Source: Prevotella sp. E9-3
GTDB taxonomy: Bacteria; Bacteroidota; Bacteroidia; Bacteroidales; Bacteroidaceae
Direction: 5' to 3'
NCBI RefSeq assembly: GCF_022024015.1
Contig: NZ_CP091786.1
Location: 1,674,001-1,738,000, forward strand
Length of the DNA: 64,000 nt
The notes beneath the pieces were generated by a model. It had not been told where the DNA came from and searched no databases. It saw nothing but the letters and a program-made list of their open reading frames with translations. This document shows positions 1 to 64,000 of the stretch, piece after piece. The translations under genes were made by a program, and so were the position numbers. Numbering within the stretch: position 1 is the first letter of the stretch; each line of letters opens with the position of its first letter.

Positions 1-40
1 TCCTCAGGGGTAAATATTGTTTTGTCTTCCAATTGCTATT

Positions 41-1315
41 TTATATGTTGTCTAATGCCTGCTTCAGGTCATCGATGATGTCTGTTACATCCTCAATACC
101 TACTGACAGGCGAATAAGATCGGGTGCTACTCCTGCTTCGCGTAATTGCTCGTCGGAAAGCTGGCGATGGGTATGACTGGCAGGATGAAGAACACAAGTG
201 CGCGCATCGGCCACATGAGTCACAATTGCTACCAATTTCAGGGAGTCCATGAAACGTACGGCTGTTTCGCGAGTGCCTTTCAATCCGAAGGCTAATACGC
301 CACACGAACCGTTTGGCAAGTATTTCTGAGCCAGTGCATGACTTTCATCACTCTCAAGTCCACTATAGTGTACCCAGGCAACACGCTCGTCTTTACTCAG
401 GAACTCGGCCACTTTTTGAGCATTCTCGCAATGGCGTTGCATACGCAGATGGAGCGTCTCCAATCCCAGGTTCAGAAGAAATGAGTTCTGAGGTGATGGA
501 ATGCTTCCTAAGTCGCGCATCAGTTGCGCCACCAGTTTCGTGATGTAAGCCATCTTTCCGAAGGCTTTTGTATAGGTCAATCCGTGATAAGACTCATCAG
601 GAGTAGTAAGTCCAGGATATTTTTCATCCCAATTGAAGTTTCCGCTATCTACTACACAACCGCCAACTTGAGTGGCATGACCGTCCATGTATTTAGTAGT
701 AGAGTGGGTCACGATGTCAGCTCCCCATTCAAATGGTCGGCAGTTGATGGGGGTGGGGAAGGTGTTGTCTATAACAAGGGGTACATTGTGACTGTGGGCA
801 ATACGAGCAAATTTCTCAATGTCGAGTACCTTACAGCCAGGGTTTGAGATGGTCTCACCAAACAGGAGTTTTGTATTTGGACGGAAAGCTTTGGAAATTT
901 CCTCTTCCGAAGCCTCCGGGTTTACGAAGGTACATTCAATTCCTAATTTCTTTAGTGTTACACCAAACAGATTGTATGTACCGCCATAAATTTCATTTGA
1001 TGCCACTACATGGTCGCCTGCTTCACAGATGTTAAACACGGCATAGAAGTTTGCAGCCTGTCCGCTTGAAGTGAGTACAGCACCTACACCACCTTCCAGT
1101 GCAGCAATCTTACTGGCTACTGCATCGTTGGTTGGATTTTGCAGACGGGTGTAGAAATAGCCTTCTTTCTTGAGGTCGAAGAGGTCGGCCATTTCCTCAG
1201 TGTTGTCATATTTAAAGGTAGTACTCTGATATATTGGTAATACACGAGGTTCACCGTTTTTGGGCTGCCATCCTGCTTGCACACAAAGTGTGTCTCTTTT
1301 CAACTTCTTTTCCAT
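41..1315 (-). CDS. metY: O-acetylhomoserine sulfhydrylase (PLP-dependent)
   Basis: A 424-aa cytosolic enzyme of the Cys/Met metabolism PLP family. It is expected to make homocysteine from O-acetylhomoserine and sulfide (direct sulfhydrylation route to methionine). The PLP-binding stretch THSTTKYMDGH, with the Schiff-base lysine, is visible mid-protein, as is the N-terminal QSTTFKY typical of the family. Length is normal and there is one clear ATG. A close cystathionine gamma-synthase/lyase role is possible, but length and the sequence around the PLP lysine fit MetY better. It is transcribed alone from a consensus Bacteroidetes promoter about 30 bases upstream, and no SAM riboswitch fits in the short leader. 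Confidence 0.93.
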   Translation of the reverse strand: MEKKLKRDTLCVQAGWQPKNGEPRVLPIYQSTTFKYDNTEEMADLFDLKKEGYFYTRLQNPTNDAVASKIAALEGGVGAVLTSSGQAANFYAVFNICEAGDHVVASNEIYGGTYNLFGVTLKKLGIECTFVNPEASEEEISKAFRPNTKLLFGETISNPGCKVLDIEKFARIAHSHNVPLVIDNTFPTPINCRPFEWGADIVTHSTTKYMDGHATQVGGCVVDSGNFNWDEKYPGLTTPDESYHGLTYTKAFGKMAYITKLVAQLMRDLGSIPSPQNSFLLNLGLETLHLRMQRHCENAQKVAEFLSKDERVAWVHYSGLESDESHALAQKYLPNGSCGVLAFGLKGTRETAVRFMDSLKLVAIVTHVADARTCVLHPASHTHRQLSDEQLREAGVAPDLIRLSVGIEDVTDIIDDLKQALDNI

Positions 1316-1346
1316 GTTAGTTAAATCAGATTTGAAATTCAGAGTG

Positions 1347-1377
1347 CAAAAGTAAGAAAAAACAAGGGAAATACAAA
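1347..1377 (-). promoter_or_regulatory. metY promoter
   Basis: Read on the minus strand: a TTTG element (1374-1377), 19 bases, then TACTTTTG (1347-1354). This matches the Bacteroidetes primary-sigma consensus TTTG-N19-TAnnTTTG. It lies 31 bases before the metY ATG. Confidence 0.75.
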
Positions 1378-1435
1378 AGAAAAGGCGGCTTTTCTTTCGT
1401 ATTTCCTTATGAAAGTGTTATAGGTTAAACAGAAG

Positions 1436-2485
1436 TTACTCGTTAATTTCCGGCCATTCGTCGTCTGTCCATCTGATAGTACGTTGGATAAGCATTGCTA
1501 CTCCATTGTGCTTGGCACTATAGCCATGGCAGATAAAGATGTCTTCACCGTCGAACGAATAGGCTGCGCAATGTCCTGCTGCCTCCCATTCGTTTTTGTC
1601 TCCTTCCAGGAAGATGGTTCCTCCGCCATTCATCATCTCCTTGCCTTCACGGTCTAAGTACGGACCATCGATATTCTTACTTCTGCCTACAGCTACACGA
1701 TAGTTGCTTTTAGTTCCACGACAGCAATAGTCCCACGATACGAAGAGGTAATAGTAACCATTATGCTTGAAAATGAACGGTGCTTCAATCGCATTCGTAC
1801 CGGCAAATTTCGAAGTCGGGTTCTCTTCCTTCGGTTTATGATTGGGAGCATATCGACGAGCTATGGTGCGTATTCCTTTGTTTTTGTCGAGGTGCATGGT
1901 GGAGTCGAGTCTGGCTAACTGGATGCCATCCCAGAACGATCCCCACACCATCCAAGGGGTGTCGTTGTCATCAATAACAAAGTTCGGGTCAATGGCATTC
2001 CAGTTGTCTCCTGTGTGTTGACCGTTTTTCTCTTTTTTCCAATGGTGTGATGTGACAATACATCCCTCGTCTTTCCACATGCTTGAACGGAGTGATTGAC
2101 TGCTTAGCAGGCCGATTGCCGAACCGTTTTTGCCAAATGTAGAGCAGCTATAGGCCAGCCACCATTTTCCATGCCAGTTGATAATGTCGGGTGCCCATAC
2201 GTGGTTAGTGAATCCTGGAACAGAATCGGTTGTCCAACCTGGTATCACGGTCATTACCGGTGTTGGTAGTACTGTCCATACCTTTCTGTCTTTAGAGGTC
2301 ATTTGTTGAATTCCCCTACCTGTAGAATAAATATAATAGGTGTCATTCTCCTTGGCCATCACTGGATCGTGAACCATTGGATTTTCTGTGGTAAAGGCCT
2401 CACGTTGAAAATTTCGACGCTGTCCCTGTGCGACTGTGGTACTCACAATTGTAATCAGCATCGATAGAAATAATGTTCTTTTCAT
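1436..2485 (-). CDS. GH43 family arabinanase-like glycosidase, exported
   Basis: A 349-aa glycoside hydrolase of family 43, most like endo-alpha-1,5-L-arabinanases. Residues 1 to about 20 form a signal peptide ending TTVAQ, so it acts in the periplasm or at the surface. The five-bladed propeller's catalytic residues are in place with family spacing: Asp40 (VHDP, general base), Asp166 (NAIDPNF, pKa modulator) and Glu234 (IEAPF, general acid). The substrate is probably arabinan or arabinoxylan side chains; exact specificity cannot be read. It stands alone, with no SusC/SusD pair nearby. A -7-like box (CAAATTTA on the plus strand, 2520-2527) precedes it, but no -33 element is clear. Confidence 0.88.
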   Translation of the reverse strand: MKRTLFLSMLITIVSTTVAQGQRRNFQREAFTTENPMVHDPVMAKENDTYYIYSTGRGIQQMTSKDRKVWTVLPTPVMTVIPGWTTDSVPGFTNHVWAPDIINWHGKWWLAYSCSTFGKNGSAIGLLSSQSLRSSMWKDEGCIVTSHHWKKEKNGQHTGDNWNAIDPNFVIDDNDTPWMVWGSFWDGIQLARLDSTMHLDKNKGIRTIARRYAPNHKPKEENPTSKFAGTNAIEAPFIFKHNGYYYLFVSWDYCCRGTKSNYRVAVGRSKNIDGPYLDREGKEMMNGGGTIFLEGDKNEWEAAGHCAAYSFDGEDIFICHGYSAKHNGVAMLIQRTIRWTDDEWPEINE

Positions 2486-2558
2486 TTTTATAAGTGTTGG
2501 TAGTTTAGTTATTCGACTGCAAATTTACAATTAATTCTGCAAATTCTTTCCTTTTTCT

Positions 2559-2858
2559 CTCGACTTTTCGAAACTTTGGAAGAATTCGCAGGATTTCTTT
2601 GTATAAAGGCAGTTCCGAGGATTGAGAAAATTTAGGGTTACGATATAGAGACCGTTCTTGCGTCCCGTTGGTAGCAAGCGGCAAAGCCGAGCGCTAAATT
2701 CAATGTTCTGCTATAAATTGCCTAAAAGAGCACCCGACTCAGAACCACCGCCTGTTTCGTGGCTCATCATCGAGTGTAAAGGTACCGCTCGGCTTTGCCG
2801 CTTGCCCAAGCAAGAACTTTATTTTGAAATAGCCAAATGCTATTTACAAATTCTAACG
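2559..2858. repeat. Repeat B, copy 1 (dispersed intergenic repeat)
   Basis: About 300 bases that align along their length with 8364-8634, with many point differences but one large gap. The block from 2649 to 2745 is nearly identical in both copies. Copy 1 holds a perfect 20-bp inverted repeat (2674-2693 with 2786-2805), extended by an 8-bp outer pair (2654-2661 with 2810-2817). Copy 2 lacks the right arm. The first 20 bases resemble the promoter end of repeat A, but here the TA of the -7 box is degraded to AA. Function unknown. The element is non-coding, and reading frames across it are not conserved between copies. Confidence 0.85.
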
Positions 2859-2909
2859 TCTGAATTTCAGGCAAGAATCCATAGATTACCTGCTGTTCTT
2901 ATAACCGAT

Positions 2910-3032
2910 TCATCCAACTCCAGCTTCTATCTCTCTCTGAGCATAGATCACAGCATCACGCTTTACCTCGTCCTCACCCTCAACGGTATCCAGCACCTTG
3001 TCCGCCAACCAAATAGTCAGCAGTTCTTTTTC
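2910..3032 (-). pseudogene. 3' remnant of an XRE-family regulator gene
   Basis: The last 41 codons or so of a helix-turn-helix regulator, beginning EKELLTIWLADKVLDT and ending at a TGA at 2910-2912. They match the C-terminus of the intact XRE gene at 9910-10203 almost residue for residue, with changes such as Asp to Glu and Lys to Arg. The DNA-binding part is gone. The bases downstream (2875-2912) also resemble the intergenic bases after the intact gene, including the CCATAG that there carries the start codon of the 410-aa gene. An ancestral copy of that neighbour therefore seems to have been deleted. Confidence 0.85.
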
Positions 3033-3060
3033 CGTATGCTTTCAGCCTGCTTTGTGGCTT

Positions 3061-3134
3061 CTTATAGCCTACTCCAAGGCATACTCGTGAGTAAGGCTAT
3101 AAGCAGCCCTAGAGTATGCCTACATCTTGGGTAG
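3061..3134. repeat. Two interleaved inverted repeats
   Basis: Arm 1 is 3061-3074 with 3089-3103 (14 pairs, one bulged base). Arm 2 is 3077-3086 with 3112-3121 (10 perfect pairs), extendable through CCAAG/CTTGG to 3134. Because the arms interleave, both cannot form as simple hairpins; a pseudoknot or two alternative folds would be needed. The site sits between two gene remnants and may be a decayed mobile-element end or an old regulatory RNA. Nothing else identifies it. Confidence 0.6.
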
Positions 3135-3171
3135 AGCTTGCCAAGTGCTTGCCAAATCCTATTCTTCCTGC

Positions 3172-3513
3172 TCATAGTAATATGAATAGACAATGCCTTT
3201 CCAAGTAGCTGTGCAGATGCTCTGCCAAACAAAACAAAGTATTCCCCTTAGCGATGGTTTTCGTACGAATCTTGCCAGCAAAGTCATATAGCCCACCAAA
3301 CAGATAGGCATGAATCTGCTGCAGCGCCTTAATAGTGCCCACATCTTTTTCTGCCACCAGATCACTCTCCCACAGCGTGTAGGCCTTCTTCTGGCTCTGT
3401 CCGTCTATGGTGTTATCGCTGTAGGTGAACCAATCGAGGAAGTCCATTGCCTGTTGGTTTCGAATGGTCTTAGCAAGCTTATCGACACCCGTCTGGCTGA
3501 TAACATCGGTCAT
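3172..3513 (-). pseudogene. Truncated Fic-domain protein gene
   Basis: About 113 codons from ATG 3513. The segment from IRNQQAMDFLDWF through GGLYDFAGKIRTK to LHSYLE is characteristic of the N-terminal half of Fic (AMP-transferase) proteins. The frame then runs into a stop well before the HPFxxGNGR active-site motif, which is not found in any frame downstream, so no active Fic enzyme can be made. The open frame continues upstream of ATG 3513 with unrelated residues. Fic proteins often sit in toxin-antitoxin or accessory loci, which fits the adjacent XRE remnant. Confidence 0.8.
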
Positions 3514-3689
3514 ACGTTTCTTTCCATCAGGAGCAGTCTTTGTCTTATAGCCTTGCTGCTCAGCGGTGTGACAGTGCCTGTCCCCATGACTATAACAAAT
3601 TACCAAAAATTTGCATCATTATTCACTTATGAGCCCCTTCTTCCTTTTGTCATCTCAAGACAGAAAAACACACTTTTCTGGGGAAATGC

Positions 3690-3720
3690 TTGTATCATTC
3701 AAATAAAGCCTTTATCTTTG
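3690..3720 (+). promoter_or_regulatory. Promoter for the lipoprotein/C13 remnant and CotH
   Basis: TTG at 3690-3692, 20 bases, then TATCTTTG at 3713-3720. The ATG of the lipoprotein leader follows at 3739. Confidence 0.65.
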
Positions 3721-3738
3721 TGGCGGAATAATATTACA

Positions 3739-4267
3739 ATGATAATAAAAAAGAATCTATTAACGATGCTGGCCGCCATCCTTTTTTGCGGCTTTACAGT
3801 GACATGGTTGAGCGCCTGCTCGAGTGGTGATGATGATAACAAATAAGACGCCTGTGGTATTGCCTGCAGGACAGGGCATGACCGCCGACCTGCTGAAAGA
3901 GACGCTGCAATCGATGGCGGATGCCCATCAGTTCCGTCAGATGCTCGTGTGCCTGGAGCCCTGCTATTCGGCTAACATGGGAAAAGCACTTGAGGGCATC
4001 CCCGGTGTGCTGGCCATCTGTTCGGCAGGACCTTATGAGCAGTCGTTTGCCGACTCGTGGAGCAACGAACTGGGAGTATGGATGTGTGACCGCTTCACCC
4101 GAAACCTCATCGGCCACGCCACCGAATATCCCAACGGCACCTATCGTGACCTCTACCTCTACTGTGCCCAGCACACCCTCGGTTCGCATGTAGGCATCTA
4201 CAACTACACCTACTTCGGCAACCTCTACACCACCGGCCCGAAAGATTTTTTTGTCAAAAATAAGTGA
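3739..4267 (+). pseudogene. C13-family (legumain-like) lipoprotein peptidase, internal deletion and frameshift
   Basis: An ATG at 3739 opens a lipoprotein signal peptide with lipobox LSAC, followed by SSGDDDNK and a stop at 3844-3846. In another frame, starting near 3850, comes the C-terminal part of a C13-type peptidase: GMTADLL, the nucleophile region LEPCYSANM, then a long conserved tail to the TGA at 4265-4267. The middle of the protein, which would carry the catalytic His, is missing, and the two parts are out of frame. The simplest reading is one ancestral secreted peptidase that lost its centre. The last codon overlaps the start region of the CotH frame, so the remnant may still act as a leader for CotH translation. 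Confidence 0.75.
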
Positions 4268-4284
4268 TGATGACCTATCACAAT

Positions 4285-5832
4285 ATGAAAGATGTTTTAT
4301 TAACTATACTGCTGTGCTTATTTGCCATAGAAGTTCCTGCTGACAGCTGGGATGAAGGGAACTTTAAGCCCTATAATACCGATGTCGTGCTAGAGAAGAC
4401 AAACCTGCCCATCCTGTTCATCAACACCCGCGACGAAGCCGGCCATACCACCGCCATCCATAAAGACTACCAAGTGGCAGTGCGTATGAAGATCATCAAC
4501 AATGCTGACGGGGTGAACTACGGCGACACAGTGGCACATTCGGGGCAGACCACCGACTATGAGGGATGGGTAGGCATCAAGTACAGAGGTAGCAGCTCAT
4601 TTTATGACTCCGACAAGAAACCTTATGGTTTCAGAACCTTGAAAACGGCTGACGTGAACGGAAAGAAAGAGAAAGTGAAACTGCTCGGTTTGCCAGAGGA
4701 CAACAACTGGGTGTTGCTGGCGCCCTATCATGACCGCAGTCTGATCCGCGATCCGCTGGTGTATCAACTCTCACGGCCCTACTTCGAATTCACACCTAAG
4801 TGCAAATTCTGCGAGATCATCGTCGACGGCATCTACTATGGTGTCTATATTCTCTGCGAAAAACCCAGCAAGGGCGAGAACCGCTTGAACTTTACTGCTC
4901 CAGGCGACAGCGGCGACGAACTGACTGGCGACTATATGGTGGAGATAGACCGTGATAATGAGCCACATTTCGTATTGAAATACAAAATGTACGATCATGA
5001 TATCTGCGCAAAGTACCACTTCCCTGAGTACGAGGAAATATCAAGTGAACAGATGGCCTATATCAAGCAGCGGTTTGACGAGTTGGAGGATGTGCTCAAC
5101 AGCGACGGTTTTGCTGACAAGGAGAATGGCTACAGCAAGTATATCGACGTGGAAAACTTCATCAATTACCAGCTGATGACGGAGTTCTGCCAAAACCCTG
5201 ACGGTTATCGTCTGAGTACCTATATCTATAAACGACGTGACTCTGTGGATCCGCGATTCAAGATAACCCCTTGGGACTACAACATGACCTTCGGCAATAA
5301 TATCGCAGCAGGAGATTTCCTCTATGAGCAATGGGTATATGAGAAAGGACAGAAAGCGGGGCTGTTAGGCAAGCTGCCTGTGCCTTTCTGGTGGAAACGG
5401 CTAACAGAAGACGAAGCCTATTGGAAACGCATGAAGGAGCGATGGGCTGAATTACGAACCAGCACACTGAGCGACCAGCACGTCACTGAAATGATGGACT
5501 CTCTGGTCAACGAAGTAACGATTGGAGGTGCCTGTGAGCGCAATTATCAGGCATGGTCCATCTGGGACAAAGAGATTCCCCTGGCTCCCACCACTGCCAC
5601 AAACTATGATGAGGAAATAGCCCTCATGCGTGAATGGACTAAGAAACAAGTGGCGTGGATTGACGAACAACTGGTTTTCGATCCTACGGGTATCATCTCT
5701 ATTCAGAAAGTGCCATTCGTCAAGCGTAAAGACAATGATGACTGGTATGATCTTCAAGGTCGTAAGTTCGCCCCCAAACCCACCGCCCGAGGCATATACA
5801 TACTCCAAGGCAAAAAGGAATTAATCAAATAG
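4285..5832 (+). CDS. CotH kinase family protein, secreted
   Basis: About 515 aa. The frame stays open upstream to a GTG at 4264, with ATGs at 4267 and 4270. ATG 4285 is preferred because it gives a proper signal peptide (MKDVLLTILLCLFAIEVPA). The body is a CotH domain, with YRGSSS, the LLAPYHDRSLIRD block and the ITPWDYNMTFGN motif that corresponds to the metal-binding Asp region of atypical CotH kinases. The C-terminus carries YDLQGRKF...GIYILQGKK, a tail common on exported Prevotella proteins. Substrate is unknown; the family includes protein and small-molecule phosphotransferases. It directly follows the C13 remnant and probably shares its promoter. Confidence 0.85.
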   Translation: MKDVLLTILLCLFAIEVPADSWDEGNFKPYNTDVVLEKTNLPILFINTRDEAGHTTAIHKDYQVAVRMKIINNADGVNYGDTVAHSGQTTDYEGWVGIKYRGSSSFYDSDKKPYGFRTLKTADVNGKKEKVKLLGLPEDNNWVLLAPYHDRSLIRDPLVYQLSRPYFEFTPKCKFCEIIVDGIYYGVYILCEKPSKGENRLNFTAPGDSGDELTGDYMVEIDRDNEPHFVLKYKMYDHDICAKYHFPEYEEISSEQMAYIKQRFDELEDVLNSDGFADKENGYSKYIDVENFINYQLMTEFCQNPDGYRLSTYIYKRRDSVDPRFKITPWDYNMTFGNNIAAGDFLYEQWVYEKGQKAGLLGKLPVPFWWKRLTEDEAYWKRMKERWAELRTSTLSDQHVTEMMDSLVNEVTIGGACERNYQAWSIWDKEIPLAPTTATNYDEEIALMREWTKKQVAWIDEQLVFDPTGIISIQKVPFVKRKDNDDWYDLQGRKFAPKPTARGIYILQGKKELIK

Positions 5833-5944
5833 CAGGACGACATGGGGCAAGGCTCTGATCGATAAGATGGGAGCCAAGCAACTGAAAGGTCGTCGCCTGA
5901 CAGTAGTCACTGGGACAGGTACTTGGGTATGATGCCAACAATGG

Positions 5945-6502
5945 TCAGAGGGTTTTGATGATTTTGGCGGGATTGCCACCGACTACTGCGTTGTCGGGGA
6001 CATCCTTGGTGACTACGGCACCAGCGGCTACGACGGCATTGCGGCCTATGGTGACACCGGGACAGATGATGGCTCCGATGCATATCCACGCATTCTCCTT
6101 GATGGTCACCTGACCGAAATGAAACAGGTCGTGCCTGTCGTAGAGGTCGTGATCAACAGTGACTATCTTCACCTCGGGACCTATCAGCACATTGTCTTCT
6201 ATCACTACCCTACCCGGCGAGAGGATGGTGGCTCCCTTGTTGATGGTCACATTCTTCCCGAAGGTCATCCGGCATCCGCAATCGCAATAGAAGGGTGACA
6301 CAACGACGACACTATCGTCTAATGCACACTGAAACAATTCCTCCAGCAGTCCCTTGTAATCGGGTTCGGTGGGTTTTCTTGCCGAGATTTTGAGGCATAG
6401 TTCATGACTACGTATCATCTCTGCCTCTACGTTGCGCATACGAGGGTCGCTCTTGTGTCCTGTTCCCGTGGCATCTATGGTGTCAAACATATTATTATCC
6501 AT
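5945..6502 (-). CDS. Maa/LacA-type sugar O-acetyltransferase
   Basis: A 185-aa left-handed beta-helix (hexapeptide repeat) acetyltransferase of the maltose/galactoside O-acetyltransferase group, using acetyl-CoA. ATG 6502 is chosen; the longer frame only begins with TTG at 6538. The N-terminal helical part (EAEMIRSHELC) is followed by hexapeptide turns (FGKNVTINKGATI, IEDNVLIGPEVKI), the histidine-bearing VDHDLYDRH loop, and the closing GNPAKIIKTL. Acceptor sugar unknown. The 3' flank, 5833-5944, holds a short unrecognised open stretch. A -7-like box (6536-6543) precedes it. Confidence 0.88.
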   Translation of the reverse strand: MDNNMFDTIDATGTGHKSDPRMRNVEAEMIRSHELCLKISARKPTEPDYKGLLEELFQCALDDSVVVVSPFYCDCGCRMTFGKNVTINKGATILSPGRVVIEDNVLIGPEVKIVTVDHDLYDRHDLFHFGQVTIKENAWICIGAIICPGVTIGRNAVVAAGAVVTKDVPDNAVVGGNPAKIIKTL

Positions 6503-6543
6503 GCTATTATCACAAAACTTATTAATTCTTGGGTACAAAAGTA

Positions 6544-6911
6544 ATAAATTTGCCGTAAATTTGGTATTTTTGCAGGGAAAACCGTTTTACTTTTTCTCTT
6601 TATTAGTGATACGATAAATTTTAATTGTTACCATACACACCAACAGGACATCTACCGTTGCCTTGTTCCCTGACGATGGATCGGAAGTTGCGAAGTTCAG
6701 ATACGCCAAAGACAAAGCGTCATAGTAACGGTTCGTTATGCCTGTAAACAGCCTTTCACAAGGCTTGTAAAAACACTTTTTAGGCGAAAATTGGTAGAAA
6801 TGTCTCAAAAAACTAGGAAGTTAAAAGAAAAATGCCTAACTTTACAACGACAAATCCCGCCCGCTTCCCATAAGAACAGCGTACCCAGCGGGACATTTTT
6901 TGTATATAGAC
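6544..6911. other. Gene-poor stretch with a possible leader hairpin
   Basis: A 73-codon minus-strand open frame (6587-6808) is present, but I recognise no family and see no promoter, so it is not called as a gene. On the plus strand TCCCGC (6855-6860) can pair with GCGGGA (6888-6893), and six T residues follow just before the Abi_2 ATG at 6912. That looks like a terminator or attenuator in the leader of that gene. Confidence 0.4.
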
Positions 6912-7199
6912 ATGAGATATACCAAACAAGCAATGACGCTGGCACAGCAGATTCAGACACTGCAAGGCAGAGGTCTGATGATTGCTGATACCAATAAGGC
7001 AGAACAAGCTCTTGATGCTATCAGCTATTTCCGATTGGCAGACTACTGGTATCATCTGGAAGCTGATCATCATACTCATCAGTTCCTACCCGACAGTCAT
7101 TTTGATGAAGTGCTGGCTTGTTACTATTCAGAGTTCGAGCGGCCTTTCACGTCCCACATAGCCAGTGATATTCAAGTTGCATTTTCACTTCGTTCCTAA
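6912..7199 (+). pseudogene. Abi_2 (AbiD/AbiF-like) abortive-infection gene, 3' truncated
   Basis: About 95 codons. The start (MRYTKQAMTLAQQIQTLQGR, GLMI, KAEQALDAISYFRLADYW) is the typical N-terminus of Abi_2 family proteins, which are usually about 300 aa and linked to phage abortive infection. From about 7172 the frame enters repeat A and ends eight codons later at a stop inside the repeat. The rest of the gene is missing. The true start is ATG 6912, since the frame before it only offers TTG at 6900. It is presumably non-functional and marks the left edge of the accessory region. Confidence 0.8.
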
Positions 7200-7421
7200 A
7201 CTCCTCGGTTTTCCTTGCATTGCCCTTTATTTACGCGTTTTCTGCGTTAATCTTCCAAAATCCGTCTTTCGTTACATACTTTTTTCGTAACTCTGGCTGA
7301 CGCCGAAGTTCTTGGACGAGCCAAGCGAAATAAGTTTCGAGTCCTTCGTCTCGGAAATGAAAAGAAAAGCAAGCATTTCTTTTGCATTTCTCTCGACTTT
7401 TCGTAACTTTGCAATCCGAAA
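7172..7421 (+). repeat. Repeat A, copy 1 (250 bp, promoter-bearing)
   Basis: It aligns without gaps with 20601-20850; I count about a dozen mismatches by eye. The orientation is direct. It contains a small CTTGG...CCAAG hairpin and ends in a complete Bacteroidetes promoter, which sits right upstream of rpiB. The left end is abrupt and cuts the Abi_2 gene. Confidence 0.92.
7381..7411 (+). promoter_or_regulatory. rpiB promoter inside repeat A
   Basis: TTTG (7381-7384), 19 bases, TAACTTTG (7404-7411). The ATG of rpiB is 41 bases further on. Confidence 0.75.
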
Positions 7422-7451
7422 TAATTTATACTATTAATACACTATTATACT

Positions 7452-7892
7452 ATGGAGATAAAGACCATTGGACTGGCCAGCGATCATGCAGGCTTTGAAC
7501 TTAAACAATTTGTGAAGCAATACCTTGATGAAAAAGGACTCGCTTATAAAGATTATGGTACATACACGGAGGATTCGTGCGACTACCCTGACTTCGGTCA
7601 TGCATTGGCTCATGGAATGGAACAGGGTGAAGTATTTCCTGGTATTGCCATTTGCGGAAGTGGTGAAGGTATTAGCATGACTCTGAACAAACACCAAAGC
7701 ATTCGGGCCGGACTTTGCTGGATTCCTGAGATTGCCCATCTGATTCGTCAGCATAATAATGCTAATGTTTTGGTGATGCCTGGACGTTTCATTGATCACG
7801 ACATGGCTCGCAAAATTATGGACGAGTTCTTTACCACCGAGTTTGAGGGCGGTCGCCACCAGAAGCGTATCGATAAGATTCCAGTACAGTAG
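7452..7892 (+). CDS. rpiB: Ribose-5-phosphate isomerase B
   Basis: A 146-aa RpiB/LacA-LacB family enzyme that interconverts ribose 5-phosphate and ribulose 5-phosphate in the non-oxidative pentose phosphate pathway. The N-terminal SDHAGFELK phosphate-binding loop, the CGSGEGISM loop (catalytic Cys) and the HNNANVL segment are all present, and the length is normal. In many Bacteroidales rpiB follows tkt; here it stands alone between repeat A and a non-coding stretch, which suggests its surroundings were rearranged. Its only visible promoter is the one carried by repeat A. Confidence 0.94.
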   Translation: MEIKTIGLASDHAGFELKQFVKQYLDEKGLAYKDYGTYTEDSCDYPDFGHALAHGMEQGEVFPGIAICGSGEGISMTLNKHQSIRAGLCWIPEIAHLIRQHNNANVLVMPGRFIDHDMARKIMDEFFTTEFEGGRHQKRIDKIPVQ

Positions 7893-7899
7893 AAGAGTA

Positions 7900-7928
7900 T
7901 AAATATGCGTTTCAGAGATGCATATTTA
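7900..7928 (+). terminator. Hairpin downstream of rpiB
   Basis: A 9-bp perfect stem (7900-7908 with 7920-7928) with an 11-base loop, 8 bases after the rpiB stop. Only a short T-rich tail follows, so it may be a weak terminator. Confidence 0.5.
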
Positions 7929-8102
7929 TTACGTTAAGACGCGTGAGAATCGCGCGAAAATCACCAACTCCTACTTCGGACTTCTCTGTGCGAATTATGA
8001 GCAAGTTAAGACAAAATTGTAAAATATTAAATATCAATGATTTACAGATTTTGTGCTCAAAATGGCGTCTCTTTTTTCTAAATAACTCCTGAATATAGGC
8101 TG

Positions 8103-8215
8103 CAATAGAACTTCTATTATACTCAAATTGAATGAATCTTATGTTGTAACTGCAATTCAATTATGGTGTAATAGAAGTTCTATTGAAGTATAGAATTCAT
8201 TCAATTGCAGTATAA
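8103..8215. repeat. A+T-rich dyad cluster
   Basis: The 15-mer AATAGAA-C/G-TTCTATT, itself a perfect 7+7 palindrome around one base, occurs at 8104-8118 and 8170-8184. With flanks the two form a 17-bp inverted repeat (8103-8119 and 8169-8185). Further inverted matches occur around ATTGAATGAAT (8127-8137) and ATTCATTCAAT. This lies in a 760-base stretch (7893-8652) with no gene, between rpiB and the end of the left-pointing operon. It could be a pair of operator sites or a cruciform-forming region. Confidence 0.6.
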
Positions 8216-8363
8216 GATTTATTCAGTTGCGTTATAGCGGCTGTTTTCTATTGCAATAAGTGATGTTTTTCGTTGTTCCGCCGTTCTAGTTTGCGATTTT
8301 TGTTTGTCTTAATTTTCGAAAAGCAAACTGAAAAAATATGCATTTTTGGGGTGGGGCTTACCA

Positions 8364-8634
8364 CTCGATTTTTCGTAACTTTGTAAGAATTCTCGCCTTT
8401 TCTTTATATAAAGGCAGTCTGGGGGATTGAAAAAAAATGGGGTTACGATTTGGAGACCGTTCTTGCGTCCCGTTGGTAGCAAGCGACAAAGCCGAGCGCT
8501 CTATTCAATGTTCTGCTATAAATTGCCTAAAAGAGCACCCGACTCTGAGCCACCGCCTGTTTCGTGGCTCGTTGTCGGGTATAAAGGTATAACTTTATTT
8601 TGAAACAGCCAATAACTATTCACAAATAATAACG
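8364..8634. repeat. Repeat B, copy 2
   Basis: Second copy of the element at 2559-2858. It starts with a promoter-like TAACTTTG (8376-8383), shares the conserved core, and has lost about 30 bases corresponding to the right inverted arm of copy 1. It contains the best-preserved hairpin of the element (8537-8580). It ends 18 bases before the stop of the 410-aa gene, so the operon runs straight into it. Confidence 0.85.
8537..8580 (-). terminator. Probable terminator of the nine-gene operon
   Basis: Two 7-bp stems (8537-8543 with 8574-8580 and 8547-8553 with 8564-8570) stack around a symmetric 3x3 internal loop and a 10-base loop. Read on the minus strand it is followed by GCTCTTTT. It lies 73 bases beyond the stop of the 410-aa gene. 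In repeat B copy 1 the same hairpin is weakened by mismatches. Confidence 0.6.
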
Positions 8635-8652
8635 GGTACGTTTTCATTGGAT

Positions 8653-9885
8653 TTACTCCCAATTTACCAAGTCGCGTGGCAATGTTATTTTCTTAGCCTC
8701 CCCACGCTCACCTGTTACGAAATAGTTTTTAGCAAGTGACTCATCGAATTCTTTCACGAATGCTGAGCGGATGCGGGCACACTTCTCGTTAATCGAATTG
8801 AGCAATGGATTTGTCACGTCTTCTATACTCTGAATCGTCCTTTTGTTCAACTCCATTGGCTTCAGTTTTTTATAGATGTCCAACATCTCCTCTCTGTAGT
8901 CTGTCAATCCCTTGAACAAAATACCTTCTGGATGCTTCAAGAACAGCAAATATACTGCTTTCACAAGCGGTTCCATCTTTACCTCAATGTCATTGTAATC
9001 TGGCAATAGGATTCGATAGTCTTTAGTTATAATCAGCCTACTGAGTTGAGCCTTTGTCTTAAACAAGCCTCTGAACGTCCATTCGTTGATGCCCTTGTTT
9101 CTTAACTTCTGCACTCTTACGTCCATGTCCTCCAGCAGCGTCAGACTCACAAATTCGTGATCCTCGTTGAGTGCTAAAATGCAGGGTATATGGTCGTTCT
9201 CCTTGCATTCTGCTATCAGTCCATTGTATTCCGAGTACATCACGAATCGGCACTTTTTGTCATCAAAGCTATGAATCTCCACTAAAACATCATACGATAG
9301 CCCGTCACAGGAGAACGACAATTGGCAACACGAATTCCTTAATTCATATTGCGTAGCCCATATTATAGGTTTATCACCCAGTTCTGTCTTTACGAAATTC
9401 TCTATGGCTGCCACAGCGGCTGCTTGCTCATGCTGCGATGTCTGGTGTACGACTCCAAAAGGCGAAGAGCCACCGAACTGTTTCGACCACCAGTATCCAG
9501 AAGGTGTTACCTCAATTTCCTTGATAAGACCATCCTCTATTTTCAAGCGATGCATCATATCTTGATACTCGCCATCGACAGTAATAATAGCAACAGAGCG
9601 GTCGCCACTTCCATCAACGTCTGCCCTATAACTTCGCTTTGAGTATTGAAGAGAATCGAAAACTTGGCTCATCAGTTTTAGGAAATTGACCTTTCCGTTA
9701 ATGACTCTGTAAGGTACACCGCCTTTCCAAACCATATCCTCATCGAGATAGGGTTCAACGAAGCTCATATCCAGCCTGTTCCAACACAAACAGATTAGTT
9801 CTGCGGCCTGTCGGTATGAGGACAGCTTACCAGGATTCTTTTCCTGAGCAGCGTTTCTATTGATGATGTAATCGTAAAAATCCAT
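8653..9885 (-). CDS. Protein of unknown function with NTF2-like N-terminus
   Basis: 410 aa, last gene of the left-pointing operon, 24 bases after the XRE gene. The first 120 residues or so (AAELICLCWNRLDMSFVEPYL...) look like an NTF2/SnoaL-type fold, a cone that binds small ligands or partners. The middle is unrecognised. The C-terminal 110 residues are mainly helical and end in YFVTGERGEAKKITLPRDL, a tail I have a sense of having seen in other Bacteroidales hypothetical proteins, though I cannot name a family. No signal peptide or membrane segment. The degenerate locus at 2.9 kb appears to have lost its homologue, which suggests this gene and the XRE gene travel together. Confidence 0.75.
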   Translation of the reverse strand: MDFYDYIINRNAAQEKNPGKLSSYRQAAELICLCWNRLDMSFVEPYLDEDMVWKGGVPYRVINGKVNFLKLMSQVFDSLQYSKRSYRADVDGSGDRSVAIITVDGEYQDMMHRLKIEDGLIKEIEVTPSGYWWSKQFGGSSPFGVVHQTSQHEQAAAVAAIENFVKTELGDKPIIWATQYELRNSCCQLSFSCDGLSYDVLVEIHSFDDKKCRFVMYSEYNGLIAECKENDHIPCILALNEDHEFVSLTLLEDMDVRVQKLRNKGINEWTFRGLFKTKAQLSRLIITKDYRILLPDYNDIEVKMEPLVKAVYLLFLKHPEGILFKGLTDYREEMLDIYKKLKPMELNKRTIQSIEDVTNPLLNSINEKCARIRSAFVKEFDESLAKNYFVTGERGEAKKITLPRDLVNWE

Positions 9886-9909
9886 AGCCCACCACTATTT
9901 ATCACCAAA

Positions 9910-10203
9910 TCATTCCACTTCTGCCTCTATCTCTTTCTGAGCATAGATTACAGCGTCATGTTTTACCTCGTCTTCACCATCAACGGTATCCAGTACCTTG
10001 TCTGCCAACCAGATAGTCAGTAGTTCTTTCTCGTCGATTTCCAGTAATCTGGCCATAATAGGTATATGACTCCGTTTGGCCTTTCTTTCTCCACGCTCTA
10101 TCTTGCTATACATTGGCGTGTCTATATCCAGCGCAGCCGCAAGTTTCCGCTGCACCATCCCATGCTCTTCTCTGAGTTCTTTTATCTTCTTACCGAATAT
10201 CAT
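9910..10203 (-). CDS. XRE-family helix-turn-helix regulator
   Basis: A 97-aa protein with a Cro/CI-type HTH in residues 1-60 (GKKIKELREEHGMVQRKLAA...YSKIERGERKAKRSHI) and a 35-residue acidic/helical tail. It starts 10 bases after the AlbA_2-type gene ends and is surely co-transcribed with it. The likely role is autoregulation of this module or of the whole operon. A decayed near-copy of its tail lies at 2910-3032. Confidence 0.9.
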   Translation of the reverse strand: MIFGKKIKELREEHGMVQRKLAAALDIDTPMYSKIERGERKAKRSHIPIMARLLEIDEKELLTIWLADKVLDTVDGEDEVKHDAVIYAQKEIEAEVE

Positions 10204-10213
10204 ACGTTTCCTT

Positions 10214-11833
10214 TTAGTCTTTTCTAACTTTTCGATACTTCTGATTCTTACTTTTGGGTTTGTCGGGTTCAGTCATCTCTAAATATCCCATCTCCAACAA
10301 TGTTCTGACATACGTGGTCATATTCTTAGAATTGTTGTAGTAGCCTATGTGGTCCATGATTTCCTTTGCCGTTCTTGGAATAGCACAAAACTGGATGATG
10401 TCCTTTTGAACACTTGGCAACTGCTTATAAGGAGTGCGAACTACACGTGCTCTATCTTCGGTTTCTTCGGCTCCATCATTGTCTCTTTTTGTAGCTTTAT
10501 TATTTTCTATATACTTCGAAGACAGTGAGTTATCTCTGTCTTCTTTGTCTTTTTTATCTCTGTCTTCTCTGTCACTATATCTATCATTTTTAGCTTCGGT
10601 TTCTCCTACATTTCTACGCTCCACCGTCACCACGAACTCATTAAGGGTCTCGTCGTTCACGAACTTGATGTCTGGAGTAAATTTCAAGGCTCTGGTGATG
10701 CCGCTTCCTGCACCAGTGTATGGCAACAAGTTGATACCATGATTGAACAGCAACTTGTTCCTTGGCACAGATGCGCCATGCTTAATGCTTTCCATGCTAA
10801 CACCCTCTGGCAATAGTCCTGGACTGTGAATCTCAATTCTGTTGTCGAAGATGAACACCCGCAATGGTGCTTCTATCACATACGAGCGATGAAGGATGCC
10901 GTTCGTGACAATCTCAGACAGGCTGGCGGTTGAGACCTCCAACTCGCCCTGACTGTTAAAATCCTTTTCCACTTGTTTCCTGCGAAGATTCCTGGTCAGG
11001 AATGAAATGATATAGTTGTACAGGTGTACGGCATTGCCGTCAGCATCATTACCACTCTTATCTCGGAACTCGGTGCCTCCGATGCTGTTTCCTATAAAAC
11101 TGACACATCTCACGGTGAAGGCTGGCAACCAGCGTTGAGGGTAACTTCCCATCAGCATCAAGGCAGCCACTGTCAATGTGCCGTCCTCCATAACCAAACC
11201 ATTGTTCTTCAAGATCCCCTCTGGTGTCTGACTTAGGACATTGGCAATCTCTTCAAGGCTTCTATGCCTCAATTCCGTTATTGACAACTGCTGCCGCTCA
11301 AAATCACTACGGAACCTGTTGAGCAAATAGTCACGCAAGGTGTTCTCATCCAAATCCTTGATACTGGTGCCATTCACAGGCATGCTGTCAGGATGCATTT
11401 GTCCGTTCTCCATCAGCATGGCTATCAGTTCCGCGTTGTCAAAAACCTTGCGTTTGTCAGCCCCTTGCTTCACCCATACAATTCCCTTGCTGTCACGATA
11501 AGGTTTGTTCTTTCCTTGTTTGACGGTAGCCACCACAATGATACCGCCCTGCATCTGAACATTCTCGATGTCAAGCAAAATTTGTGGAACGACACCTTCC
11601 GATGCCAGACTCCCCAACAAGTTCGTCGTCTCTTGCACCTCAACAAACGAGAGCGGATTGATGCGCCCCGTCTTGTCATCAATACCCACTACAATCATTC
11701 CGCCACGAGAATTGCTCTGTGCCACCATCTCGCAACTCACGTCATACTTGTTATCGCGAGTTACACGCTCCTTGAACTGTACTCGTGTCTGTTCTGCCGT
11801 ATCCCTCAGCCTCAGTATGTCTTCTTTCGTCAT
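10214..11833 (-). CDS. AlbA_2 (Schlafen-like) / GHKL-type putative regulator
   Basis: 539 aa from ATG 11833; the frame extends to a GTG at 11878, but the sequence conserved in the family begins at MTKEDILRLRDTAEQTRVQFKE. Residues 1-130 or so form an AlbA_2 domain (FKER, GGMIVVGIDDKTG). Residues 280-420 hold the partial ATPase-like block seen in RecG-related regulators (EIVTNGILHRSY, IEIHSPGLLPEG, GAGSGI). Next is a highly charged linker rich in D, R, K and E, then a C-terminal winged-helix-like part (IIQFCAIPRTAKEIMDHIGYY). Such proteins are annotated as transcriptional regulators, and Schlafen-type members occur in defence. It is separated by 83 bases from the gene upstream. Confidence 0.85.
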   Translation of the reverse strand: MTKEDILRLRDTAEQTRVQFKERVTRDNKYDVSCEMVAQSNSRGGMIVVGIDDKTGRINPLSFVEVQETTNLLGSLASEGVVPQILLDIENVQMQGGIIVVATVKQGKNKPYRDSKGIVWVKQGADKRKVFDNAELIAMLMENGQMHPDSMPVNGTSIKDLDENTLRDYLLNRFRSDFERQQLSITELRHRSLEEIANVLSQTPEGILKNNGLVMEDGTLTVAALMLMGSYPQRWLPAFTVRCVSFIGNSIGGTEFRDKSGNDADGNAVHLYNYIISFLTRNLRRKQVEKDFNSQGELEVSTASLSEIVTNGILHRSYVIEAPLRVFIFDNRIEIHSPGLLPEGVSMESIKHGASVPRNKLLFNHGINLLPYTGAGSGITRALKFTPDIKFVNDETLNEFVVTVERRNVGETEAKNDRYSDREDRDKKDKEDRDNSLSSKYIENNKATKRDNDGAEETEDRARVVRTPYKQLPSVQKDIIQFCAIPRTAKEIMDHIGYYNNSKNMTTYVRTLLEMGYLEMTEPDKPKSKNQKYRKVRKD

Positions 11834-11916
11834 ATCTTGTATTCCTTTATTTCTGGTAACGTTTCTGATCTTTGTCACATTACGTTTTCAACTGTCCTAC
11901 TTTTCCTTTTTTAGGG

Positions 11917-12399
11917 TTAATCTTTAAAAATCTTGTAAGAGTAAGGATTAGACAATTGTTGTAAATTCAAGTCCGTGATCCACCAACCATTCTCCTGAAA
12001 CTCCTTGTTGAAATATTCTTGAAACGCTTTTCTTGCCATGACAAACGAATAAGCGTCGGTAACATGAGGTCTGCAATTTGCTTCTGTATAATGATGAACG
12101 TATTTTTCACCTATTGCTGCATATTCCCTCAAATTAAGGCAGTCACGCAAAGCATCTAATTGAAAAATAGTCATACTGCCAGGAATAGATGGAACAAAGT
12201 ACTCACCTTCCCCTATTTTGATAGTATCACACTCCTTCTTCACGTTGCGAAACTTATCGTCGTCCAAGTCAGAAACAACCCTTATTGCCCATAAGTATGC
12301 TGCTACTGAAATAGCATCTATTTCATCCTCAACGCCAATGCAGCCATACATCTCGTCAACAGAAAAGAGTTCTAATTGCTTGTTCGCCATATTAATCAT
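11917..12399 (-). CDS. Unrecognised 160-aa protein
   Basis: A soluble acidic protein. The start ATG 12399 overlaps the stop of the DUF1848 gene (ATGA), so translation is coupled; an alternative ATG at 12390 would remove three residues. No motif is recognised. The early segment VEDEIDAISVAAYLWAIRVV and the later YSFVMARKAFQEYFNKEF look helical. It sits between the DUF1848 and AlbA_2-type genes. Its tight coupling to the former suggests the two products work together. Confidence 0.7.
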   Translation of the reverse strand: MINMANKQLELFSVDEMYGCIGVEDEIDAISVAAYLWAIRVVSDLDDDKFRNVKKECDTIKIGEGEYFVPSIPGSMTIFQLDALRDCLNLREYAAIGEKYVHHYTEANCRPHVTDAYSFVMARKAFQEYFNKEFQENGWWITDLNLQQLSNPYSYKIFKD

Positions 12400-13448
12400 C
12401 CTATTATACTCTCACTTTCATCATTGTGCTTATCTTTATTCTTCAGCACCAGCTCTTTGCTAGTGTTGGCATAGCAATACACACAGAAGTGACGGCAAGT
12501 ATTATACATACCAATGTCCTTACTAACCATGCACCCACAAACTTTCCGCTGACCTGTGTCTTTGACGTTCTTCGTTTTGTTGGGAATAGGTGGAATCTCG
12601 CCAAACATATCCTTTTCAGGCCACTTCAAAGTATGCAGGTAGTAGACCAACTCTTTGTCATCTGCAAAGATACGCTTCATCAACTCACCGTCGATGCAAC
12701 GATTATGCTCAATCCCATATGCTTCCAAATCTATGTCTTCTGCACATGTCGCCATCTCAACATCCCAGCCCTCTTTATGCCATGCTTCGCGAATCTTCTT
12801 TAGGCCTTCAACTATTTCAATTCGTTGGGCATAATTGGCTTCAGCGTTTTCGACATTTTCTTTTGTAAAGAGCATTGTCTCCTTTACGAGGTTATTCTGA
12901 ACTTTACGATATACCTTTACATCCACAAAGCTAAACACTAACTTGTCAGTATATCCCTTCAGTTTGTCACCAACATTCCATATTCTTGTCAACAACTCTC
13001 TCGGTCCTATGTTTGGTGTAATAATGACTGGATCAAATCGCCATATCACCTTTTCCTTGCCAATATAATTCGACAAAGTTTTAAATGTTTCCACACGTTT
13101 TTCAACAGAAGGAACATTCGGTTCTAATCCTTCTTGCTCATAGTCATTAAGTGTCACCTGAAAGTAATAATGTATTCCTCTCTTGTCTAGTTCTGGCAGA
13201 TAAGGAATGATTGGAGCAGGATTCTTTGTCCAGAACACAATAACCTTGCAATTCTTGAACGATACATACATTGGCTGCTGGTTGAAGGGATTGTACCATA
13301 CACAATAGCCTTTAGCCAAGCGGTTGAAAAACCACTTGGCATAAAAGGCTGGTATGTCTGTAGAGCGGCTGGCAGATATGATGACTGGTGCAGTTGCTTC
13401 TACCTTTTCGCCTTTGTCTGTTGTTATGTTATGCTTATCAGATACCAT
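12396..13448 (-). CDS. DUF1848 protein, radical-SAM-like cysteine cluster
   Basis: A 350-aa DUF1848 family protein. The N-terminus (PVIISASRSTDIPAFYA, GYCVWYNPFN, VFWTKNPAPI) and the WRFDPVI motif are typical. Near residues 316-328 it has TCRHFCVYCYA, a CxxxCxxC cluster reminiscent of spore-photoproduct-lyase and radical SAM proteins, with extra cysteines just before it (KVCGCM). A [4Fe-4S] cluster and SAM chemistry on nucleic acid are plausible but unproven. It overlaps the 3' end of the 807-aa gene by 11 bases and the next gene by 4, deep inside the operon. Confidence 0.87.
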   Translation of the reverse strand: MVSDKHNITTDKGEKVEATAPVIISASRSTDIPAFYAKWFFNRLAKGYCVWYNPFNQQPMYVSFKNCKVIVFWTKNPAPIIPYLPELDKRGIHYYFQVTLNDYEQEGLEPNVPSVEKRVETFKTLSNYIGKEKVIWRFDPVIITPNIGPRELLTRIWNVGDKLKGYTDKLVFSFVDVKVYRKVQNNLVKETMLFTKENVENAEANYAQRIEIVEGLKKIREAWHKEGWDVEMATCAEDIDLEAYGIEHNRCIDGELMKRIFADDKELVYYLHTLKWPEKDMFGEIPPIPNKTKNVKDTGQRKVCGCMVSKDIGMYNTCRHFCVYCYANTSKELVLKNKDKHNDESESIIG

Positions 13449-15861
13449 AGAAACTCAAAAGTTCTTTTTCTATTTGTTCCGCTAATTGTGTTGTAAAAAC
13501 GTTATATAATGAGGTTCTCTTTGGTGAATCGCCTCTACCTTCTTTCTTGCAAAGATTTATAAAGAATCTAATATGTTCACGTCTGTCATCTTTATAGTTC
13601 ATCCCTGTAAATTTCCAGTTCTGCTCAAGTCGTCTGAATACCTCTGGCAACAATTGGATCAAAGATGGTAGCTCGGGTAATGTTTCATTTGACATAGAAT
13701 TAACAGACTGTCCTTTGAATGAAGCCTTTGGTTGATGGCTTTGACTATCAAATAGTGACTTTTCTTTGGGCGTTGTTTCTATATGATTCGTTTTCAACAT
13801 CTTAACAATGTTTCTATATGTAGATGAAGATTTATCCAATATGTTATCTAAAATAAATAAAAAGGCATCGGCATCTTGTCTTTTTGCTTCAAGCTCTATC
13901 ACTTTATTAATTTTCTCAATTGTTTCCTGTCTTTGAGCCCTGGCTTTGGGTAGTGATGATTCAATTATGGAATAAATACGTTCTCTAAATTCATCTTCAG
14001 AATACTTGGTATTATCATCTTCGAAATTGGCTGCCTTTAATGCTTTATACACTTTAGTTCCTTTTCCTAAAACATTATCTGCTATGCACATAAAAGCCTT
14101 GGGACTTTGCACAGCATCCTCTAGTTCCAGTGCTTGACTCACGGCACTAATAACCTGAGTTTGTTTCGATGGCTTTGTCTCTATCTTGCTAATATTTCCC
14201 ATAATGGTTGACCCAATATTGCTTTCACGAATCTCGAAAGAATTGGCTTGTGTTGGAAATTCCGCATTTAAGATACTAACGCCAAACAACTGTTGATAAG
14301 CATTCAGAACAAAACTCTTATAATAGTCTCTATCTCCGTTTATTAGCGTAGAAGTAAACGTTTTGGGCAAAGAAGCAAAACCACGTGTTGCGCCATACAA
14401 GCCGAATGCCAGACGGTAGTTGTTAAATCCGCATTGTACGAGATATTCAGACAGTCGATCTATATTGTCACCCTTTTGGCAGAACGCCGCAAAGGAGTTT
14501 AATACATCATTGTCTATTGAATACAAGTCAAAAGCGGAACTCTCCTGCAGATGGCTTAACAGGGCATTAATATAATTAGCCCATTTGGAGTCATTCCATT
14601 TATCTCCTAATATCCGTTGGAGGATTTTACCTCCATTGTAGGCAATTGCCAAGGGTTCGTCAATCCCATTCTCGTTCTTTACAGCTTCATACTCATTGCC
14701 TATTTGAGAATTGAGCAAACTGTCATAGAATTCGGGTTTAACCGTTTTGTCGAGCACATTCACGCTGCCATCATGGCTAATTCGGACGAGTTCTTTGACT
14801 TCATTCTTCTGGCCTTCGGATATGCTCCTAAGTTCTATCTTCCTTACAACAGAATTCAAGCTGTCTATGGCAGTATTATATGATTCAGGAGAATAAAACT
14901 CCACACACCTCCACAAGTCGTTGGCATCGTATACTCTTCTCAAATGCAGTTTTGAGCAGAATTCCGTATAGATATCAAGTGATTCCAACAAAGCAATAAC
15001 GTCTTGTTTCTCCAATTTCAAGGGGTTTCTACTAAGCCGCATATCTATGATATTGGCATTATAGAGGGCATCTTCATCAATGGAAGAATAAATGCGGTTA
15101 AAATCTTTGATGTCTTTTGTTAGGGATTCATCTTGCAAATCAGAAGGTGTATGCGTTGGTGAATTTACGATAGCAGAAAGTGTATTACGCATCCTTCTAG
15201 CCAGCGACTTCAATTCTGCCACATCCGAACTAACGGTCATGTTGGCCCCAATCAAATAGCAATAGACAAATCCTCTAATACGGTCTATCTTCCTGTCTTG
15301 TTCTATATTTGATATGTTAGCGTCTATCTCTGTTGGCAAATAAGAAGAATCCCATTCGAACTCATCACTGTCATTCTTTGTAAAGAGGTCTTTGACATTG
15401 TCAAAGAAACCTCTCTTCGTCTGAGGTTTGACAACAAGGTTTGCACTATAAAGTTTCTCGAACTTGTTTTCTATACTTTGAGCAGCCTTGGTTAATACGC
15501 CTTGCCGTTCCACATAACTATCGAAGTAAATCTTGGTATGAAAAGGATTCAGATATATCGTGGAAGCAGAAACATATACTTCAACTCCAGAATTGGTGCC
15601 TTGTTTCGTGATAATTCCGGAAGGATAATCATCACTATCAATTTCAATAACCATCGGATAATTCTCAATTTCTGAATCCTCCACATCATACCGAGGATAT
15701 TTGGAATAGAGAAGAACCACATCGTCGAGGCTGTTGGCTTCGACAGAATAAAACCTCTTGTTGCCGAATCCTCTTCTTTGGTAGAATACCTTAGGAGAAA
15801 TAGATTCAGTAGAGAATATATTGTTGAAATTCAACGTGCATGTTGGAATATATAACTTCAT
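13438..15861 (-). CDS. Unrecognised 807-aa protein of the candidate defence operon
   Basis: A large soluble protein with no family I can name. The N-terminus is distinctive: LNFNNIFSTESISP then FYQRRGFG within the first 35 residues. This is followed by a beta-rich stretch to about residue 130 and a long helical remainder with repeated SIDxxLY-like segments. No Walker, nuclease or methyltransferase motif is evident, and there are no membrane segments. It starts 12 bases after the helicase gene and overlaps the DUF1848 gene. Size and position suggest the scaffold, sensor or effector of the system, with the helicase as its partner. Base composition is A+T-rich like the rest of the operon. Confidence 0.75.
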   Translation of the reverse strand: MKLYIPTCTLNFNNIFSTESISPKVFYQRRGFGNKRFYSVEANSLDDVVLLYSKYPRYDVEDSEIENYPMVIEIDSDDYPSGIITKQGTNSGVEVYVSASTIYLNPFHTKIYFDSYVERQGVLTKAAQSIENKFEKLYSANLVVKPQTKRGFFDNVKDLFTKNDSDEFEWDSSYLPTEIDANISNIEQDRKIDRIRGFVYCYLIGANMTVSSDVAELKSLARRMRNTLSAIVNSPTHTPSDLQDESLTKDIKDFNRIYSSIDEDALYNANIIDMRLSRNPLKLEKQDVIALLESLDIYTEFCSKLHLRRVYDANDLWRCVEFYSPESYNTAIDSLNSVVRKIELRSISEGQKNEVKELVRISHDGSVNVLDKTVKPEFYDSLLNSQIGNEYEAVKNENGIDEPLAIAYNGGKILQRILGDKWNDSKWANYINALLSHLQESSAFDLYSIDNDVLNSFAAFCQKGDNIDRLSEYLVQCGFNNYRLAFGLYGATRGFASLPKTFTSTLINGDRDYYKSFVLNAYQQLFGVSILNAEFPTQANSFEIRESNIGSTIMGNISKIETKPSKQTQVISAVSQALELEDAVQSPKAFMCIADNVLGKGTKVYKALKAANFEDDNTKYSEDEFRERIYSIIESSLPKARAQRQETIEKINKVIELEAKRQDADAFLFILDNILDKSSSTYRNIVKMLKTNHIETTPKEKSLFDSQSHQPKASFKGQSVNSMSNETLPELPSLIQLLPEVFRRLEQNWKFTGMNYKDDRREHIRFFINLCKKEGRGDSPKRTSLYNVFTTQLAEQIEKELLSFYGI

Positions 15862-15873
15862 GATGCTAAAAAA

Positions 15874-16905
15874 TTAGAGTTTAAGTTTAGGACCGGCTAC
15901 AACAAGAGAGGTGTCGTACAAATCTCTTGGTACATCATCGAATAAACTTGAAAGATTGCCAGAGTGCAATATATATAAAGATTGGTATGTACGTGTAACT
16001 GCAACATAAAGCGGATTTCTGTTGTCGTCATCTTCAACTGTACAATCAGGTAAAAAAACATTTTCAAATTGAAGACCTTTAGAACTATGATAAGTCATCA
16101 ATTTGGGATTGTCCGATGTAAAATCCAAATCCATATGTTTTCCAAATTTAGCTTCTACATTTAGACCATGTTCTTGAAAGTAGTTGTACGCCTCTTCAAC
16201 TTCATCATTTTGCCTAAAAAGAATACCGACATCTTCCATGTGTTTGTTCTGAATCAATTCTATAATAGCGTCGTATTGTTTTTCGACAGTTGGATATTCA
16301 AGGATTTTAGGCTTTTCCGTGCCTTCTACTGTACAACGTTCTTCTAGTTCATCATTTTCAGAATTAATGTACTGGGCAACGCGTGCTATCTTTTTGGGAA
16401 GGCGATGATTAAAGACCAACTGCTCAACTGGGAATTTTGTGAAATACTGTATGTCTTCCATTGATACAGTTTTCTTATCTTGGATAAATGTATATAACTG
16501 TTGAGCAGAGTCGCCATATAGCAATAATGCTTTTCTTGCTTTCGACTTAAATAACTCAATATCCTCTTTCGAAAAGTCCTGCGCTTCATCAACAATAATA
16601 TAGTCTGCGCTAGGGCATCCTGCACGATTTACCCAATGCCAATGATAATCTACATTACGTTGTGAAATCCCCACCTCTTTAATTCCGTCAGCCATATATT
16701 GCATTAGAGCTTTGGTAAATACAATATACATATATGATCCACGATGCTCATCTTGGATTTGTTTCGCTTTCCACAAAGCCAAAATGGATTTTCCACTCCC
16801 AGCACAGCCCTTAACAATATAAGAGTTGTCTGTTTTCTTATTGATTACCTTAACTTGATAGTCGTCAAGTTCTGAGTCTTTTACATAAAAACTTCTTTTT
16901 GCCAT
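15874..16905 (-). CDS. Short UvrD-like superfamily 1 helicase/ATPase
   Basis: 343 aa. Walker A is GCAGSGKS (residues 33-40), Walker B DEAQD (106-110), then YGDSAQQLYTF (motif III), FNHRLPKKIA (motif IV), YHSSKGLQFENVFL (motif V) and YVAVTRTYQSLYI (motif VI). All helicase motifs are present in about half the length of UvrD, so the accessory 1B/2B insertions are missing. It is likely a DNA translocase or helicase working with the NERD-methyltransferase protein, whose gene ends 12 bases upstream. In other systems (Gabija GajB, NERD-UvrD fusions) such helicases pair with nucleases. Confidence 0.9.
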   Translation of the reverse strand: MAKRSFYVKDSELDDYQVKVINKKTDNSYIVKGCAGSGKSILALWKAKQIQDEHRGSYMYIVFTKALMQYMADGIKEVGISQRNVDYHWHWVNRAGCPSADYIIVDEAQDFSKEDIELFKSKARKALLLYGDSAQQLYTFIQDKKTVSMEDIQYFTKFPVEQLVFNHRLPKKIARVAQYINSENDELEERCTVEGTEKPKILEYPTVEKQYDAIIELIQNKHMEDVGILFRQNDEVEEAYNYFQEHGLNVEAKFGKHMDLDFTSDNPKLMTYHSSKGLQFENVFLPDCTVEDDDNRNPLYVAVTRTYQSLYILHSGNLSSLFDDVPRDLYDTSLVVAGPKLKL

Positions 16906-16917
16906 AGAATTGTAGTT

Positions 16918-19029
16918 TTATGTTATTATGTTATATGAATCAATTACTTTGGTTCCTTCATATGATTTCGGGCATAATGATGATTCTTCATTTTGCTTAT
17001 ATTTCTGAGGATGAATTATATGAGAATAACCTTTTAATAATGTATTGTCTGGAATAAAAATGTCTTTAGTATCCTTCTTACAAATAATACGATAACAAAC
17101 TCTGCTCTCATCACCACTTTTTCTTGAGTGACTAACATTAAATGTTTGTTGCATAAAACATGCTTCCCTGCAATCGCGCCAATTGTTGCATGCTAATGGA
17201 AGAAGTGTTGCATAGTCTTTATGACACGATACGAATCTATTAAGACCTTGGGTCATGAGTTGCGGATAGAAAAGGTTTGAATGTTCATCTTTCGTCGTAA
17301 CATCTAACATATAAATGAGGCCGTCTTCAGCTAAAAGTTTAGATAAGCTTTCGACTATTTTATAATAGCAATTTCCTTCAATGATTCTTCTTGATATAAG
17401 TTCGCATGCCATCTTGCTATTCAAGATAAAATGGCATTCAGGTACATTTGAAATTTGCAAATCATTTTTGTTTTGAATCGTTCTCTCTACACATGAAAGT
17501 GATATATTATGACGCACATTAGATGATGAAAGCTCAACTAATTCTTTCAAAGTAGTCAGTGCTTTACGATTACCATCTATTGCTATAATATTTGTTGTTT
17601 TATAATCTGTCAAATGTTTTGAGAGGGCGACCACTAACCCAATTAACTCTCCGCCTGTACCACATCCAAAGTCAAGGATGTTAATTTCTGGTTGTTGTTT
17701 CAAGACTTCCAGATATTGACGAGATTTGAACAAATCATCAAAAATACAAAAAGATTCTGCATAGCTCCGAGGAAAGTATGTTCCTAAATAAACTTTAATA
17801 TCTTCAGAGTCCGTGTCTAAATTATATTCAAATTTTTTGTATTCTGGAGAATAGATGGCTCCGAGATTATTAAATAAAGCAAGATCAAGCCAGTGCGGAA
17901 TAATTGTTTTAGATTTATGGAACTTAACGGAACCATTATCTGTGGCTGAATGATCCATTTTATCATAAACGATTTTAGACCGTTCGGTATTCTTTTGTAA
18001 CTCATCTATCGTATCACCATCTTGCCAACAAATAACATCAGGGTTTATTGCTTTTACTTCATGATTAATAAATTTGCTGAGTTTTGAGCAATGAGTTCCT
18101 ATCCCAGTTGACTCAACCTTAACCAAATACTTATTATGTATAGTAATGCCATATTTTGCAAGTTTCGACTGTAAAGAAATGCCTTCCCACACTGTAACAA
18201 CAGCATCAGAGAGTTTTAAGACAGAAGATAGTATCTGTTTTACAAAACCTTTAAGGGCGGCGCTCTCTTCAGTTTGTATTTCTTGTTCATTGACTACATC
18301 TCCTTCTTGAAGATCTATATGCTCTTGTTTGTCATCTTGCGATATTTCTTTTTGTTTGATGGAATTGTGAGAATGTCCTTCGTATATTTTTATATCTTCA
18401 AAAACAGATAGTTGTTCTGGAGATGTTGTTGGTTTATCATAATTGGCATTGCTGAACTCAGCCAGATAGAAAGAGTTGAGGTTTAACAATTCGGCAAGAT
18501 TCACAATACCCAAAGGATCAAAATCTGTATGGGGACAAGTAATATCGTCCAGTTTCTCTATAAAATGTTCGTTGTCAGTTATATGAAGCCAAGATTTTGT
18601 AGTGGCACAAAGCAGGTTTTCCAGCTTAATGGGCTGATTAAATATCACCAAAGTCGGTACATCTTTTATGTTCTTGCTATTCACTCCTAAAGCTTTGAGT
18701 TCTTTTTTGACAATTGAGTGATTTATTCTTGCTTGTTGCAATACTGTCTTTCGTGAACCACCTTTTATGATTTGTCCGTCGCATTTCCATTCACCATTTT
18801 CTGTGGCAACAATAGTTCCACCATAGTTTTTGAATTCGATAGCAATAATAGCGTCCTTCTTTATAAACAAAGCATCTAATTCACATCCTATGTTATAGTT
18901 ACCAGCAAACACACAGAAATCATTCGAATTCTCATAGTGAGCCTTTAGCTTCTCACAAAGAAAACGGAACTGTTCTCTTTCTGCAGTATTGTCGAAATTG
19001 CCGACTCTAAATGCTAATAATCCTCCCAT
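16918..19029 (-). CDS. NERD nuclease-like domain fused to a class I methyltransferase
   Basis: 703 aa. Residues 10-130 form a NERD domain, a PD-(D/E)xK relative, with active-site residues visible: ELDAL (Asp52) and IEFKNYGG (Glu65, Lys67). The middle (200-400) is charged and unrecognised. Around residues 448-520 a Rossmann SAM-binding motif appears, DFGCGTGGE followed by IIAIDGN, continuing as a methyltransferase-like fold to the end. Substrate unknown; DNA, RNA or tRNA are all possible. It is second in the operon, after a 58-base gap holding a palindrome. Combining a nuclease and a methyltransferase in one chain beside a helicase recalls restriction-type defence. Confidence 0.85.
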   Translation of the reverse strand: MGGLLAFRVGNFDNTAEREQFRFLCEKLKAHYENSNDFCVFAGNYNIGCELDALFIKKDAIIAIEFKNYGGTIVATENGEWKCDGQIIKGGSRKTVLQQARINHSIVKKELKALGVNSKNIKDVPTLVIFNQPIKLENLLCATTKSWLHITDNEHFIEKLDDITCPHTDFDPLGIVNLAELLNLNSFYLAEFSNANYDKPTTSPEQLSVFEDIKIYEGHSHNSIKQKEISQDDKQEHIDLQEGDVVNEQEIQTEESAALKGFVKQILSSVLKLSDAVVTVWEGISLQSKLAKYGITIHNKYLVKVESTGIGTHCSKLSKFINHEVKAINPDVICWQDGDTIDELQKNTERSKIVYDKMDHSATDNGSVKFHKSKTIIPHWLDLALFNNLGAIYSPEYKKFEYNLDTDSEDIKVYLGTYFPRSYAESFCIFDDLFKSRQYLEVLKQQPEINILDFGCGTGGELIGLVVALSKHLTDYKTTNIIAIDGNRKALTTLKELVELSSSNVRHNISLSCVERTIQNKNDLQISNVPECHFILNSKMACELISRRIIEGNCYYKIVESLSKLLAEDGLIYMLDVTTKDEHSNLFYPQLMTQGLNRFVSCHKDYATLLPLACNNWRDCREACFMQQTFNVSHSRKSGDESRVCYRIICKKDTKDIFIPDNTLLKGYSHIIHPQKYKQNEESSLCPKSYEGTKVIDSYNIIT

Positions 19030-19064
19030 ATAAGACCTTTTTCAATATTATTTGGTCGTTCTAT

Positions 19065-19085
19065 TATTTGTATTGTATACAAATA
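19065..19085. promoter_or_regulatory. 21-base palindrome in the operon
   Basis: Perfect 9-bp arms (19065-19073 and 19077-19085) around three bases, ending three bases from the stop codon of the 201-aa gene and 36 bases before the NERD gene. It may be an operator for the XRE or AlbA_2-type regulator, or a processing hairpin. There is no T tract, so a terminator is unlikely. Confidence 0.5.
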
Positions 19086-19087
19086 CT

Positions 19088-19693
19088 CTATCCCTTATTT
19101 TCTACTATATCACGGATCTCTTTCAATAGATTTCTAAATTGATCCCGTTCCTGCATTAAAAGATGATTAGAAAAAGTAAAATTCTCTATTTCTTTCTCCA
19201 ATTTCAATATTTTCTCATCTTTACTGAAGAGATCTACAATAAGATTAATTTCTTTTTCTGATTTTACATTCTTAATCCTATTATACAATTCCCAAATTTG
19301 AGGGAGATGCAAATCCCAAGGGGCATCACACCAATACAAGTGAGAGCCATTATAATCTAAGCTCATTACTTGGTTTGCAAAGCTACCCCATGCATTAATA
19401 TCTAGCGAATAGCCATTGTCTAAATTACTACCACATACGCATCCTTCTGTATTGATATACTCGACAAAATACCATGAGTACCAATTAGAAATGGCAATCT
19501 GACTTCTGTGATGAATTAAAATACACTGTTCGGCGTTACGCAATATATGTGGTGTTGTCGAACAACGTACTTCATTATTGTCAAAAATAGCGGCATACAG
19601 AGTCCCTTCATATCGTTCTCCAGAACCCGTATGAGTCTCTTTGTATCTGTTTACACAGAATGTTGAAAGTTCTACAAAATCTATTTTGTCCAT
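19088..19693 (-). CDS. Unrecognised 201-aa protein, first gene of the operon
   Basis: A soluble protein, no family recognised. The N-terminal 150 residues are rich in aromatic residues and cysteine (SNWYSWYFVEYINTEGCVCG, LYWCDAPWDLHLP). The last 50 residues are a likely coiled coil (DEKILKLEKEIENF...MQERDQFRNLLKEI), which suggests oligomerisation. Being first behind the only promoter seen for this operon, it may be a regulator or recognition subunit. Confidence 0.72.
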   Translation of the reverse strand: MDKIDFVELSTFCVNRYKETHTGSGERYEGTLYAAIFDNNEVRCSTTPHILRNAEQCILIHHRSQIAISNWYSWYFVEYINTEGCVCGSNLDNGYSLDINAWGSFANQVMSLDYNGSHLYWCDAPWDLHLPQIWELYNRIKNVKSEKEINLIVDLFSKDEKILKLEKEIENFTFSNHLLMQERDQFRNLLKEIRDIVENKG

Positions 19694-19742
19694 ATGTTAC
19701 AGTTTTTAGATGTCTCTTTTCTGATTTGCCAAATTCTGACCA

Positions 19743-19750
19743 CAAAGATA
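19743..19750 (-). promoter_or_regulatory. -7 box for the nine-gene operon
   Basis: CAAAGATA on the plus strand, TATCTTTG on the minus strand, 50 bases before the ATG at 19693. A good -33 element at 19-20 bases is not visible. Confidence 0.5.
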
Positions 19751-19822
19751 CGAATTATTTCCCAATGATATGCATAAAAATCTGAAAAAGTTATCATCGC
19801 AAGCCTTGTGAAAGTCTTTTTA

Positions 19823-19854
19823 TTTGGATAAATCGAGGTAATTGCCTACTTTTG
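19823..19854 (+). promoter_or_regulatory. Promoter of the 134-aa gene
   Basis: TTTG (19823-19826), 20 bases, TACTTTTG (19847-19854); the ATG is at 19874. Confidence 0.7.
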
Positions 19855-19873
19855 CAAAAAATAATAGAAATCT

Positions 19874-20278
19874 ATGGCTACACATGAACAAATTGAAGCA
19901 CTGAAGATTGACGAGAACGTCTTCGAATTGGCTGAGGACACAGAGCTGGAGTATTTGGTTCATTTTGCAGCTCCATTTACGGGAGCGGACAAATGTGTTA
20001 TCCCAAAGGGAACTGCTTTTGCGCCACATTCGCCCATGCGAGGTGATGCCTTATATATGCATTTTGTTGATGGAGATAGAGATGCGTTGTTCGCAAGGAT
20101 GGAGGCCCATGTGAAAGACAAGTATGAAGATCTTTTCACCCGACTGCAAGGTTTCTCCTTCTTTATTACCGAAGAACAACTCAAAACACTACCACTCAAA
20201 TTTCGCACAGGTAGTGCTGAACGACTTTTGGAAATAATGTGCCAGTTACGCTCCCCTGTTTATCCTATTTTTCCATAG
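19874..20278 (+). CDS. Hypothetical 134-aa cytosolic protein
   Basis: An acidic, soluble protein without signal peptide or recognised motif. It contains KCVIPKGTAFAPHSPMRGDALYM, a beta-rich segment, then a helical second half. It has its own promoter and is followed by a strong terminator, so it is an independent single gene. Codon use looks like the core genes rather than the A+T-rich operon on its left. Confidence 0.8.
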   Translation: MATHEQIEALKIDENVFELAEDTELEYLVHFAAPFTGADKCVIPKGTAFAPHSPMRGDALYMHFVDGDRDALFARMEAHVKDKYEDLFTRLQGFSFFITEEQLKTLPLKFRTGSAERLLEIMCQLRSPVYPIFP

Positions 20279-20324
20279 AGGTAAATCGTCTGACTTTCTA
20301 GCAGAACTTCAGATGCAATTAATA

Positions 20325-20354
20325 GGGAGCCTGTCATCAATTGAACAGGCTCCC
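20325..20354 (+). terminator. Terminator after the 134-aa gene
   Basis: A perfect 10-bp G+C-rich stem (20325-20334 with 20345-20354) and a 10-base loop, 46 bases past the stop. The tail is T-rich but broken. It also cuts off the integrase remnant that runs towards it from the right. Confidence 0.7.
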
Positions 20355-20361
20355 ATTATCA

Positions 20362-20473
20362 TCATTTGGTAACGCCTCCTTTGATGGTAATCCTACCCAT
20401 GATAGGAACAATCCCATCTTTCTCCTTTCCCTTGTTCGCGTAGAAAAAAAACAGTCAGTTTGAATTGCGTCAT
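20362..20473 (-). pseudogene. 5' remnant of a tyrosine recombinase (integrase) gene
   Basis: From ATG 20473 the minus strand encodes MTQFKLTVF; after dropping one base of an eight-T run (20444-20451) it continues FYANKGKEKDG, IVPIMGRITIKGGVTK, then a stop. This is the start of the Arm DNA-binding domain of Bacteroidetes tyrosine recombinases (SAM-like/Arm-DNA-bind_5 type). The core-binding and catalytic domains are absent. It marks a former mobile-element end at the right edge of the accessory region. Confidence 0.7.
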
Positions 20474-20533
20474 TCTGCTTTTTCCGTACCCTCGGAATTA
20501 GAAAAGTTAAATTGTCTAATGCGGGTTAAACGG

Positions 20534-20564
20534 GTTCTTGCTTCTGGCAAGCGGCTTGGCCGAG
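20534..20564. repeat. Short relative of the repeat B core
   Basis: GTTCTTGC (20534-20541) followed by GCAAGCGGC-n3-GCCGAG (20547-20564) mirrors the core of repeat B (2654-2693 and the equivalent in copy 2). The rest of 20474-20600 shows nothing recognisable. Confidence 0.5.
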
Positions 20565-20600
20565 TCCGATTTAGAGACCTAACTCTTGCGCCAATCCGCA

Positions 20601-20850
20601 TCAAGTTGCATTTTCACTTCGTTCCTAAACCCCTCGGTTTTCCTCGCATTGCCCTTTATTTACGCGTTTTCTGCGTTAATCTTCCAAAATCCGTCTTTCG
20701 TTACAGACTTTTTTTGTAACTTTGGTTGACGCCGAAGTTCTTGGACGAGCCAAGCGAAATAAGTTTCGAGTCCTGCCTCTCGGAAATGAAAAGAAAAGCA
20801 AGCATTTCTTTTGCATTTCACTCGACTTTTCGTAACTTTGCAGGCCGAAA
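20601..20850 (+). repeat. Repeat A, copy 2
   Basis: A direct-oriented, gap-free near-copy of 7172-7421. It ends 19 bases before the ATG of the MscS gene and supplies its promoter. Together the two copies bracket about 13.2 kb of unique sequence that includes rpiB and the whole candidate defence operon. Confidence 0.92.
20810..20840 (+). promoter_or_regulatory. mscS promoter inside repeat A
   Basis: TTTG (20810-20813), 19 bases, TAACTTTG (20833-20840), identical in layout to the rpiB promoter in copy 1. Confidence 0.75.
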
Positions 20851-20869
20851 GAAATATTAACCAATTAAC

Positions 20870-23200
20870 ATGATGAAACGACTCCTTTTGCTGCTTGCTC
20901 TGGTTGGCATGATGTGCCCAAAGGCAATGGCAGTACTGAAAGAAGAGAATCTGGACGAGACGCTTGGCGTCCTCAGATTGGAACTGGTGAAACGATATAA
21001 CGAGGTGAATGGGCAGATTGCTGAACGTCGCCTTCAGAATAAAGCCATTCTGAATGAACTGATGGAAATGATGCGTCGGTCTAACCAGAATGCACTGATG
21101 CTTTACTCTCAGAACACCAATTATGTGTTTGATATGACTTATGCCTGTCATGAGGCTACCGAACAATATCAGCAGTTTCAGCGACAGCAGTTGCCATTCA
21201 AACAGTTCCTTGAAAGTCATGATGCTGAAATAGCCAAGTTCGACAGCTTGATAGTGAGTTTGAAGCAGATGCCAGTACGTCTGCTCAGCCAACGGGCAAA
21301 GGTCGATCGTTCTGTATGTCTCACACTTGCCATTAATATTCGTTCTTCGCTGGAAGAGAATCGTGCTCAGACAGCTGACTATATACGCTATTATGAAATG
21401 AGCGAAAATCGTCTGCGCTATCTGAACGACTATGCACAGGACCGTTATAACGAGATACAGCGCAATATCTTTATGAACGGTAGTACAAACTACCTGTCGG
21501 TGCTGAAGAATCTGACGACGAAATGGAATGAGATGATTCAGGTGATGCGAGATAAGTACAACCAGACTCCTACATCGCAATGGAGCAGTACCATTATCTT
21601 TGGCTTGTTCCTGGTTATTTTCTTCTACTTTATTGTCGCTTCCATACTGAACCAGTTGGTCATCCGCTTTTTTGTACCTAAACGCCTTCGTTCTGAAGAG
21701 TTCTTGAAAAAGCGTAAATACATCATCATGGCCACAACAACCATTACCTTTGCGCTGATTTTAGCCTTAGGGCAAGGGTGGGGGCAGAACTTCTTTGAGA
21801 TGGCTTCCGACCTGTTGATAGAATTCTCGTGGTTGTTGGGCGTAATTCTTATTTCTTTGTTGTTGCGCGTTAATGGGAAACAGATAGGCAGTGCCTTCCG
21901 TCTGTATGCACCGTTAATGGTGGTTAGCTTCCTGGTTATTGCTTTCCGTATTGTGCTTATTCCAAAAGAACTGGTCAACCTGTTTTTCCCGCCAGTACTG
22001 ATGCTGGCCACATTGTGGCAATGGAGCGTGATGTTGCGCCATACGAAGAATGTGCCCCAACAGGATATGTTCTATTCTTATCTGTCGCTGGCTGTATTCA
22101 TCGTTTCGATGGTATGTTCATGGATGGGCTATACACTCTTGGCAGTGCAGATACTTATTTGGTGGACCATGCAGTTGGCTTGTGTACTGACAATTACATG
22201 TATGTCAAGTTGGATGAAGCTCTATAGTGAGCGTAAGAAGTTTGACACTCGTCCCATCACAAAGTCTTGGCACTACAATTTCTTATATCATGTGATAACT
22301 CCAATCATGGGTGTCCTCTCATTGATGGTGAGTGTATATTGGGCTGCTGATGTGTTCAACCTGAGCGACCTTTGCTGGCGATTGTTCAACATGCATTTCG
22401 TTGATATGGAGAACCTGAAACTCTCTATTGTCAAATTGTCACTGGTCATCTGCCTTTGGTTCTTGTTCCGCTACATGGCCACTACACTTTTGGCATTTAT
22501 GCGTATGCATTTTGAGAATAGTGATCTCTCAACTGCCGAATCGCGTGTGGTGATGAGCCGCAATATTGTACAGGTATTGGTGTGGGGCGTTTGGCTTATG
22601 CTGTCGTTGGGCATACTTCATATCTCCTTGACTTGGTTACTCGCTATTTCAGGTGGTCTCTCTACCGGTATCGGTTTTGCATCTAAGAACATCATTGAGA
22701 ATATTTTCTACGGTGCATCCCTGATGACGGGCAGATTGAAAGTTGGCGACTGGATTGAAGTAGATGGAACTGTGGGTAAAGTGCAGCAGATCAGTTACAC
22801 TTCGACTATTGTAGAATCGCTGGCAGGTGAGATTATTACTTTCCAGAACTCGCAATTGTTTGATAAGAACTATAAGAACCTGACACGCAACCGTGGCTAT
22901 GTAGTAGTTCCTGTATTATTTGGCGTGGCTTATGGAACAGACTTGAAGCTTGTGCAGAAAGTTGTTGATGAGGCAGTGAATAGTCTTCACAACGAATGGA
23001 TGGATCCCACTAAGGAATCGCATGCTATTGTAATTAATATGAATGATTCGAGCGTAGATTTCAAGATTGTGGTTTGGGCTGAGGTGGCTAAACGGGCTGC
23101 AGTGGCAAGTGATGTGTTGGCATGCATCTACGATACGCTGAATGCAAACGGTATTGAAATTCCGTTCCCACAGCGTGATATTCATATAATCCAGAATTAA
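20870..23200 (+). CDS. Large MscS-family mechanosensitive ion channel
   Basis: 776 aa. A signal peptide (to about residue 22, PKAMA) leads to a helical periplasmic domain of about 220 residues, then a row of transmembrane helices from about residue 245. The conserved pore helix and beta domain follow near residues 580-690 (GGLSTGIGFASKNIIENIFYG, GRLKVGDWIEVDGTVGKV), with an alpha/beta C-terminus. This is the MscK/MscM-like architecture, an inner-membrane safety valve that opens on hypo-osmotic shock. The first two codons are both ATG (20870 or 20873). A second, smaller MscS gene lies at 28850-30595. Confidence 0.9.
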   Translation: MMKRLLLLLALVGMMCPKAMAVLKEENLDETLGVLRLELVKRYNEVNGQIAERRLQNKAILNELMEMMRRSNQNALMLYSQNTNYVFDMTYACHEATEQYQQFQRQQLPFKQFLESHDAEIAKFDSLIVSLKQMPVRLLSQRAKVDRSVCLTLAINIRSSLEENRAQTADYIRYYEMSENRLRYLNDYAQDRYNEIQRNIFMNGSTNYLSVLKNLTTKWNEMIQVMRDKYNQTPTSQWSSTIIFGLFLVIFFYFIVASILNQLVIRFFVPKRLRSEEFLKKRKYIIMATTTITFALILALGQGWGQNFFEMASDLLIEFSWLLGVILISLLLRVNGKQIGSAFRLYAPLMVVSFLVIAFRIVLIPKELVNLFFPPVLMLATLWQWSVMLRHTKNVPQQDMFYSYLSLAVFIVSMVCSWMGYTLLAVQILIWWTMQLACVLTITCMSSWMKLYSERKKFDTRPITKSWHYNFLYHVITPIMGVLSLMVSVYWAADVFNLSDLCWRLFNMHFVDMENLKLSIVKLSLVICLWFLFRYMATTLLAFMRMHFENSDLSTAESRVVMSRNIVQVLVWGVWLMLSLGILHISLTWLLAISGGLSTGIGFASKNIIENIFYGASLMTGRLKVGDWIEVDGTVGKVQQISYTSTIVESLAGEIITFQNSQLFDKNYKNLTRNRGYVVVPVLFGVAYGTDLKLVQKVVDEAVNSLHNEWMDPTKESHAIVINMNDSSVDFKIVVWAEVAKRAAVASDVLACIYDTLNANGIEIPFPQRDIHIIQN

Positions 23201-23257
23201 TATTGATACAACAGATTGAAAGGAGATAACAGTACGCTTGATTAAAAATTGAATTAG

Positions 23258-25094
<1,837 letters not shown>

Positions 25095-25142
25095 AAGTTC
25101 CTGCAGGTCCTCGGCAGCACTCTCACCTGAATTTACAAAATT

Positions 25143-25182
25143 GTAGCCGATTACTGTGTCTAAAGTTGCAGTAATCGGCTAC
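25143..25182 (-). terminator. Terminator of the mscS-rel-spoIIE-STAS operon
   Basis: A perfect 14-bp stem (25143-25156 with 25169-25182) and 12-base loop, 45 bases beyond the stop of the STAS gene, followed on the minus strand by ACAATTTTG. Confidence 0.75.
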
Positions 25183-25226
25183 GTGTGGATAATCTCAGTT
25201 TATCCTACAAGTTAGTCCTTCAGGTT

Positions 25227-25529
25227 TTATTTGAATTCGAACAGATTGATGAAGCCTGTCATAGCAAATACAGACTTCAAGTCATCGTTTAGACCTGTCA
25301 GGAAAACTTTGCTTCCTTTAGGTTTCGCGTTTTTCAAAACGCCAAGGAACAAACGTAAGCCACTGGATGAAATATATTCCAAATGGGTGCAGTCAAGGAT
25401 GATATCCTGACCTGAACATGCATTCAGGGGTTCTAAGTCCTTAGAAGTTTGCACACTTGCTGCCGTATCGAGACGGCCTTCAAAAACGGCTACCAAAGCG
25501 CCATCTTTTTCTAGAATTGTTGTCTTCAT
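25227..25529 (-). CDS. STAS-domain anti-sigma-factor antagonist
   Basis: A 100-aa single-domain STAS protein of the SpoIIAA/RsbV type. The loop LEYISSSGLRLF carries the serine normally phosphorylated by an RsbW-like kinase and dephosphorylated by a PP2C phosphatase. The gene lies 12 bases after the SpoIIE-type phosphatase gene, which supplies both activities. Bacteroidetes lack SigB/SigF, so its downstream partner is unknown; it may bind another protein directly. Confidence 0.9.
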   Translation of the reverse strand: MKTTILEKDGALVAVFEGRLDTAASVQTSKDLEPLNACSGQDIILDCTHLEYISSSGLRLFLGVLKNAKPKGSKVFLTGLNDDLKSVFAMTGFINLFEFK

Positions 25530-25541
25530 TTTGTTTGATGT

Positions 25542-27776
25542 TTATTTAAGTTTTTTTCTGAGTGTCAGTACATTCTTGCCTATTTTATACGTAGGATTAT
25601 TGTCAACGGCTTCTTCGATGCGTTCGTAGTTGATACTATCCATCAACTGGCGGACAAGGTGAATGCCAAGACCACCGATTGGACGCTCTTCAAGACTGAG
25701 CGTGGTGTCTGTCTCCTGATGGGCAGTAGGGTCAAAAGGACTTCCGCTGTCAATAATCGTGAACTTAAGTCGCACATCGTTAGCCTGTGCCAGAATGTTG
25801 ATGTCGCCAACCGTTCCTTTAGGATAGGCATAGCTCATCACATTAACAACAGCTTCCTCCATAGCAAGATTCATCTGCATGGTGGTAGCAGCATCAAAGC
25901 CAACAGCTTCACACACCTCTTCTATCCATTCTGAAAGTTGAGGAACTTGTTGAATGTCGTTTTGCAGCGTCAGACTGCGCTCAAGCCGTACGTCGAGCTG
26001 AGATTTTGTGTATTGAATAGCTAACATAGTCAAATCATCGCTTTGTTCAGCCTCGCCAACAAAACTGTGGACGGCTGAAGACATTTGTTCTATAAGTTTT
26101 TGAGGTGCATGAGTTTGTAAATCGCTAGATTCTTTCATGATTCGGCTTTCACCAAACTGTTCGTGAGCAGTGTTCTCGGCTTCTGTCAATCCATCTGTAT
26201 AGAGGAAGATGGTGGACTGTGGACAGATGGGGAGTTCCTGCCCCTCGAATTTATATCCAGGAAGTGCTCCAACTGGAAGGTTGGAATGTACGGGGATTAT
26301 ACTGACGCTGTCACCTATAAGCAGAGGTGGACAGTGTCCGGCATTGCAATAGCGGAGTCTGCCTGTAGGAAGGTCCAATACACCAAGGAACATGGTGATA
26401 AACATGTTAGACTCATTCATTTGTGCCATCGAGTCATTGATGATTGTGACGATGCGATCGGGATTCGCTTCATGGGCAGAGACGGAACGGAATAGACTTC
26501 GTGTTACGGCCATCACCAGGGAGGCTGGTACTCCTTTTCCACTTACATCGCCAATGCAGAAGAATAGTTTCTCGTCACGGATAAAGAAGTCGTAGAGATC
26601 ACCTCCCACTTCTTTTGCAGATACCAGTGAACCAAATATCTCTACATCATCGCGCTCAGGGTAGGGAGGAAAGGTCTTTGGCAACATGCCCTTTTGGATA
26701 TCACTGGCAATGTGGAGTTCACTGCTGATACGTTCTTTTTCAGCATTTACTTTTTGTAGTCGTTTGGTGGCGTTGGCAGCTCCGAGAATGATAAAGCCCA
26801 TTAGGCAAAGCCCGAGGAGCATTAAAAGGAATAAGTAGAAAACTACTTGGCGCAGACCTGAGAATATATCATTGTCTGAACAAACAACCGCCATTGACCA
26901 ACCGGTTTCATCGTCCATCTGTGCATAGAACACATAATGCTTTTCACCATTAGCTTTATTCACTGTGGCCTGTCCGCTTTCGCCTGCAAGCATTTTCCTG
27001 TTAATCAGATTCACAATTGTGTCTTCCTCCTTTGAGGTGGCCTGTGCAATGGTTTGTCGCATCACAAGACTCTCTACAGGACAGGCCATTATCTGGCCGC
27101 TATGTGAAAGAAGCAGGTTGTAGCTGGATGGATAGAAGTGTTCGGCATTTATCAATTCTGATAACCAATTAAGTGATAAATCGGCAGTGAATACTGCTAC
27201 TTTTTGTCCTGTATTATCGCAAATAGGAACACTGTAAGTAGCCATCATCATTTCACCGCCACCTTTGTCATAGTAAGGCTCACTCCAATGACAATGACCT
27301 GTTACCATGGGACTTGTGTACCATTCCATTGAATGATAGTCATATTCATCAGAACCTAATTGCTTACAGGTTGTGATGCCATCGTGCTGATAGGTATATG
27401 GAGAAAATTGTCGTCCTTTGCCCTTGTAGTAATATGGCTCAAATGCAATGGCACTTCCAACAATATACTCGTTGGAAGCTATCAGTTTCTGAGTGATGGC
27501 TAACATTGAGTCTGGGTGTGATAATTGCTGTTGAACAGTCCATGCCATGTTGTTGACAGCAACTTCCACCACGTTCATTACATTTTGTATCTCTAGCCTT
27601 TTTGCTCGCAGTTCACTCTCGGCACGATGTTGAACTTCACGGGTGATACCTTCTTTGGCAAACCAATACTGTACAGCACTGGTTCCCTCAACTAATACAG
27701 CTGCTGTGACAAGCAATGCTATATTAAATTTTGAGCGAAGTGACTCAGGTATATATTGTCTCAGTTTTTGTTTCAT
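25542..27776 (-). CDS. Membrane sensor PP2C (SpoIIE/RsbU) phosphatase with RsbW-like kinase domain
   Basis: 744 aa. A transmembrane helix near residues 17-35, then a large extracytoplasmic double-Cache-like sensor to about 300 (EYIVGSAIAFEPYYY, VAVFTADLSL), a second transmembrane helix near 310-335, a short linker helix, a SpoIIE phosphatase domain (about 370-590; GDLYDFF, IGDVSGKGVPASLVMA, LYTDGLTEAEN), and a C-terminal GHKL ATPase (about 610-735; MNLAMEEAVVNVMSYA, IDSGSPFDP). Antagonistic kinase and phosphatase thus sit in one chain and should act on the STAS protein encoded next door. The signal sensed is unknown. Confidence 0.9.
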   Translation of the reverse strand: MKQKLRQYIPESLRSKFNIALLVTAAVLVEGTSAVQYWFAKEGITREVQHRAESELRAKRLEIQNVMNVVEVAVNNMAWTVQQQLSHPDSMLAITQKLIASNEYIVGSAIAFEPYYYKGKGRQFSPYTYQHDGITTCKQLGSDEYDYHSMEWYTSPMVTGHCHWSEPYYDKGGGEMMMATYSVPICDNTGQKVAVFTADLSLNWLSELINAEHFYPSSYNLLLSHSGQIMACPVESLVMRQTIAQATSKEEDTIVNLINRKMLAGESGQATVNKANGEKHYVFYAQMDDETGWSMAVVCSDNDIFSGLRQVVFYLFLLMLLGLCLMGFIILGAANATKRLQKVNAEKERISSELHIASDIQKGMLPKTFPPYPERDDVEIFGSLVSAKEVGGDLYDFFIRDEKLFFCIGDVSGKGVPASLVMAVTRSLFRSVSAHEANPDRIVTIINDSMAQMNESNMFITMFLGVLDLPTGRLRYCNAGHCPPLLIGDSVSIIPVHSNLPVGALPGYKFEGQELPICPQSTIFLYTDGLTEAENTAHEQFGESRIMKESSDLQTHAPQKLIEQMSSAVHSFVGEAEQSDDLTMLAIQYTKSQLDVRLERSLTLQNDIQQVPQLSEWIEEVCEAVGFDAATTMQMNLAMEEAVVNVMSYAYPKGTVGDINILAQANDVRLKFTIIDSGSPFDPTAHQETDTTLSLEERPIGGLGIHLVRQLMDSINYERIEEAVDNNPTYKIGKNVLTLRKKLK

Positions 27777-27782
27777 TTGCCG

Positions 27783-28844
27783 TTATTCTTGATCTTTTTG
27801 TAAAAATGTGAGCGTACGGGCTTGTTTCAATAATTCTTTTGCAAGAGAAGCATTGGCAGGATTTGGTCCGTTCAACCAATCGTATATCTGGCAGATTTCG
27901 TTCAGTTGGCCTCCATTTTTCAGTACATAAACATAGCAGAGATTCTGAATGCCGATATTCTCGGAAAGAATGTCCAAGTCAGTGGCTCCTAACTGTGCTG
28001 TAGCCAAGCGATAGGCATCGTCACTATATTCTTCAATGAGGCGGTTTACATCGCCAAGAGTTTCGAATCCTAATTTCTGAAGTACTCGTAAAAACGGCAT
28101 CATTGGTACGGGGTAAAGTTCAGCCTGATTAATAGAAGCGATGCGCTGATTGAGGCGCGCAAATGGCTCCGTCTCCAGATAGCGCCGAAAGGTATCTGGA
28201 CTTAGGTCAACTTCGTCAAGTTGTCCGGACACTTCTAATGCCTGCATCCTACGGCGATAATCTGTCAAAATGTTGCGCAAACGGCAGAATTCGTCATCGA
28301 TAAGTTCTAACATACCTGCCAGACGGTTGAACTGACGACGATATTCCTGAGGAATCTTTACAGCACCTTTGTAGCAGGTGTCATGATCGAGAGTACTCCA
28401 AACATGCTGAAGCGCAGTACGCATTTGAATCTCGAATGAATAATTTCCTTCCTTACATATATAGTGTAGGGAATTATAACCGAAACTGTCTAGTCTGTGT
28501 AGTTTTCGCTTGTCAACAGAATTTTTCCAATCAACTTCAAAAGTCTCGCTAACAATGGCAGCAACCTTGTCCACATCAACGCTGTAAAACGTTACCACAC
28601 GAAGTCCTACGATGTCAGTTATGTCTTTGATTGAACGGTACTTAGAACCTTTTAGTTCAATTTTACCTGCAAGCGATGATTCTGTCTTTACACGACAGTC
28701 TAAAGCTGTGACCTTAACGTGTTGCTCATCAAGTGCACGGCGCAGCTTTCCTTCAACTGTTTGTGCAAGTTGTTTGTAGTCCTCTAGTTGCTCATGGTAT
28801 TGAGCCATGAGCATCTTGCCATGTATGTCAAGTTGATAATCCAT
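27783..28844 (-). CDS. RelA/SpoT-domain (p)ppGpp synthetase-like protein
   Basis: A 353-aa cytosolic protein. The synthetase fold is clear in residues 30-180: RVKTESSLAGKIELKGSKY, DITDIVGLRVVTFY, FGYNSLHYIC and FEIQMRTALQHVWSTLDHD. There is no HD hydrolase, TGS or ACT domain, so it is a small-alarmone-synthetase type with an unusual helical C-terminal half. It lies between the second MscS gene and the phosphatase gene with gaps of 5 and 6 bases, pointing to a shared stress role. Whether it makes pppGpp, ppGpp or another product cannot be read. Confidence 0.85.
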   Translation of the reverse strand: MDYQLDIHGKMLMAQYHEQLEDYKQLAQTVEGKLRRALDEQHVKVTALDCRVKTESSLAGKIELKGSKYRSIKDITDIVGLRVVTFYSVDVDKVAAIVSETFEVDWKNSVDKRKLHRLDSFGYNSLHYICKEGNYSFEIQMRTALQHVWSTLDHDTCYKGAVKIPQEYRRQFNRLAGMLELIDDEFCRLRNILTDYRRRMQALEVSGQLDEVDLSPDTFRRYLETEPFARLNQRIASINQAELYPVPMMPFLRVLQKLGFETLGDVNRLIEEYSDDAYRLATAQLGATDLDILSENIGIQNLCYVYVLKNGGQLNEICQIYDWLNGPNPANASLAKELLKQARTLTFLQKDQE

Positions 28845-28849
28845 AGGCT

Positions 28850-30595
28850 TTAAGACTTTTCAGTTGGTGGAATTTGTAGCTCCAAATCATTACGGTGAGC
28901 AAAGATATGGGGTGACATGATTTCTACTCCAGAAGAATGGAAACTGTCAAGGATATTCTGATGTAGTGTTGAGTAGATAGCCGATAGTTTTTCTGAGTGA
29001 CGTGTATATGCGTTTATCTCGTACTCAACATAAAAATCATCTAAAGTGGTGACTAAAACGAAAGGTTGTGGTTTTTTCTCTAGTCCAGGTGTGGCTTCAG
29101 CAGCATTAAGTAGCAACTGGCGAATATGTTGCCACTGTTGGTCATAACCAATTGTAACTTTCGTATGTACCACAATTCCGTAATCATGGGCAGCTACCGT
29201 GTAGTTTGACGTCTGAGCCGACATAAGGTTGGAATTAGGTATAGTAATCACATCGTTCTTTCGTGTGCGAATACGAGTGACAAGTACTGTTTTCTCAATG
29301 ACAAATCCTTCTATGTCGTTATATCGAATAAAGTCGCCAATGCGGAATGGACGCATATAGGTCATCACCATTCCAGCCATTACATTGCCAACGATGCTTG
29401 AAGAACCCAATGAAATGAGAACACCAATAAAAACTGATACTCCTTGAAATACCTCAGAATTGCTGTTGGGAAGTAATGGCCAAATCATTACGAACATGAA
29501 CGAATAGAGTAGAAGACGTACGATAACATAAGTGGGTTGAGCCCAATCGGCATAGAAACCGTTTACTTTGAGGTTGCCGTTACTGATTTCACTGGTGATA
29601 TAGCGTAATAGCTTTACTAAATAGCGGAAACAGACAACAATGACTATGATTTGGAACAGATTAGGAATATAACCGATAATTGATGAAAAAATACTCTTTA
29701 CAGGATTCCAAATGTAGCCAAAGATGGTATAAGTGAAAGCTTCTGTTTCTGGAAAAACAGAGAACATCATGGGAATGCTGATAAACAGTTGTAAGAAGAT
29801 AATAAGTGCCAACACCACCCGCATAAAGATGATGATGATGATGCCCACACGGTGTACGTTCAATAACTCGTATTCCTTGATACTGAGTGGCTTGGCTTGT
29901 TTTAGAAGCAGGCGCAGTAAGCGGAATTTCCAACGACGGAAAAGCCACATCGTTCCCTTAATAGCCAACCACTGTGCAAAGACAATGAGGAAAATAGAAA
30001 GCAATCCTAGTAATTTCTTCTGCAAACCATATTCTTCATGCAGATTCTGGATCTTCTGCTCAATAATGGTGATATATTCGTTTGCAAGTTCCTGTCGAGT
30101 GCAGGAAGCCCAGAGTCCGTCTTCGTCGCTGATGCTCATTAGTACATCACTTCCTATCATAATGTCGGTATAGAACTCGCCTTCGAAAATAGTACAGGAA
30201 TCTGTAAAGAACGTCAAACGCTTGCCATGACTTACAATTTGCTTTTTGATACCCTTCACACGGTCTTCTGCAAGCATGCCTCCTTTGCGCGCATAGATAG
30301 TGAACAACGTGTCACCATCGATAACAAGTGGGGCACCGGGAGTGATATTGCGAAGCGAGTCGATTCTTGCTTTCATACGACTGCGGCGTAGCGAATCTGA
30401 ACGCTGGGCTGCCCCGGTGCGTTCTAATTGTTCGCGTAGAACAATGTCGCGTAACTGCATTTCCTGCAATTGTGATTGTAATTGGCGTATGATTGAATCT
30501 GCGTTCTCTACCAATTGCTCCTGTTCTTGGGCCATTGTCTTTTGGACTATGACCATTGGTAATATAAGAAGAAATGCAAAGAGTATTCGTTTCAT
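28850..30595 (-). CDS. MscS-family mechanosensitive channel
   Basis: 581 aa. Signal peptide (1-22), periplasmic coiled coil (24-75; SIIRQLQSQLQEMQ), a small beta-rich segment, about five transmembrane helices from residue 185, then the pore helix and beta domain (VFIGVLISLGSSSIVGNVMAG, PFRIGDFIRYNDIEGFV) and C-terminal alpha/beta part (390-560). First gene of an operon with the alarmone synthetase, phosphatase and STAS genes. That arrangement suggests the channel is linked to an envelope or osmotic stress response. Confidence 0.9.
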   Translation of the reverse strand: MKRILFAFLLILPMVIVQKTMAQEQEQLVENADSIIRQLQSQLQEMQLRDIVLREQLERTGAAQRSDSLRRSRMKARIDSLRNITPGAPLVIDGDTLFTIYARKGGMLAEDRVKGIKKQIVSHGKRLTFFTDSCTIFEGEFYTDIMIGSDVLMSISDEDGLWASCTRQELANEYITIIEQKIQNLHEEYGLQKKLLGLLSIFLIVFAQWLAIKGTMWLFRRWKFRLLRLLLKQAKPLSIKEYELLNVHRVGIIIIIFMRVVLALIIFLQLFISIPMMFSVFPETEAFTYTIFGYIWNPVKSIFSSIIGYIPNLFQIIVIVVCFRYLVKLLRYITSEISNGNLKVNGFYADWAQPTYVIVRLLLYSFMFVMIWPLLPNSNSEVFQGVSVFIGVLISLGSSSIVGNVMAGMVMTYMRPFRIGDFIRYNDIEGFVIEKTVLVTRIRTRKNDVITIPNSNLMSAQTSNYTVAAHDYGIVVHTKVTIGYDQQWQHIRQLLLNAAEATPGLEKKPQPFVLVTTLDDFYVEYEINAYTRHSEKLSAIYSTLHQNILDSFHSSGVEIMSPHIFAHRNDLELQIPPTEKS

Positions 30596-30652
30596 GTCTT
30601 AGACGATTTATAGTTTTGATTTTAAAATACGTCTTCTAATGATTGCTATTTG

Positions 30653-30684
30653 CAAAAGTAAGCATTTCTTTCGAAATCAACAAA
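30653..30684 (-). promoter_or_regulatory. Promoter of the mscS-rel-spoIIE-STAS operon
   Basis: On the minus strand: TTTG (30681-30684), 20 bases, TACTTTTG (30653-30660), 57 bases before the ATG at 30595. Confidence 0.72.
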
Positions 30685-30698
30685 TAATTTCAAAAGAA

Positions 30699-30732
30699 AA
30701 GACTGCGTTCCAAAATATTGAAACGCAGTCTT
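30699..30732 (-). terminator. rpsA terminator
   Basis: An 11-bp perfect stem (30699-30709 with 30722-30732), followed on the minus strand by TTTTCTTTTG. It lies 55 bases after the rpsA stop. Confidence 0.8.
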
Positions 30733-30787
30733 GGATTATTCTAATAGAGTGGGGTAATCTTTGTCCACCAACTCCACTATAGTGCGA

Positions 30788-32572
30788 TTACTCGCCCTTT
30801 TCCATCTGAGCTTTGAGTTGGGCAAGAACGTCAATGTCGCCAAGTGTTGTGCTGGCAGCAACATTCTCGATCTTAGCATTCTCTTCCTTCTTAGCACGGG
30901 GAGCAGCAGCCTTCTTGGCAGCACGCTTCTCGTCACGCTGAGCGTCTTCGAAGGTACGGCTATGAGAAAGGATAATACGCTTAGAATCCTTGTTGAACTC
31001 GATAACCTTGAAGGGCAGTTCCTCACCAGCCTGAGCCTGTGAACCGTCTTCCTTCACAAGGTGCTTTGGTGTTGCAAAGCCTTCAACATTCTCCTCGAGA
31101 GCTACAACAGCACCCTTTTCGAGCATCTCAGTAATCTTACCTGTGTGAACTGAGCCAACGGTGTACTTCTCTTCGAATACATCCCAAGGATTCTCCTCGA
31201 GCTGCTTGTGGCCGAGAGACAGACGACGGTTCTCCTTGTCGATGTCAAGTACTACAACGTCGATTGGTTCACCAACCTTAGTGAATTCAGAGGGGTGCTT
31301 AACCTTCTTGGTCCAGCTCAGGTCGCTGATGTGAATCAGACCGTCAACGCCTTCTTCTAGTTCTACAAATACACCGAAGTTGGTGAAGTTGCGAACCTTA
31401 GCGGTGTGCTTGCTGCCAACAGGATATTTAACCTCGATAGCCTCCCATGGATCTTCCTTCAGCTGCTTGATACCCAGAGACATCTTGCGCTCGTCGCGGT
31501 CGAGAGTCAGGATTACTGCCTCTACCTCGTCGCCAACCTTCAGGAATTCCTGAGCTGAACGCAAGTGCTGGCTCCATGACATCTCAGAAACGTGAATCAG
31601 ACCCTCAACGCCAGGCTGTACCTCAACGAATGCACCGTAGTCGGCGATAACGACAACCTTACCCTTGATGTGGTCGCCAACTTTGAGATCAGCATCCAAA
31701 GCATCCCAAGGATGAGGAGTGAGCTGCTTCAGACCGAGGGCAATTCGCTTCTTCTCTTCATCGAAGTCGAGAATAACAACATTGATCTTCTGGTCGAGCT
31801 CGACAACCTTCTTGGGATCGTCAACGCGGCCCCAGCTCAAGTCTGTGATGTGGATCAGTCCGTCAACACCACCCAGGTCAACGAATACACCGTAGCTGGT
31901 TATGTTCTTAACGGTACCCTCCAGAATCTGTCCCTTTTCGAGCTTAGAGATAATCTCCTGCTTCTGAGCCTCGAGCTCCTGCTCGATGAGAGCTTTATGA
32001 GAAACGACAACGTTGCGGAACTCCTGATTGATTTTAACCACCTTGAACTCCATGGTCTTGCCAACGAACTGGTCGTAGTCACGGATGGGGTGAACGTCAA
32101 TCTGTGAACCGGGAAGGAAGGCTTCGATGCCGAATACATCGACAATCATACCACCCTTGGTGCGGCACTTGATGTAGCCCTGGATGATAGCCTGGCTCTC
32201 AAGAGCCTCGTTAACGCGATCCCAAGACTTCGACATGCGAGCCTTCTTGTGAGAAAGCAACAACTGGCCTTTCTTGTCTTCAGCGCTCTCTACGTACACC
32301 TCAACGGTGTCGCCAACCTTTAAGTCGGGGTTGTAGCGGAACTCTGAAGCGGGGATGATACCATCGCTCTTGTAGCCAATGTTTACAACCACTTCTTTTT
32401 TGTCAACGCTGATTACAGTGCCGTCAACAACCTGATGGTCGGCTACTTTGTTCAGGGTCTCATCGTAAGCCTTGTCAAGCTCTTCTTTGCTCACGTTGGC
32501 TACGGTGCCGTTTTCAAACTCGTCCCAGTTAAAATCCTGCAACGGCTGAACGTTCTTTGTTAATTCTGACAT
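30788..32572 (-). CDS. rpsA: 30S ribosomal protein S1
   Basis: 594 aa with about six S1 RNA-binding repeats; repeats such as ILEGTVKNITSYGVFVDLGG and the sentence-like GLIHISDLSW are easy to see. The C-terminus is basic, rich in Ala and Lys, ending in LAQLKAQMEKGE. It binds mRNA on the small subunit and helps start translation. This is especially relevant in Bacteroidetes, where Shine-Dalgarno sites are scarce and A/T-rich leaders are the rule. Codon use is strongly biased, as expected for a highly expressed gene. It has a leader of about 165 bases with hairpin potential. Confidence 0.96.
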   Translation of the reverse strand: MSELTKNVQPLQDFNWDEFENGTVANVSKEELDKAYDETLNKVADHQVVDGTVISVDKKEVVVNIGYKSDGIIPASEFRYNPDLKVGDTVEVYVESAEDKKGQLLLSHKKARMSKSWDRVNEALESQAIIQGYIKCRTKGGMIVDVFGIEAFLPGSQIDVHPIRDYDQFVGKTMEFKVVKINQEFRNVVVSHKALIEQELEAQKQEIISKLEKGQILEGTVKNITSYGVFVDLGGVDGLIHITDLSWGRVDDPKKVVELDQKINVVILDFDEEKKRIALGLKQLTPHPWDALDADLKVGDHIKGKVVVIADYGAFVEVQPGVEGLIHVSEMSWSQHLRSAQEFLKVGDEVEAVILTLDRDERKMSLGIKQLKEDPWEAIEVKYPVGSKHTAKVRNFTNFGVFVELEEGVDGLIHISDLSWTKKVKHPSEFTKVGEPIDVVVLDIDKENRRLSLGHKQLEENPWDVFEEKYTVGSVHTGKITEMLEKGAVVALEENVEGFATPKHLVKEDGSQAQAGEELPFKVIEFNKDSKRIILSHSRTFEDAQRDEKRAAKKAAAPRAKKEENAKIENVAASTTLGDIDVLAQLKAQMEKGE

Positions 32573-32750
32573 AAAATATTAATATGTTTGTCTTCTCCAG
32601 GAAGACGTTGGCCTGAACAGACGTTTATCAGACCGTTTTAATTGGTTAAACATATATGGAAGCTAGCGCCTGTTCTAGTCTCCATCACCTTTTTATATAG
32701 TCTTTTAGAAAGAAAATATGTATAAAGTGAACAAAACGGGTGCAAAATTA
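32573..32750 (-). promoter_or_regulatory. rpsA leader and -7 box
   Basis: A -7 box (TAATTTTG on the minus strand) lies at 32743-32750, giving a long untranslated leader. About 10 bases before the ATG, GTCTTC-n5-GAAGAC can form a 6-bp hairpin (32587-32603). A second dyad lies around AGGCGCTAG. The leader could be a site for S1 autoregulation, by analogy with E. coli rpsA. That is inference; no Rfam comparison could be run. Confidence 0.45.
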
Positions 32751-32966
32751 CTAATAATTTGACGTAAATAGTTATTTTTTCGGTGAATTTTAGTTTTGAA
32801 CTTGTTGTTTTAGTTATAATTATAATATTTTAACCATTTGACAATCTCTATGAATGATAATTAGCTTCAGAATAATTATGCTTACTATAGTTAAATTACT
32901 GTACTATAGTTAATTAATGACTATGGCTTAGTAGGGTAATATCAATCAATTTTAAAATAGTAACTT
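32751..32966. other. A+T-rich spacer with repeated TACTATAGTTAA boxes
   Basis: TACTATAGTTAA occurs at 32883-32894 and 32902-32913, 19 bases apart, with a looser third copy near 32919. The core ACTATAGT is palindromic. Nothing else is seen between the rpsA promoter and the end of rlmH. Confidence 0.45.
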
Positions 32967-33437
32967 TTACTCGTGGTGGTAGGGTTCGCCTTTGATGATG
33001 GTACAGGCACGGTATAATTGTTCAACAAAGATGGCTCTCACCATCTGGTGAGAAAAAGTGAGGCGGGAGAGTGACAATTGCTCGTTGGCGCGCTGGTAAA
33101 CAGCTGGCGAGAAACCGTAGGGGCCACCAATGACAAAGACCAGACGACGGGCAGAGAGCTGTTTCTTTTCCAGCCAGGATGCAAGTTCAATGCTACGGGG
33201 TTCACGGCCATGCTCATCGAGCAGTACAACAGTATCGGAAGTTTGGATTTGTTTCAGTATAAGTTCGCCTTCGGCAGTCTTCTGCTGTTCTTCGGAAAGA
33301 CTCTTGGTGTTTTTCAGTTCTGGGATAACGGTTATTGAAAAAGGCAAATAGTGAGTAATTCGCTCACGATAGTCATCAATGATCTTCGTAAACTCCTTAC
33401 TCACTGTTTTTCCTACAAGTATTAACTCGGTCTTCAT
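32967..33437 (-). CDS. rlmH: 23S rRNA (pseudouridine1915-N3)-methyltransferase
   Basis: A 156-aa SPOUT-class methyltransferase that methylates pseudouridine 1915 in helix 69 of 23S rRNA using SAM. Conserved LLDEHGREPRS, the knot segment VFVIGGPYGFS and LSLSRLTFSHQMVRAIFVEQLYRA are all present and the length is normal. Its start overlaps the stop of the DUF4491 gene by four bases. Confidence 0.95.
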   Translation of the reverse strand: MKTELILVGKTVSKEFTKIIDDYRERITHYLPFSITVIPELKNTKSLSEEQQKTAEGELILKQIQTSDTVVLLDEHGREPRSIELASWLEKKQLSARRLVFVIGGPYGFSPAVYQRANEQLSLSRLTFSHQMVRAIFVEQLYRACTIIKGEPYHHE

Positions 33438-33817
33438 TCAGTTTGATTGTCGTCTTCTATTGCATAAATGCTGCGGCCATGATGTACAGGACAGAGCGTT
33501 TCGTTCTTGTCAATAGGCTTGTATTCGCTCTTGCGTTTGGGGTTCATAGGAAACCAACCTTTCTGTACGCGTTTGACTTGCGAGAAGAGTTCGCCGATAG
33601 TCCAAAGTGAAGATGCGCCAAAGACACCGATAAGTGCTGAGAGAAGAGGACTCTCTATAAAAAGAGCCGTAATGACTGATGCAATTCCGAGTACCAGAAA
33701 CACCCACCAATAGCGGGTGCCTGTGTGGTACTCAACTTTGATCACCAATGGGTGGAAAAGACCGATGATGAGAAATGTGCTGACGGCAATGATAATGCCG
33801 GTAAAATATATTTCCAT
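33434..33817 (-). CDS. DUF4491 small membrane protein
   Basis: 127 aa. Three hydrophobic segments (IIIAVSTFLIIGLFHPLV; WWVFLVLGIASVITALFI; LLSALIGVFGASSLWTIGEL) are followed by a cytoplasmic tail with a basic stretch and KNETLCPVHHGRSI. This matches the DUF4491 family of Bacteroidales, function unknown. It overlaps rlmH, so the two are co-translated; the gene order is probably a conserved neighbourhood. Confidence 0.85.
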   Translation of the reverse strand: MEIYFTGIIIAVSTFLIIGLFHPLVIKVEYHTGTRYWWVFLVLGIASVITALFIESPLLSALIGVFGASSLWTIGELFSQVKRVQKGWFPMNPKRKSEYKPIDKNETLCPVHHGRSIYAIEDDNQTE

Positions 33818-33861
33818 GTAATCTTGGTCCTATACGAAATCTTGAATAACAGAATAGTATT

Positions 33862-35064
33862 TTAAAGACCTAGTTTCTTACGGATATTCTTGGGAATAGC
33901 GTTTTTGTTGACAAGAAAGTCCATGGTGTTGGCAGCAATGTAGTTTTTGGTCATGTACCAGATTCCTTTGTATTCGCCGCTTTCACCCCATGAGTTCTTT
34001 ACCATATAGTACTCTTTTCCGTTCTGATCCTTAGCAATACCGTAGATGAGCATGCCGTGGTCGTCGGTGAGTTGCCAGTTGTCGAAACGCTCCTGACGCA
34101 TTTCCTGAGTAGGAATGATTTCAGGAACATTACAACCCAGTGAGTCAATTACATCACGCTTCTTGCTAGGAGCAAGTTTCAGCCAACGAGCCATGTCGCT
34201 GCCACGCAGGCTCTGAGTAGCCTTTTCATCGACAGCATAGGCTAGTCCATTACGTGTGAAACCATCTTCACTAACGTCGCCACCCCATGCAATGGTATAA
34301 CCGTTGTTGACGGCATTGTCAATTACCTGCATCATCTCGTCCATAGGCAGATTGTATGACAGGGGGAAACGCCAGTTGTCCTGCACCTCAACAGCAAAGG
34401 ATGAGTAGAAAGGATGATGGGTATAAGAAGTGATGCTCACATAGTCATCTAGATTCAGGCCAAGGCTTGCGCAGAATGACTTTGGAGTGTATTTCTTTCC
34501 TTCGTACTCGAATTCCTCAGGGCACTTGCCCAGGTAAGCATCAAGAATGCCCTGAAGACCAGCCTTCCACTGACCTGAAATCTTGCTAGCCGAGCTCTTA
34601 GAAATGGCTGCCACATAGGGCTCGAGCAGTGAGAAGAACTCATTGAAGTTGTTCAGCGAATCGCCATAAAGTGAGCCGGGGAAAGGCATTGCACCTTCGG
34701 GAACGATACCGTGCACCTTCAATGTGTGGAGCACGTCCTCGGCAGAACCGCCTTGAGCAAATTGGCAATCACCATGGAAACGTACTACCTGGATGGCACG
34801 CTCGAGATAAGTCTTGTTTGCCACGAAGCTCTCGCAGAGGTCGTAGGTCTTGCCTGTGGCTTTCAGTATCTCAGCCTCAAAGTACGAAATGGTGGAATAG
34901 TCCCAACAGGTTCCTGAACGATTCTGGTCCTTCACACTGGTGATGGGATTCTCCTTGATTGTTGTAAAAACAGGTTTGTTGCATGCGGCAGAATCTTTCT
35001 TTTCTTCTGCCTGAGCGCCCAAGGCCATTATGGTGAGAAGCGCGAGTGATAAGATTTTCTTCAT
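33862..35064 (-). CDS. C1-family (bleomycin hydrolase/aminopeptidase C-like) cysteine peptidase, exported
   Basis: 400 aa from ATG 35064, chosen because it gives a signal peptide (MKKILSLALLTIMALGAQA); the longer frame runs antisense through the neighbour. Papain-fold catalytic residues are visible: the oxyanion Gln and nucleophile Cys in SVKDQNRSGTCWDYST, His in DDHGMLIYG and Asn in MVKNSWGE. It probably acts in the periplasm on peptides. It is the last of three consecutive peptidase genes. Confidence 0.9.
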   Translation of the reverse strand: MKKILSLALLTIMALGAQAEEKKDSAACNKPVFTTIKENPITSVKDQNRSGTCWDYSTISYFEAEILKATGKTYDLCESFVANKTYLERAIQVVRFHGDCQFAQGGSAEDVLHTLKVHGIVPEGAMPFPGSLYGDSLNNFNEFFSLLEPYVAAISKSSASKISGQWKAGLQGILDAYLGKCPEEFEYEGKKYTPKSFCASLGLNLDDYVSITSYTHHPFYSSFAVEVQDNWRFPLSYNLPMDEMMQVIDNAVNNGYTIAWGGDVSEDGFTRNGLAYAVDEKATQSLRGSDMARWLKLAPSKKRDVIDSLGCNVPEIIPTQEMRQERFDNWQLTDDHGMLIYGIAKDQNGKEYYMVKNSWGESGEYKGIWYMTKNYIAANTMDFLVNKNAIPKNIRKKLGL

Positions 35065-35089
35065 TAAGATACTAAATATGTTAATTCGT

Positions 35090-36499
35090 TTATTTTGTTT
35101 CCGTATTGCTGGCCATGAATGCCTCCAATTCCTGTGGATGGTAGGGAATACGCTTGTCGCCCATGAAACGACATCCGTTTGCTGTGATGAGCAAATCGTC
35201 TTCGATACGTATGCCGCCAAAATCCTTATAGGTCTCAATCTTGTCAAAGTTCAGGAAGTCCTTGCAATGGCCTGAAGCTTTCCATTCGTCAATGAGGGCA
35301 GGGATGAAATAGATGCCAGGCTCGTCAGTAACTACGACGCCTTCCTCCAATCGGCGTCCCATACGCAGACAGTTGGTTCCGAACTGTTCCAGGTTTGGGC
35401 GGGTCTCTTCGTCAAAGCCTACATAAATCTGTCCAAGACCTTCCATATCGTGAACGTCCATACCCATCATGTGGCCCAGTCCATGGGGGAAGAACATGGC
35501 ATGTGCACCTGCGCGAACAGCCTCTTCCGTATCGCCTTTCATCAGTCCGAGCTCTTTTAGACGGTTAGTCATCAGACGACATACATCGAAATGTACATCG
35601 GCATATTTTACACCAGGCTTGGCAATGTTGAGTACATGGTCGTGACATTCCTCAACGATACTGTAGATATCGAGCTGACGTTGCGTGAATGTGCCGTTGA
35701 CAGGCATCGTTCGGGTGTTGTCAGAGCAGTAATCGTCCAGTTCACATCCTGCATCGCATAAGGCCAGTCGTCCAGTCTCCAGCAGATTGTCACTGGGATT
35801 TCCATGCATTATCTCGCCGTGTTGTGAGAAAATGGTGGCAAAGCTGACCCCTTGGGCCAAACTACGTGCAATACCATCCACCTGTCCGGCTACCATACGT
35901 TCGGTAACGCCTGGCTTGATAAGAAGTTGAGCAGTTGTGTGCATGGCATAACCAACGTTGCAAGCACGATCGATTGCTTCGATTTCCTGTTGCTCTTTTG
36001 TGGCACGCATCTTTACCACAGCCTTTATCAGTGACAGTGAGGCGGCCTCTTTTTGTTGGTTAGGATGAATGCCGAGGAGATCCATTATCTGAATCTTTGT
36101 ATCGAAACGATAGGGAGGCAGAAAATGAATTATACGCTTTTGACGAAGAGCTTCGTTGCAGATGCTTTTCAACTCCTTCATCGGAGCAGTAGTGCTGACA
36201 CCTACCTCAGCAGCCAAGTCGGCCACAGAGGGCGTGAAGCCCATCCATACGATATCCTCTACATCAATATCGTCACCAATCAGCATATCCTTATCAGCAT
36301 CGATATCTATAATTCCAACCAGACCGTCACGGTGCTGACCGAAATAGTACAGGAAAGATGAATCCTGACGCATGGGCGAGTAGCTGTTGGCAGGATAATT
36401 TGCCGGGCTCTCGTTATTGCCGAAAAGAATGACGAGACCATTGCCCACCAGATGGCGCAGCTGTTGACGTCTTCTAATGAAAGTTTCTTTGTTGAACAT
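35090..36499 (-). CDS. pepP: Xaa-Pro aminopeptidase (M24B, aminopeptidase P)
   Basis: 469 aa, cytosolic; removes N-terminal residues preceding proline. The N-terminal creatinase-like domain (YYFGQHRDGLVGIID) is followed by the pita-bread domain with all metal ligands in view: two Asp in LCDAGCELDDYCSDNTR, His in HGLGHMMGMDVHD, Glu in TDEPGIYF and Glu in GIRIEDDLLIT. It lies between two other peptidase genes with short gaps, likely one operon for peptide breakdown. Confidence 0.94.
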   Translation of the reverse strand: MFNKETFIRRRQQLRHLVGNGLVILFGNNESPANYPANSYSPMRQDSSFLYYFGQHRDGLVGIIDIDADKDMLIGDDIDVEDIVWMGFTPSVADLAAEVGVSTTAPMKELKSICNEALRQKRIIHFLPPYRFDTKIQIMDLLGIHPNQQKEAASLSLIKAVVKMRATKEQQEIEAIDRACNVGYAMHTTAQLLIKPGVTERMVAGQVDGIARSLAQGVSFATIFSQHGEIMHGNPSDNLLETGRLALCDAGCELDDYCSDNTRTMPVNGTFTQRQLDIYSIVEECHDHVLNIAKPGVKYADVHFDVCRLMTNRLKELGLMKGDTEEAVRAGAHAMFFPHGLGHMMGMDVHDMEGLGQIYVGFDEETRPNLEQFGTNCLRMGRRLEEGVVVTDEPGIYFIPALIDEWKASGHCKDFLNFDKIETYKDFGGIRIEDDLLITANGCRFMGDKRIPYHPQELEAFMASNTETK

Positions 36500-36526
36500 A
36501 TAACGGGTATAATAGAAAAATCAATT

Positions 36527-38755
36527 TTAATTCTTCAACCAACGATTGAGCCAATCAAAATAGGTTCGCTGCCAGAGAATGCCGTTTTGGGGTTTCAACA
36601 CCCAGTGGTTCTCATCGGGGAAGATGAGCAACTCGGCCTCGATACCTCGCATGCGGGCTGCATTGAAAGCACTCATACCTTGTGTGGCGTTGATGCGATA
36701 GTCTTTCTCGCCATGGATAACGAGGATGGGTGTGTCCCACTTGTCAACAAAACGATGAGGAGAGTTCTCGTATGTCTTGCGGGCCCTAGCCGTTTGGTCT
36801 TTGTTCCAGTAGGCATCATCATACTCCCAGTTAGAGAACCAGTTCTCTTCTGTCTCTGTGTACATAGCCTCAAGGTTGAAAGCGCCATCATGGGCAATGA
36901 AACACTTGAAACGCTTGTTATGATGACCAGCCAGGTAATAGACAGAGAAACCGCCAAACGATGCACCTACTGCGCCCAGGCGATCCTTATCTACATAAGG
37001 AAGATTCTCGGTTGCAAAATCTATAGCTGAGAGATAGTCGTTCATGCATTGACCTGTCCAATCGCCAGAGATTTCTTCGAGCCATTCCTGTCCGAAACCT
37101 GGCAGACCACGACGGTTAGGAGCAACAACCACATATCCCTGAGAGGCCATGATGAAGAAGTTCCAGCGATAGCTCCAGAACTGAGAAACAGGACTCTGTG
37201 GACCACCTTCACAGAAAAGCAGGGTGGGGTACTTCTTGTTCTTGTCGAAATGAGGAGGCAGGATAACCCAAGTGAGCATCTCTTTACCATCAGTAGTTTT
37301 TACCCAATATTGTTCTACAGAGGGTTTGCCTAATTGGTCAAGAATCTCCTTGTTGACCTCGGTAATCTGAGCAATCTTTGTGTCGCTGATACTATCGCCT
37401 GGTGTAACTGTATATAGGTCGGCTGGAGCCACGTAAGAGTGACGCTCAGCCAGAATCTGCTTGTCATTCAGCATTTGCAGTGAACCAAAGTCGGCCCAAT
37501 CATTACTCAACTGAGTAACCTCGCCTTGCAAGTTGGTGCGATAGAGATTTTCAGTGGCGTGCCATACTCCTATAAAATATATTGTGTGCGAATCTGGAGC
37601 CCAACAGAAATCGTCAACGCTGGAATCAAAACTCTCTGTAACGTAGGTCTTGATGTCATTGCAAGGTTCCTCTGACATTCTGCTGAGGTCGTAGACGCAC
37701 AGACGGTTGCGGTCACTTTCGTAGCCGTCGCGTTCCATTGAGAGCCATGCTACGTAACGACCATCGGGCGAGAACTTTGGATTTATGTCGTAGCCAACAT
37801 TGTTGTCCTTTAGGTTCGTGTTGATGAACTGATTCTTAAGTGACTTTGTTGGATTGCAAGTGTTATCGGGACTATCTACATAACCTCCATCGGGCACTAC
37901 AGCAAACTCACAGCTGTTCTTGCAGAGGTTTTTGGTCTTGTTTATGTCCTTGCTATCTACATCATAGAGGAAAATATCCGAATCGGTGCTTATACTATAA
38001 CTTATACCTGTCAGGCAGCGACAAGTAAATGCTATAAATTTGGAATCGGGACTCCATGTCAGCTGTTCGATGCCGCCAAAAGGTTCCATCGGGCATTCAT
38101 AAGGCTCACCCTCCAGAATGTCAATAGCATCAGAAATGCCGTTTGCATTGACTTCTGCCAAAAAGGGATGCTGGATGCTTTCTACATAGTGGTCCCAATG
38201 ACGGTACATCAGATCGGTGACCAGACGGCCTGTTGCTTTGGGTAGATCTTCGGGGTTCTTCTTGATGATTTCGTTGAAGTCTATGCTCTGCAGCAGGATT
38301 ATCTTCTTACGGTCAGGTGAGAACTGGAATCCCTCAATTTTTCCTTCAGTATCTGACAACTGCTTGCGTGCAGAACCATTAAGGTTCATCTTCCACACTT
38401 CACCTCCCTTGAGGAAAGCAATCGTTTCGTTGTCTAACCACTGGGCATCAGTTTCGTTGTCTGCATCTTCGGTCAGTTGTTTCTGATCCGTACCATCGTA
38501 GTTCATCATCCAGAGCACCTGGTGACTTTTATTTTCCTCAACACTGTAATATCCCATCTGGAAAACAATATGCTGGCCATCGGGAGAAGCCTGATAGCCA
38601 CCAATACGACTCATAGCCCAAAGTGCTTCGGGCGACATCTGGTCGTTTTCCAACTGGATGTTTTGTTTACTTATATTCACTGTCTCATTGTTTTGTTGTG
38701 AGCCGCAAGCTGATAAAAGCATTGCAGTAGCACCGATCAAAAATAACTTGTTCAT
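36527..38755 (-). CDS. S9-family prolyl oligopeptidase/dipeptidyl peptidase lipoprotein
   Basis: 742 aa with a lipoprotein signal (MNKLFLIGATAMLLSAC; lipidated Cys17). Residues 40-470 form a WD40-like beta propeller (FSPDGRYVAWLS, WSPDSKFIAFT). The alpha/beta hydrolase domain carries Ser in GASFGGFSVYY, Asp in VIHGEKDYRI and His in DENHWVLKPQN. It is expected to cut peptides after proline or similar residues in the periplasm or on the outer membrane. With the M24 and C1 enzymes it makes a peptide-scavenging set. Confidence 0.92.
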   Translation of the reverse strand: MNKLFLIGATAMLLSACGSQQNNETVNISKQNIQLENDQMSPEALWAMSRIGGYQASPDGQHIVFQMGYYSVEENKSHQVLWMMNYDGTDQKQLTEDADNETDAQWLDNETIAFLKGGEVWKMNLNGSARKQLSDTEGKIEGFQFSPDRKKIILLQSIDFNEIIKKNPEDLPKATGRLVTDLMYRHWDHYVESIQHPFLAEVNANGISDAIDILEGEPYECPMEPFGGIEQLTWSPDSKFIAFTCRCLTGISYSISTDSDIFLYDVDSKDINKTKNLCKNSCEFAVVPDGGYVDSPDNTCNPTKSLKNQFINTNLKDNNVGYDINPKFSPDGRYVAWLSMERDGYESDRNRLCVYDLSRMSEEPCNDIKTYVTESFDSSVDDFCWAPDSHTIYFIGVWHATENLYRTNLQGEVTQLSNDWADFGSLQMLNDKQILAERHSYVAPADLYTVTPGDSISDTKIAQITEVNKEILDQLGKPSVEQYWVKTTDGKEMLTWVILPPHFDKNKKYPTLLFCEGGPQSPVSQFWSYRWNFFIMASQGYVVVAPNRRGLPGFGQEWLEEISGDWTGQCMNDYLSAIDFATENLPYVDKDRLGAVGASFGGFSVYYLAGHHNKRFKCFIAHDGAFNLEAMYTETEENWFSNWEYDDAYWNKDQTARARKTYENSPHRFVDKWDTPILVIHGEKDYRINATQGMSAFNAARMRGIEAELLIFPDENHWVLKPQNGILWQRTYFDWLNRWLKN

Positions 38756-38785
38756 AGTTGATGCGGATTAAAAGTTAAAAGGTTG

Positions 38786-40282
38786 TTATTTTTTTTTGAT
38801 AGGGTCACAAGTCAAACCGCAACCAAGTTTCTTGAATATCTTTCGGTCAACTTCAGAAAGCATTACTGTTGAGTGTACCTGACAACCACGCAATTGGGGT
38901 AACTGCTCAAGAGCTTTACGGCATTTCTCAGCTAAGGCTGTATCCCACTGGCCGGAACGTTCATCGTGCTGAGATAGTACACTAAGGGCTACAAGTACCT
39001 CATCTGTATGAAGTCTTGGATTCTTGGCTCCAAGGTATTCAATCTTTGTTTTTTGGATAGGCTCAATCATACTTTGAGGAATCAGTTTCTCGTCGTGACT
39101 GATGTTGGCCAGATGTTTCATTGCATTAAGTAGGAGTGCTGCCGAACAACCCAAAAGGGGAGATGACTTAGATGTGATAATAGTGCCATCGCTAAGTTCA
39201 ATTGCAGCCGATGTGTGTTCGGTGAGTTCCTGTTTTGCAGCTGCAGCTACAGTGACACGACGATAGGCTGTAGTAATTTTTGCCTGATTGAAGAGCATGA
39301 GAATTTTATTGACCTCGCGCTCACTGTCGATTCCCATGGCCAGTTTGTTGGTAGCATCGTAGTAACGACGGATAATCTCATCGCGTGATGCCTGACAGCA
39401 GACCTCATCGTCTGAGATACAGAATCCTACCATGTTAACTCCCATGTCTGTAGGCGACTTATAAGGATTTTCACCATATATGCCTTCAAAAAGTGCGTTT
39501 AATACGGGAAAAATCTCGATATCGCGATTGTAGTTAATGGCTGTTTTACCATATGCCTCAAGATGGAAGGGATCTATCATGTTCACATCATTTAGATCGG
39601 CAGTAGCAGCTTCATATGCTATATTTACAGGATGCTTTAAAGGTAGATTCCATACAGGAAATGTTTCAAACTTAGCATATCCGGCACGAATACCACGTTT
39701 GTTCTCGTTGTAAAGTTGACTGAGACATACAGCCATTTTTCCAGAACCGGGGCCTGGTGCTGTGATGACTACTAGCTCACGACTAGTTTCCACATAATCG
39801 TTCTTGCCAAATCCTTCATCACTAGCAATAAGCTGAACCTTGTGTGGATAACCATCAATTAAATAGTGTACGTAAGAACGTATACCAAGACGCTCAAGAC
39901 GATGACGGAACTGATCGGCAGTGTGCTGACCGGTATAATGGGTAATAACTACAGATCCCACCATAAAGTCGCGGCTCATGAATTCATCGCGAAGGCGTAA
40001 CACATCCTCATCGTATGTGATACCAAGATCGGCTCGTACTTTATTCTTCTCTATATCTTCAGCACTAACGACGATGACAATTTCCAATTGATCGCGCAAC
40101 TGTGCTAGCATACGAAGCTTAGAGTCGGGCTTGAAACCAGGGAGTACGCGTGAGGCATGGTGGTCGTCGAAAAGTTTTCCGCCAAGTTCAAGGTATAGTT
40201 TTCCATCGAACTGAGCAATACGTTCTTTAATATGCTCTGACTGAATCTTGAGATATTTCTCGTTGTCAAATCCAATTTTCAT
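38786..40282 (-). CDS. DUF1846 family protein
   Basis: A 498-aa cytosolic protein matching the DUF1846 family along its length (start MKIGFDNEKYLKIQ, ELGGKLFDDHHASRVLPGF). Biochemical role not established to my knowledge. A glycine-rich PGPGSGKMAVCLSQLY segment near residue 170 resembles a P-loop and may bind a nucleotide or phosphate. It sits 30 bases after yidC and may be co-transcribed with it. Confidence 0.88.
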   Translation of the reverse strand: MKIGFDNEKYLKIQSEHIKERIAQFDGKLYLELGGKLFDDHHASRVLPGFKPDSKLRMLAQLRDQLEIVIVVSAEDIEKNKVRADLGITYDEDVLRLRDEFMSRDFMVGSVVITHYTGQHTADQFRHRLERLGIRSYVHYLIDGYPHKVQLIASDEGFGKNDYVETSRELVVITAPGPGSGKMAVCLSQLYNENKRGIRAGYAKFETFPVWNLPLKHPVNIAYEAATADLNDVNMIDPFHLEAYGKTAINYNRDIEIFPVLNALFEGIYGENPYKSPTDMGVNMVGFCISDDEVCCQASRDEIIRRYYDATNKLAMGIDSEREVNKILMLFNQAKITTAYRRVTVAAAAKQELTEHTSAAIELSDGTIITSKSSPLLGCSAALLLNAMKHLANISHDEKLIPQSMIEPIQKTKIEYLGAKNPRLHTDEVLVALSVLSQHDERSGQWDTALAEKCRKALEQLPQLRGCQVHSTVMLSEVDRKIFKKLGCGLTCDPIKKK

Positions 40283-40312
40283 AGTTATCCTAGTAATATA
40301 TGTGTGGGATTT

Positions 40313-42196
40313 TTATTTCTTATATCCGTTTTGGCGTTGACGCTGTAGTTCTTCAGCCTGTTTCTGCATAGCTTCAAGACGTGCTGCCAGTCCACTCATT
40401 TTCTTGGGATTGTTTTTGTTCTCTTTGTATTTAGCTTCAAGAATAGCTAAAAGTTTAGCATCATCAGTGGTTTTGCGAAGTGTCCACATGATGGCAGCTG
40501 AGAAGAACAAAGAAACAAAATAATAGAAGTTTAGACCAGCAGAATAGTCGTTGAACATGAAGAAGAACATAAGTGGCATGAGGTACATCATCCACTGCAT
40601 CATCTTCATCTGTTCAGCCTGCTGACCCACCATTTGATCGCGCTGTTGGCGCATGGTCATGTAGCTGTATAGAATATTTGCAACGCAGAAAAGAATACAG
40701 GTCAATGAAAGGTGATCACCAATACCCCAAATGTTGAAACTCCATTCAATGATGGGATCATAGGTCGAAAGATCGTCAATCCAAAGGAATGATTCACGGC
40801 GAAGTTGGATAGCGTTAGGAACAAAGTTGAACATGGCAATCCAAATAGGCATCTGAATCAGCATTGGTAAACATCCTGAAAGAGGAGATACACCATACTG
40901 GGCATATAGTTGCATCATAGCTTGCTGCTTCTGCATTTGATCTTCGGGTTTATCATACTGCTTTGTAGCTTCATCGAGTTTTGGCTTCAATACGCGCATC
41001 TTAGCACTAGACATATAGCTCTTCTTCACCATGGGGAATGTAATGGCTTTCAGTAGCAGAGTGATAAGGATGAGTACAATTCCCATATTGAAACCAAATG
41101 AGGTGAGCCAGTCGAATACATAAATAGTGAACCATCGGTTGATAATGCGGAATAGTGGCCATCCCAGATATACCAACTGTTCTAGATCGAGGTCTTTGTT
41201 GAAACGGCTTTGTTCTTCAACGTCTTTAATCAAGCGGAAATCATTAGGACCGATATACATTTCAAACTCTGATGCATGGACACCCTTGGGGTCGAATGTA
41301 GTGCAAAGTTTGGCTTCATAGTTCTTTAAATAGCCAGAACCTTTCTCTTGAGGTGTGCTATGGAGCGTGGCATTGGAAGCAAAGTCGTCTTTAGATATCA
41401 GTACAGCCGAGAAAAACTGATTTTTGAAAGCAACCCAATCAAGGGGCTCTTCAATCGTTTCACTATCCTCTGACGTTTCGCTGAGATAGTCGGTACTACC
41501 ATCTTTTTTCTTGTAAGTGAGGGTAGCATATCGATTTTCAAACATGAAGCCTTTTTCTTGTTGACGGGCACGCGAAATCCATTCCACGTCAACTTGACCA
41601 TAGTTGGGAGCAAATAGTCCGGCAAGTCCTTCTGTAGTGAAAGAGAAATGCAGCATATAGTCATCGCCCAATTCATAATTGAAACTGATGCTACCACCAT
41701 TTTGAGCAGGAGCTGTCATGGTAACGGAACGATCAGTAATATTGGTTGGAGTGAAATAAAGGTCTTTTGTAATGATGTTTTCGTTCTTGCCAGCAAGCAT
41801 GAAGTTCATCTGTTGGTCTTCGGCAGTGAAGAGCGTGACATCATTAGCTGAATCTTTGTCTTCAAATCCAAGAATGACAGCTTTTGTCAGTGTGCCACCT
41901 TTAGTAGAAAAGGTTAACTCCAACTTATCGTTTTTCAGTGTGATATTATTTGATTCACCACTTAGTGCTTGATAGAAAAGCGCAGTAGAGTCGGCTAAGA
42001 TTGAGGCTTCGGCAGCATCTTTGCGTTCTTGTTCAGCCATTTCAGCTTTTACCTGTGCATCACGCTGAACTGCAGCAATACTGTCCTGCTGTTTGTGGTA
42101 GGCATCGATTTCTTCTTGTGTGGGCTGTGACCACCAAATGTAGCCAATGAATACAGCAGCCATCAAAACCATTCCTGTTAAAGTGTTCTTGTCCAT
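40313..42196 (-). CDS. yidC: Membrane protein insertase YidC
   Basis: 627 aa. An N-terminal membrane anchor (MVLMAAVFIGYIWW) leads to a large periplasmic beta domain (to about 350), then the conserved insertase core with further helices (NMGIVLILITLLLKAITFP, SPLSGCLPMLIQMPIWIAMF, NFYYFVSLFFSAAIMW) and a basic C-terminal tail that can contact ribosomes. It inserts and folds inner-membrane proteins with or without SecYEG. A promoter read on the minus strand lies at 42259-42289. Confidence 0.95.
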   Translation of the reverse strand: MDKNTLTGMVLMAAVFIGYIWWSQPTQEEIDAYHKQQDSIAAVQRDAQVKAEMAEQERKDAAEASILADSTALFYQALSGESNNITLKNDKLELTFSTKGGTLTKAVILGFEDKDSANDVTLFTAEDQQMNFMLAGKNENIITKDLYFTPTNITDRSVTMTAPAQNGGSISFNYELGDDYMLHFSFTTEGLAGLFAPNYGQVDVEWISRARQQEKGFMFENRYATLTYKKKDGSTDYLSETSEDSETIEEPLDWVAFKNQFFSAVLISKDDFASNATLHSTPQEKGSGYLKNYEAKLCTTFDPKGVHASEFEMYIGPNDFRLIKDVEEQSRFNKDLDLEQLVYLGWPLFRIINRWFTIYVFDWLTSFGFNMGIVLILITLLLKAITFPMVKKSYMSSAKMRVLKPKLDEATKQYDKPEDQMQKQQAMMQLYAQYGVSPLSGCLPMLIQMPIWIAMFNFVPNAIQLRRESFLWIDDLSTYDPIIEWSFNIWGIGDHLSLTCILFCVANILYSYMTMRQQRDQMVGQQAEQMKMMQWMMYLMPLMFFFMFNDYSAGLNFYYFVSLFFSAAIMWTLRKTTDDAKLLAILEAKYKENKNNPKKMSGLAARLEAMQKQAEELQRQRQNGYKK

Positions 42197-42258
42197 TATT
42201 TTATATACTTATTTTGTACTTGGGGATATATATATGACAGTTTGTAAAATCAAAGGTG

Positions 42259-42289
42259 CAAATTTACTACTTTTTTTTTGCATACCAAG
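42259..42289 (-). promoter_or_regulatory. yidC promoter
   Basis: On the minus strand: CTTGG-like -33 element (42286-42289), 19 bases, TAAATTTG (42259-42266). The yidC ATG is 62 bases downstream. Confidence 0.6.
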
Positions 42290-42310
42290 TATAATTTTGG
42301 AAATTTTGCT

Positions 42311-42318
42311 TATCTTTG
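42311..42318 (+). promoter_or_regulatory. -7 box very close to the DUF3078 start
   Basis: TATCTTTG ends only 9 bases before the ATG at 42328, so the transcript may have almost no leader. Confidence 0.5.
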
Positions 42319-42327
42319 CACTCGGTT

Positions 42328-43512
42328 ATGAGAAAAGTTGTTTTATTTATAGCCGCTGTTATGACCATTGGTGTGGCAACGGCACAGGATCGTACAAATC
42401 AGTATGGTCAGTACTACCCATTGTTCGGTCCGCTTACTTTTTATCATTCAGTAGCTCAAAACCGTTTGAGTTTGACTCGCGCAGAGAGCGAAGAGGAACT
42501 TAGAGACGAAATATCAGCCTCTATGTTGCGTATATATCTTAATCGTCCTGATTTGGTACAGAATGCTGAGAGTGACATGAAAGAGTCAGGGCAGTTGCGG
42601 AATGACCTTGAGTCTCCTATTCAGCAGCAAGTGAGTATTGTTGAAGAGATGGAGCCAATGCCAGAGATGTTGCCTGAGGCAGATCCTGTTGAGGTGGCTG
42701 TTGAAAAACCTGTTTTTTGGAAATTTCGTGGCGATGGAAATGTTCAGCTGATGCAGAACTATGTTAGTGATAACTGGTATAAAGGCGGTGAGAGTAATCA
42801 TGCGGCTGTTGGTTCTTTGACCCTTGAAGCCAATTACGATAACAAGTCTAAATGGAAGTGGGAGAATAAGTTGGAGATGAAACTCGGCTTTCAGACATCT
42901 CCTTCTGATACAGTGAACAAGTTTAAGACAAATGAAGACCTTTTACGTTATACTGGAAAAATTGGTCTTCAGGCTTTCAAGCGTTGGTACTATACCCTTC
43001 AAGTGCTTTCTTATACTCAGTTTACGAGAGGTTTGAAAGCTAATGATGAGCGAACTTACTCAGACTTTATGTCACCGTTCAACTTGAATGTAGGTATAGG
43101 TATGGACTATAAGGTGGATTTCTTCAAAGGGAAAATGTCCGGTACTGTCAATATGTCTCCCTTAGCGGTAAACTATCGTTATGTGGATCGTGCTGATTTG
43201 GCTCGTAGTTTTGGTGTGAAGGTAGATGAGGGACATACACACTCGTTGACTGATTTCGGTTCGCAGCTTACCGCTTCTATTGAATGGAAAATGAATGATG
43301 TGGTAACCTGGAAAACGCGATTATACTATTTTAGTTCGTTCCATCGTGCTGAAATGGAATGGGAGAATACTTTTACACTGCGAGTGTCGAAATATATTAC
43401 GGCCAATGTATTTCTCTTCCCACGTTTCGACGATTCCAATCAGCAAGACGAAAAGTTGGGGTTCTGGCAGTTTAAGGAATATTCTTCTTTGGGATTCTCT
43501 TATAATTTCTGA
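42328..43512 (+). CDS. DUF3078 outer-membrane protein
   Basis: 394 aa from ATG 42328; the frame also offers a TTG at 42316, inside the promoter box. A signal peptide (MRKVVLFIAAVMTIGVATAQ) is followed by an acidic, Pro/Glu-rich region (MEPMPEMLPEADP). The rest is amphipathic beta strands with alternating aromatics (WENKLEMKLGF, WYYTLQVLSYTQF), ending in a strand that closes on Phe (SSLGFSYNF), as outer-membrane beta barrels do. DUF3078 function is unknown. It is transcribed divergently from yidC. Confidence 0.85.
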   Translation: MRKVVLFIAAVMTIGVATAQDRTNQYGQYYPLFGPLTFYHSVAQNRLSLTRAESEEELRDEISASMLRIYLNRPDLVQNAESDMKESGQLRNDLESPIQQQVSIVEEMEPMPEMLPEADPVEVAVEKPVFWKFRGDGNVQLMQNYVSDNWYKGGESNHAAVGSLTLEANYDNKSKWKWENKLEMKLGFQTSPSDTVNKFKTNEDLLRYTGKIGLQAFKRWYYTLQVLSYTQFTRGLKANDERTYSDFMSPFNLNVGIGMDYKVDFFKGKMSGTVNMSPLAVNYRYVDRADLARSFGVKVDEGHTHSLTDFGSQLTASIEWKMNDVVTWKTRLYYFSSFHRAEMEWENTFTLRVSKYITANVFLFPRFDDSNQQDEKLGFWQFKEYSSLGFSYNF

Positions 43513-43565
43513 TGGTTGACTTTATTTCTTAGGAATTAAGCTCAATCTCAAAATATTAAAAAGAT

Positions 43566-43595
43566 AAAGGTAAGACAGAGAAGTCTTACCTTTTT
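43566..43595. terminator. Bidirectional terminator
   Basis: An 11-bp stem (43566-43576 with 43583-43593) with T tracts on both strands. It ends the DUF3078 transcript and also contains the stop codon (43586-43588) of the facing 143-aa gene. Confidence 0.85.
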
Positions 43596-44017
43596 TTGAA
43601 TTCCAATGTGTTTGGAATTTTCATCCATTTCCCTTTGTAAGGAACTTTTATAGCACTGCCTTTTTTCTGGGTAAGTCGGTAGGTGGAATCATTCAACTGA
43701 ATGAGGGTAGCTACAAGGTCCTCACTACCGAAATCGTTAACCATTTGTAAGGTGGCTTTTTTGTCACAAATCTCAGCATCAAGTATCAACCAGTAGAATG
43801 AACTTGTTGATTTCCTTAAATATCCGGCTATTGGACCAAATAATTCATGGCCAGGAGCAATTAGCTGACGATTGTTGAGGTCCAAATGAATGAATATGTC
43901 GTACTCTTTGTTGTATATTTCCGTCTTGAATGTTGTGCTGTCACTTTGAGCATAGATATTAGAACCTATAAAAGCAAGTAAGATGGAAATAAATATGAAA
44001 CGTATCCAGTTCGTCAT
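43586..44017 (-). CDS. Hypothetical exported 143-aa protein
   Basis: A signal peptide (WIRFIFISILLAFIGSNIYAQ) precedes a small beta-rich domain of about 120 residues with no recognised family (HLDLNNRQLIAPG, WLILDAEICDKKATLQMV). Probably periplasmic. A -7-like box lies at 44049-44056 on the minus strand. The last codons, encoding KKR and the stop, lie inside the terminator stem. Confidence 0.75.
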   Translation of the reverse strand: MTNWIRFIFISILLAFIGSNIYAQSDSTTFKTEIYNKEYDIFIHLDLNNRQLIAPGHELFGPIAGYLRKSTSSFYWLILDAEICDKKATLQMVNDFGSEDLVATLIQLNDSTYRLTQKKGSAIKVPYKGKWMKIPNTLEFKKR

Positions 44018-44107
44018 AATGATTTATTAAATATGAATGTTTGAGAGGCAAAGATAGACAATCTGAATCAAAAAATGATATTAATTTTAAAAAATGTTTC
44101 ATTGTTC

Positions 44108-44139
44108 TTGCATGTTTAAGAAATTTTTAAGTATCTTTG
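44108..44139 (+). promoter_or_regulatory. glgA promoter
   Basis: TTG (44108-44110), 21 bases, TATCTTTG (44132-44139), with the ATG at 44161. Confidence 0.65.
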
Positions 44140-44160
44140 CCGCAACTTATAGATTTTAAA

Positions 44161-45870
44161 ATGGATAAAAAAACGTTAAAACCCGACTATATCTTTGAAT
44201 CTAGTTGGGAGGTTTGCAACAAAGTAGGAGGTATTTATACCGTATTATCTACTCGTGCAAAAACGCTTCAAGAAACTCTTAAAGACAAACTACTGTTTAT
44301 TGGCCCAGATTTTTGGAAAAGGAATGATTCATCAGATTCTTCCGATAGTGAAAGTCCTTATTTTAAGGAAGACAAGTCTCTCTTTGCAGAATGGCAATGG
44401 GAAGCTAAAGAACAAGGATTGAAGGTTAGGGTAGGGCGCTGGGATATTCCTGGAGAGCCAATAGCCATTCTTGTTGATTTCATTCCATATTTCGAGAAGA
44501 AAAATGAAATCTATACCTGGCTATGGGAAAACTATCAGGTTGACTCTTTGCATGCTTATGGCGATTACGACGAAGCTTCAATGTTCTCGTATGCCGCAGC
44601 ATTAGTAGTAGAAAGTTTCTATTATTGGTTAGAGAAGAACCAAGCTACTGACAGTTCAGACTTAAAGGTTGTTTATCATGCTAATGAATGGATGTGCGGA
44701 TTAGGCGCACTATACATTAATAGTAAATTGCCACAAGTAGCTACCATATTTACTACTCATGCTACTAGTATTGGGCGTTCAATTGCTGGAAATCAAAAGC
44801 CGTTGTACGATTATCTGTTTGCTTATAATGGTGATCAGATGGCTGACGAATTGAACATGCAGTCAAAACATTCTATTGAAAAACAGACAGCTCATCATGT
44901 GGACTGTTTTACAACGGTAAGTGATATTACTGCTCGTGAGTGTGTTGAATTGTTGGATAAGCCAGTAGATGTGGTACTTCCAAATGGCTTCGATAATAGC
45001 TTCGTTCCCAAAGTACAGGCTTTCGGACGTAAACGTAAGCAGGCTCGTAGGAAAATGCTTGAAGTGGCTGGAGCCTTGTTGGGAGAACAGTTTGACGATG
45101 ATACGCTAATCGTTTCTACATCTGGTCGTTATGAATTCCGCAATAAGGGAATCGATGTTTTTGTAGAAGCAATGAACCGTTTACTTCGCGATAGAGATTT
45201 AAAGAAGAAGGTCGTTGCTTTCATCGATGTTCCTGGATGGACCGATGAACCTCGTCAGGATTTGATTGAGCGTTTGAAGAGCGGTAAGACCTATGATTCG
45301 CCGTTAGAGGTGCCATTGGTGACTCATTGGCTGCACAATATGGGACATGATAATGTGCTGAATATGTTGAAGTATTATGATATGCACAATAGTCATGAAG
45401 ATCATGTAAAGGTTATTTTCCTTCCTTGCTATCTTGATGGAAAAGATGGTGTTCTGAATCTTACCTATTATGATGTGGTATTAGGAAACGATTTGTGTAT
45501 CTATCCTTCGTATTATGAGCCTTGGGGCTACACTCCATTGGAAGCGATAGCCTTTAAAGTTCCATGTATCACCACCGACTTAGCAGGCTTTGGCTTGTGG
45601 GTAAACAAGGAATTGGGTAAAAATGGCGAAATAGGAGATGGTGTAAAAGTGATTCATCGTACTGATTATAATTATTCTGAAGTAGCCGATGTCATTAAAG
45701 ATACCGTTGCCTATTATTCCTCATTGTCTCCTGATGAAGTAGCAGCTTGTAGGAAGAATGCAGAGAAATTGTCAAAGAAAGCGCTTTGGAGTGAATTTAT
45801 CAAGTACTACGAGCAGGCCTACGATATAGCTCTTCAGAAAGCTGAAAAGAGGAAGGCTTCATTATTATAA
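44161..45870 (+). CDS. Glycogen synthase, GT3 (eukaryote-like) type
   Basis: 569 aa from ATG 44161; the longer frame starts with TTG. The N-terminal WEVCNKVGGIYTVLSTRA is the signature of the GT3 glycogen synthases of fungi, animals and some Bacteroidetes rather than the GT5 GlgA of most bacteria. Further GT3 marks are FTTHATSIGRSIAGN, ISTSGRYEFRNKGIDVF-like text and the C-terminal YPSYYEPWGYTPLEAIAF nucleotide-sugar site. It extends alpha-1,4-glucan from UDP-glucose. It is followed 48 bases later by the phosphorylase gene, so synthesis and breakdown of glycogen share a locus. Confidence 0.9.
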   Translation: MDKKTLKPDYIFESSWEVCNKVGGIYTVLSTRAKTLQETLKDKLLFIGPDFWKRNDSSDSSDSESPYFKEDKSLFAEWQWEAKEQGLKVRVGRWDIPGEPIAILVDFIPYFEKKNEIYTWLWENYQVDSLHAYGDYDEASMFSYAAALVVESFYYWLEKNQATDSSDLKVVYHANEWMCGLGALYINSKLPQVATIFTTHATSIGRSIAGNQKPLYDYLFAYNGDQMADELNMQSKHSIEKQTAHHVDCFTTVSDITARECVELLDKPVDVVLPNGFDNSFVPKVQAFGRKRKQARRKMLEVAGALLGEQFDDDTLIVSTSGRYEFRNKGIDVFVEAMNRLLRDRDLKKKVVAFIDVPGWTDEPRQDLIERLKSGKTYDSPLEVPLVTHWLHNMGHDNVLNMLKYYDMHNSHEDHVKVIFLPCYLDGKDGVLNLTYYDVVLGNDLCIYPSYYEPWGYTPLEAIAFKVPCITTDLAGFGLWVNKELGKNGEIGDGVKVIHRTDYNYSEVADVIKDTVAYYSSLSPDEVAACRKNAEKLSKKALWSEFIKYYEQAYDIALQKAEKRKASLL

Positions 45871-45918
45871 TAAATAAGTAACAAAAATAATTCGATATTT
45901 CTATAAAAGAAAACTATT

Positions 45919-48489
45919 ATGAAAATCAAAGCTGATTATGTAAACACACCGCAGTGGCGTGAGCTCACCGTTAAGAACTCACTTCCTGAGGAGTTGTATT
46001 GTCTTGATGAGATTGCTCACAATCTTTGGTGGGTATGGAACTATGAAGCACGTGATTTGTTCCGTGATCTGGATCCTGATCTCTATCACGAGGTGAAACA
46101 CAATCCTGTGATGCTTCTTGAGCGTCTGAGTTTCTCACGCAAAGAAGCTATCTTGAAGGATAAGGCTCTCATGAAGCGCATTAAGAGCGTGTATGATCTT
46201 TTCCGTGCATATATGGATGTTGAGCCAGACAAGAACAGACCTTCTGTGGCTTACTTCTCTATGGAGTATGGTATTCACTCAGCCTTGAAAATCTATTCTG
46301 GCGGTTTGGGAATGCTGGCAGGTGACTATCTGAAAGAGGCAAGTGACTCTAATGTGGATATGTGTGCCGTAGGATTCCTCTATCGTTTCGGTTACTTTAC
46401 CCAGAGTCTTTCGATGGATGGTCAGCAGATTGCCAAGTATGAAGCTCAGAATTTTTCATCTCTGCCCATTGAGCGCGTTCTCGATGAGAATGGCGTTCCT
46501 GTCGTAGTTGATGTGCCATATATGAATTATATGGTTCATGCATACATTTGGGTAGCAAATGTGGGCCGTATTAAATTGTACCTCCTCGATACCGACAACG
46601 AAATGAACTCAGAGTTTGACAAACCAATCACTCACAGCTTGTATGGCGGCGATTGGGAGAATCGTCTGAAGCAGGAAATCCTGTTGGGTATTGGTGGTGT
46701 ACTCACTCTAAAAAAACTGGGCATCAAGAAAGATATCTATCATTGTAATGAGGGACACGCAGCACTTTGTAACTTGCAGCGTTTGTGCGATTACATTGAT
46801 GAAGGCTTGTCATTCAACCAAGCTATGGAGTTGGTACGTGCAAGCGGTCTTTATACTGTTCACACACCTGTACCTGCTGGTCACGACTATTTTGATGAGG
46901 GCCTGTTTGGTAAGTATATGGGTGGTTACCCTCAGAAGTTAGGCATCACATGGGATGAATTCATTGGAATGGGCCGTACCAATCCTGATGATCATGGCGA
47001 AAAATTCTGTATGTCAACTTTCGCTTGCAACACTTGTCAGGAAGTGAATGGTGTGTCTAAGCTTCATGGATGGGTAAGCCAGCAAATGTTTGCGAATATA
47101 TGGGCTGGATATTATCCTGAGGAGAACCACGTTGGATATGTAACAAACGGTGTACACTTCCCCACATGGGCTGCTACTGAATGGCGTAAAGTCTATGAGA
47201 AGTATTTTGATAAGAACTTTATGTCTGACCAGTCAAATCAGAGTATTTGGGAGGGTATCTATAATGTTTCTGATGAAGAAGTATGGGAAACCCGTATGGC
47301 TCTGAAGCAGAAGTTGTTCGACTATATCAAAGAACAATTCCGTGAAACCTGGTTGAAGAATCAGGGTGATCCTTCGCGTGTAGTTTCACTGCTCGAGAAG
47401 ATGAACCCCAATGCCTTGGTGATAGGCTTCTGCCGTCGTTTCGCTACTTATAAGCGTGCTCACCTGTTGTTCACTGATGAAGCCCGTCTGTCTAAGATTG
47501 TGAACGATCCAGAGCATCCAGTAATCTTCCTCTTTGCCGGTAAGGCTCACCCTGCTGATGGTGCTGGTCAGGGACTGATTAAGAAGATTTACGAGATTTC
47601 GCAGCGTCCTGAATTCTTGGGCAAGATTATCTTCCTTGAAGATTATGACTTTCTGCTTGCTCGTCGTCTTGTTTCAGGTGTTGATATTTGGATGAATACA
47701 CCTACACGTCCTTTGGAGGCTTCAGGTACATCTGGCGAGAAAGCCGAGATGAACGGTGTTGTGAACCTTTCTGTGAAAGATGGCTGGTGGCTTGAGGGCT
47801 ATCGTGAGGGTGCCGGTTGGGCTCTCACTGAGAAGCGCACCTATCAGACTCAGGGCTATCAGGACCAGTTGGATGCTGCAACTATCTATGGTCTGCTCGA
47901 GAATGAAATTATTCCTCTTTACTATGATAAGGACAAGAAGGGTCTATCTAAGGGATGGATTAAGGTAATCAAGAATTCTATCGCTCAGATTGCTCCTCAC
48001 TATACGATGAAGCGTCAGCTGGATGATTATTATTCTAAGTTCTACGAGAAGGAGGCTAAGCGCTTCAAGGAAATCTCTAAGAACGGTAATCAGTTGGCTA
48101 AGGATATTGCCCATTGGAAGGAGACTGTTGCAGAGCGTTGGGATGCCATCAACGTTGTGAAGGCTGAATGGACTTATCCTGCATCTGGAATCATGACTGG
48201 CCAAAAGTATATTCTTCGCTATGTGATTAACGAGCAGGGCTTGGAAGATGCTGTTGGTTTGGAGAAGATTAATGTTTATACCAATGCTGAAGGCGAGGAG
48301 CATATCTTCTCTATCGAACCACTGAAGGTCGTTGGTCATGAAGGAAACAACTATATCTTCGAGGCTGAAATGTTCCCACAGCAGGCTGGTTTGTATCGTA
48401 GTGCGGTTCGTATGTATCCTAAGAATAAGAACCTGCCACACCGTCAGGACTTCTGCTATGTGAAATGGTTGGAATTGCCCAACAACTAA
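45919..48489 (+). CDS. glgP: Alpha-glucan phosphorylase (GT35, DUF3417 type)
   Basis: 856 aa. The N-terminal region ([21 protein letters not shown]) is the DUF3417 segment of the shorter phosphorylase subfamily; [25 protein letters not shown] follows. PLP attaches at the Lys of [11 protein letters not shown] near residue 613. It releases glucose 1-phosphate from glycogen or maltodextrin. The C-terminal part beyond about 700 ([22 protein letters not shown]) looks like an added beta domain. Codon bias suggests high expression. Confidence 0.93.
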
Positions 48490-48511
48490 AATATAGTTTA
48501 TTCTTGAAAAA

Positions 48512-48543
48512 GCCTGCGAACAATTTGTTTGCAGGCTTTTTTT
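48512..48543 (+). terminator. glgP terminator
   Basis: A 10-bp stem (48512-48521 with 48527-48536, one G-U) and seven T residues, 23 bases beyond the stop. Confidence 0.88.
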
Positions 48544-48560
48544 GATTGTGCTTGACAAAC

Positions 48561-48594
48561 AAAAAGCCTGTCTATCAGACGATAAACAGGCTTT
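48561..48594 (-). terminator. Terminator of the galactose operon
   Basis: A 9-bp stem (48563-48571 with 48586-48594), followed on the minus strand by TTTTTG; 33 bases after the galK stop. Confidence 0.8.
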
Positions 48595-48626
48595 AATTAT
48601 ACTAATAATTATTTTATAGCGAAGTC

Positions 48627-49793
48627 TTAGCAGAGTTTACGTGAACCATCGCCAATGACAACGTCGTAAACTTTGGGCTCGTGACCATACTTGGCATTGA
48701 ACTTCAGCTTGGCATCTTCAACAAACTTCTTGTAGAGGTCGTTGCGAACCAGGTTGATGGTGCAACCACCAAAGCCACCGCCCATAATACGTGAACCGGT
48801 AACGCCGTTCTCCTTAGCAATATCGTTTAGGAAGTCGAGCTCTTCACAAGAAACCTCATAGTCCTTAGAAAGACCTTCGTGAGTCTTGTACATCATCTCA
48901 CCAACCTTCTCGTAGTCACCTTCGTTCAGTGCATCGCAAACAGCAAGTACGCGGTCCTTCTCACCGAGCACGAACTTAGCGCGCTTGTAATCCTCTTCAC
49001 CAACTTCAGCCTTTACCTCTTCCAGCTGTTCCCAAGTGCAGTCGCGAAGTGTCTCGAACTTGCCTTCTGGATGCTTGGCCTGAATGTGCTTTACAACGTT
49101 CTCGCAGCTGTTGCGACGGTCGTTGTAGGGAGAACCTGCCAACTGGTGCTTAACAACAGAGTCGAGTAGTACCAGACGATAGCCATCGGGTTTGAATGGG
49201 AAGTACTCGAACTCACGGCTGCGACAGTCAAGGCGCATCAGGCATCCTGCCTTACCGAATACAGAAGCGAACTGGTCCATGATACCGCAGTTAACACCGC
49301 AGTAATTGTGCTCTGTAGCCTGACCAGCTAGCACCATATCCCACTGAGAAACTTTGTTTTCACCGAAGATGTCGTTCAGACCGCAAGCAAAACAACTCTC
49401 CATAGCAGCAGAAGAGGACATACCTGCTCCTAGGGGTACATCACCAGCAAAAGCAATGTTGAAACCCTTGACAGGAACACCCAGTTTCTTCATCTCCAAG
49501 GCAATGCCGAAGATGTAACGGGCCCAAGAAGCCTTAGGACCTTCGGGATCACTCAGTCTGAAGTCAACACGATCCTTCAAGTCAATGGCATAAGCCATAA
49601 CTGTATCCTCAGTGCCATTTGCACGCATTTCAGCAGTTACGCCTTTGTCAACAGCACCGGGGAAAACGAATCCGCCGTTATAATCGGTGTGCTCACCAAT
49701 CAGGTTGATACGGCCAGGAGATGTATATACGTTACCAGTCTTACCGTCAAAGTGCTTGATGAAGCGACTTCTTACAAATTCAATATCAATCAT
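48627..49793 (-). CDS. galK: Galactokinase
   Basis: A 388-aa GHMP kinase that phosphorylates alpha-D-galactose at C1 with ATP (Leloir pathway). All three family motifs are present: GRINLIGEHTDYNGG, the ATP loop PLGAGMSSSAA, and GSRIMGGGFGGCTIN near the C-terminus. Third gene of a galM-permease-galK cluster; galT and galE are not in the window. Confidence 0.96.
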   Translation of the reverse strand: MIDIEFVRSRFIKHFDGKTGNVYTSPGRINLIGEHTDYNGGFVFPGAVDKGVTAEMRANGTEDTVMAYAIDLKDRVDFRLSDPEGPKASWARYIFGIALEMKKLGVPVKGFNIAFAGDVPLGAGMSSSAAMESCFACGLNDIFGENKVSQWDMVLAGQATEHNYCGVNCGIMDQFASVFGKAGCLMRLDCRSREFEYFPFKPDGYRLVLLDSVVKHQLAGSPYNDRRNSCENVVKHIQAKHPEGKFETLRDCTWEQLEEVKAEVGEEDYKRAKFVLGEKDRVLAVCDALNEGDYEKVGEMMYKTHEGLSKDYEVSCEELDFLNDIAKENGVTGSRIMGGGFGGCTINLVRNDLYKKFVEDAKLKFNAKYGHEPKVYDVVIGDGSRKLC

Positions 49794-49884
49794 AGTTGTT
49801 TTAGTTTAATTGGGTTAATAAATAAGTATTCAAATATATAATAGTCAGAATTGGTCAGGCCCTATAGACCTGACCAATCGAATA

Positions 49885-51162
49885 TTAATCAACCTTGATG
49901 TCCTTGTTGACATTCTTGCAGCCAATGGTGCTGTAGAACAGAATATAAGCCAGCATACCAATGACAAGCCAGTAGGAAGCGATATTACCTACGCTGCTGG
50001 CAATTTCCTGCTGGATGAGAGGCATTATGCCACCGCCTACAACCATTGTCATGAAGATACCTGATGCTGCTTCGGTATATTTTCCAAGTCCTTCAACAGA
50101 AAGGTTGAAGATGCCACCCCACATAACAGAGGTGCAGATACCGCAAGCTGCAATGAAGAATGCCTTCACGGGAATGTCGTGGCCATCGTAAACAACGGTG
50201 TTGCTCTCAGGCATGAAGATGGCAATCAGCAACAAAGCGATTGCTAAGCTTGATACAACAATCATCTGGAGTGATGTTGATACTTTGCCAGAAATTACAC
50301 TAGATGTAGCACGACCAACCATCATCAGAATCCAATACATACCTGCAATTACACCGCCTACTGCAGCAGAACCTTCAAAACCAAGATCTGTTACATAGAA
50401 CTGCAGGTGCATGGGGATACCAATCTCGATACCTACATAGAAGAAGATTGCGATAACACCCAGCAGTGTGTGGCGGAATGCCAATGGGCTGCGTTCGTAT
50501 TTGGGCTGCTCCTTGCCAAGTGTAGGCTCGGGGATAGACACACGGCTGATGATTACAAAAGAGATGGCAAATACTGCCATGCCGATGAAGAGCAGAGGAG
50601 CTACGTTGCTCATGCTGGTCTCAGCAGTCACTGTACCTACGAGGATACCAGTGAGCATAGGAGTCAGTGTTGCTGTCAGTGAGTTCAGTGTACCACCAAT
50701 CTGGATGAGCTGGTTACCCTTGTTGCCGCCACCACCAAGCAAGTTCAGCATGGGGTTTACAACGGTATTCAGCATACATACGCAGAAACCGCAGATGAAA
50801 GCACCCAACAGATAGATAATCAGATTCAGGGCTACGGGAATTTCCTGATATGTAAATACATAGGTTGAAGCGCCGGCAATGCTTGAAAGATACTGAAGAG
50901 CGAGGCCAATCAGACCTACTGCCAAAGCGATAAGTGCGGTTTTCTTATATCCGTACTTAATCAGCATCTTACCAGCAGGAATACCCATGAACAGGTAAGC
51001 TGCAAAGTTCATCATGTTACCCCAAGCTTTAGCAAATGGATAAGTGTATCCCCAAATGTTGCCAAATGGCGCACCCATGTTGGTTACGAAAGAAATCATC
51101 GCGAAGATGAAGCACATGGTGATAATAGCAATCAGTTTGCTATTGTTCTTTTCTTGTGTCAT
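49885..51162 (-). CDS. MFS sugar permease, glucose/galactose (FHS) type
   Basis: 425 aa with about 12 hydrophobic segments and no signal peptide. Features such as WGYTYPFAKAWGNMMNF, NTVVNPMLNLLGGGGNKGNQL and GGGIMPLIQQEIA recall the fucose/galactose/glucose proton-symporter branch of the MFS. Its position between galM and galK supports galactose (or glucose/galactose) uptake across the inner membrane. Confidence 0.88.
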   Translation of the reverse strand: MTQEKNNSKLIAIITMCFIFAMISFVTNMGAPFGNIWGYTYPFAKAWGNMMNFAAYLFMGIPAGKMLIKYGYKKTALIALAVGLIGLALQYLSSIAGASTYVFTYQEIPVALNLIIYLLGAFICGFCVCMLNTVVNPMLNLLGGGGNKGNQLIQIGGTLNSLTATLTPMLTGILVGTVTAETSMSNVAPLLFIGMAVFAISFVIISRVSIPEPTLGKEQPKYERSPLAFRHTLLGVIAIFFYVGIEIGIPMHLQFYVTDLGFEGSAAVGGVIAGMYWILMMVGRATSSVISGKVSTSLQMIVVSSLAIALLLIAIFMPESNTVVYDGHDIPVKAFFIAACGICTSVMWGGIFNLSVEGLGKYTEAASGIFMTMVVGGGIMPLIQQEIASSVGNIASYWLVIGMLAYILFYSTIGCKNVNKDIKVD

Positions 51163-51218
51163 TTTTGTTTTTTAGTTATTTGATTGTGAATGTTGATAAA
51201 TTACTGTTATACAGTTGA

Positions 51219-52310
51219 TTATTTTTCTACGTTAAACTTATAGATAGTCTTCTGCTTGTACTGTTGTCCTGGACGCAGAATGACTGATGGGAAATAAGGA
51301 CGATTAGGCGTGTCAGGGAAGTGCTGGCATTCGAAACAGATAGCTGAACGGCGTCCGAATGTTGCACCGTGATAACCTTTATACCCGTCGGCCCAGTTGT
51401 CGCTATATACCTGAACTCCAGGTTCGGTGGTGTAAACCTCCATTGTACGACCGCTATTGGGGTCTTTAATCTTGGCTGCAAAGCTCAATTCGCCCTCTTC
51501 TTGCTTGTTTAATACAAAACAGTGATCGTAGCCGGCACCATTTTTAATCTGTTCGTCATTAGCATCAATATCCTGTCCTACAGGCTTGGCTGTGCGGAAG
51601 TCGAACGGTGTACCTGCTACCTTACGAATTTCACCTGTGGGAATAGAGGTCTCGTCAATGGGGATATAGAAATCGGCATTGATTTCGCACTGAAGATCGT
51701 TGATTGTAGGTGTTGGATTGGCAGTTCCTGCAAGGCAGAAGAAGCCGTGGTGGGTAAAGTTTACAATTGTCTTTTTATTAGTCGTTGCAAGGTATTCAAG
51801 AACCAATTCGTTTTGGTCTGTAAACGTGAATTCTACTGTAACATCCACCTCGCCAGTGAATCCTTCTTCTCCGTAGCTTGACACACGGTGTAAGGCTAAT
51901 GCGCGAGGACCCATTTGTTTGGCATCCCAAACGCGAGCATGGAAGCCAGTTGGACCGCCGTGAAGTGCATTAGGACCGTTATTGATTGCTAATTGATATT
52001 CCTTTCCGTTCAGTGTGAACTGGCCTTTGCATATACGGTTGCCATAGCGGCCGATAAGAGTAGAAAGGAAAGGTTCGGGAGAATTTATGACTGATTGTAT
52101 ATTGTCGTGTCCCTGAATAACGTTTGCTACATTTCCATTTTTATCGGGAACCATAATGGCGCAGATTGCTCCACCGTAGTTAGTGATTGCTACTTCGAAT
52201 CCCTTGCGATTGCGAAGGATGTAAAGGTCGGTTTTCTTACCGTTGATTGTGGTTTGAAAGTCTTCGCGTTTCAAACCACACAAATTCGCATTTTCTGTGG
52301 TGTTCGTCAT
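51219..52310 (-). CDS. galM: Aldose 1-epimerase (galactose mutarotase)
   Basis: A 363-aa beta-sandwich enzyme that interconverts alpha and beta anomers of galactose and glucose. Catalytic residues are visible: His in VNFTHHGFFCLAG, His in AGYDHCFVLN and Glu in YTTEPGVQVYSDN. There is no signal peptide, so it is cytosolic and prepares alpha-galactose for GalK. First gene of the cluster. Confidence 0.94.
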   Translation of the reverse strand: MTNTTENANLCGLKREDFQTTINGKKTDLYILRNRKGFEVAITNYGGAICAIMVPDKNGNVANVIQGHDNIQSVINSPEPFLSTLIGRYGNRICKGQFTLNGKEYQLAINNGPNALHGGPTGFHARVWDAKQMGPRALALHRVSSYGEEGFTGEVDVTVEFTFTDQNELVLEYLATTNKKTIVNFTHHGFFCLAGTANPTPTINDLQCEINADFYIPIDETSIPTGEIRKVAGTPFDFRTAKPVGQDIDANDEQIKNGAGYDHCFVLNKQEEGELSFAAKIKDPNSGRTMEVYTTEPGVQVYSDNWADGYKGYHGATFGRRSAICFECQHFPDTPNRPYFPSVILRPGQQYKQKTIYKFNVEK

Positions 52311-52359
52311 AATCTAATATGTTTTTAGTTATAGTAACTTCTGCAAAGGAACAAAAAAA

Positions 52360-52385
52360 AGCCGACATGTGCAAACATATCGGCT
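52360..52385 (-). terminator. folC terminator
   Basis: An 11-bp stem with one G-U pair (52360-52370 with 52375-52385), followed on the minus strand by eight T residues; 21 bases after the folC stop. Confidence 0.85.
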
Positions 52386-52405
52386 AAAAATAGTTGTTAA
52401 AAAAG

Positions 52406-53728
52406 CTAATTGCGAGATTTCAAGAATTCGGCTACGACATAGGTGCTACCGCCGATGAAGATGAAATCGTCAACCATTGAGGAATCAAGAGCTGCTTTGG
52501 CTGCTTCTTCTACGGTGGGATAGGCCTGTCCGTTAAGCCCAAACTGGTCTCCAAACACTTTCAGGGATGCCTCTGGCATGGCTCGTTTGTTATTAGCTTT
52601 TGTAAAATAATAGACAGCATCCTTTGGCAGCAGACTCATGATGCCGTAAACATCTTTGTCTTCTACTACGCCAAATACTATGCGCAATTGTTTGCATTTT
52701 ATATTGGACAGCTGCTCACTCAAATATTTCCATCCTCCAGGATTATGACCGGTATCGCAAACGACGGTCGGGTTGCGATGGACTATTTGCCAGCGTCCTC
52801 TTAAGCCTGTTATTTTTGATACATTCCCCAGTGCAAGATTCATTTCGCTTTGTATCTTTTGGATATTGTCTGAATCGTAGCATGTGGCTAAATACCCCAT
52901 ATCCATGAGACGGTGGTTCACGCACATGACTGTATTCATGTTCTTTACCTGATATATACCGCTCAGCTCGCCCTTAAAGTCGGCCAGATGCACGGCGTGG
53001 TAAAGGATACCGCCATCTGGTAGTGGCTCTCCAGAGGTGATCTCGCGCTCATTCTCGTCTTCAGCAAAGTAGATAGGGGCGTTGGCTTCCTGCGCCAATG
53101 CTTCGAAAATCGGTCGGGTCTCAGGCTGATTTTCTCCAATGACAACAGGAACTCCCGGCTTTATGATACCGCCCTTTTCCATAGCTATCTGTTCAAGACT
53201 GGCTCCCAACAATTGAGTGTGGTCGAGCGATATATTTGTGATTACCGAGAGGATTGGGGTAATAATATTGGTACAATCGAGTCTTCCACCCAAGCCCACT
53301 TCAATGACGGCGATGTCAACGTCCATGTCTTTGAAATAATTAAAAGCCATAGCGGTGGTTATCTCAAAGAATGAAGGTTGCAGCGGTTCAAAGAAGCTTT
53401 TGTTCTTCTCAACGAACTCCACGACGTAGTCTTCAGTGATAGGTGCTCCGTTGACGCGGATACGCTCACTAAAGTCCAGTAGGTGTGGAGATGTGTACAG
53501 ACCTACACGATAGCCGAAAGTCTGAAGAAGGGCTGCTATACTATGGCATACTGAACCCTTGCCGTTGGTTCCGGCCACATGGATAGAACGGAAACTCTTA
53601 TGGGGATGTCCGAGATGCTCGTCTATTTTTATTGTGGTGTCGAGCCCTTCTTTGTAACCGTTAGCTCCCATCTGCTCGTAACTTGGAGTCTGAGAGAATA
53701 GATATTCAGTAACTTCTTTGTAGGTCAT
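52406..53728 (-). CDS. folC: Folylpolyglutamate/dihydrofolate synthase
   Basis: A 440-aa Mur-ligase-like enzyme adding glutamate to folates (and possibly to dihydropteroate). The P-loop GTNGKGSVCHSIA, the loop YTSPHLLDFSERIRVNG and EVGLGGRLDCTN are in place; the C-terminal domain has VCDTGHNPGGW. Length is normal. Transcribed leftwards, 60 bases after dnaJ. Confidence 0.94.
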   Translation of the reverse strand: MTYKEVTEYLFSQTPSYEQMGANGYKEGLDTTIKIDEHLGHPHKSFRSIHVAGTNGKGSVCHSIAALLQTFGYRVGLYTSPHLLDFSERIRVNGAPITEDYVVEFVEKNKSFFEPLQPSFFEITTAMAFNYFKDMDVDIAVIEVGLGGRLDCTNIITPILSVITNISLDHTQLLGASLEQIAMEKGGIIKPGVPVVIGENQPETRPIFEALAQEANAPIYFAEDENEREITSGEPLPDGGILYHAVHLADFKGELSGIYQVKNMNTVMCVNHRLMDMGYLATCYDSDNIQKIQSEMNLALGNVSKITGLRGRWQIVHRNPTVVCDTGHNPGGWKYLSEQLSNIKCKQLRIVFGVVEDKDVYGIMSLLPKDAVYYFTKANNKRAMPEASLKVFGDQFGLNGQAYPTVEEAAKAALDSSMVDDFIFIGGSTYVVAEFLKSRN

Positions 53729-53788
53729 GAATTTGTATTGATTTGATGATTCAAGCTTTACTTAGGTGCAATGCTACAAGAATTCTAT

Positions 53789-54952
53789 TTAGTTGAAATA
53801 ATTCTTGAATCGCTGGAAGATTGACTCACGTGTTTGACGATCGCCTTTGAAATTGTCGCTCTCACGGAAACTCTCAAGGGCTTTCTTCTCTTCGTGTGAC
53901 AGTGTCTTGGGTACGTAAACGCTAATGTTTACCACAAGGTCGCCACGCCCAGTTCCATAACCTTGCACGGCAGGAAGACCTTTACCCCGTAGGCGGAGTG
54001 TCTTTCCGGGCTGAGTGCCACTCTCCACTTTAACTTTCAGTTTTGAGCCGTCGATGGTGGGTATTTCCACTTCGCCTCCAAGTGCTGCTGTTGGGAAATC
54101 GAGCAGAAGATTGTAGATAAGGTCGTTTCCATCGCGAACGAAGGTGTCGTTGTCTTCTTCTTCGATGAACACCTGAATGTCGCCGCTGATTCCGTTGTTG
54201 GGACCTGTATTTCCCTTGCCAGGCACATTGATCACCATACCTTCGGCTACACCTGCGGGAATGTTGATCTCAACCACTTCTTCTCCCTTTACTACGCCTG
54301 TTCCGCCACACTCCTTACACTTGTTCTTAATCACCTCTCCATGACCATGACAAGTGGGGCAGACGCCCTGTGTCTGCATCATGCCGAAGATGCTTTGCGT
54401 GGTGTGGGTGATAACGCCTGAGCCATGACAGGTGGGGCAGGTTTCTTTGCCACTACCGTTTTCTGCACCAGAACCGTGACAATGGCTGCATTCGATATCT
54501 TTGCGTACTTTGAATTTCTTTGTGACGCCTTTATTGATTTCCTCCAACGTAAGGCGGACTTTCAGTCTGAGGTCGCCACCTCTCTGTTGTTGGGCTCTTG
54601 CTCTACCGCCTCCGCCTCCAAAACCTCCGAAGCCGTGACCACCGAAAATATCGCCGAACATCGAGAAGATGTCGTCCATATTCATGGATGCTCCGCTGAA
54701 TCCTCCGAAGCCGCCTGCGCCGCCCATAGGTCCGTTGAATCCGAACTGGTCGTACTGCTGACGTTTCTGCTGATCGTGTAGCACGTCATAAGCCTCTGCC
54801 GCTTCTTTGAATTTCTCCTCGGCTTCTTTGTCGCCAGGATTGCGGTCGGGGTGGTATTTGATAGCTATTTTTCGGTAAGCCTTCTTAATCTCGTCTTCTG
54901 AGGCAGTCTTGCTGACGCCCAGGACCTCATAATAGTCTCGTTTCTGTGCCAT
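53789..54952 (-). CDS. dnaJ: Chaperone protein DnaJ
   Basis: A 387-aa type I Hsp40. J domain with HPD ([11 protein letters not shown]), a Gly/Phe-rich linker, four zinc-binding CxxCxGxG repeats ([32 protein letters not shown]) and the C-terminal substrate-binding barrels. It delivers unfolded proteins to DnaK. It starts three bases after grpE ends, so the two are one unit; dnaK itself is elsewhere. Confidence 0.97.
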
Positions 54953-54955
54953 TTC

Positions 54956-55546
54956 TTATTGTCCTACAGCCACTTTTGCGTGGCGAATCACTTTATCGTT
55001 CAGTTTGTATCCAGCAGCGAGGCAGTCTATTACCTTGCCTTTTTTGTCGTCGCCCATACCTGGAACCATTGCCACTGCCTCATGCAGGTCTGTGTCGAAG
55101 TCGGCGTCTGTGGTGTCAATCTTTGACACGCCGTTGCCTTCCATCACCTTCACCAACTTGTGATAAATCAGCTCCATGCCTTCGCGCAGCACGTTGGGGT
55201 CTTCTGTTTTCTGGCCGTTCTCAATGGCTCGTTCCATATCGTCAAGAATAGGGAGAAGGGTAGTGATAACTTTCTCTCCACCGTTCAGAATCAGTTCGGT
55301 GCGTTCCTTTAGTGTACGCTTGCGATAGTTGTCGAACTCAGCCACCTGACGGAGATATTTGTCTTTTAAGTCGGCTATCTGTTCCTCCAGCTTTTCTGTT
55401 TCCGTCTTCTCGGCATCTTCACTTTCGGTGCTTTCTGTGTTTTCTGCATTCTCAGTGTCAGAAACCTCTACATTTTCTGACTCAACTGCCATTTCGTCAG
55501 TAGTCAGCTCTTCATTCTGTTCGTTGATATTCTTCTCTTCTGTCAT
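54956..55546 (-). CDS. grpE: Nucleotide exchange factor GrpE
   Basis: 196 aa: an acidic, disordered N-terminal 55 residues (rich in Glu, Thr, Ser), a long coiled coil (KLEEQIADLKDKYLRQVAEF), DNYRKRTLKER, and the C-terminal beta wing (DLHEAVAMVPG). It releases ADP from DnaK. No heat-shock operator was recognised; 48 bases separate it from the ABC-F gene upstream, so read-through is possible. Confidence 0.95.
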   Translation of the reverse strand: MTEEKNINEQNEELTTDEMAVESENVEVSDTENAENTESTESEDAEKTETEKLEEQIADLKDKYLRQVAEFDNYRKRTLKERTELILNGGEKVITTLLPILDDMERAIENGQKTEDPNVLREGMELIYHKLVKVMEGNGVSKIDTTDADFDTDLHEAVAMVPGMGDDKKGKVIDCLAAGYKLNDKVIRHAKVAVGQ

Positions 55547-55594
55547 AATTGTCTTGTTTTGTCGTTTAGAATTTAATAAACAAAAACTATGCCA

Positions 55595-57272
<1,678 letters not shown>

Positions 57273-57349
57273 TTATTACTGTACCTAATTTAATGAATGA
57301 ATCTGATTCTGCTCCTTATTGTCATTTTGTTCCTTTTTCGGCCGAATTC

Positions 57350-57491
57350 TGACAGATGACAGATGACAGTTTTTTGAATTTGAGAAGAAAATAGTTTTAG
57401 TATTATATATATTATATATTTTATATATAATATATATAATACTAATCATTACTCACATCGATTTTCAAAAACTGTCATCTGTCATCTGTCA
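57350..57491. repeat. Nested palindromic element, MITE-like
   Basis: Outer arms of about 28 bp (57350-57378 and 57464-57491) consist of tandem TGACAGA units plus a T run and pair with one bulged base. Inside lies a 22-bp perfect A/T-only-like palindrome (57397-57418 with 57424-57445). The whole can fold into one long hairpin. There is no coding potential. It lies in the 476-base gap between uvrB and the ABC-F gene; 57273-57349 and 57492-57620 show nothing further. Confidence 0.8.
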
Positions 57492-57623
57492 TTTTTTTCA
57501 GTCCGAATCGTCTCTGTTAAAACTAACCTAACTGGGTGAAATGGTTACTCAAAAAATCGTAAAAGTACGTTCCGTGCGGCTAAAAAATGCGTTTGATTGG
57601 GCTTAACGTGACGTTTGTGCCTT

Positions 57624-57645
57624 AAAGGGGGAAAACATCCCCTTT
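57624..57645 (-). terminator. Possible uvrB terminator
   Basis: A 7-bp stem (57624-57630 with 57639-57645), 39 bases after the uvrB stop; no clear T tract follows on the minus strand. Confidence 0.4.
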
Positions 57646-57684
57646 GTGAAAAGGGTTTTCGGCCAGTTTTGAATTCGAAAAAAT

Positions 57685-59709
57685 CTACTTCAATTCCAGT
57701 TCGTTCTGCAGGGCGATGATTTCGTCGCGATATTGGGCAGCTTGGAGGAAATCCAGTTGTTTGGCAGCTTCTTTCATCTTTCGGGTGGTTTCGGCAATAA
57801 GCTTCTCCATTTGAGGCCTGGTCATTTGCTTGATAATCGGGTCGGCAGCCACATTTCCTGTGTTCTTGGCGCCTGGTGTCGACAGCTGAAGCTCTCTGAT
57901 GTCTGGACGGTCCTCGTGGCTCAAGTTGCTCTGGCTGATGTTCTTTACAATCTGTTTGGGCGTAATGTGGTTCACTTCGTTGTAATGCAGCTGCTTCATT
58001 CGCCTACGGTTGGTCTCGTCAATAGTGAGCTGCATGGATTGCGTGATGGTGTCTGCATACATGATAACGCGACCATTGACATTGCGGGCAGCGCGACCTG
58101 CCGTTTGCGTCAGACTTCGATGAGACCGCAGGAAACCCTCCTTGTCTGCATCGAGTATGGCCACCAATGAGACTTCCGGAAGGTCAAGGCCCTCACGCAG
58201 CAGATTGACGCCCACCAACACATCGTAGGCACCGGCACGCAGATCCTCCAGAATCTTCACACGGTCGAGTGTGGCAACGTCGCTATGAATATAGGCAGTT
58301 TTGATACCGTGGTTCAATAGGTACTCAGACAATTCTTCTGCCATGCGCTTGGTGAGTGTGGTGACAAGCGTGCGCTCGTTACGCTCTATGCGCTTCTCAA
58401 TTTCTTCGAGCAAATCGTCTATTTGGTGTTCTGACGGACGTACCTCTATTTCTGGGTCAAGAAGTCCTGTGGGGCGTATAACCTGCTCTACCACAACGCC
58501 TTCGGCTTCGTTTAGCTCGAAATCGGCAGGGGTGGCAGAAACGTAAATTACTTGGTTTACTTCATTCTGAAACTCTTCGAAGGTGAGTGGACGGTTGTCG
58601 AAGGCGGCAGGCAGGCGGAAACCGTATTCCACCAGATTCGTTTTGCGGGCGCGGTCGCCACCATACATGGCAGAGATTTGCGGAACCGACACGTGGCTTT
58701 CGTCTATAACGAGCAGAAAATCGTCAGGAAAGAAGTCCAGTAGGCAGTAGGGCCGTTCGCCTGCTTCACGTCCGTCAAAATATCGGGAGTAGTTCTCAAT
58801 GCCCGAACAGTGCCCCAGCTCCTTAATCATCTCTATATCATACTCTACACGCTCTTTAATTCGTTGAGCCTTAATTCCATCGCCAATTTCATTAAAGAAA
58901 TCAATTTGCTTTGAAAGGTCGTCTTGAATGTCGTGAATGGCCTTGTTGGTCTGCTCTTGTGAGGTCATGAACAGATTGGCGGGGTAGAGCTTGTATTCGG
59001 TGAAACTGGCCTTACTCTGTAGTGTGACGGGGTCGAGCTCGCGAATTTCATCGATTTCATCGTCCCAGAACACAACTCTGAGTATTGTGTCGTTGTAGGC
59101 CATATAGATGTCAACAGTGTCGCCTTTGACGCGAAAATTTCCACGCTCCAGTGCAATGTCGTTTCGGGTGTATAGGGCCTGCACCAAGCGCCTTAAAAGC
59201 ATGTTGCGGTCAAGTTTCTCTCCTTGGTGTATTTCGATGATGTTGCTCTCCATTGCAACAGGCGATCCCATACCGTAGATACATGAAACCGAAGATACAA
59301 CGACTACGTCTCTTCTGCCTGATAACAAGTTAGATACCGCTCTCAGTCTCAGCCGGTCAATCTCTTCGTTGATGGCAAGGTCTTTCTCAATGTAAGTATC
59401 AGTATGAGGGAGGTAGGCTTCAGGCTGGTAGTAGTCGTAATAACTTACATAATACTCAACGGCGTTATCGGGAAAGAAACCTCTCATTTCATCGTACAAC
59501 TGGGCAGCAAGCGTCTTGTTGTGCGAAAGGATGAGCGTAGGCTTGTTGACGTTTTGAATCACGTTGGCTATGGTAAACGTCTTACCACTGCCGGTAACTC
59601 CCAATAATACCTGCGAACGATCACCGCGTTTTACACCTTCGGTGAGTTGTCTGATAGCTTCAGGCTGGTCGCCAGTAGGCTTGTATTTTGATGTGAGTTT
59701 GAAGTTCAT
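57685..59709 (-). CDS. uvrB: Excinuclease ABC subunit B
   Basis: 674 aa from ATG 59709; the frame extends only to a TTG at 59727, through a promoter-like box. Walker A GVTGSGKT, the beta-hairpin YYDYYQPEAYLP, helicase motifs (DESHV, SVRRT-like GRAAR) and the C-terminal UvrC-binding helix pair (MKEAAKQLDFLQAAQYRDEI) are visible. It verifies lesions in nucleotide excision repair. TAAATTTG (59715-59722) ends five bases before the ATG, so the mRNA could be leaderless. Confidence 0.96.
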   Translation of the reverse strand: MNFKLTSKYKPTGDQPEAIRQLTEGVKRGDRSQVLLGVTGSGKTFTIANVIQNVNKPTLILSHNKTLAAQLYDEMRGFFPDNAVEYYVSYYDYYQPEAYLPHTDTYIEKDLAINEEIDRLRLRAVSNLLSGRRDVVVVSSVSCIYGMGSPVAMESNIIEIHQGEKLDRNMLLRRLVQALYTRNDIALERGNFRVKGDTVDIYMAYNDTILRVVFWDDEIDEIRELDPVTLQSKASFTEYKLYPANLFMTSQEQTNKAIHDIQDDLSKQIDFFNEIGDGIKAQRIKERVEYDIEMIKELGHCSGIENYSRYFDGREAGERPYCLLDFFPDDFLLVIDESHVSVPQISAMYGGDRARKTNLVEYGFRLPAAFDNRPLTFEEFQNEVNQVIYVSATPADFELNEAEGVVVEQVIRPTGLLDPEIEVRPSEHQIDDLLEEIEKRIERNERTLVTTLTKRMAEELSEYLLNHGIKTAYIHSDVATLDRVKILEDLRAGAYDVLVGVNLLREGLDLPEVSLVAILDADKEGFLRSHRSLTQTAGRAARNVNGRVIMYADTITQSMQLTIDETNRRRMKQLHYNEVNHITPKQIVKNISQSNLSHEDRPDIRELQLSTPGAKNTGNVAADPIIKQMTRPQMEKLIAETTRKMKEAAKQLDFLQAAQYRDEIIALQNELELK

Positions 59710-59774
59710 AGCTGCAAATTTACGCAAAACTAGTGAAAACTCTGTCGCGAGCGGTTAAAAAAACTATAAAAGAG

Positions 59775-59805
59775 TTTGTTTTTCGAGTAAAAATGCGTAC
59801 TTTTG
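59775..59805 (+). promoter_or_regulatory. bamD operon promoter
   Basis: TTTG (59775-59778), 19 bases, TACTTTTG (59798-59805). It is divergent from uvrB and 21 bases ahead of the bamD ATG. Confidence 0.75.
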
Positions 59806-59826
59806 CATGCTAATTTATATATAAAG

Positions 59827-60654
59827 ATGAAAATAAGACTTGTTCTCGTAGGTTTTATGGCTATGCTACTTAGTGGCTGCGCTGGCGAATTCAATAAAGT
59901 TTTTAAGTCTTCCGACTATGATTATCGCTATGAATATGCCAAGCAGTGCTTTGCCTTAGGAAAGTATAGTCGTGCTGAGAATCTTCTGATAGATATGATT
60001 AGCCTGAAGAAAGGCACCGACGAAGCTCAGGAATCTCTCTATATGCTGGCAATGTCGCAGTATATGAATTCAGACTATGAAGCTGCTTCTGAAACTTTCC
60101 GGAAGTTCTTTACCACTTATCCCAAGAGTCCTTATGCCGAGCGGGCTTCGTTCTATGTAGGACAGTCTCTTTATCGCGGAGCTCCAGAACCACGTCTTGA
60201 CCAGACTCCTACAATTGGAGCCATCAACGCTTATCAGCAGTTTCTGGACTTTTTTCCTAATTCAAAACTGCGCCCAGAAGCTCAGGATCGCCTTTTAGAG
60301 TTGCAGGACAAATTGGTTCAGAAGGAATTGCTGTCTGCCCAGTTGTACTATAATCTTGGCGGATATTTCGGAAATGTGAATTCAAATACGGAGAGTAATT
60401 ATATTTCCAGTATTATCACGGCTCAGAATGCACTGAAAACATATCCTTATTCCAAGTGGCGTGAGGATTTTGCACTTCTGATAATGAAAAGTAAGTTTCA
60501 GTTGGCCGAAAACTCATCAGCCGATAAACGACTTGAGCGCTATCGCGATGCAGAGGATGAGTGCTACGGCTTTTTGAACGAATATCCCGATTCCGAAAAC
60601 AAGAGCATTGCCGAAAAGTATATTTCTAAATGCAAGAAGGTAATTGGTGATTGA
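59827..60654 (+). CDS. bamD: Outer membrane assembly lipoprotein BamD
   Basis: 275 aa from ATG 59827; the earlier TTG lies in the promoter box. Lipoprotein signal MKIRLVLVGFMAMLLSGC, then TPR repeats (YEYAKQCFALGKYSRAENLL, SDYEAASETFRKFFTTYPKSPYAE, AYQQFLDFFPNSKLRPEA). It is an essential partner of BamA in folding outer-membrane barrels. First gene of a right-pointing run with rpoZ-like, DUF4293, engB and ABC-F genes. Confidence 0.93.
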   Translation: MKIRLVLVGFMAMLLSGCAGEFNKVFKSSDYDYRYEYAKQCFALGKYSRAENLLIDMISLKKGTDEAQESLYMLAMSQYMNSDYEAASETFRKFFTTYPKSPYAERASFYVGQSLYRGAPEPRLDQTPTIGAINAYQQFLDFFPNSKLRPEAQDRLLELQDKLVQKELLSAQLYYNLGGYFGNVNSNTESNYISSIITAQNALKTYPYSKWREDFALLIMKSKFQLAENSSADKRLERYRDAEDECYGFLNEYPDSENKSIAEKYISKCKKVIGD

Positions 60655-60728
60655 TTGGAAAAAAGCAAGGAATTTTGAAATTCTGATTAATTAATATTGA
60701 TTTTAAGAACAAATAAACTTTATAAAAA

Positions 60729-61070
60729 ATGGATTACAAAAAATCAAAAGCTCCGGTAAACACTGTTACTCACAACATTATGGACCTGTGTGAAGAAACA
60801 GGAAACATCTATGAAAGTGTTGCTATCATTGCAAAGCGTGCAAATCAGATTTCTGTACAGATTAAAGAAGATCTGTCTAAGAAACTGGCCGAGTTTGCAT
60901 CTTACAACGATACTTTGGAAGAGGTGTTCGAGAATCGTGAGCAGATTGAAATTTCACGCTATTACGAAAAGCTCCCCAAGCCAACATTGTTAGCTACTCA
61001 GGAGTTTATTGAGCACAAGATTTACTATCGCGACCCCATGCGCGATTCGCAAACTCCTTCTGAGGCATAA
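60729..61070 (+). CDS. RNA polymerase omega subunit, Rpb6-like
   Basis: A 113-aa protein that begins MDYKKSKAPVNTVTHNIMDL and contains NIYESVAIIAKRANQI, the Rpb6/omega-type segment, followed by a long helical tail specific to Bacteroidetes. It is expected to help assemble RNA polymerase around beta-prime. In this phylum it usually lies right after bamD, as here (74 bases). Confidence 0.85.
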   Translation: MDYKKSKAPVNTVTHNIMDLCEETGNIYESVAIIAKRANQISVQIKEDLSKKLAEFASYNDTLEEVFENREQIEISRYYEKLPKPTLLATQEFIEHKIYYRDPMRDSQTPSEA

Positions 61071-61101
61071 TTATTGATTCCTTAATCAGGCTTTTATAGC
61101 A

Positions 61102-61458
61102 ATGATTCAGCGCAAGCAAACATTATTCCTTCTGGCAGCTTTTGTGCTACTCGTTGTCTGCATGTTCTTCCAGTCGGCTATGCTCATGGGATACCTGTGC
61201 GTAGTGGCTCTGGTGACTGTAGGCAATATATTTCTTTACAAGAAGCGCAAACTGCAGGCCAATTTGTGTACCATGGCCATTATGCTGTTGGTGTTTTGGT
61301 ACATTCTCCTTGCTCTGTTGCAGAAAGAGAATGTCCAAGAGGTTTCACTTGAATGGCCTGCTGTGCTTCCGGCTGTAAGCATCTTCCTTCTGTTCCTGGC
61401 TCGAAAAGGCATATTGGCTGACGAGAAGCTGGTACGCTCGCTTGACAGAATCAGATAA
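61102..61458 (+). CDS. DUF4293 membrane protein
   Basis: 118 aa with four hydrophobic segments (LFLLAAFVLLVVCMFF, MGYLCVVALVTVGNIFLY, CTMAIMLLVFWYILLALL, VLPAVSIFLLFLA) and a conserved start MIQRKQT. It matches DUF4293 of Bacteroidales, function unknown. It lies 31 bases after the omega-subunit gene, in the usual order. Confidence 0.85.
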   Translation: MIQRKQTLFLLAAFVLLVVCMFFQSAMLMGYLCVVALVTVGNIFLYKKRKLQANLCTMAIMLLVFWYILLALLQKENVQEVSLEWPAVLPAVSIFLLFLARKGILADEKLVRSLDRIR

Positions 61459-61524
61459 GATGCAGGCTTCAGCCTTGATGTCAGCAGACTTCAGAAGGAT
61501 CGGGATTATTTAATATTTAGAATT

Positions 61525-62130
61525 ATGGAGGTCAAGTCAGCCGAGTTCGTCATTTCATCAGCATTGTTGTCGCAGTGTCCTGCCGACAACAAGCCTGAGT
61601 ATGCCTTCATTGGCCGAAGCAATGTGGGAAAGTCAAGTCTTATTAATATGCTTTCCCGCAACAAGAAATTGGCCAAGACGTCGGCTACTCCCGGTAAGAC
61701 GCTTCTTATTAACCACTTTATTATAAATAAGGAGTGGTATCTTGTGGATCTTCCCGGCTATGGTTTTGCTAAGCGTTCTAAAAAGGAAGTTGCCAAACTC
61801 GACCAGATGATACGCAGCTATATTCTTGGTCGCGAACAGCTGGTTAATGTCTTTGTTCTTGTTGACGTACGTCTGGAACCTCAGGCTATTGACTTGGAAT
61901 TCATCAACTGGCTTGGACTTTCAAGTATTCCGTTTGCCATCGTTTTCACCAAGGCCGATAAATTGACTGCAGCCAAAGTTCGTGCTAATGTGGCTGCATA
62001 CGAGCGCAAGATGCTTGAAACATGGGAAGAAATGCCTCCATATTTCGTGACTTCATCTGAAAAACGTGAAGGCCGCGATGAAGTGCTGTCATACATCGAA
62101 CAGATTAATACCGGCCTTAAAGAAGGCTGA
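61525..62130 (+). CDS. engB: Ribosome biogenesis GTPase EngB/YihA
   Basis: 201 aa. G1 [11 protein letters not shown]3 DLPGYGFA, G4 TKADKL and G5 TSSEKREG are all intact. It takes part in maturation of the large ribosomal subunit. Length is normal and the start is ATG 61525. Confidence 0.96.
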
Positions 62131-62156
62131 TCACTATTTTTTCTCTTACTTGATTA

Positions 62157-63959
62157 GTGGCTAAGGAAATACCATACTTAGACGTTCAGAACCTTACAAA
62201 ATCGTTTGGCTCGCTTGTATTATTTCGTGATATCAGTTTTTCTATAGCTGAAGGGCAGAAGGTTGGCCTTATTGCTAAGAATGGTACAGGCAAATCAACG
62301 CTTCTGTCATTGCTCACAGGTAAGGATGGTTATGATGAGGGGTCAATAATCTTTAAGCGTGATTTAAGAGTGGGAATGCTGGAACAGACGCCAAAGTTTG
62401 ATCCAGAGGAAAGCGTACTCGATGCCTGCTTCAATCATGAAGGAAACCCAGAGAAGGTTCTGAAGGCTAAACAGATTCTTACTCAGTTAAAGATTCGTGA
62501 CTTGAATCAGCCAATTGGACAACTCTCTGGCGGTCAGCAAAAGCGTGTAGCACTGGCCAATGTGCTCATTCTTGAACCAGATCTGTTTATCTTGGATGAG
62601 CCTACTAACCATCTTGACTTGGAGATGATTGAATGGCTGGAAGGATTTCTGAATCGTGGTCATAAGACCTTATTGATGGTTACACATGACCGCTACTTCT
62701 TGGATCGAGTATGTTCAGTGATTCTCGAACTTGACGATCAGACCATTTATACCTATCGTGGCAATTACTCTTACTATTTAGAGAAGCGCCAGGAGCGTAT
62801 TGATAATCGTAGGGCCGAGATTGCCAGAGCCAACAATCTGTATCGCACTGAGCTGGAATGGATGAGACGCATGCCTCAGGCTCGAGGGCATAAGGCCAAA
62901 TATCGCGAAGATGCCTTTTATGAGCTTGAGCGAGTGGCCAAAGCCAGAATAGAGGAACGGCAAGTACGCCTGAAGGCCAATAATGTATATATTGGCAGTA
63001 AAATCTTTGAATGTCAGTATATTACCAAGAGCTTTGAGACTCAAGGCGCTGGTTCAATCGTTATCACCAAAGATTTCTACTATAACTTTTCTCGCTTTGA
63101 GAAAATGGGAATCGTTGGTAATAATGGTGCTGGCAAATCAACGTTTATCAAGATGATTCTCGGTGAGATACAGCCTGACGAAGGACGGATAGTTGTTGGC
63201 GATACCGTCCGTTTCGGCTATTTCTCACAAGAAGGGTTGAAGTTTGACGAAAACCAGAAGGTGATCGATGTGGTTCGCGATATTGCCGAATATGTTGATT
63301 TGGGCTCTGGGCGTCATCTGTCAGCCAGTCAGTTTCTGCAGCATTTCCTTTTCACGCCTGAACAGCAGCATAATTATGTTTATAAACTATCGGGCGGCGA
63401 ACGGCGAAAACTGTACCTCTGTACGGTATTGATGCGAAATCCGAACTTCCTTGTACTTGACGAGCCTACCAACGACCTTGATATTGTTACGCTTCAAATT
63501 CTGGAAGAGTATCTGCAGGATTTCCCTGGTTGTGTGATAGTGGTCAGTCACGATCGCTATTTCATGGATAAGGTGGTTGACCATTTGCTGGTGTTCAAAG
63601 GTCAGGGTGAGGTGAAAGACTTCCCCGGAAACTATACTCAATACCGTGAATGGCAGGCTTTGCAACCCGAAGAAAAAGCAGTCAGGGAATCTAAGAATGA
63701 TAAACCGGCCAAGCCTATAAAGGAAGAGAAAGCGGATGAGCGTCCACGTAGAATGACTTTCAAGGAAAAACGCGAATTCGAACAGCTGGAGAAAGAAATA
63801 GCATCTCTAGAAGAGGAAAAGAAAACCATTGAGGATGCATTATGCAGCGGTACACTCTCCATCGATGAATTGACGGAAAAATCCAAACGCCTTCCTGTTC
63901 TTAACGATGAACTGGAGGAAAAGTCAATGCGTTGGTTAGAACTGTCTGAACTATCCTGA
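62157..63959 (+). CDS. ABC-F ATPase, Uup-like
   Basis: 600 aa beginning with GTG at 62157; a TGA six bases upstream in frame and the family N-terminus (IPYLDVQNLTKSFG) fix this start. Both nucleotide sites are complete: Walker A AKNGTGKST and GNNGAGKST, signatures LSGGQQ and LSGGERR, Walker B DEPTNHLDL and DEPTNDLDI. The C-terminal 60 residues form a coiled coil (KEKREFEQLEKEIASLEEEK), as in Uup. It probably acts on the ribosome or on DNA-related processes. It follows engB by 26 bases. Confidence 0.92.
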   Translation: MAKEIPYLDVQNLTKSFGSLVLFRDISFSIAEGQKVGLIAKNGTGKSTLLSLLTGKDGYDEGSIIFKRDLRVGMLEQTPKFDPEESVLDACFNHEGNPEKVLKAKQILTQLKIRDLNQPIGQLSGGQQKRVALANVLILEPDLFILDEPTNHLDLEMIEWLEGFLNRGHKTLLMVTHDRYFLDRVCSVILELDDQTIYTYRGNYSYYLEKRQERIDNRRAEIARANNLYRTELEWMRRMPQARGHKAKYREDAFYELERVAKARIEERQVRLKANNVYIGSKIFECQYITKSFETQGAGSIVITKDFYYNFSRFEKMGIVGNNGAGKSTFIKMILGEIQPDEGRIVVGDTVRFGYFSQEGLKFDENQKVIDVVRDIAEYVDLGSGRHLSASQFLQHFLFTPEQQHNYVYKLSGGERRKLYLCTVLMRNPNFLVLDEPTNDLDIVTLQILEEYLQDFPGCVIVVSHDRYFMDKVVDHLLVFKGQGEVKDFPGNYTQYREWQALQPEEKAVRESKNDKPAKPIKEEKADERPRRMTFKEKREFEQLEKEIASLEEEKKTIEDALCSGTLSIDELTEKSKRLPVLNDELEEKSMRWLELSELS

Positions 63960-63991
63960 CTATATTCGCAATATTATAAAAAGAACAATAA

Positions 63992-64000
63992 ATGCAACAA
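63992..64000 (+). CDS. Possible start of the next gene (cut by window end)
   Basis: ATG CAA CAA at the last bases, 32 bases after the ABC-F stop and behind an A-rich leader. Too short to judge. Confidence 0.2.

Follow-up and report, generated by a model that had tools for sequence, protein, structure and literature searches.

Gabija combines the UvrD-like helicase GajB with the nuclease GajA (OLD-family ATPase/TOPRIM type), and the operon analyzed here, in a 64,000-nucleotide stretch of the Prevotella sp. E9-3 genome (the window), shares this helicase-plus-nuclease logic through its GajB/UvrD-like gene g3. The likeness is unspecific and lies at the SF1 level, all 33 scanned family helicases matching GajB models; on the other hand, no GajA-type match was found among the nine operon proteins (PADLOC, Pfam), and the helicase here has 343 aa and is partnered by an 807-aa protein (g4), a methyltransferase, and a DUF1848 protein. 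BREX type I is related by placement, since helicase and g4 lie inside such operons in three relatives and the cassette follows BrxL with further BREX genes in two, and by content, since the accessory NERD, PIN, HEPN, and Schlafen nucleases in the consulted sections of a BREX survey (PMC12839542) are kinds present here. In contrast, PADLOC detected no PglZ, BrxC, PglX, or BrxL among the nine proteins, the NERD part matches PglW weakly, and the survey's main text holds 0 mentions of UvrD, radical SAM, DUF1848, or SF-I helicase. The PADLOC accessory models RTasDUF1848 and RTasNERD-Hel of DRT systems match the DUF1848 protein (3e-42) and the helicase (1.8e-9), but no reverse transcriptase was found among the nine proteins (Pfam, PADLOC). 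The PADLOC candidates C3a187 (NERD plus UvrD) and PDC-M16A each cover one domain, in the helicase (5.4e-19) and the NERD part (8.5e-32), respectively, whereas g4 has no PADLOC match. The YprA helicase systems ARMADA, Dpd, and DISARM were compared as well. ARMADA II, according to the consulted part of its description (PMC12458937), has helicases, including a GajB-like one, and a methyltransferase, and in L068, a locus with a g4 relative, a DpdF-like gene of 1738 aa is found close by; PADLOC detected no DpdF-like or PglX-like match among the nine proteins. The original prediction that no catalogued system has such a composition holds both for PADLOC, with which the nine proteins were scanned, and for the literature searched, where no paper describing the four-gene cassette was found.

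The nine open reading frames (g1 to g9; 201, 703, 343, 807, 350, 160, 554, 97, and 410 aa) run from position 19693 down to 8653 of the window, all on the minus strand, and were rightly predicted to be co-directional and mostly overlapping or tightly spaced: six of eight junctions overlap or measure less than 25 nt, the others being g1-g2 (58 nt) and g6-g7 (38 nt). Pfam also confirmed the predicted domains, namely NERD plus a class I methyltransferase fold, UvrD/SF1, DUF1848, SLFN_AlbA_2, and HTH_3. The proposed single promoter and single terminator did not stand, since sigma-70-type sites show no excess (33 versus 35.9, sd 5.6, in shuffled sequence) and the minus strand yielded no terminator-like site between position 8300 and the g9 end. 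One Bacteroidetes-type -7 box, TATCTTTG, starts 57 nt upstream of g1. The claimed A+T-richness relative to the neighbors applies to the core (G+C 33 to 40% at 13 to 20 kb and 40% at 12 to 13 kb) but not to the tail, which is flank-like (43 to 46% at 9 to 12 kb); G+C is 38% in the 8- to 9-kb bin, which holds the operon end. The predicted Abi_2 remnant is present as a fragment at 6900 to 7199. A 253-bp direct repeat bounds the island, with 95% identical left (7172 to 7424) and right (20601 to 20853) copies on the plus strand, and a genome-wide search found no further full-length copy. Divergent from the operon, a 134-aa ORF without a Pfam match (19874 to 20278, plus strand) accompanies the cassette in the loci L028, L079, and L056; the surrounding DNA is common with L056 at 84% over 19717 to 20360 and with L028 and L079 up to 20277.

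The nine-gene unit proposed originally gave way to a smaller one, for in 59 distinct loci with a g4 relative it is four genes that travel together. The conserved unit is methyltransferase (with or without NERD)-helicase-g4-DUF1848, represented in the window by g2 (16918 to 19029), g3 (15874 to 16905), g4 (13438 to 15861), and g5 (12396 to 13448), all on the minus strand. All four occur together, with order and spacing kept, in 40 of 59 loci. The small SF1 helicase adjoins g4 in 57 of 59 and lies within six genes of it in 58, the methyltransferase is within six genes of g4 in 45 (one of these being a 94-aa piece), and DUF1848 is likewise within that distance in 46. Methyltransferase and helicase meet at between -31 and +34 nt in 38 of 39 junctions. 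The minimal pair is the helicase with g4, which occur without methyltransferase or DUF1848 in L011, L025, L026, and L032. Pairwise identities correlate between g4 and helicase (r 0.81), g4 and methyltransferase (0.73), and helicase and methyltransferase (0.50), with 0 of 999 permutations as high when cassette genes only are compared and host kinship is ignored; DUF1848 tracks the other core genes weakly (r 0.03 to 0.28, host kinship likewise ignored). Homologues of g4 are patchily distributed, being found in 4 of the 60 genomes that form the relatives set and in 7 of 295 genomes (own genome included); species genomes hold 51 homologous loci. The cassette taxa are mostly Bacteroidota, with single records labeled Chlorobiota, Thermodesulfobacteriota, and Pseudomonadota.

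The genes g1 and g6 to g9, again on the minus strand, are optional cargo outside the conserved unit. Neither g1 (19088 to 19693; 2 of 59 loci) nor g6 (11917 to 12399; homologues in 0 of 59 loci among called genes) has a Pfam family. The 554-aa g7 (10214 to 11878) combines Schlafen-type SLFN_AlbA_2 (5.6e-18), HATPase_c_4, and a C-terminal Fic-like_C domain and has a counterpart no more than six genes away from g4 in 10 of the 59 loci, the XRE-type regulator g8 (HTH_3; 9910 to 10203) recurs in 6 of 59, and g9 (8653 to 9885), with a sub-threshold Pfam match to SnoaL_2 (0.0029) and a C-terminal part (residues about 249 to 410) that recurs elsewhere, is found in 4 of 59. Of the 60 genomes in the relatives set (own genome included), 39 contain homologues of g7 and 17 contain homologues of g9, versus 4 for g4. 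Tails are exchanged between loci: L079, with a 95% identical core, has a different tail, as does L028 (core 75 to 88%), and the L079 core adjoins the mobilizable-element genes integrase, relaxase, and NikA-like.

In g2, NERD (residues about 25 to 130; Pfam 1.2e-8), with the nuclease motif ELD...EFK, precedes a class I SAM methyltransferase domain (about 370 to 655) that CheR, MTS, and Methyltransf Pfam models match, each below cut-off. The family methyltransferases carry or adjoin exchangeable nucleases, with NERD (4 of 44 methyltransferases), PIN, and probably HEPN (one protein, score below the Pfam cut-off) fused and a CoiA-type nuclease as a separate gene; no nuclease partner was identified for most short methyltransferases. 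DNA base-flipping methyltransferases have the catalytic motif [DNS]PP[YFW] or PC[QN]. Both are absent from all 44 aligned family methyltransferases, so a simple R-M reading fails. An Rsm22/METTL17-like identity, suggested by eye, gained no support, as PF09243 had no match in g2 (E ≤ 1) or in the own genome (E ≤ 1e-3), and Rsm22 was absent from the other family methyltransferases among the 25 of 53 families listed. The helicase g3 (Pfam UvrD_C 9.9e-13; PADLOC GajB 1.5e-18) carries S37-G38-K39 and D106-E107-x-Q109-D110, both without variation across 33 of 33 aligned sequences, a selection of the helicases found, and its family profile matches HelD (1.1e-29) and GajB chains (3.9e-15) in the PDB. 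Profiles of the methyltransferase, g4, and DUF1848 yielded nothing credible in sequence searches of the PDB.

An N-terminal alpha/beta domain (residues about 1 to 175) and a helical remainder make up g4, which has no family at a trustworthy score in Pfam, PADLOC, or NCBIfam (sub-threshold Pfam matches only). Its AlphaFold model is good (pLDDT 83.1) and gave no credible Foldseek match in the PDB (best E 0.11); an earlier model built from 11 sequences had a pLDDT of 57, and its Foldseek search yielded nothing usable. Several candidates were not credited: ADP-ribosylglycohydrolase or MntA-HepT-like folds (Foldseek probability 0.33 to 0.41, E 0.37 to 1.8, TM ≤ 0.34), an engineered scaffold with the top probability of 0.51 (E 1.4; best 50 of 245 rows), the viral structure library (best E 0.02, probability 0.14; best 50 of 215 rows), and RexA (PF15969; 2 of 52 proteins, best E 0.0041). 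A DarT-like N-terminus, an idea formed by eye, was rejected at hhalign Prob 0.1 against nine DarT sequences; a remoter ART fold is possible there. Of the 52 g4 proteins, 4 have a topoisomerase-type zinc ribbon (Zn_ribbon_Top1; best E 2.6e-12). Searches with g4 found no match among plasmids, one phage record that, judged by eye, has an otherwise chromosomal-looking gene content, and one viral-contig record bearing integrase, relaxase, and NikA-like genes, which points to a mobilizable element and not to an established phage.

The 350-aa g5 (Pfam DUF1848, 3.2e-93) resembles radical SAM enzymes of the spore-photoproduct-lyase (SPL) type, judging from profile comparison. The C-terminal CX3CX2C cluster motif (C318/C322/C325) is invariant in 41 of 41 aligned sequences, and the cluster region aligns with PA0069-type radical SAM proteins (hhalign Prob 95.8, E 7e-9); the N-terminal part alone scored E 0.041, Prob 1.3. 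When the halves were swapped as a check for a permuted barrel, the alignment lengthened to 185 columns with the same score (62.7 both ways). The PA0069 model itself scores 6e-4 with the DUF1848 protein, which falls far short of the model's cut-off, and had no match in the own genome at 1e-3. No paper on this family was found in the literature searched. DUF1848 also occurs in other operons, which, together with its weak correlation, suggests that a mechanistic link with g4 may be lacking.

The predicted defence role is well supported by the placement of homologous genes in or beside operons of BREX or type I R-M, the exchangeable nuclease domains, and the mobilizable-element genes beside the L079 core. 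In L077, PADLOC places helicase and g4 amid BrxA, BrxB, BrxC, PglX, PglZ, and BrxL; judging from their similarity to L077, L072 and L075 share this layout, with PADLOC also identifying the PglZ of L075, and in all three the pair sits between PglX and PglZ. In L060 and L071, PglX, PglZ, and BrxL lie directly upstream of the cassette (PADLOC), and in L059 the cassette is followed by type I HsdM, HsdS, and HsdR (also detected by PADLOC on the same contig). Five of the 59 relatives thus have BREX genes around the homologous genes. BrxL alone precedes those of L038, counted apart because two further upstream genes had no PADLOC match at 1e-30. On the helicase tree, the BREX and R-M links need four changes, at least three of them forced by well supported branches. 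In 53 of 59 loci neither a BREX nor a type I R-M link was confirmed, within flanks of ≤12 kb, often far shorter, and with nine query proteins.

The four-gene set very probably represents a hitherto undescribed component of bacterial immunity, since it recurs in many bacteria, sometimes within known antiviral operons. Positions 12396 to 19029 probably constitute a mobile four-gene anti-phage module of a NERD-fused methyltransferase, an SF1 helicase, g4, and a radical-SAM-like DUF1848 protein, which may operate as follows: (i) a complex of helicase and g4 would load on or unwind invading or aberrant DNA; (ii) this engagement would free the methyltransferase-tethered nuclease, which could then degrade phage nucleic acid or shut the cell down; (iii) the methyltransferase and DUF1848, both expected SAM users, would set or erase a modification, on nucleic acid or protein, that spares self from the nuclease; and (iv) where the pair alone sits in BREX, the host BREX machinery may take over self-protection. 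The genes g6 to g9 would be optional accessory cargo, comprising a candidate AlbA_2 Schlafen-type RNase and regulators. A bolder version, which we regard as doubtful, makes helicase and g4 a portable recognition unit with a new fold that serves unrelated executors (methyltransferase-fused NERD, PIN, or HEPN, a CoiA-type nuclease encoded separately, BREX when the unit sits within its operon, or type I R-M). Where the unit stands on its own, the methyltransferase, along with a radical SAM enzyme of permuted, photoproduct-lyase-like build, would make or erase a novel nucleic-acid mark distinguishing self from invader.

The pair might also be the whole defence system, with the methyltransferase-nuclease and DUF1848 as separate island modules often alongside. 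This is unlikely: the four loci with the bare pair, the absence of methyltransferase and DUF1848 from the BREX-embedded L072, L075, and L077, and the poor correlation of DUF1848 and its use by other operons fit it, but the joint occurrence of all four genes, the g4-methyltransferase correlation, the tight methyltransferase-helicase junctions, and a related helicase in L179 with a fused methyltransferase-like N-terminus (judged by eye) tell against it. An auxiliary repair or maintenance role, in which helicase, g4, and a photoproduct-lyase-like enzyme would mend or restart restriction- or phage-damaged DNA and shield the host from its own BREX or R-M instead of attacking phage, has in its favor the UvrD/HelD-like helicase, the SPL-like radical SAM cluster, and the restriction systems adjoining some loci; we consider it improbable, given that NERD, PIN, HEPN, and CoiA nucleases and the Schlafen tail are effector-type, that no restriction system is visible in the tested flanks of most loci, and that the distribution is patchy. 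Ordinary island cargo, meaning unrelated genes assembled by mobile-element traffic with no joint function, is the likely reading for g1 and g6 to g9, the tail being swapped between strains and having homologues elsewhere without g4; as an account of the whole operon it is very unlikely, because core order and spacing are conserved and three core genes diverge in correlation.

If the anti-phage reading is right, the cassette would be a recurrent immunity system whose central protein, g4, is not covered by a family model in any of the three scanned libraries. The consulted part of the BREX survey (PMC12839542) names residual BREX activity without PglZ as unexplained, and helicase and g4, being found inside BREX operons, would offer that system a concrete candidate for an accessory partner that can be put to the test. 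Should the cassette defend its hosts, it would also give DUF1848 a function.

Nine ORFs (g1 to g9), called by a simple longest-ORF rule, run on the - strand from position 19693 to 8653, and the tight junctions of the original prediction were borne out for the most part, six of eight overlapping or being shorter than 25 nt. They encode a 201-aa protein without a Pfam, PADLOC, or NCBIfam family (g1), a 703-aa protein with NERD and methyltransferase domains (g2), a 343-aa SF1 helicase (g3), an 807-aa protein with only subthreshold Pfam and NCBIfam matches (g4), a 350-aa DUF1848 protein (g5), a 160-aa protein without a family in the same three libraries (g6), a 554-aa protein with SLFN AlbA_2, HATPase_c_4, and Fic-like_C domains (g7), a 97-aa HTH_3 protein (g8), and a 410-aa protein with only subthreshold Pfam and NCBIfam matches (g9). 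The A+T richness claimed for the whole operon relative to its neighbors applies to 13 to 20 kb, where G+C by kilobase is 33 to 40%, but not to 9 to 12 kb, which at 43 to 46% matches the flanks; this contrast is an early indication of two separate origins for the nine genes.

Comparison with other loci replaced the proposed nine-gene unit with a four-gene core (g2 to g5, 12396 to 19029). Within the relatives set, 4 of 60 genomes have a g4 homologue, and within the order 7 of 295 do, own genome included in both, and a scan of species genomes gave 51 loci. Together with six further genome loci, one phage collection record, and one viral contig, these made up 59 distinct loci after four duplicates, recognized as the same contigs by their length and position, were dropped, with the window excluded from the count and its near relatives L079 and L028 included. 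Neighbors within six genes of g4 were scored by gene calls and iterated profile searches; the NERD profile was left out of the counts because its iterated version drifted to the methyltransferase. The helicase lies within this range in 58/59 loci and directly upstream in 57; the sole match in L073 is a larger protein six genes away, and the profile search found none in range in L068. The methyltransferase is near g4 in 45/59 loci (a 94-aa piece in L024), DUF1848 in 46/59 (fragmented in L024 and L076), and all four genes in 40/59; where g4 has 3 kb or more on either side (40 loci), the four are present in 30. By comparison, g7 is near g4 in 10/59 loci, g8 in 6, g9 in 4, and g1 in 2, and no g6 homologue was seen near g4 among the called genes of the 59. 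DUF1848 is downstream of g4 in 35 loci, and five (L038, L059, L060, L063, and L071) have the order methyltransferase-DUF1848-helicase-g4. The helicase-g4 junction ranges from -83 to +32 nt across the 57 neighboring pairs; of the 39 methyltransferase-helicase junctions, 38 fall between -31 and +34 nt and one is 128 nt. Both the unit and its gene order are direct observations. Since many loci are metagenome bin contigs, single records labeled Alphaproteobacteria, Geobacter, or Chlorobiota may be assigned to the wrong phylum; the title of the Desulfovibrio sp. ZJ369 record has no MAG label. Several g4 copies are cut short where their contigs end. The host is judged Prevotella-like from the closest relatives that carry a name (L028 and L053) and from relatives of the genome.

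Correlated divergence was observed within the core, using pairwise identities among core proteins only and 999 permutations. With host kinship left in, g4 correlates with the helicase at r = 0.81 (32 loci) and with the methyltransferase at r = 0.73 (39 loci), and the latter two with each other at r = 0.50 (24 loci), 0/999 permutations being as high in each case; the corresponding values for DUF1848, likewise with kinship left in, are 0.24 with g4 (36 loci, 11/999 as high), 0.28 with the methyltransferase (37 loci, 11/999), and 0.03 with the helicase (21 loci, 378/999). DUF1848 seems to have been exchanged. It occurs in 12/60 genomes (own included), nine of which had shown no g4, and the DUF1848 loci from seven of those nine contain no g4 profile match (L178 ends at a contig end). 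Its neighbor in L173 is an N6/N4 DNA methylase (Pfam), and in L174, L176, and L177 it precedes very large genes of 1560 to 1800 aa, one of which, in L177, is a NERD and AAA_11/AAA_12 helicase fusion (Pfam); these three loci are possibly a second undescribed DUF1848 system. L179 (3973 to 8541) combines DUF1848 with a gene that by eye resembles DUF1016 and with a 780-aa protein; the C-terminal half of the latter is an SF1 helicase related to g3, and its N terminus, by eye, resembles a methyltransferase. L068 (2835 to 12889) shows another mode of g4 use: it carries DUF1848, a gene for a 1738-aa DpdF-like helicase, a 267-aa gene, and a g4 of 966 aa that matches Sel1/TPR weakly.

The remaining genes behave differently. 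L079, from a viral collection, matches the window at 95% identity over 12398 to 20277, and beyond that only in a piece of 109 nt and in g8. In L028, identity is 88% over 14009 to 20277 and 75% for DUF1848, and of the tail only g8 matches. In the tail position, both have a RhuM gene and a gene of 430 aa instead. L056 matches the tail (8499 to 11864) at 83% and, of the core, only DUF1848 (74%) and a 107-nt piece. Because the tail is swapped between these loci, and because g7 and g9 have homologues in 39 and 17 of the 60 genomes (own included) versus 4 for g4, g6 to g9 are cargo. According to the BREX survey PMC12839542, a Schlafen RNase that also has a minimal histidine kinase and a wHTH lies next to BREX and related systems in no fewer than 1017 taxa; as g7 resembles that protein, it is a plausible accessory effector.

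Several further features concern mobility. In L079 (12277 to 17527 and 18811 to 19962), the alternative tail includes the 430-aa gene, which has no Pfam family, the RhuM gene, and an HTH gene. Genes for a relaxase, a NikA-like protein, and a tyrosine integrase adjoin it, and for this reason the IMG/VR record appears to be a mobilizable element and not a virus. A 253-bp direct repeat (7172 to 7424 and 20601 to 20853; 95% identity, 13.4 kb apart) encloses the island together with an ORF that by eye resembles rpiB; these are the only full-length copies found in the genome, each stopping shortly before a + strand ORF, and they could be a trace of the island's arrival or a possible exit route. Further repeats pair 2559 to 2784 with 8364 to 8589 (87%) and 2899 to 3032 with 9899 to 10032 (85%), and DNA near 2.5 to 3.0 kb resembles the end of g8 and the region downstream of g9, perhaps the remains of a second tail copy. 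The same genome has two more copies of the C-terminal part of g9 (G000:C1, 2364361 to 2371711), no more than about 7 kb from a gene of the DarT family, and this part recurs in other relatives in open frames of varying length.

A constant core with an exchangeable effector is a usual sign of a conflict system. Among 44 aligned methyltransferases (264 to 703 aa), we observed NERD in four (Pfam; by length of the N-terminal part, those of the window, L028, L029, and L030), a C-terminal PIN_4 in two (Pfam; L034 and L065), and a HEPN_Swt1 match under the Pfam cutoff in one (L047, 1.7e-4), and L010 and L043 have a separate gene of ~1000 aa with DUF6035 and CoiA nuclease domains just upstream; for most short methyltransferases, no nuclease partner was identified. 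This exchange of nucleases on a constant core suggests a conflict system here as well.

Placement within or beside known defense operons was also observed. In L077, where PADLOC identifies BrxA, BrxB, BrxC, PglX, PglZ, and BrxL, helicase and g4 sit between PglX and PglZ; searches with proteins from L077 place BrxC, PglX, PglZ, and BrxL around the pair in L072 and L075, with a few additional small ORFs interspersed compared with L077. Between PglX and the embedded helicase, L072 (7869 to 8411) and L075 (8403 to 8900) have small ORFs that by eye are rich in cysteine and resemble zinc ribbons; these may be a freestanding equivalent of the zinc ribbon in some g4 proteins. The complete cassette comes after PglX, PglZ, and BrxL in L060 and L071 (PADLOC), with gaps to BrxL of 71 and 72 nt. 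It also follows a BrxL gene in L038 (2.9e-112), a locus excluded from the BREX count because the two genes before BrxL have no PADLOC match at 1e-30. In L059, type I HsdM, HsdS, and HsdR follow g4 (PADLOC identification on L022, the same contig). With nine query proteins and flanks of at most 12 kb, often far shorter, 5/59 loci are linked to BREX and 1/59 to type I R-M, the other 53 having no confirmed link to either within those limits. On a quick 58-row helicase tree with SH-aLRT support only, where rows scored unlinked include contigs too short for judgement, the three BREX-embedded copies group in a single clade with a support of 100. The linked state requires four changes, at least three forced by well supported branches (five changes, three forced, with L038 as linked). 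One seven-row clade holds L060, L071, L059, and L038 with L036, L062, and L063, the last three on contigs of 3.5 to 6.8 kb.

Conserved motifs were found in the core proteins. Walker A S37-G38-K39 and D106-E107-x-Q109-D110 are invariant in all 33 aligned helicases, a selection from those found, and the nearest solved relatives are HelD, UvrD, PcrA, Rep, and GajB of the Gabija system. The methyltransferases have an invariant GTYFPRS and a conserved SAM motif; since [DNS]PP[YFW] and PC[QN] are both absent in 44/44, the enzyme is, judged by its motifs, other than a usual DNA base methylase. The DUF1848 motif CX3CX2C is invariant in 41/41 aligned proteins; the family's Pfam note speaks of a misplaced cysteine cluster. 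Against 20 PA0069-type radical SAM proteins, DUF1848 matches strongly at the cluster (Prob 95.8, E 7e-9) and weakly at the barrel (E 0.041), and swapping its halves lengthens the alignment with the score unchanged; three other family profiles as controls gave Prob 0.2 to 0.5. These features would fit a possible circular permutation relative to spore-photoproduct-lyase-like enzymes. The PA0069 model scores the DUF1848 protein at 6e-4, well under its own cutoff, and has no match in the own genome at 1e-3. The AlphaFold model of g4 (52 sequences; pLDDT 83.1, pTM 0.68) has an alpha/beta N-terminal domain, which holds most invariant or near-invariant residues (e.g., N11, E19-P23, Y27, R30, and G33), and a long helical part; Foldseek gave no credible match, the best among the matches listed being E 0.11 (probability 0.09) in the PDB and E 0.02 (probability 0.14) for viral proteins. 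Zn_ribbon_Top1 is present in 4/52 g4 proteins (by motif, L036, L059, L060, and L063), all of them in the clade linked to BREX and R-M; this suggests that their task involves DNA. PMC full text, with partial coverage of preprints and with subscription journals outside it, yielded no paper on DUF1848 and none treating photoproduct lyase together with conflict systems, so that the cassette may be described elsewhere. Related papers are PMC12458937 and the BREX survey PMC12839542; UvrD, radical SAM, DUF1848, Rsm22, and SF-I helicase have no occurrence in the main text of the latter.

We tentatively propose that (i) helicase and g4 would recognize or process invading DNA, (ii) their engagement would license the attached or neighboring nuclease, (iii) methyltransferase and DUF1848 would supply a mark or remove one, and (iv) this marking may be dispensable where BREX brings its own. 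As a whole this mechanism is doubtful; a defense module working along such lines, minus the last biochemical details, is rather probable, and a defense role for the cassette is very likely.
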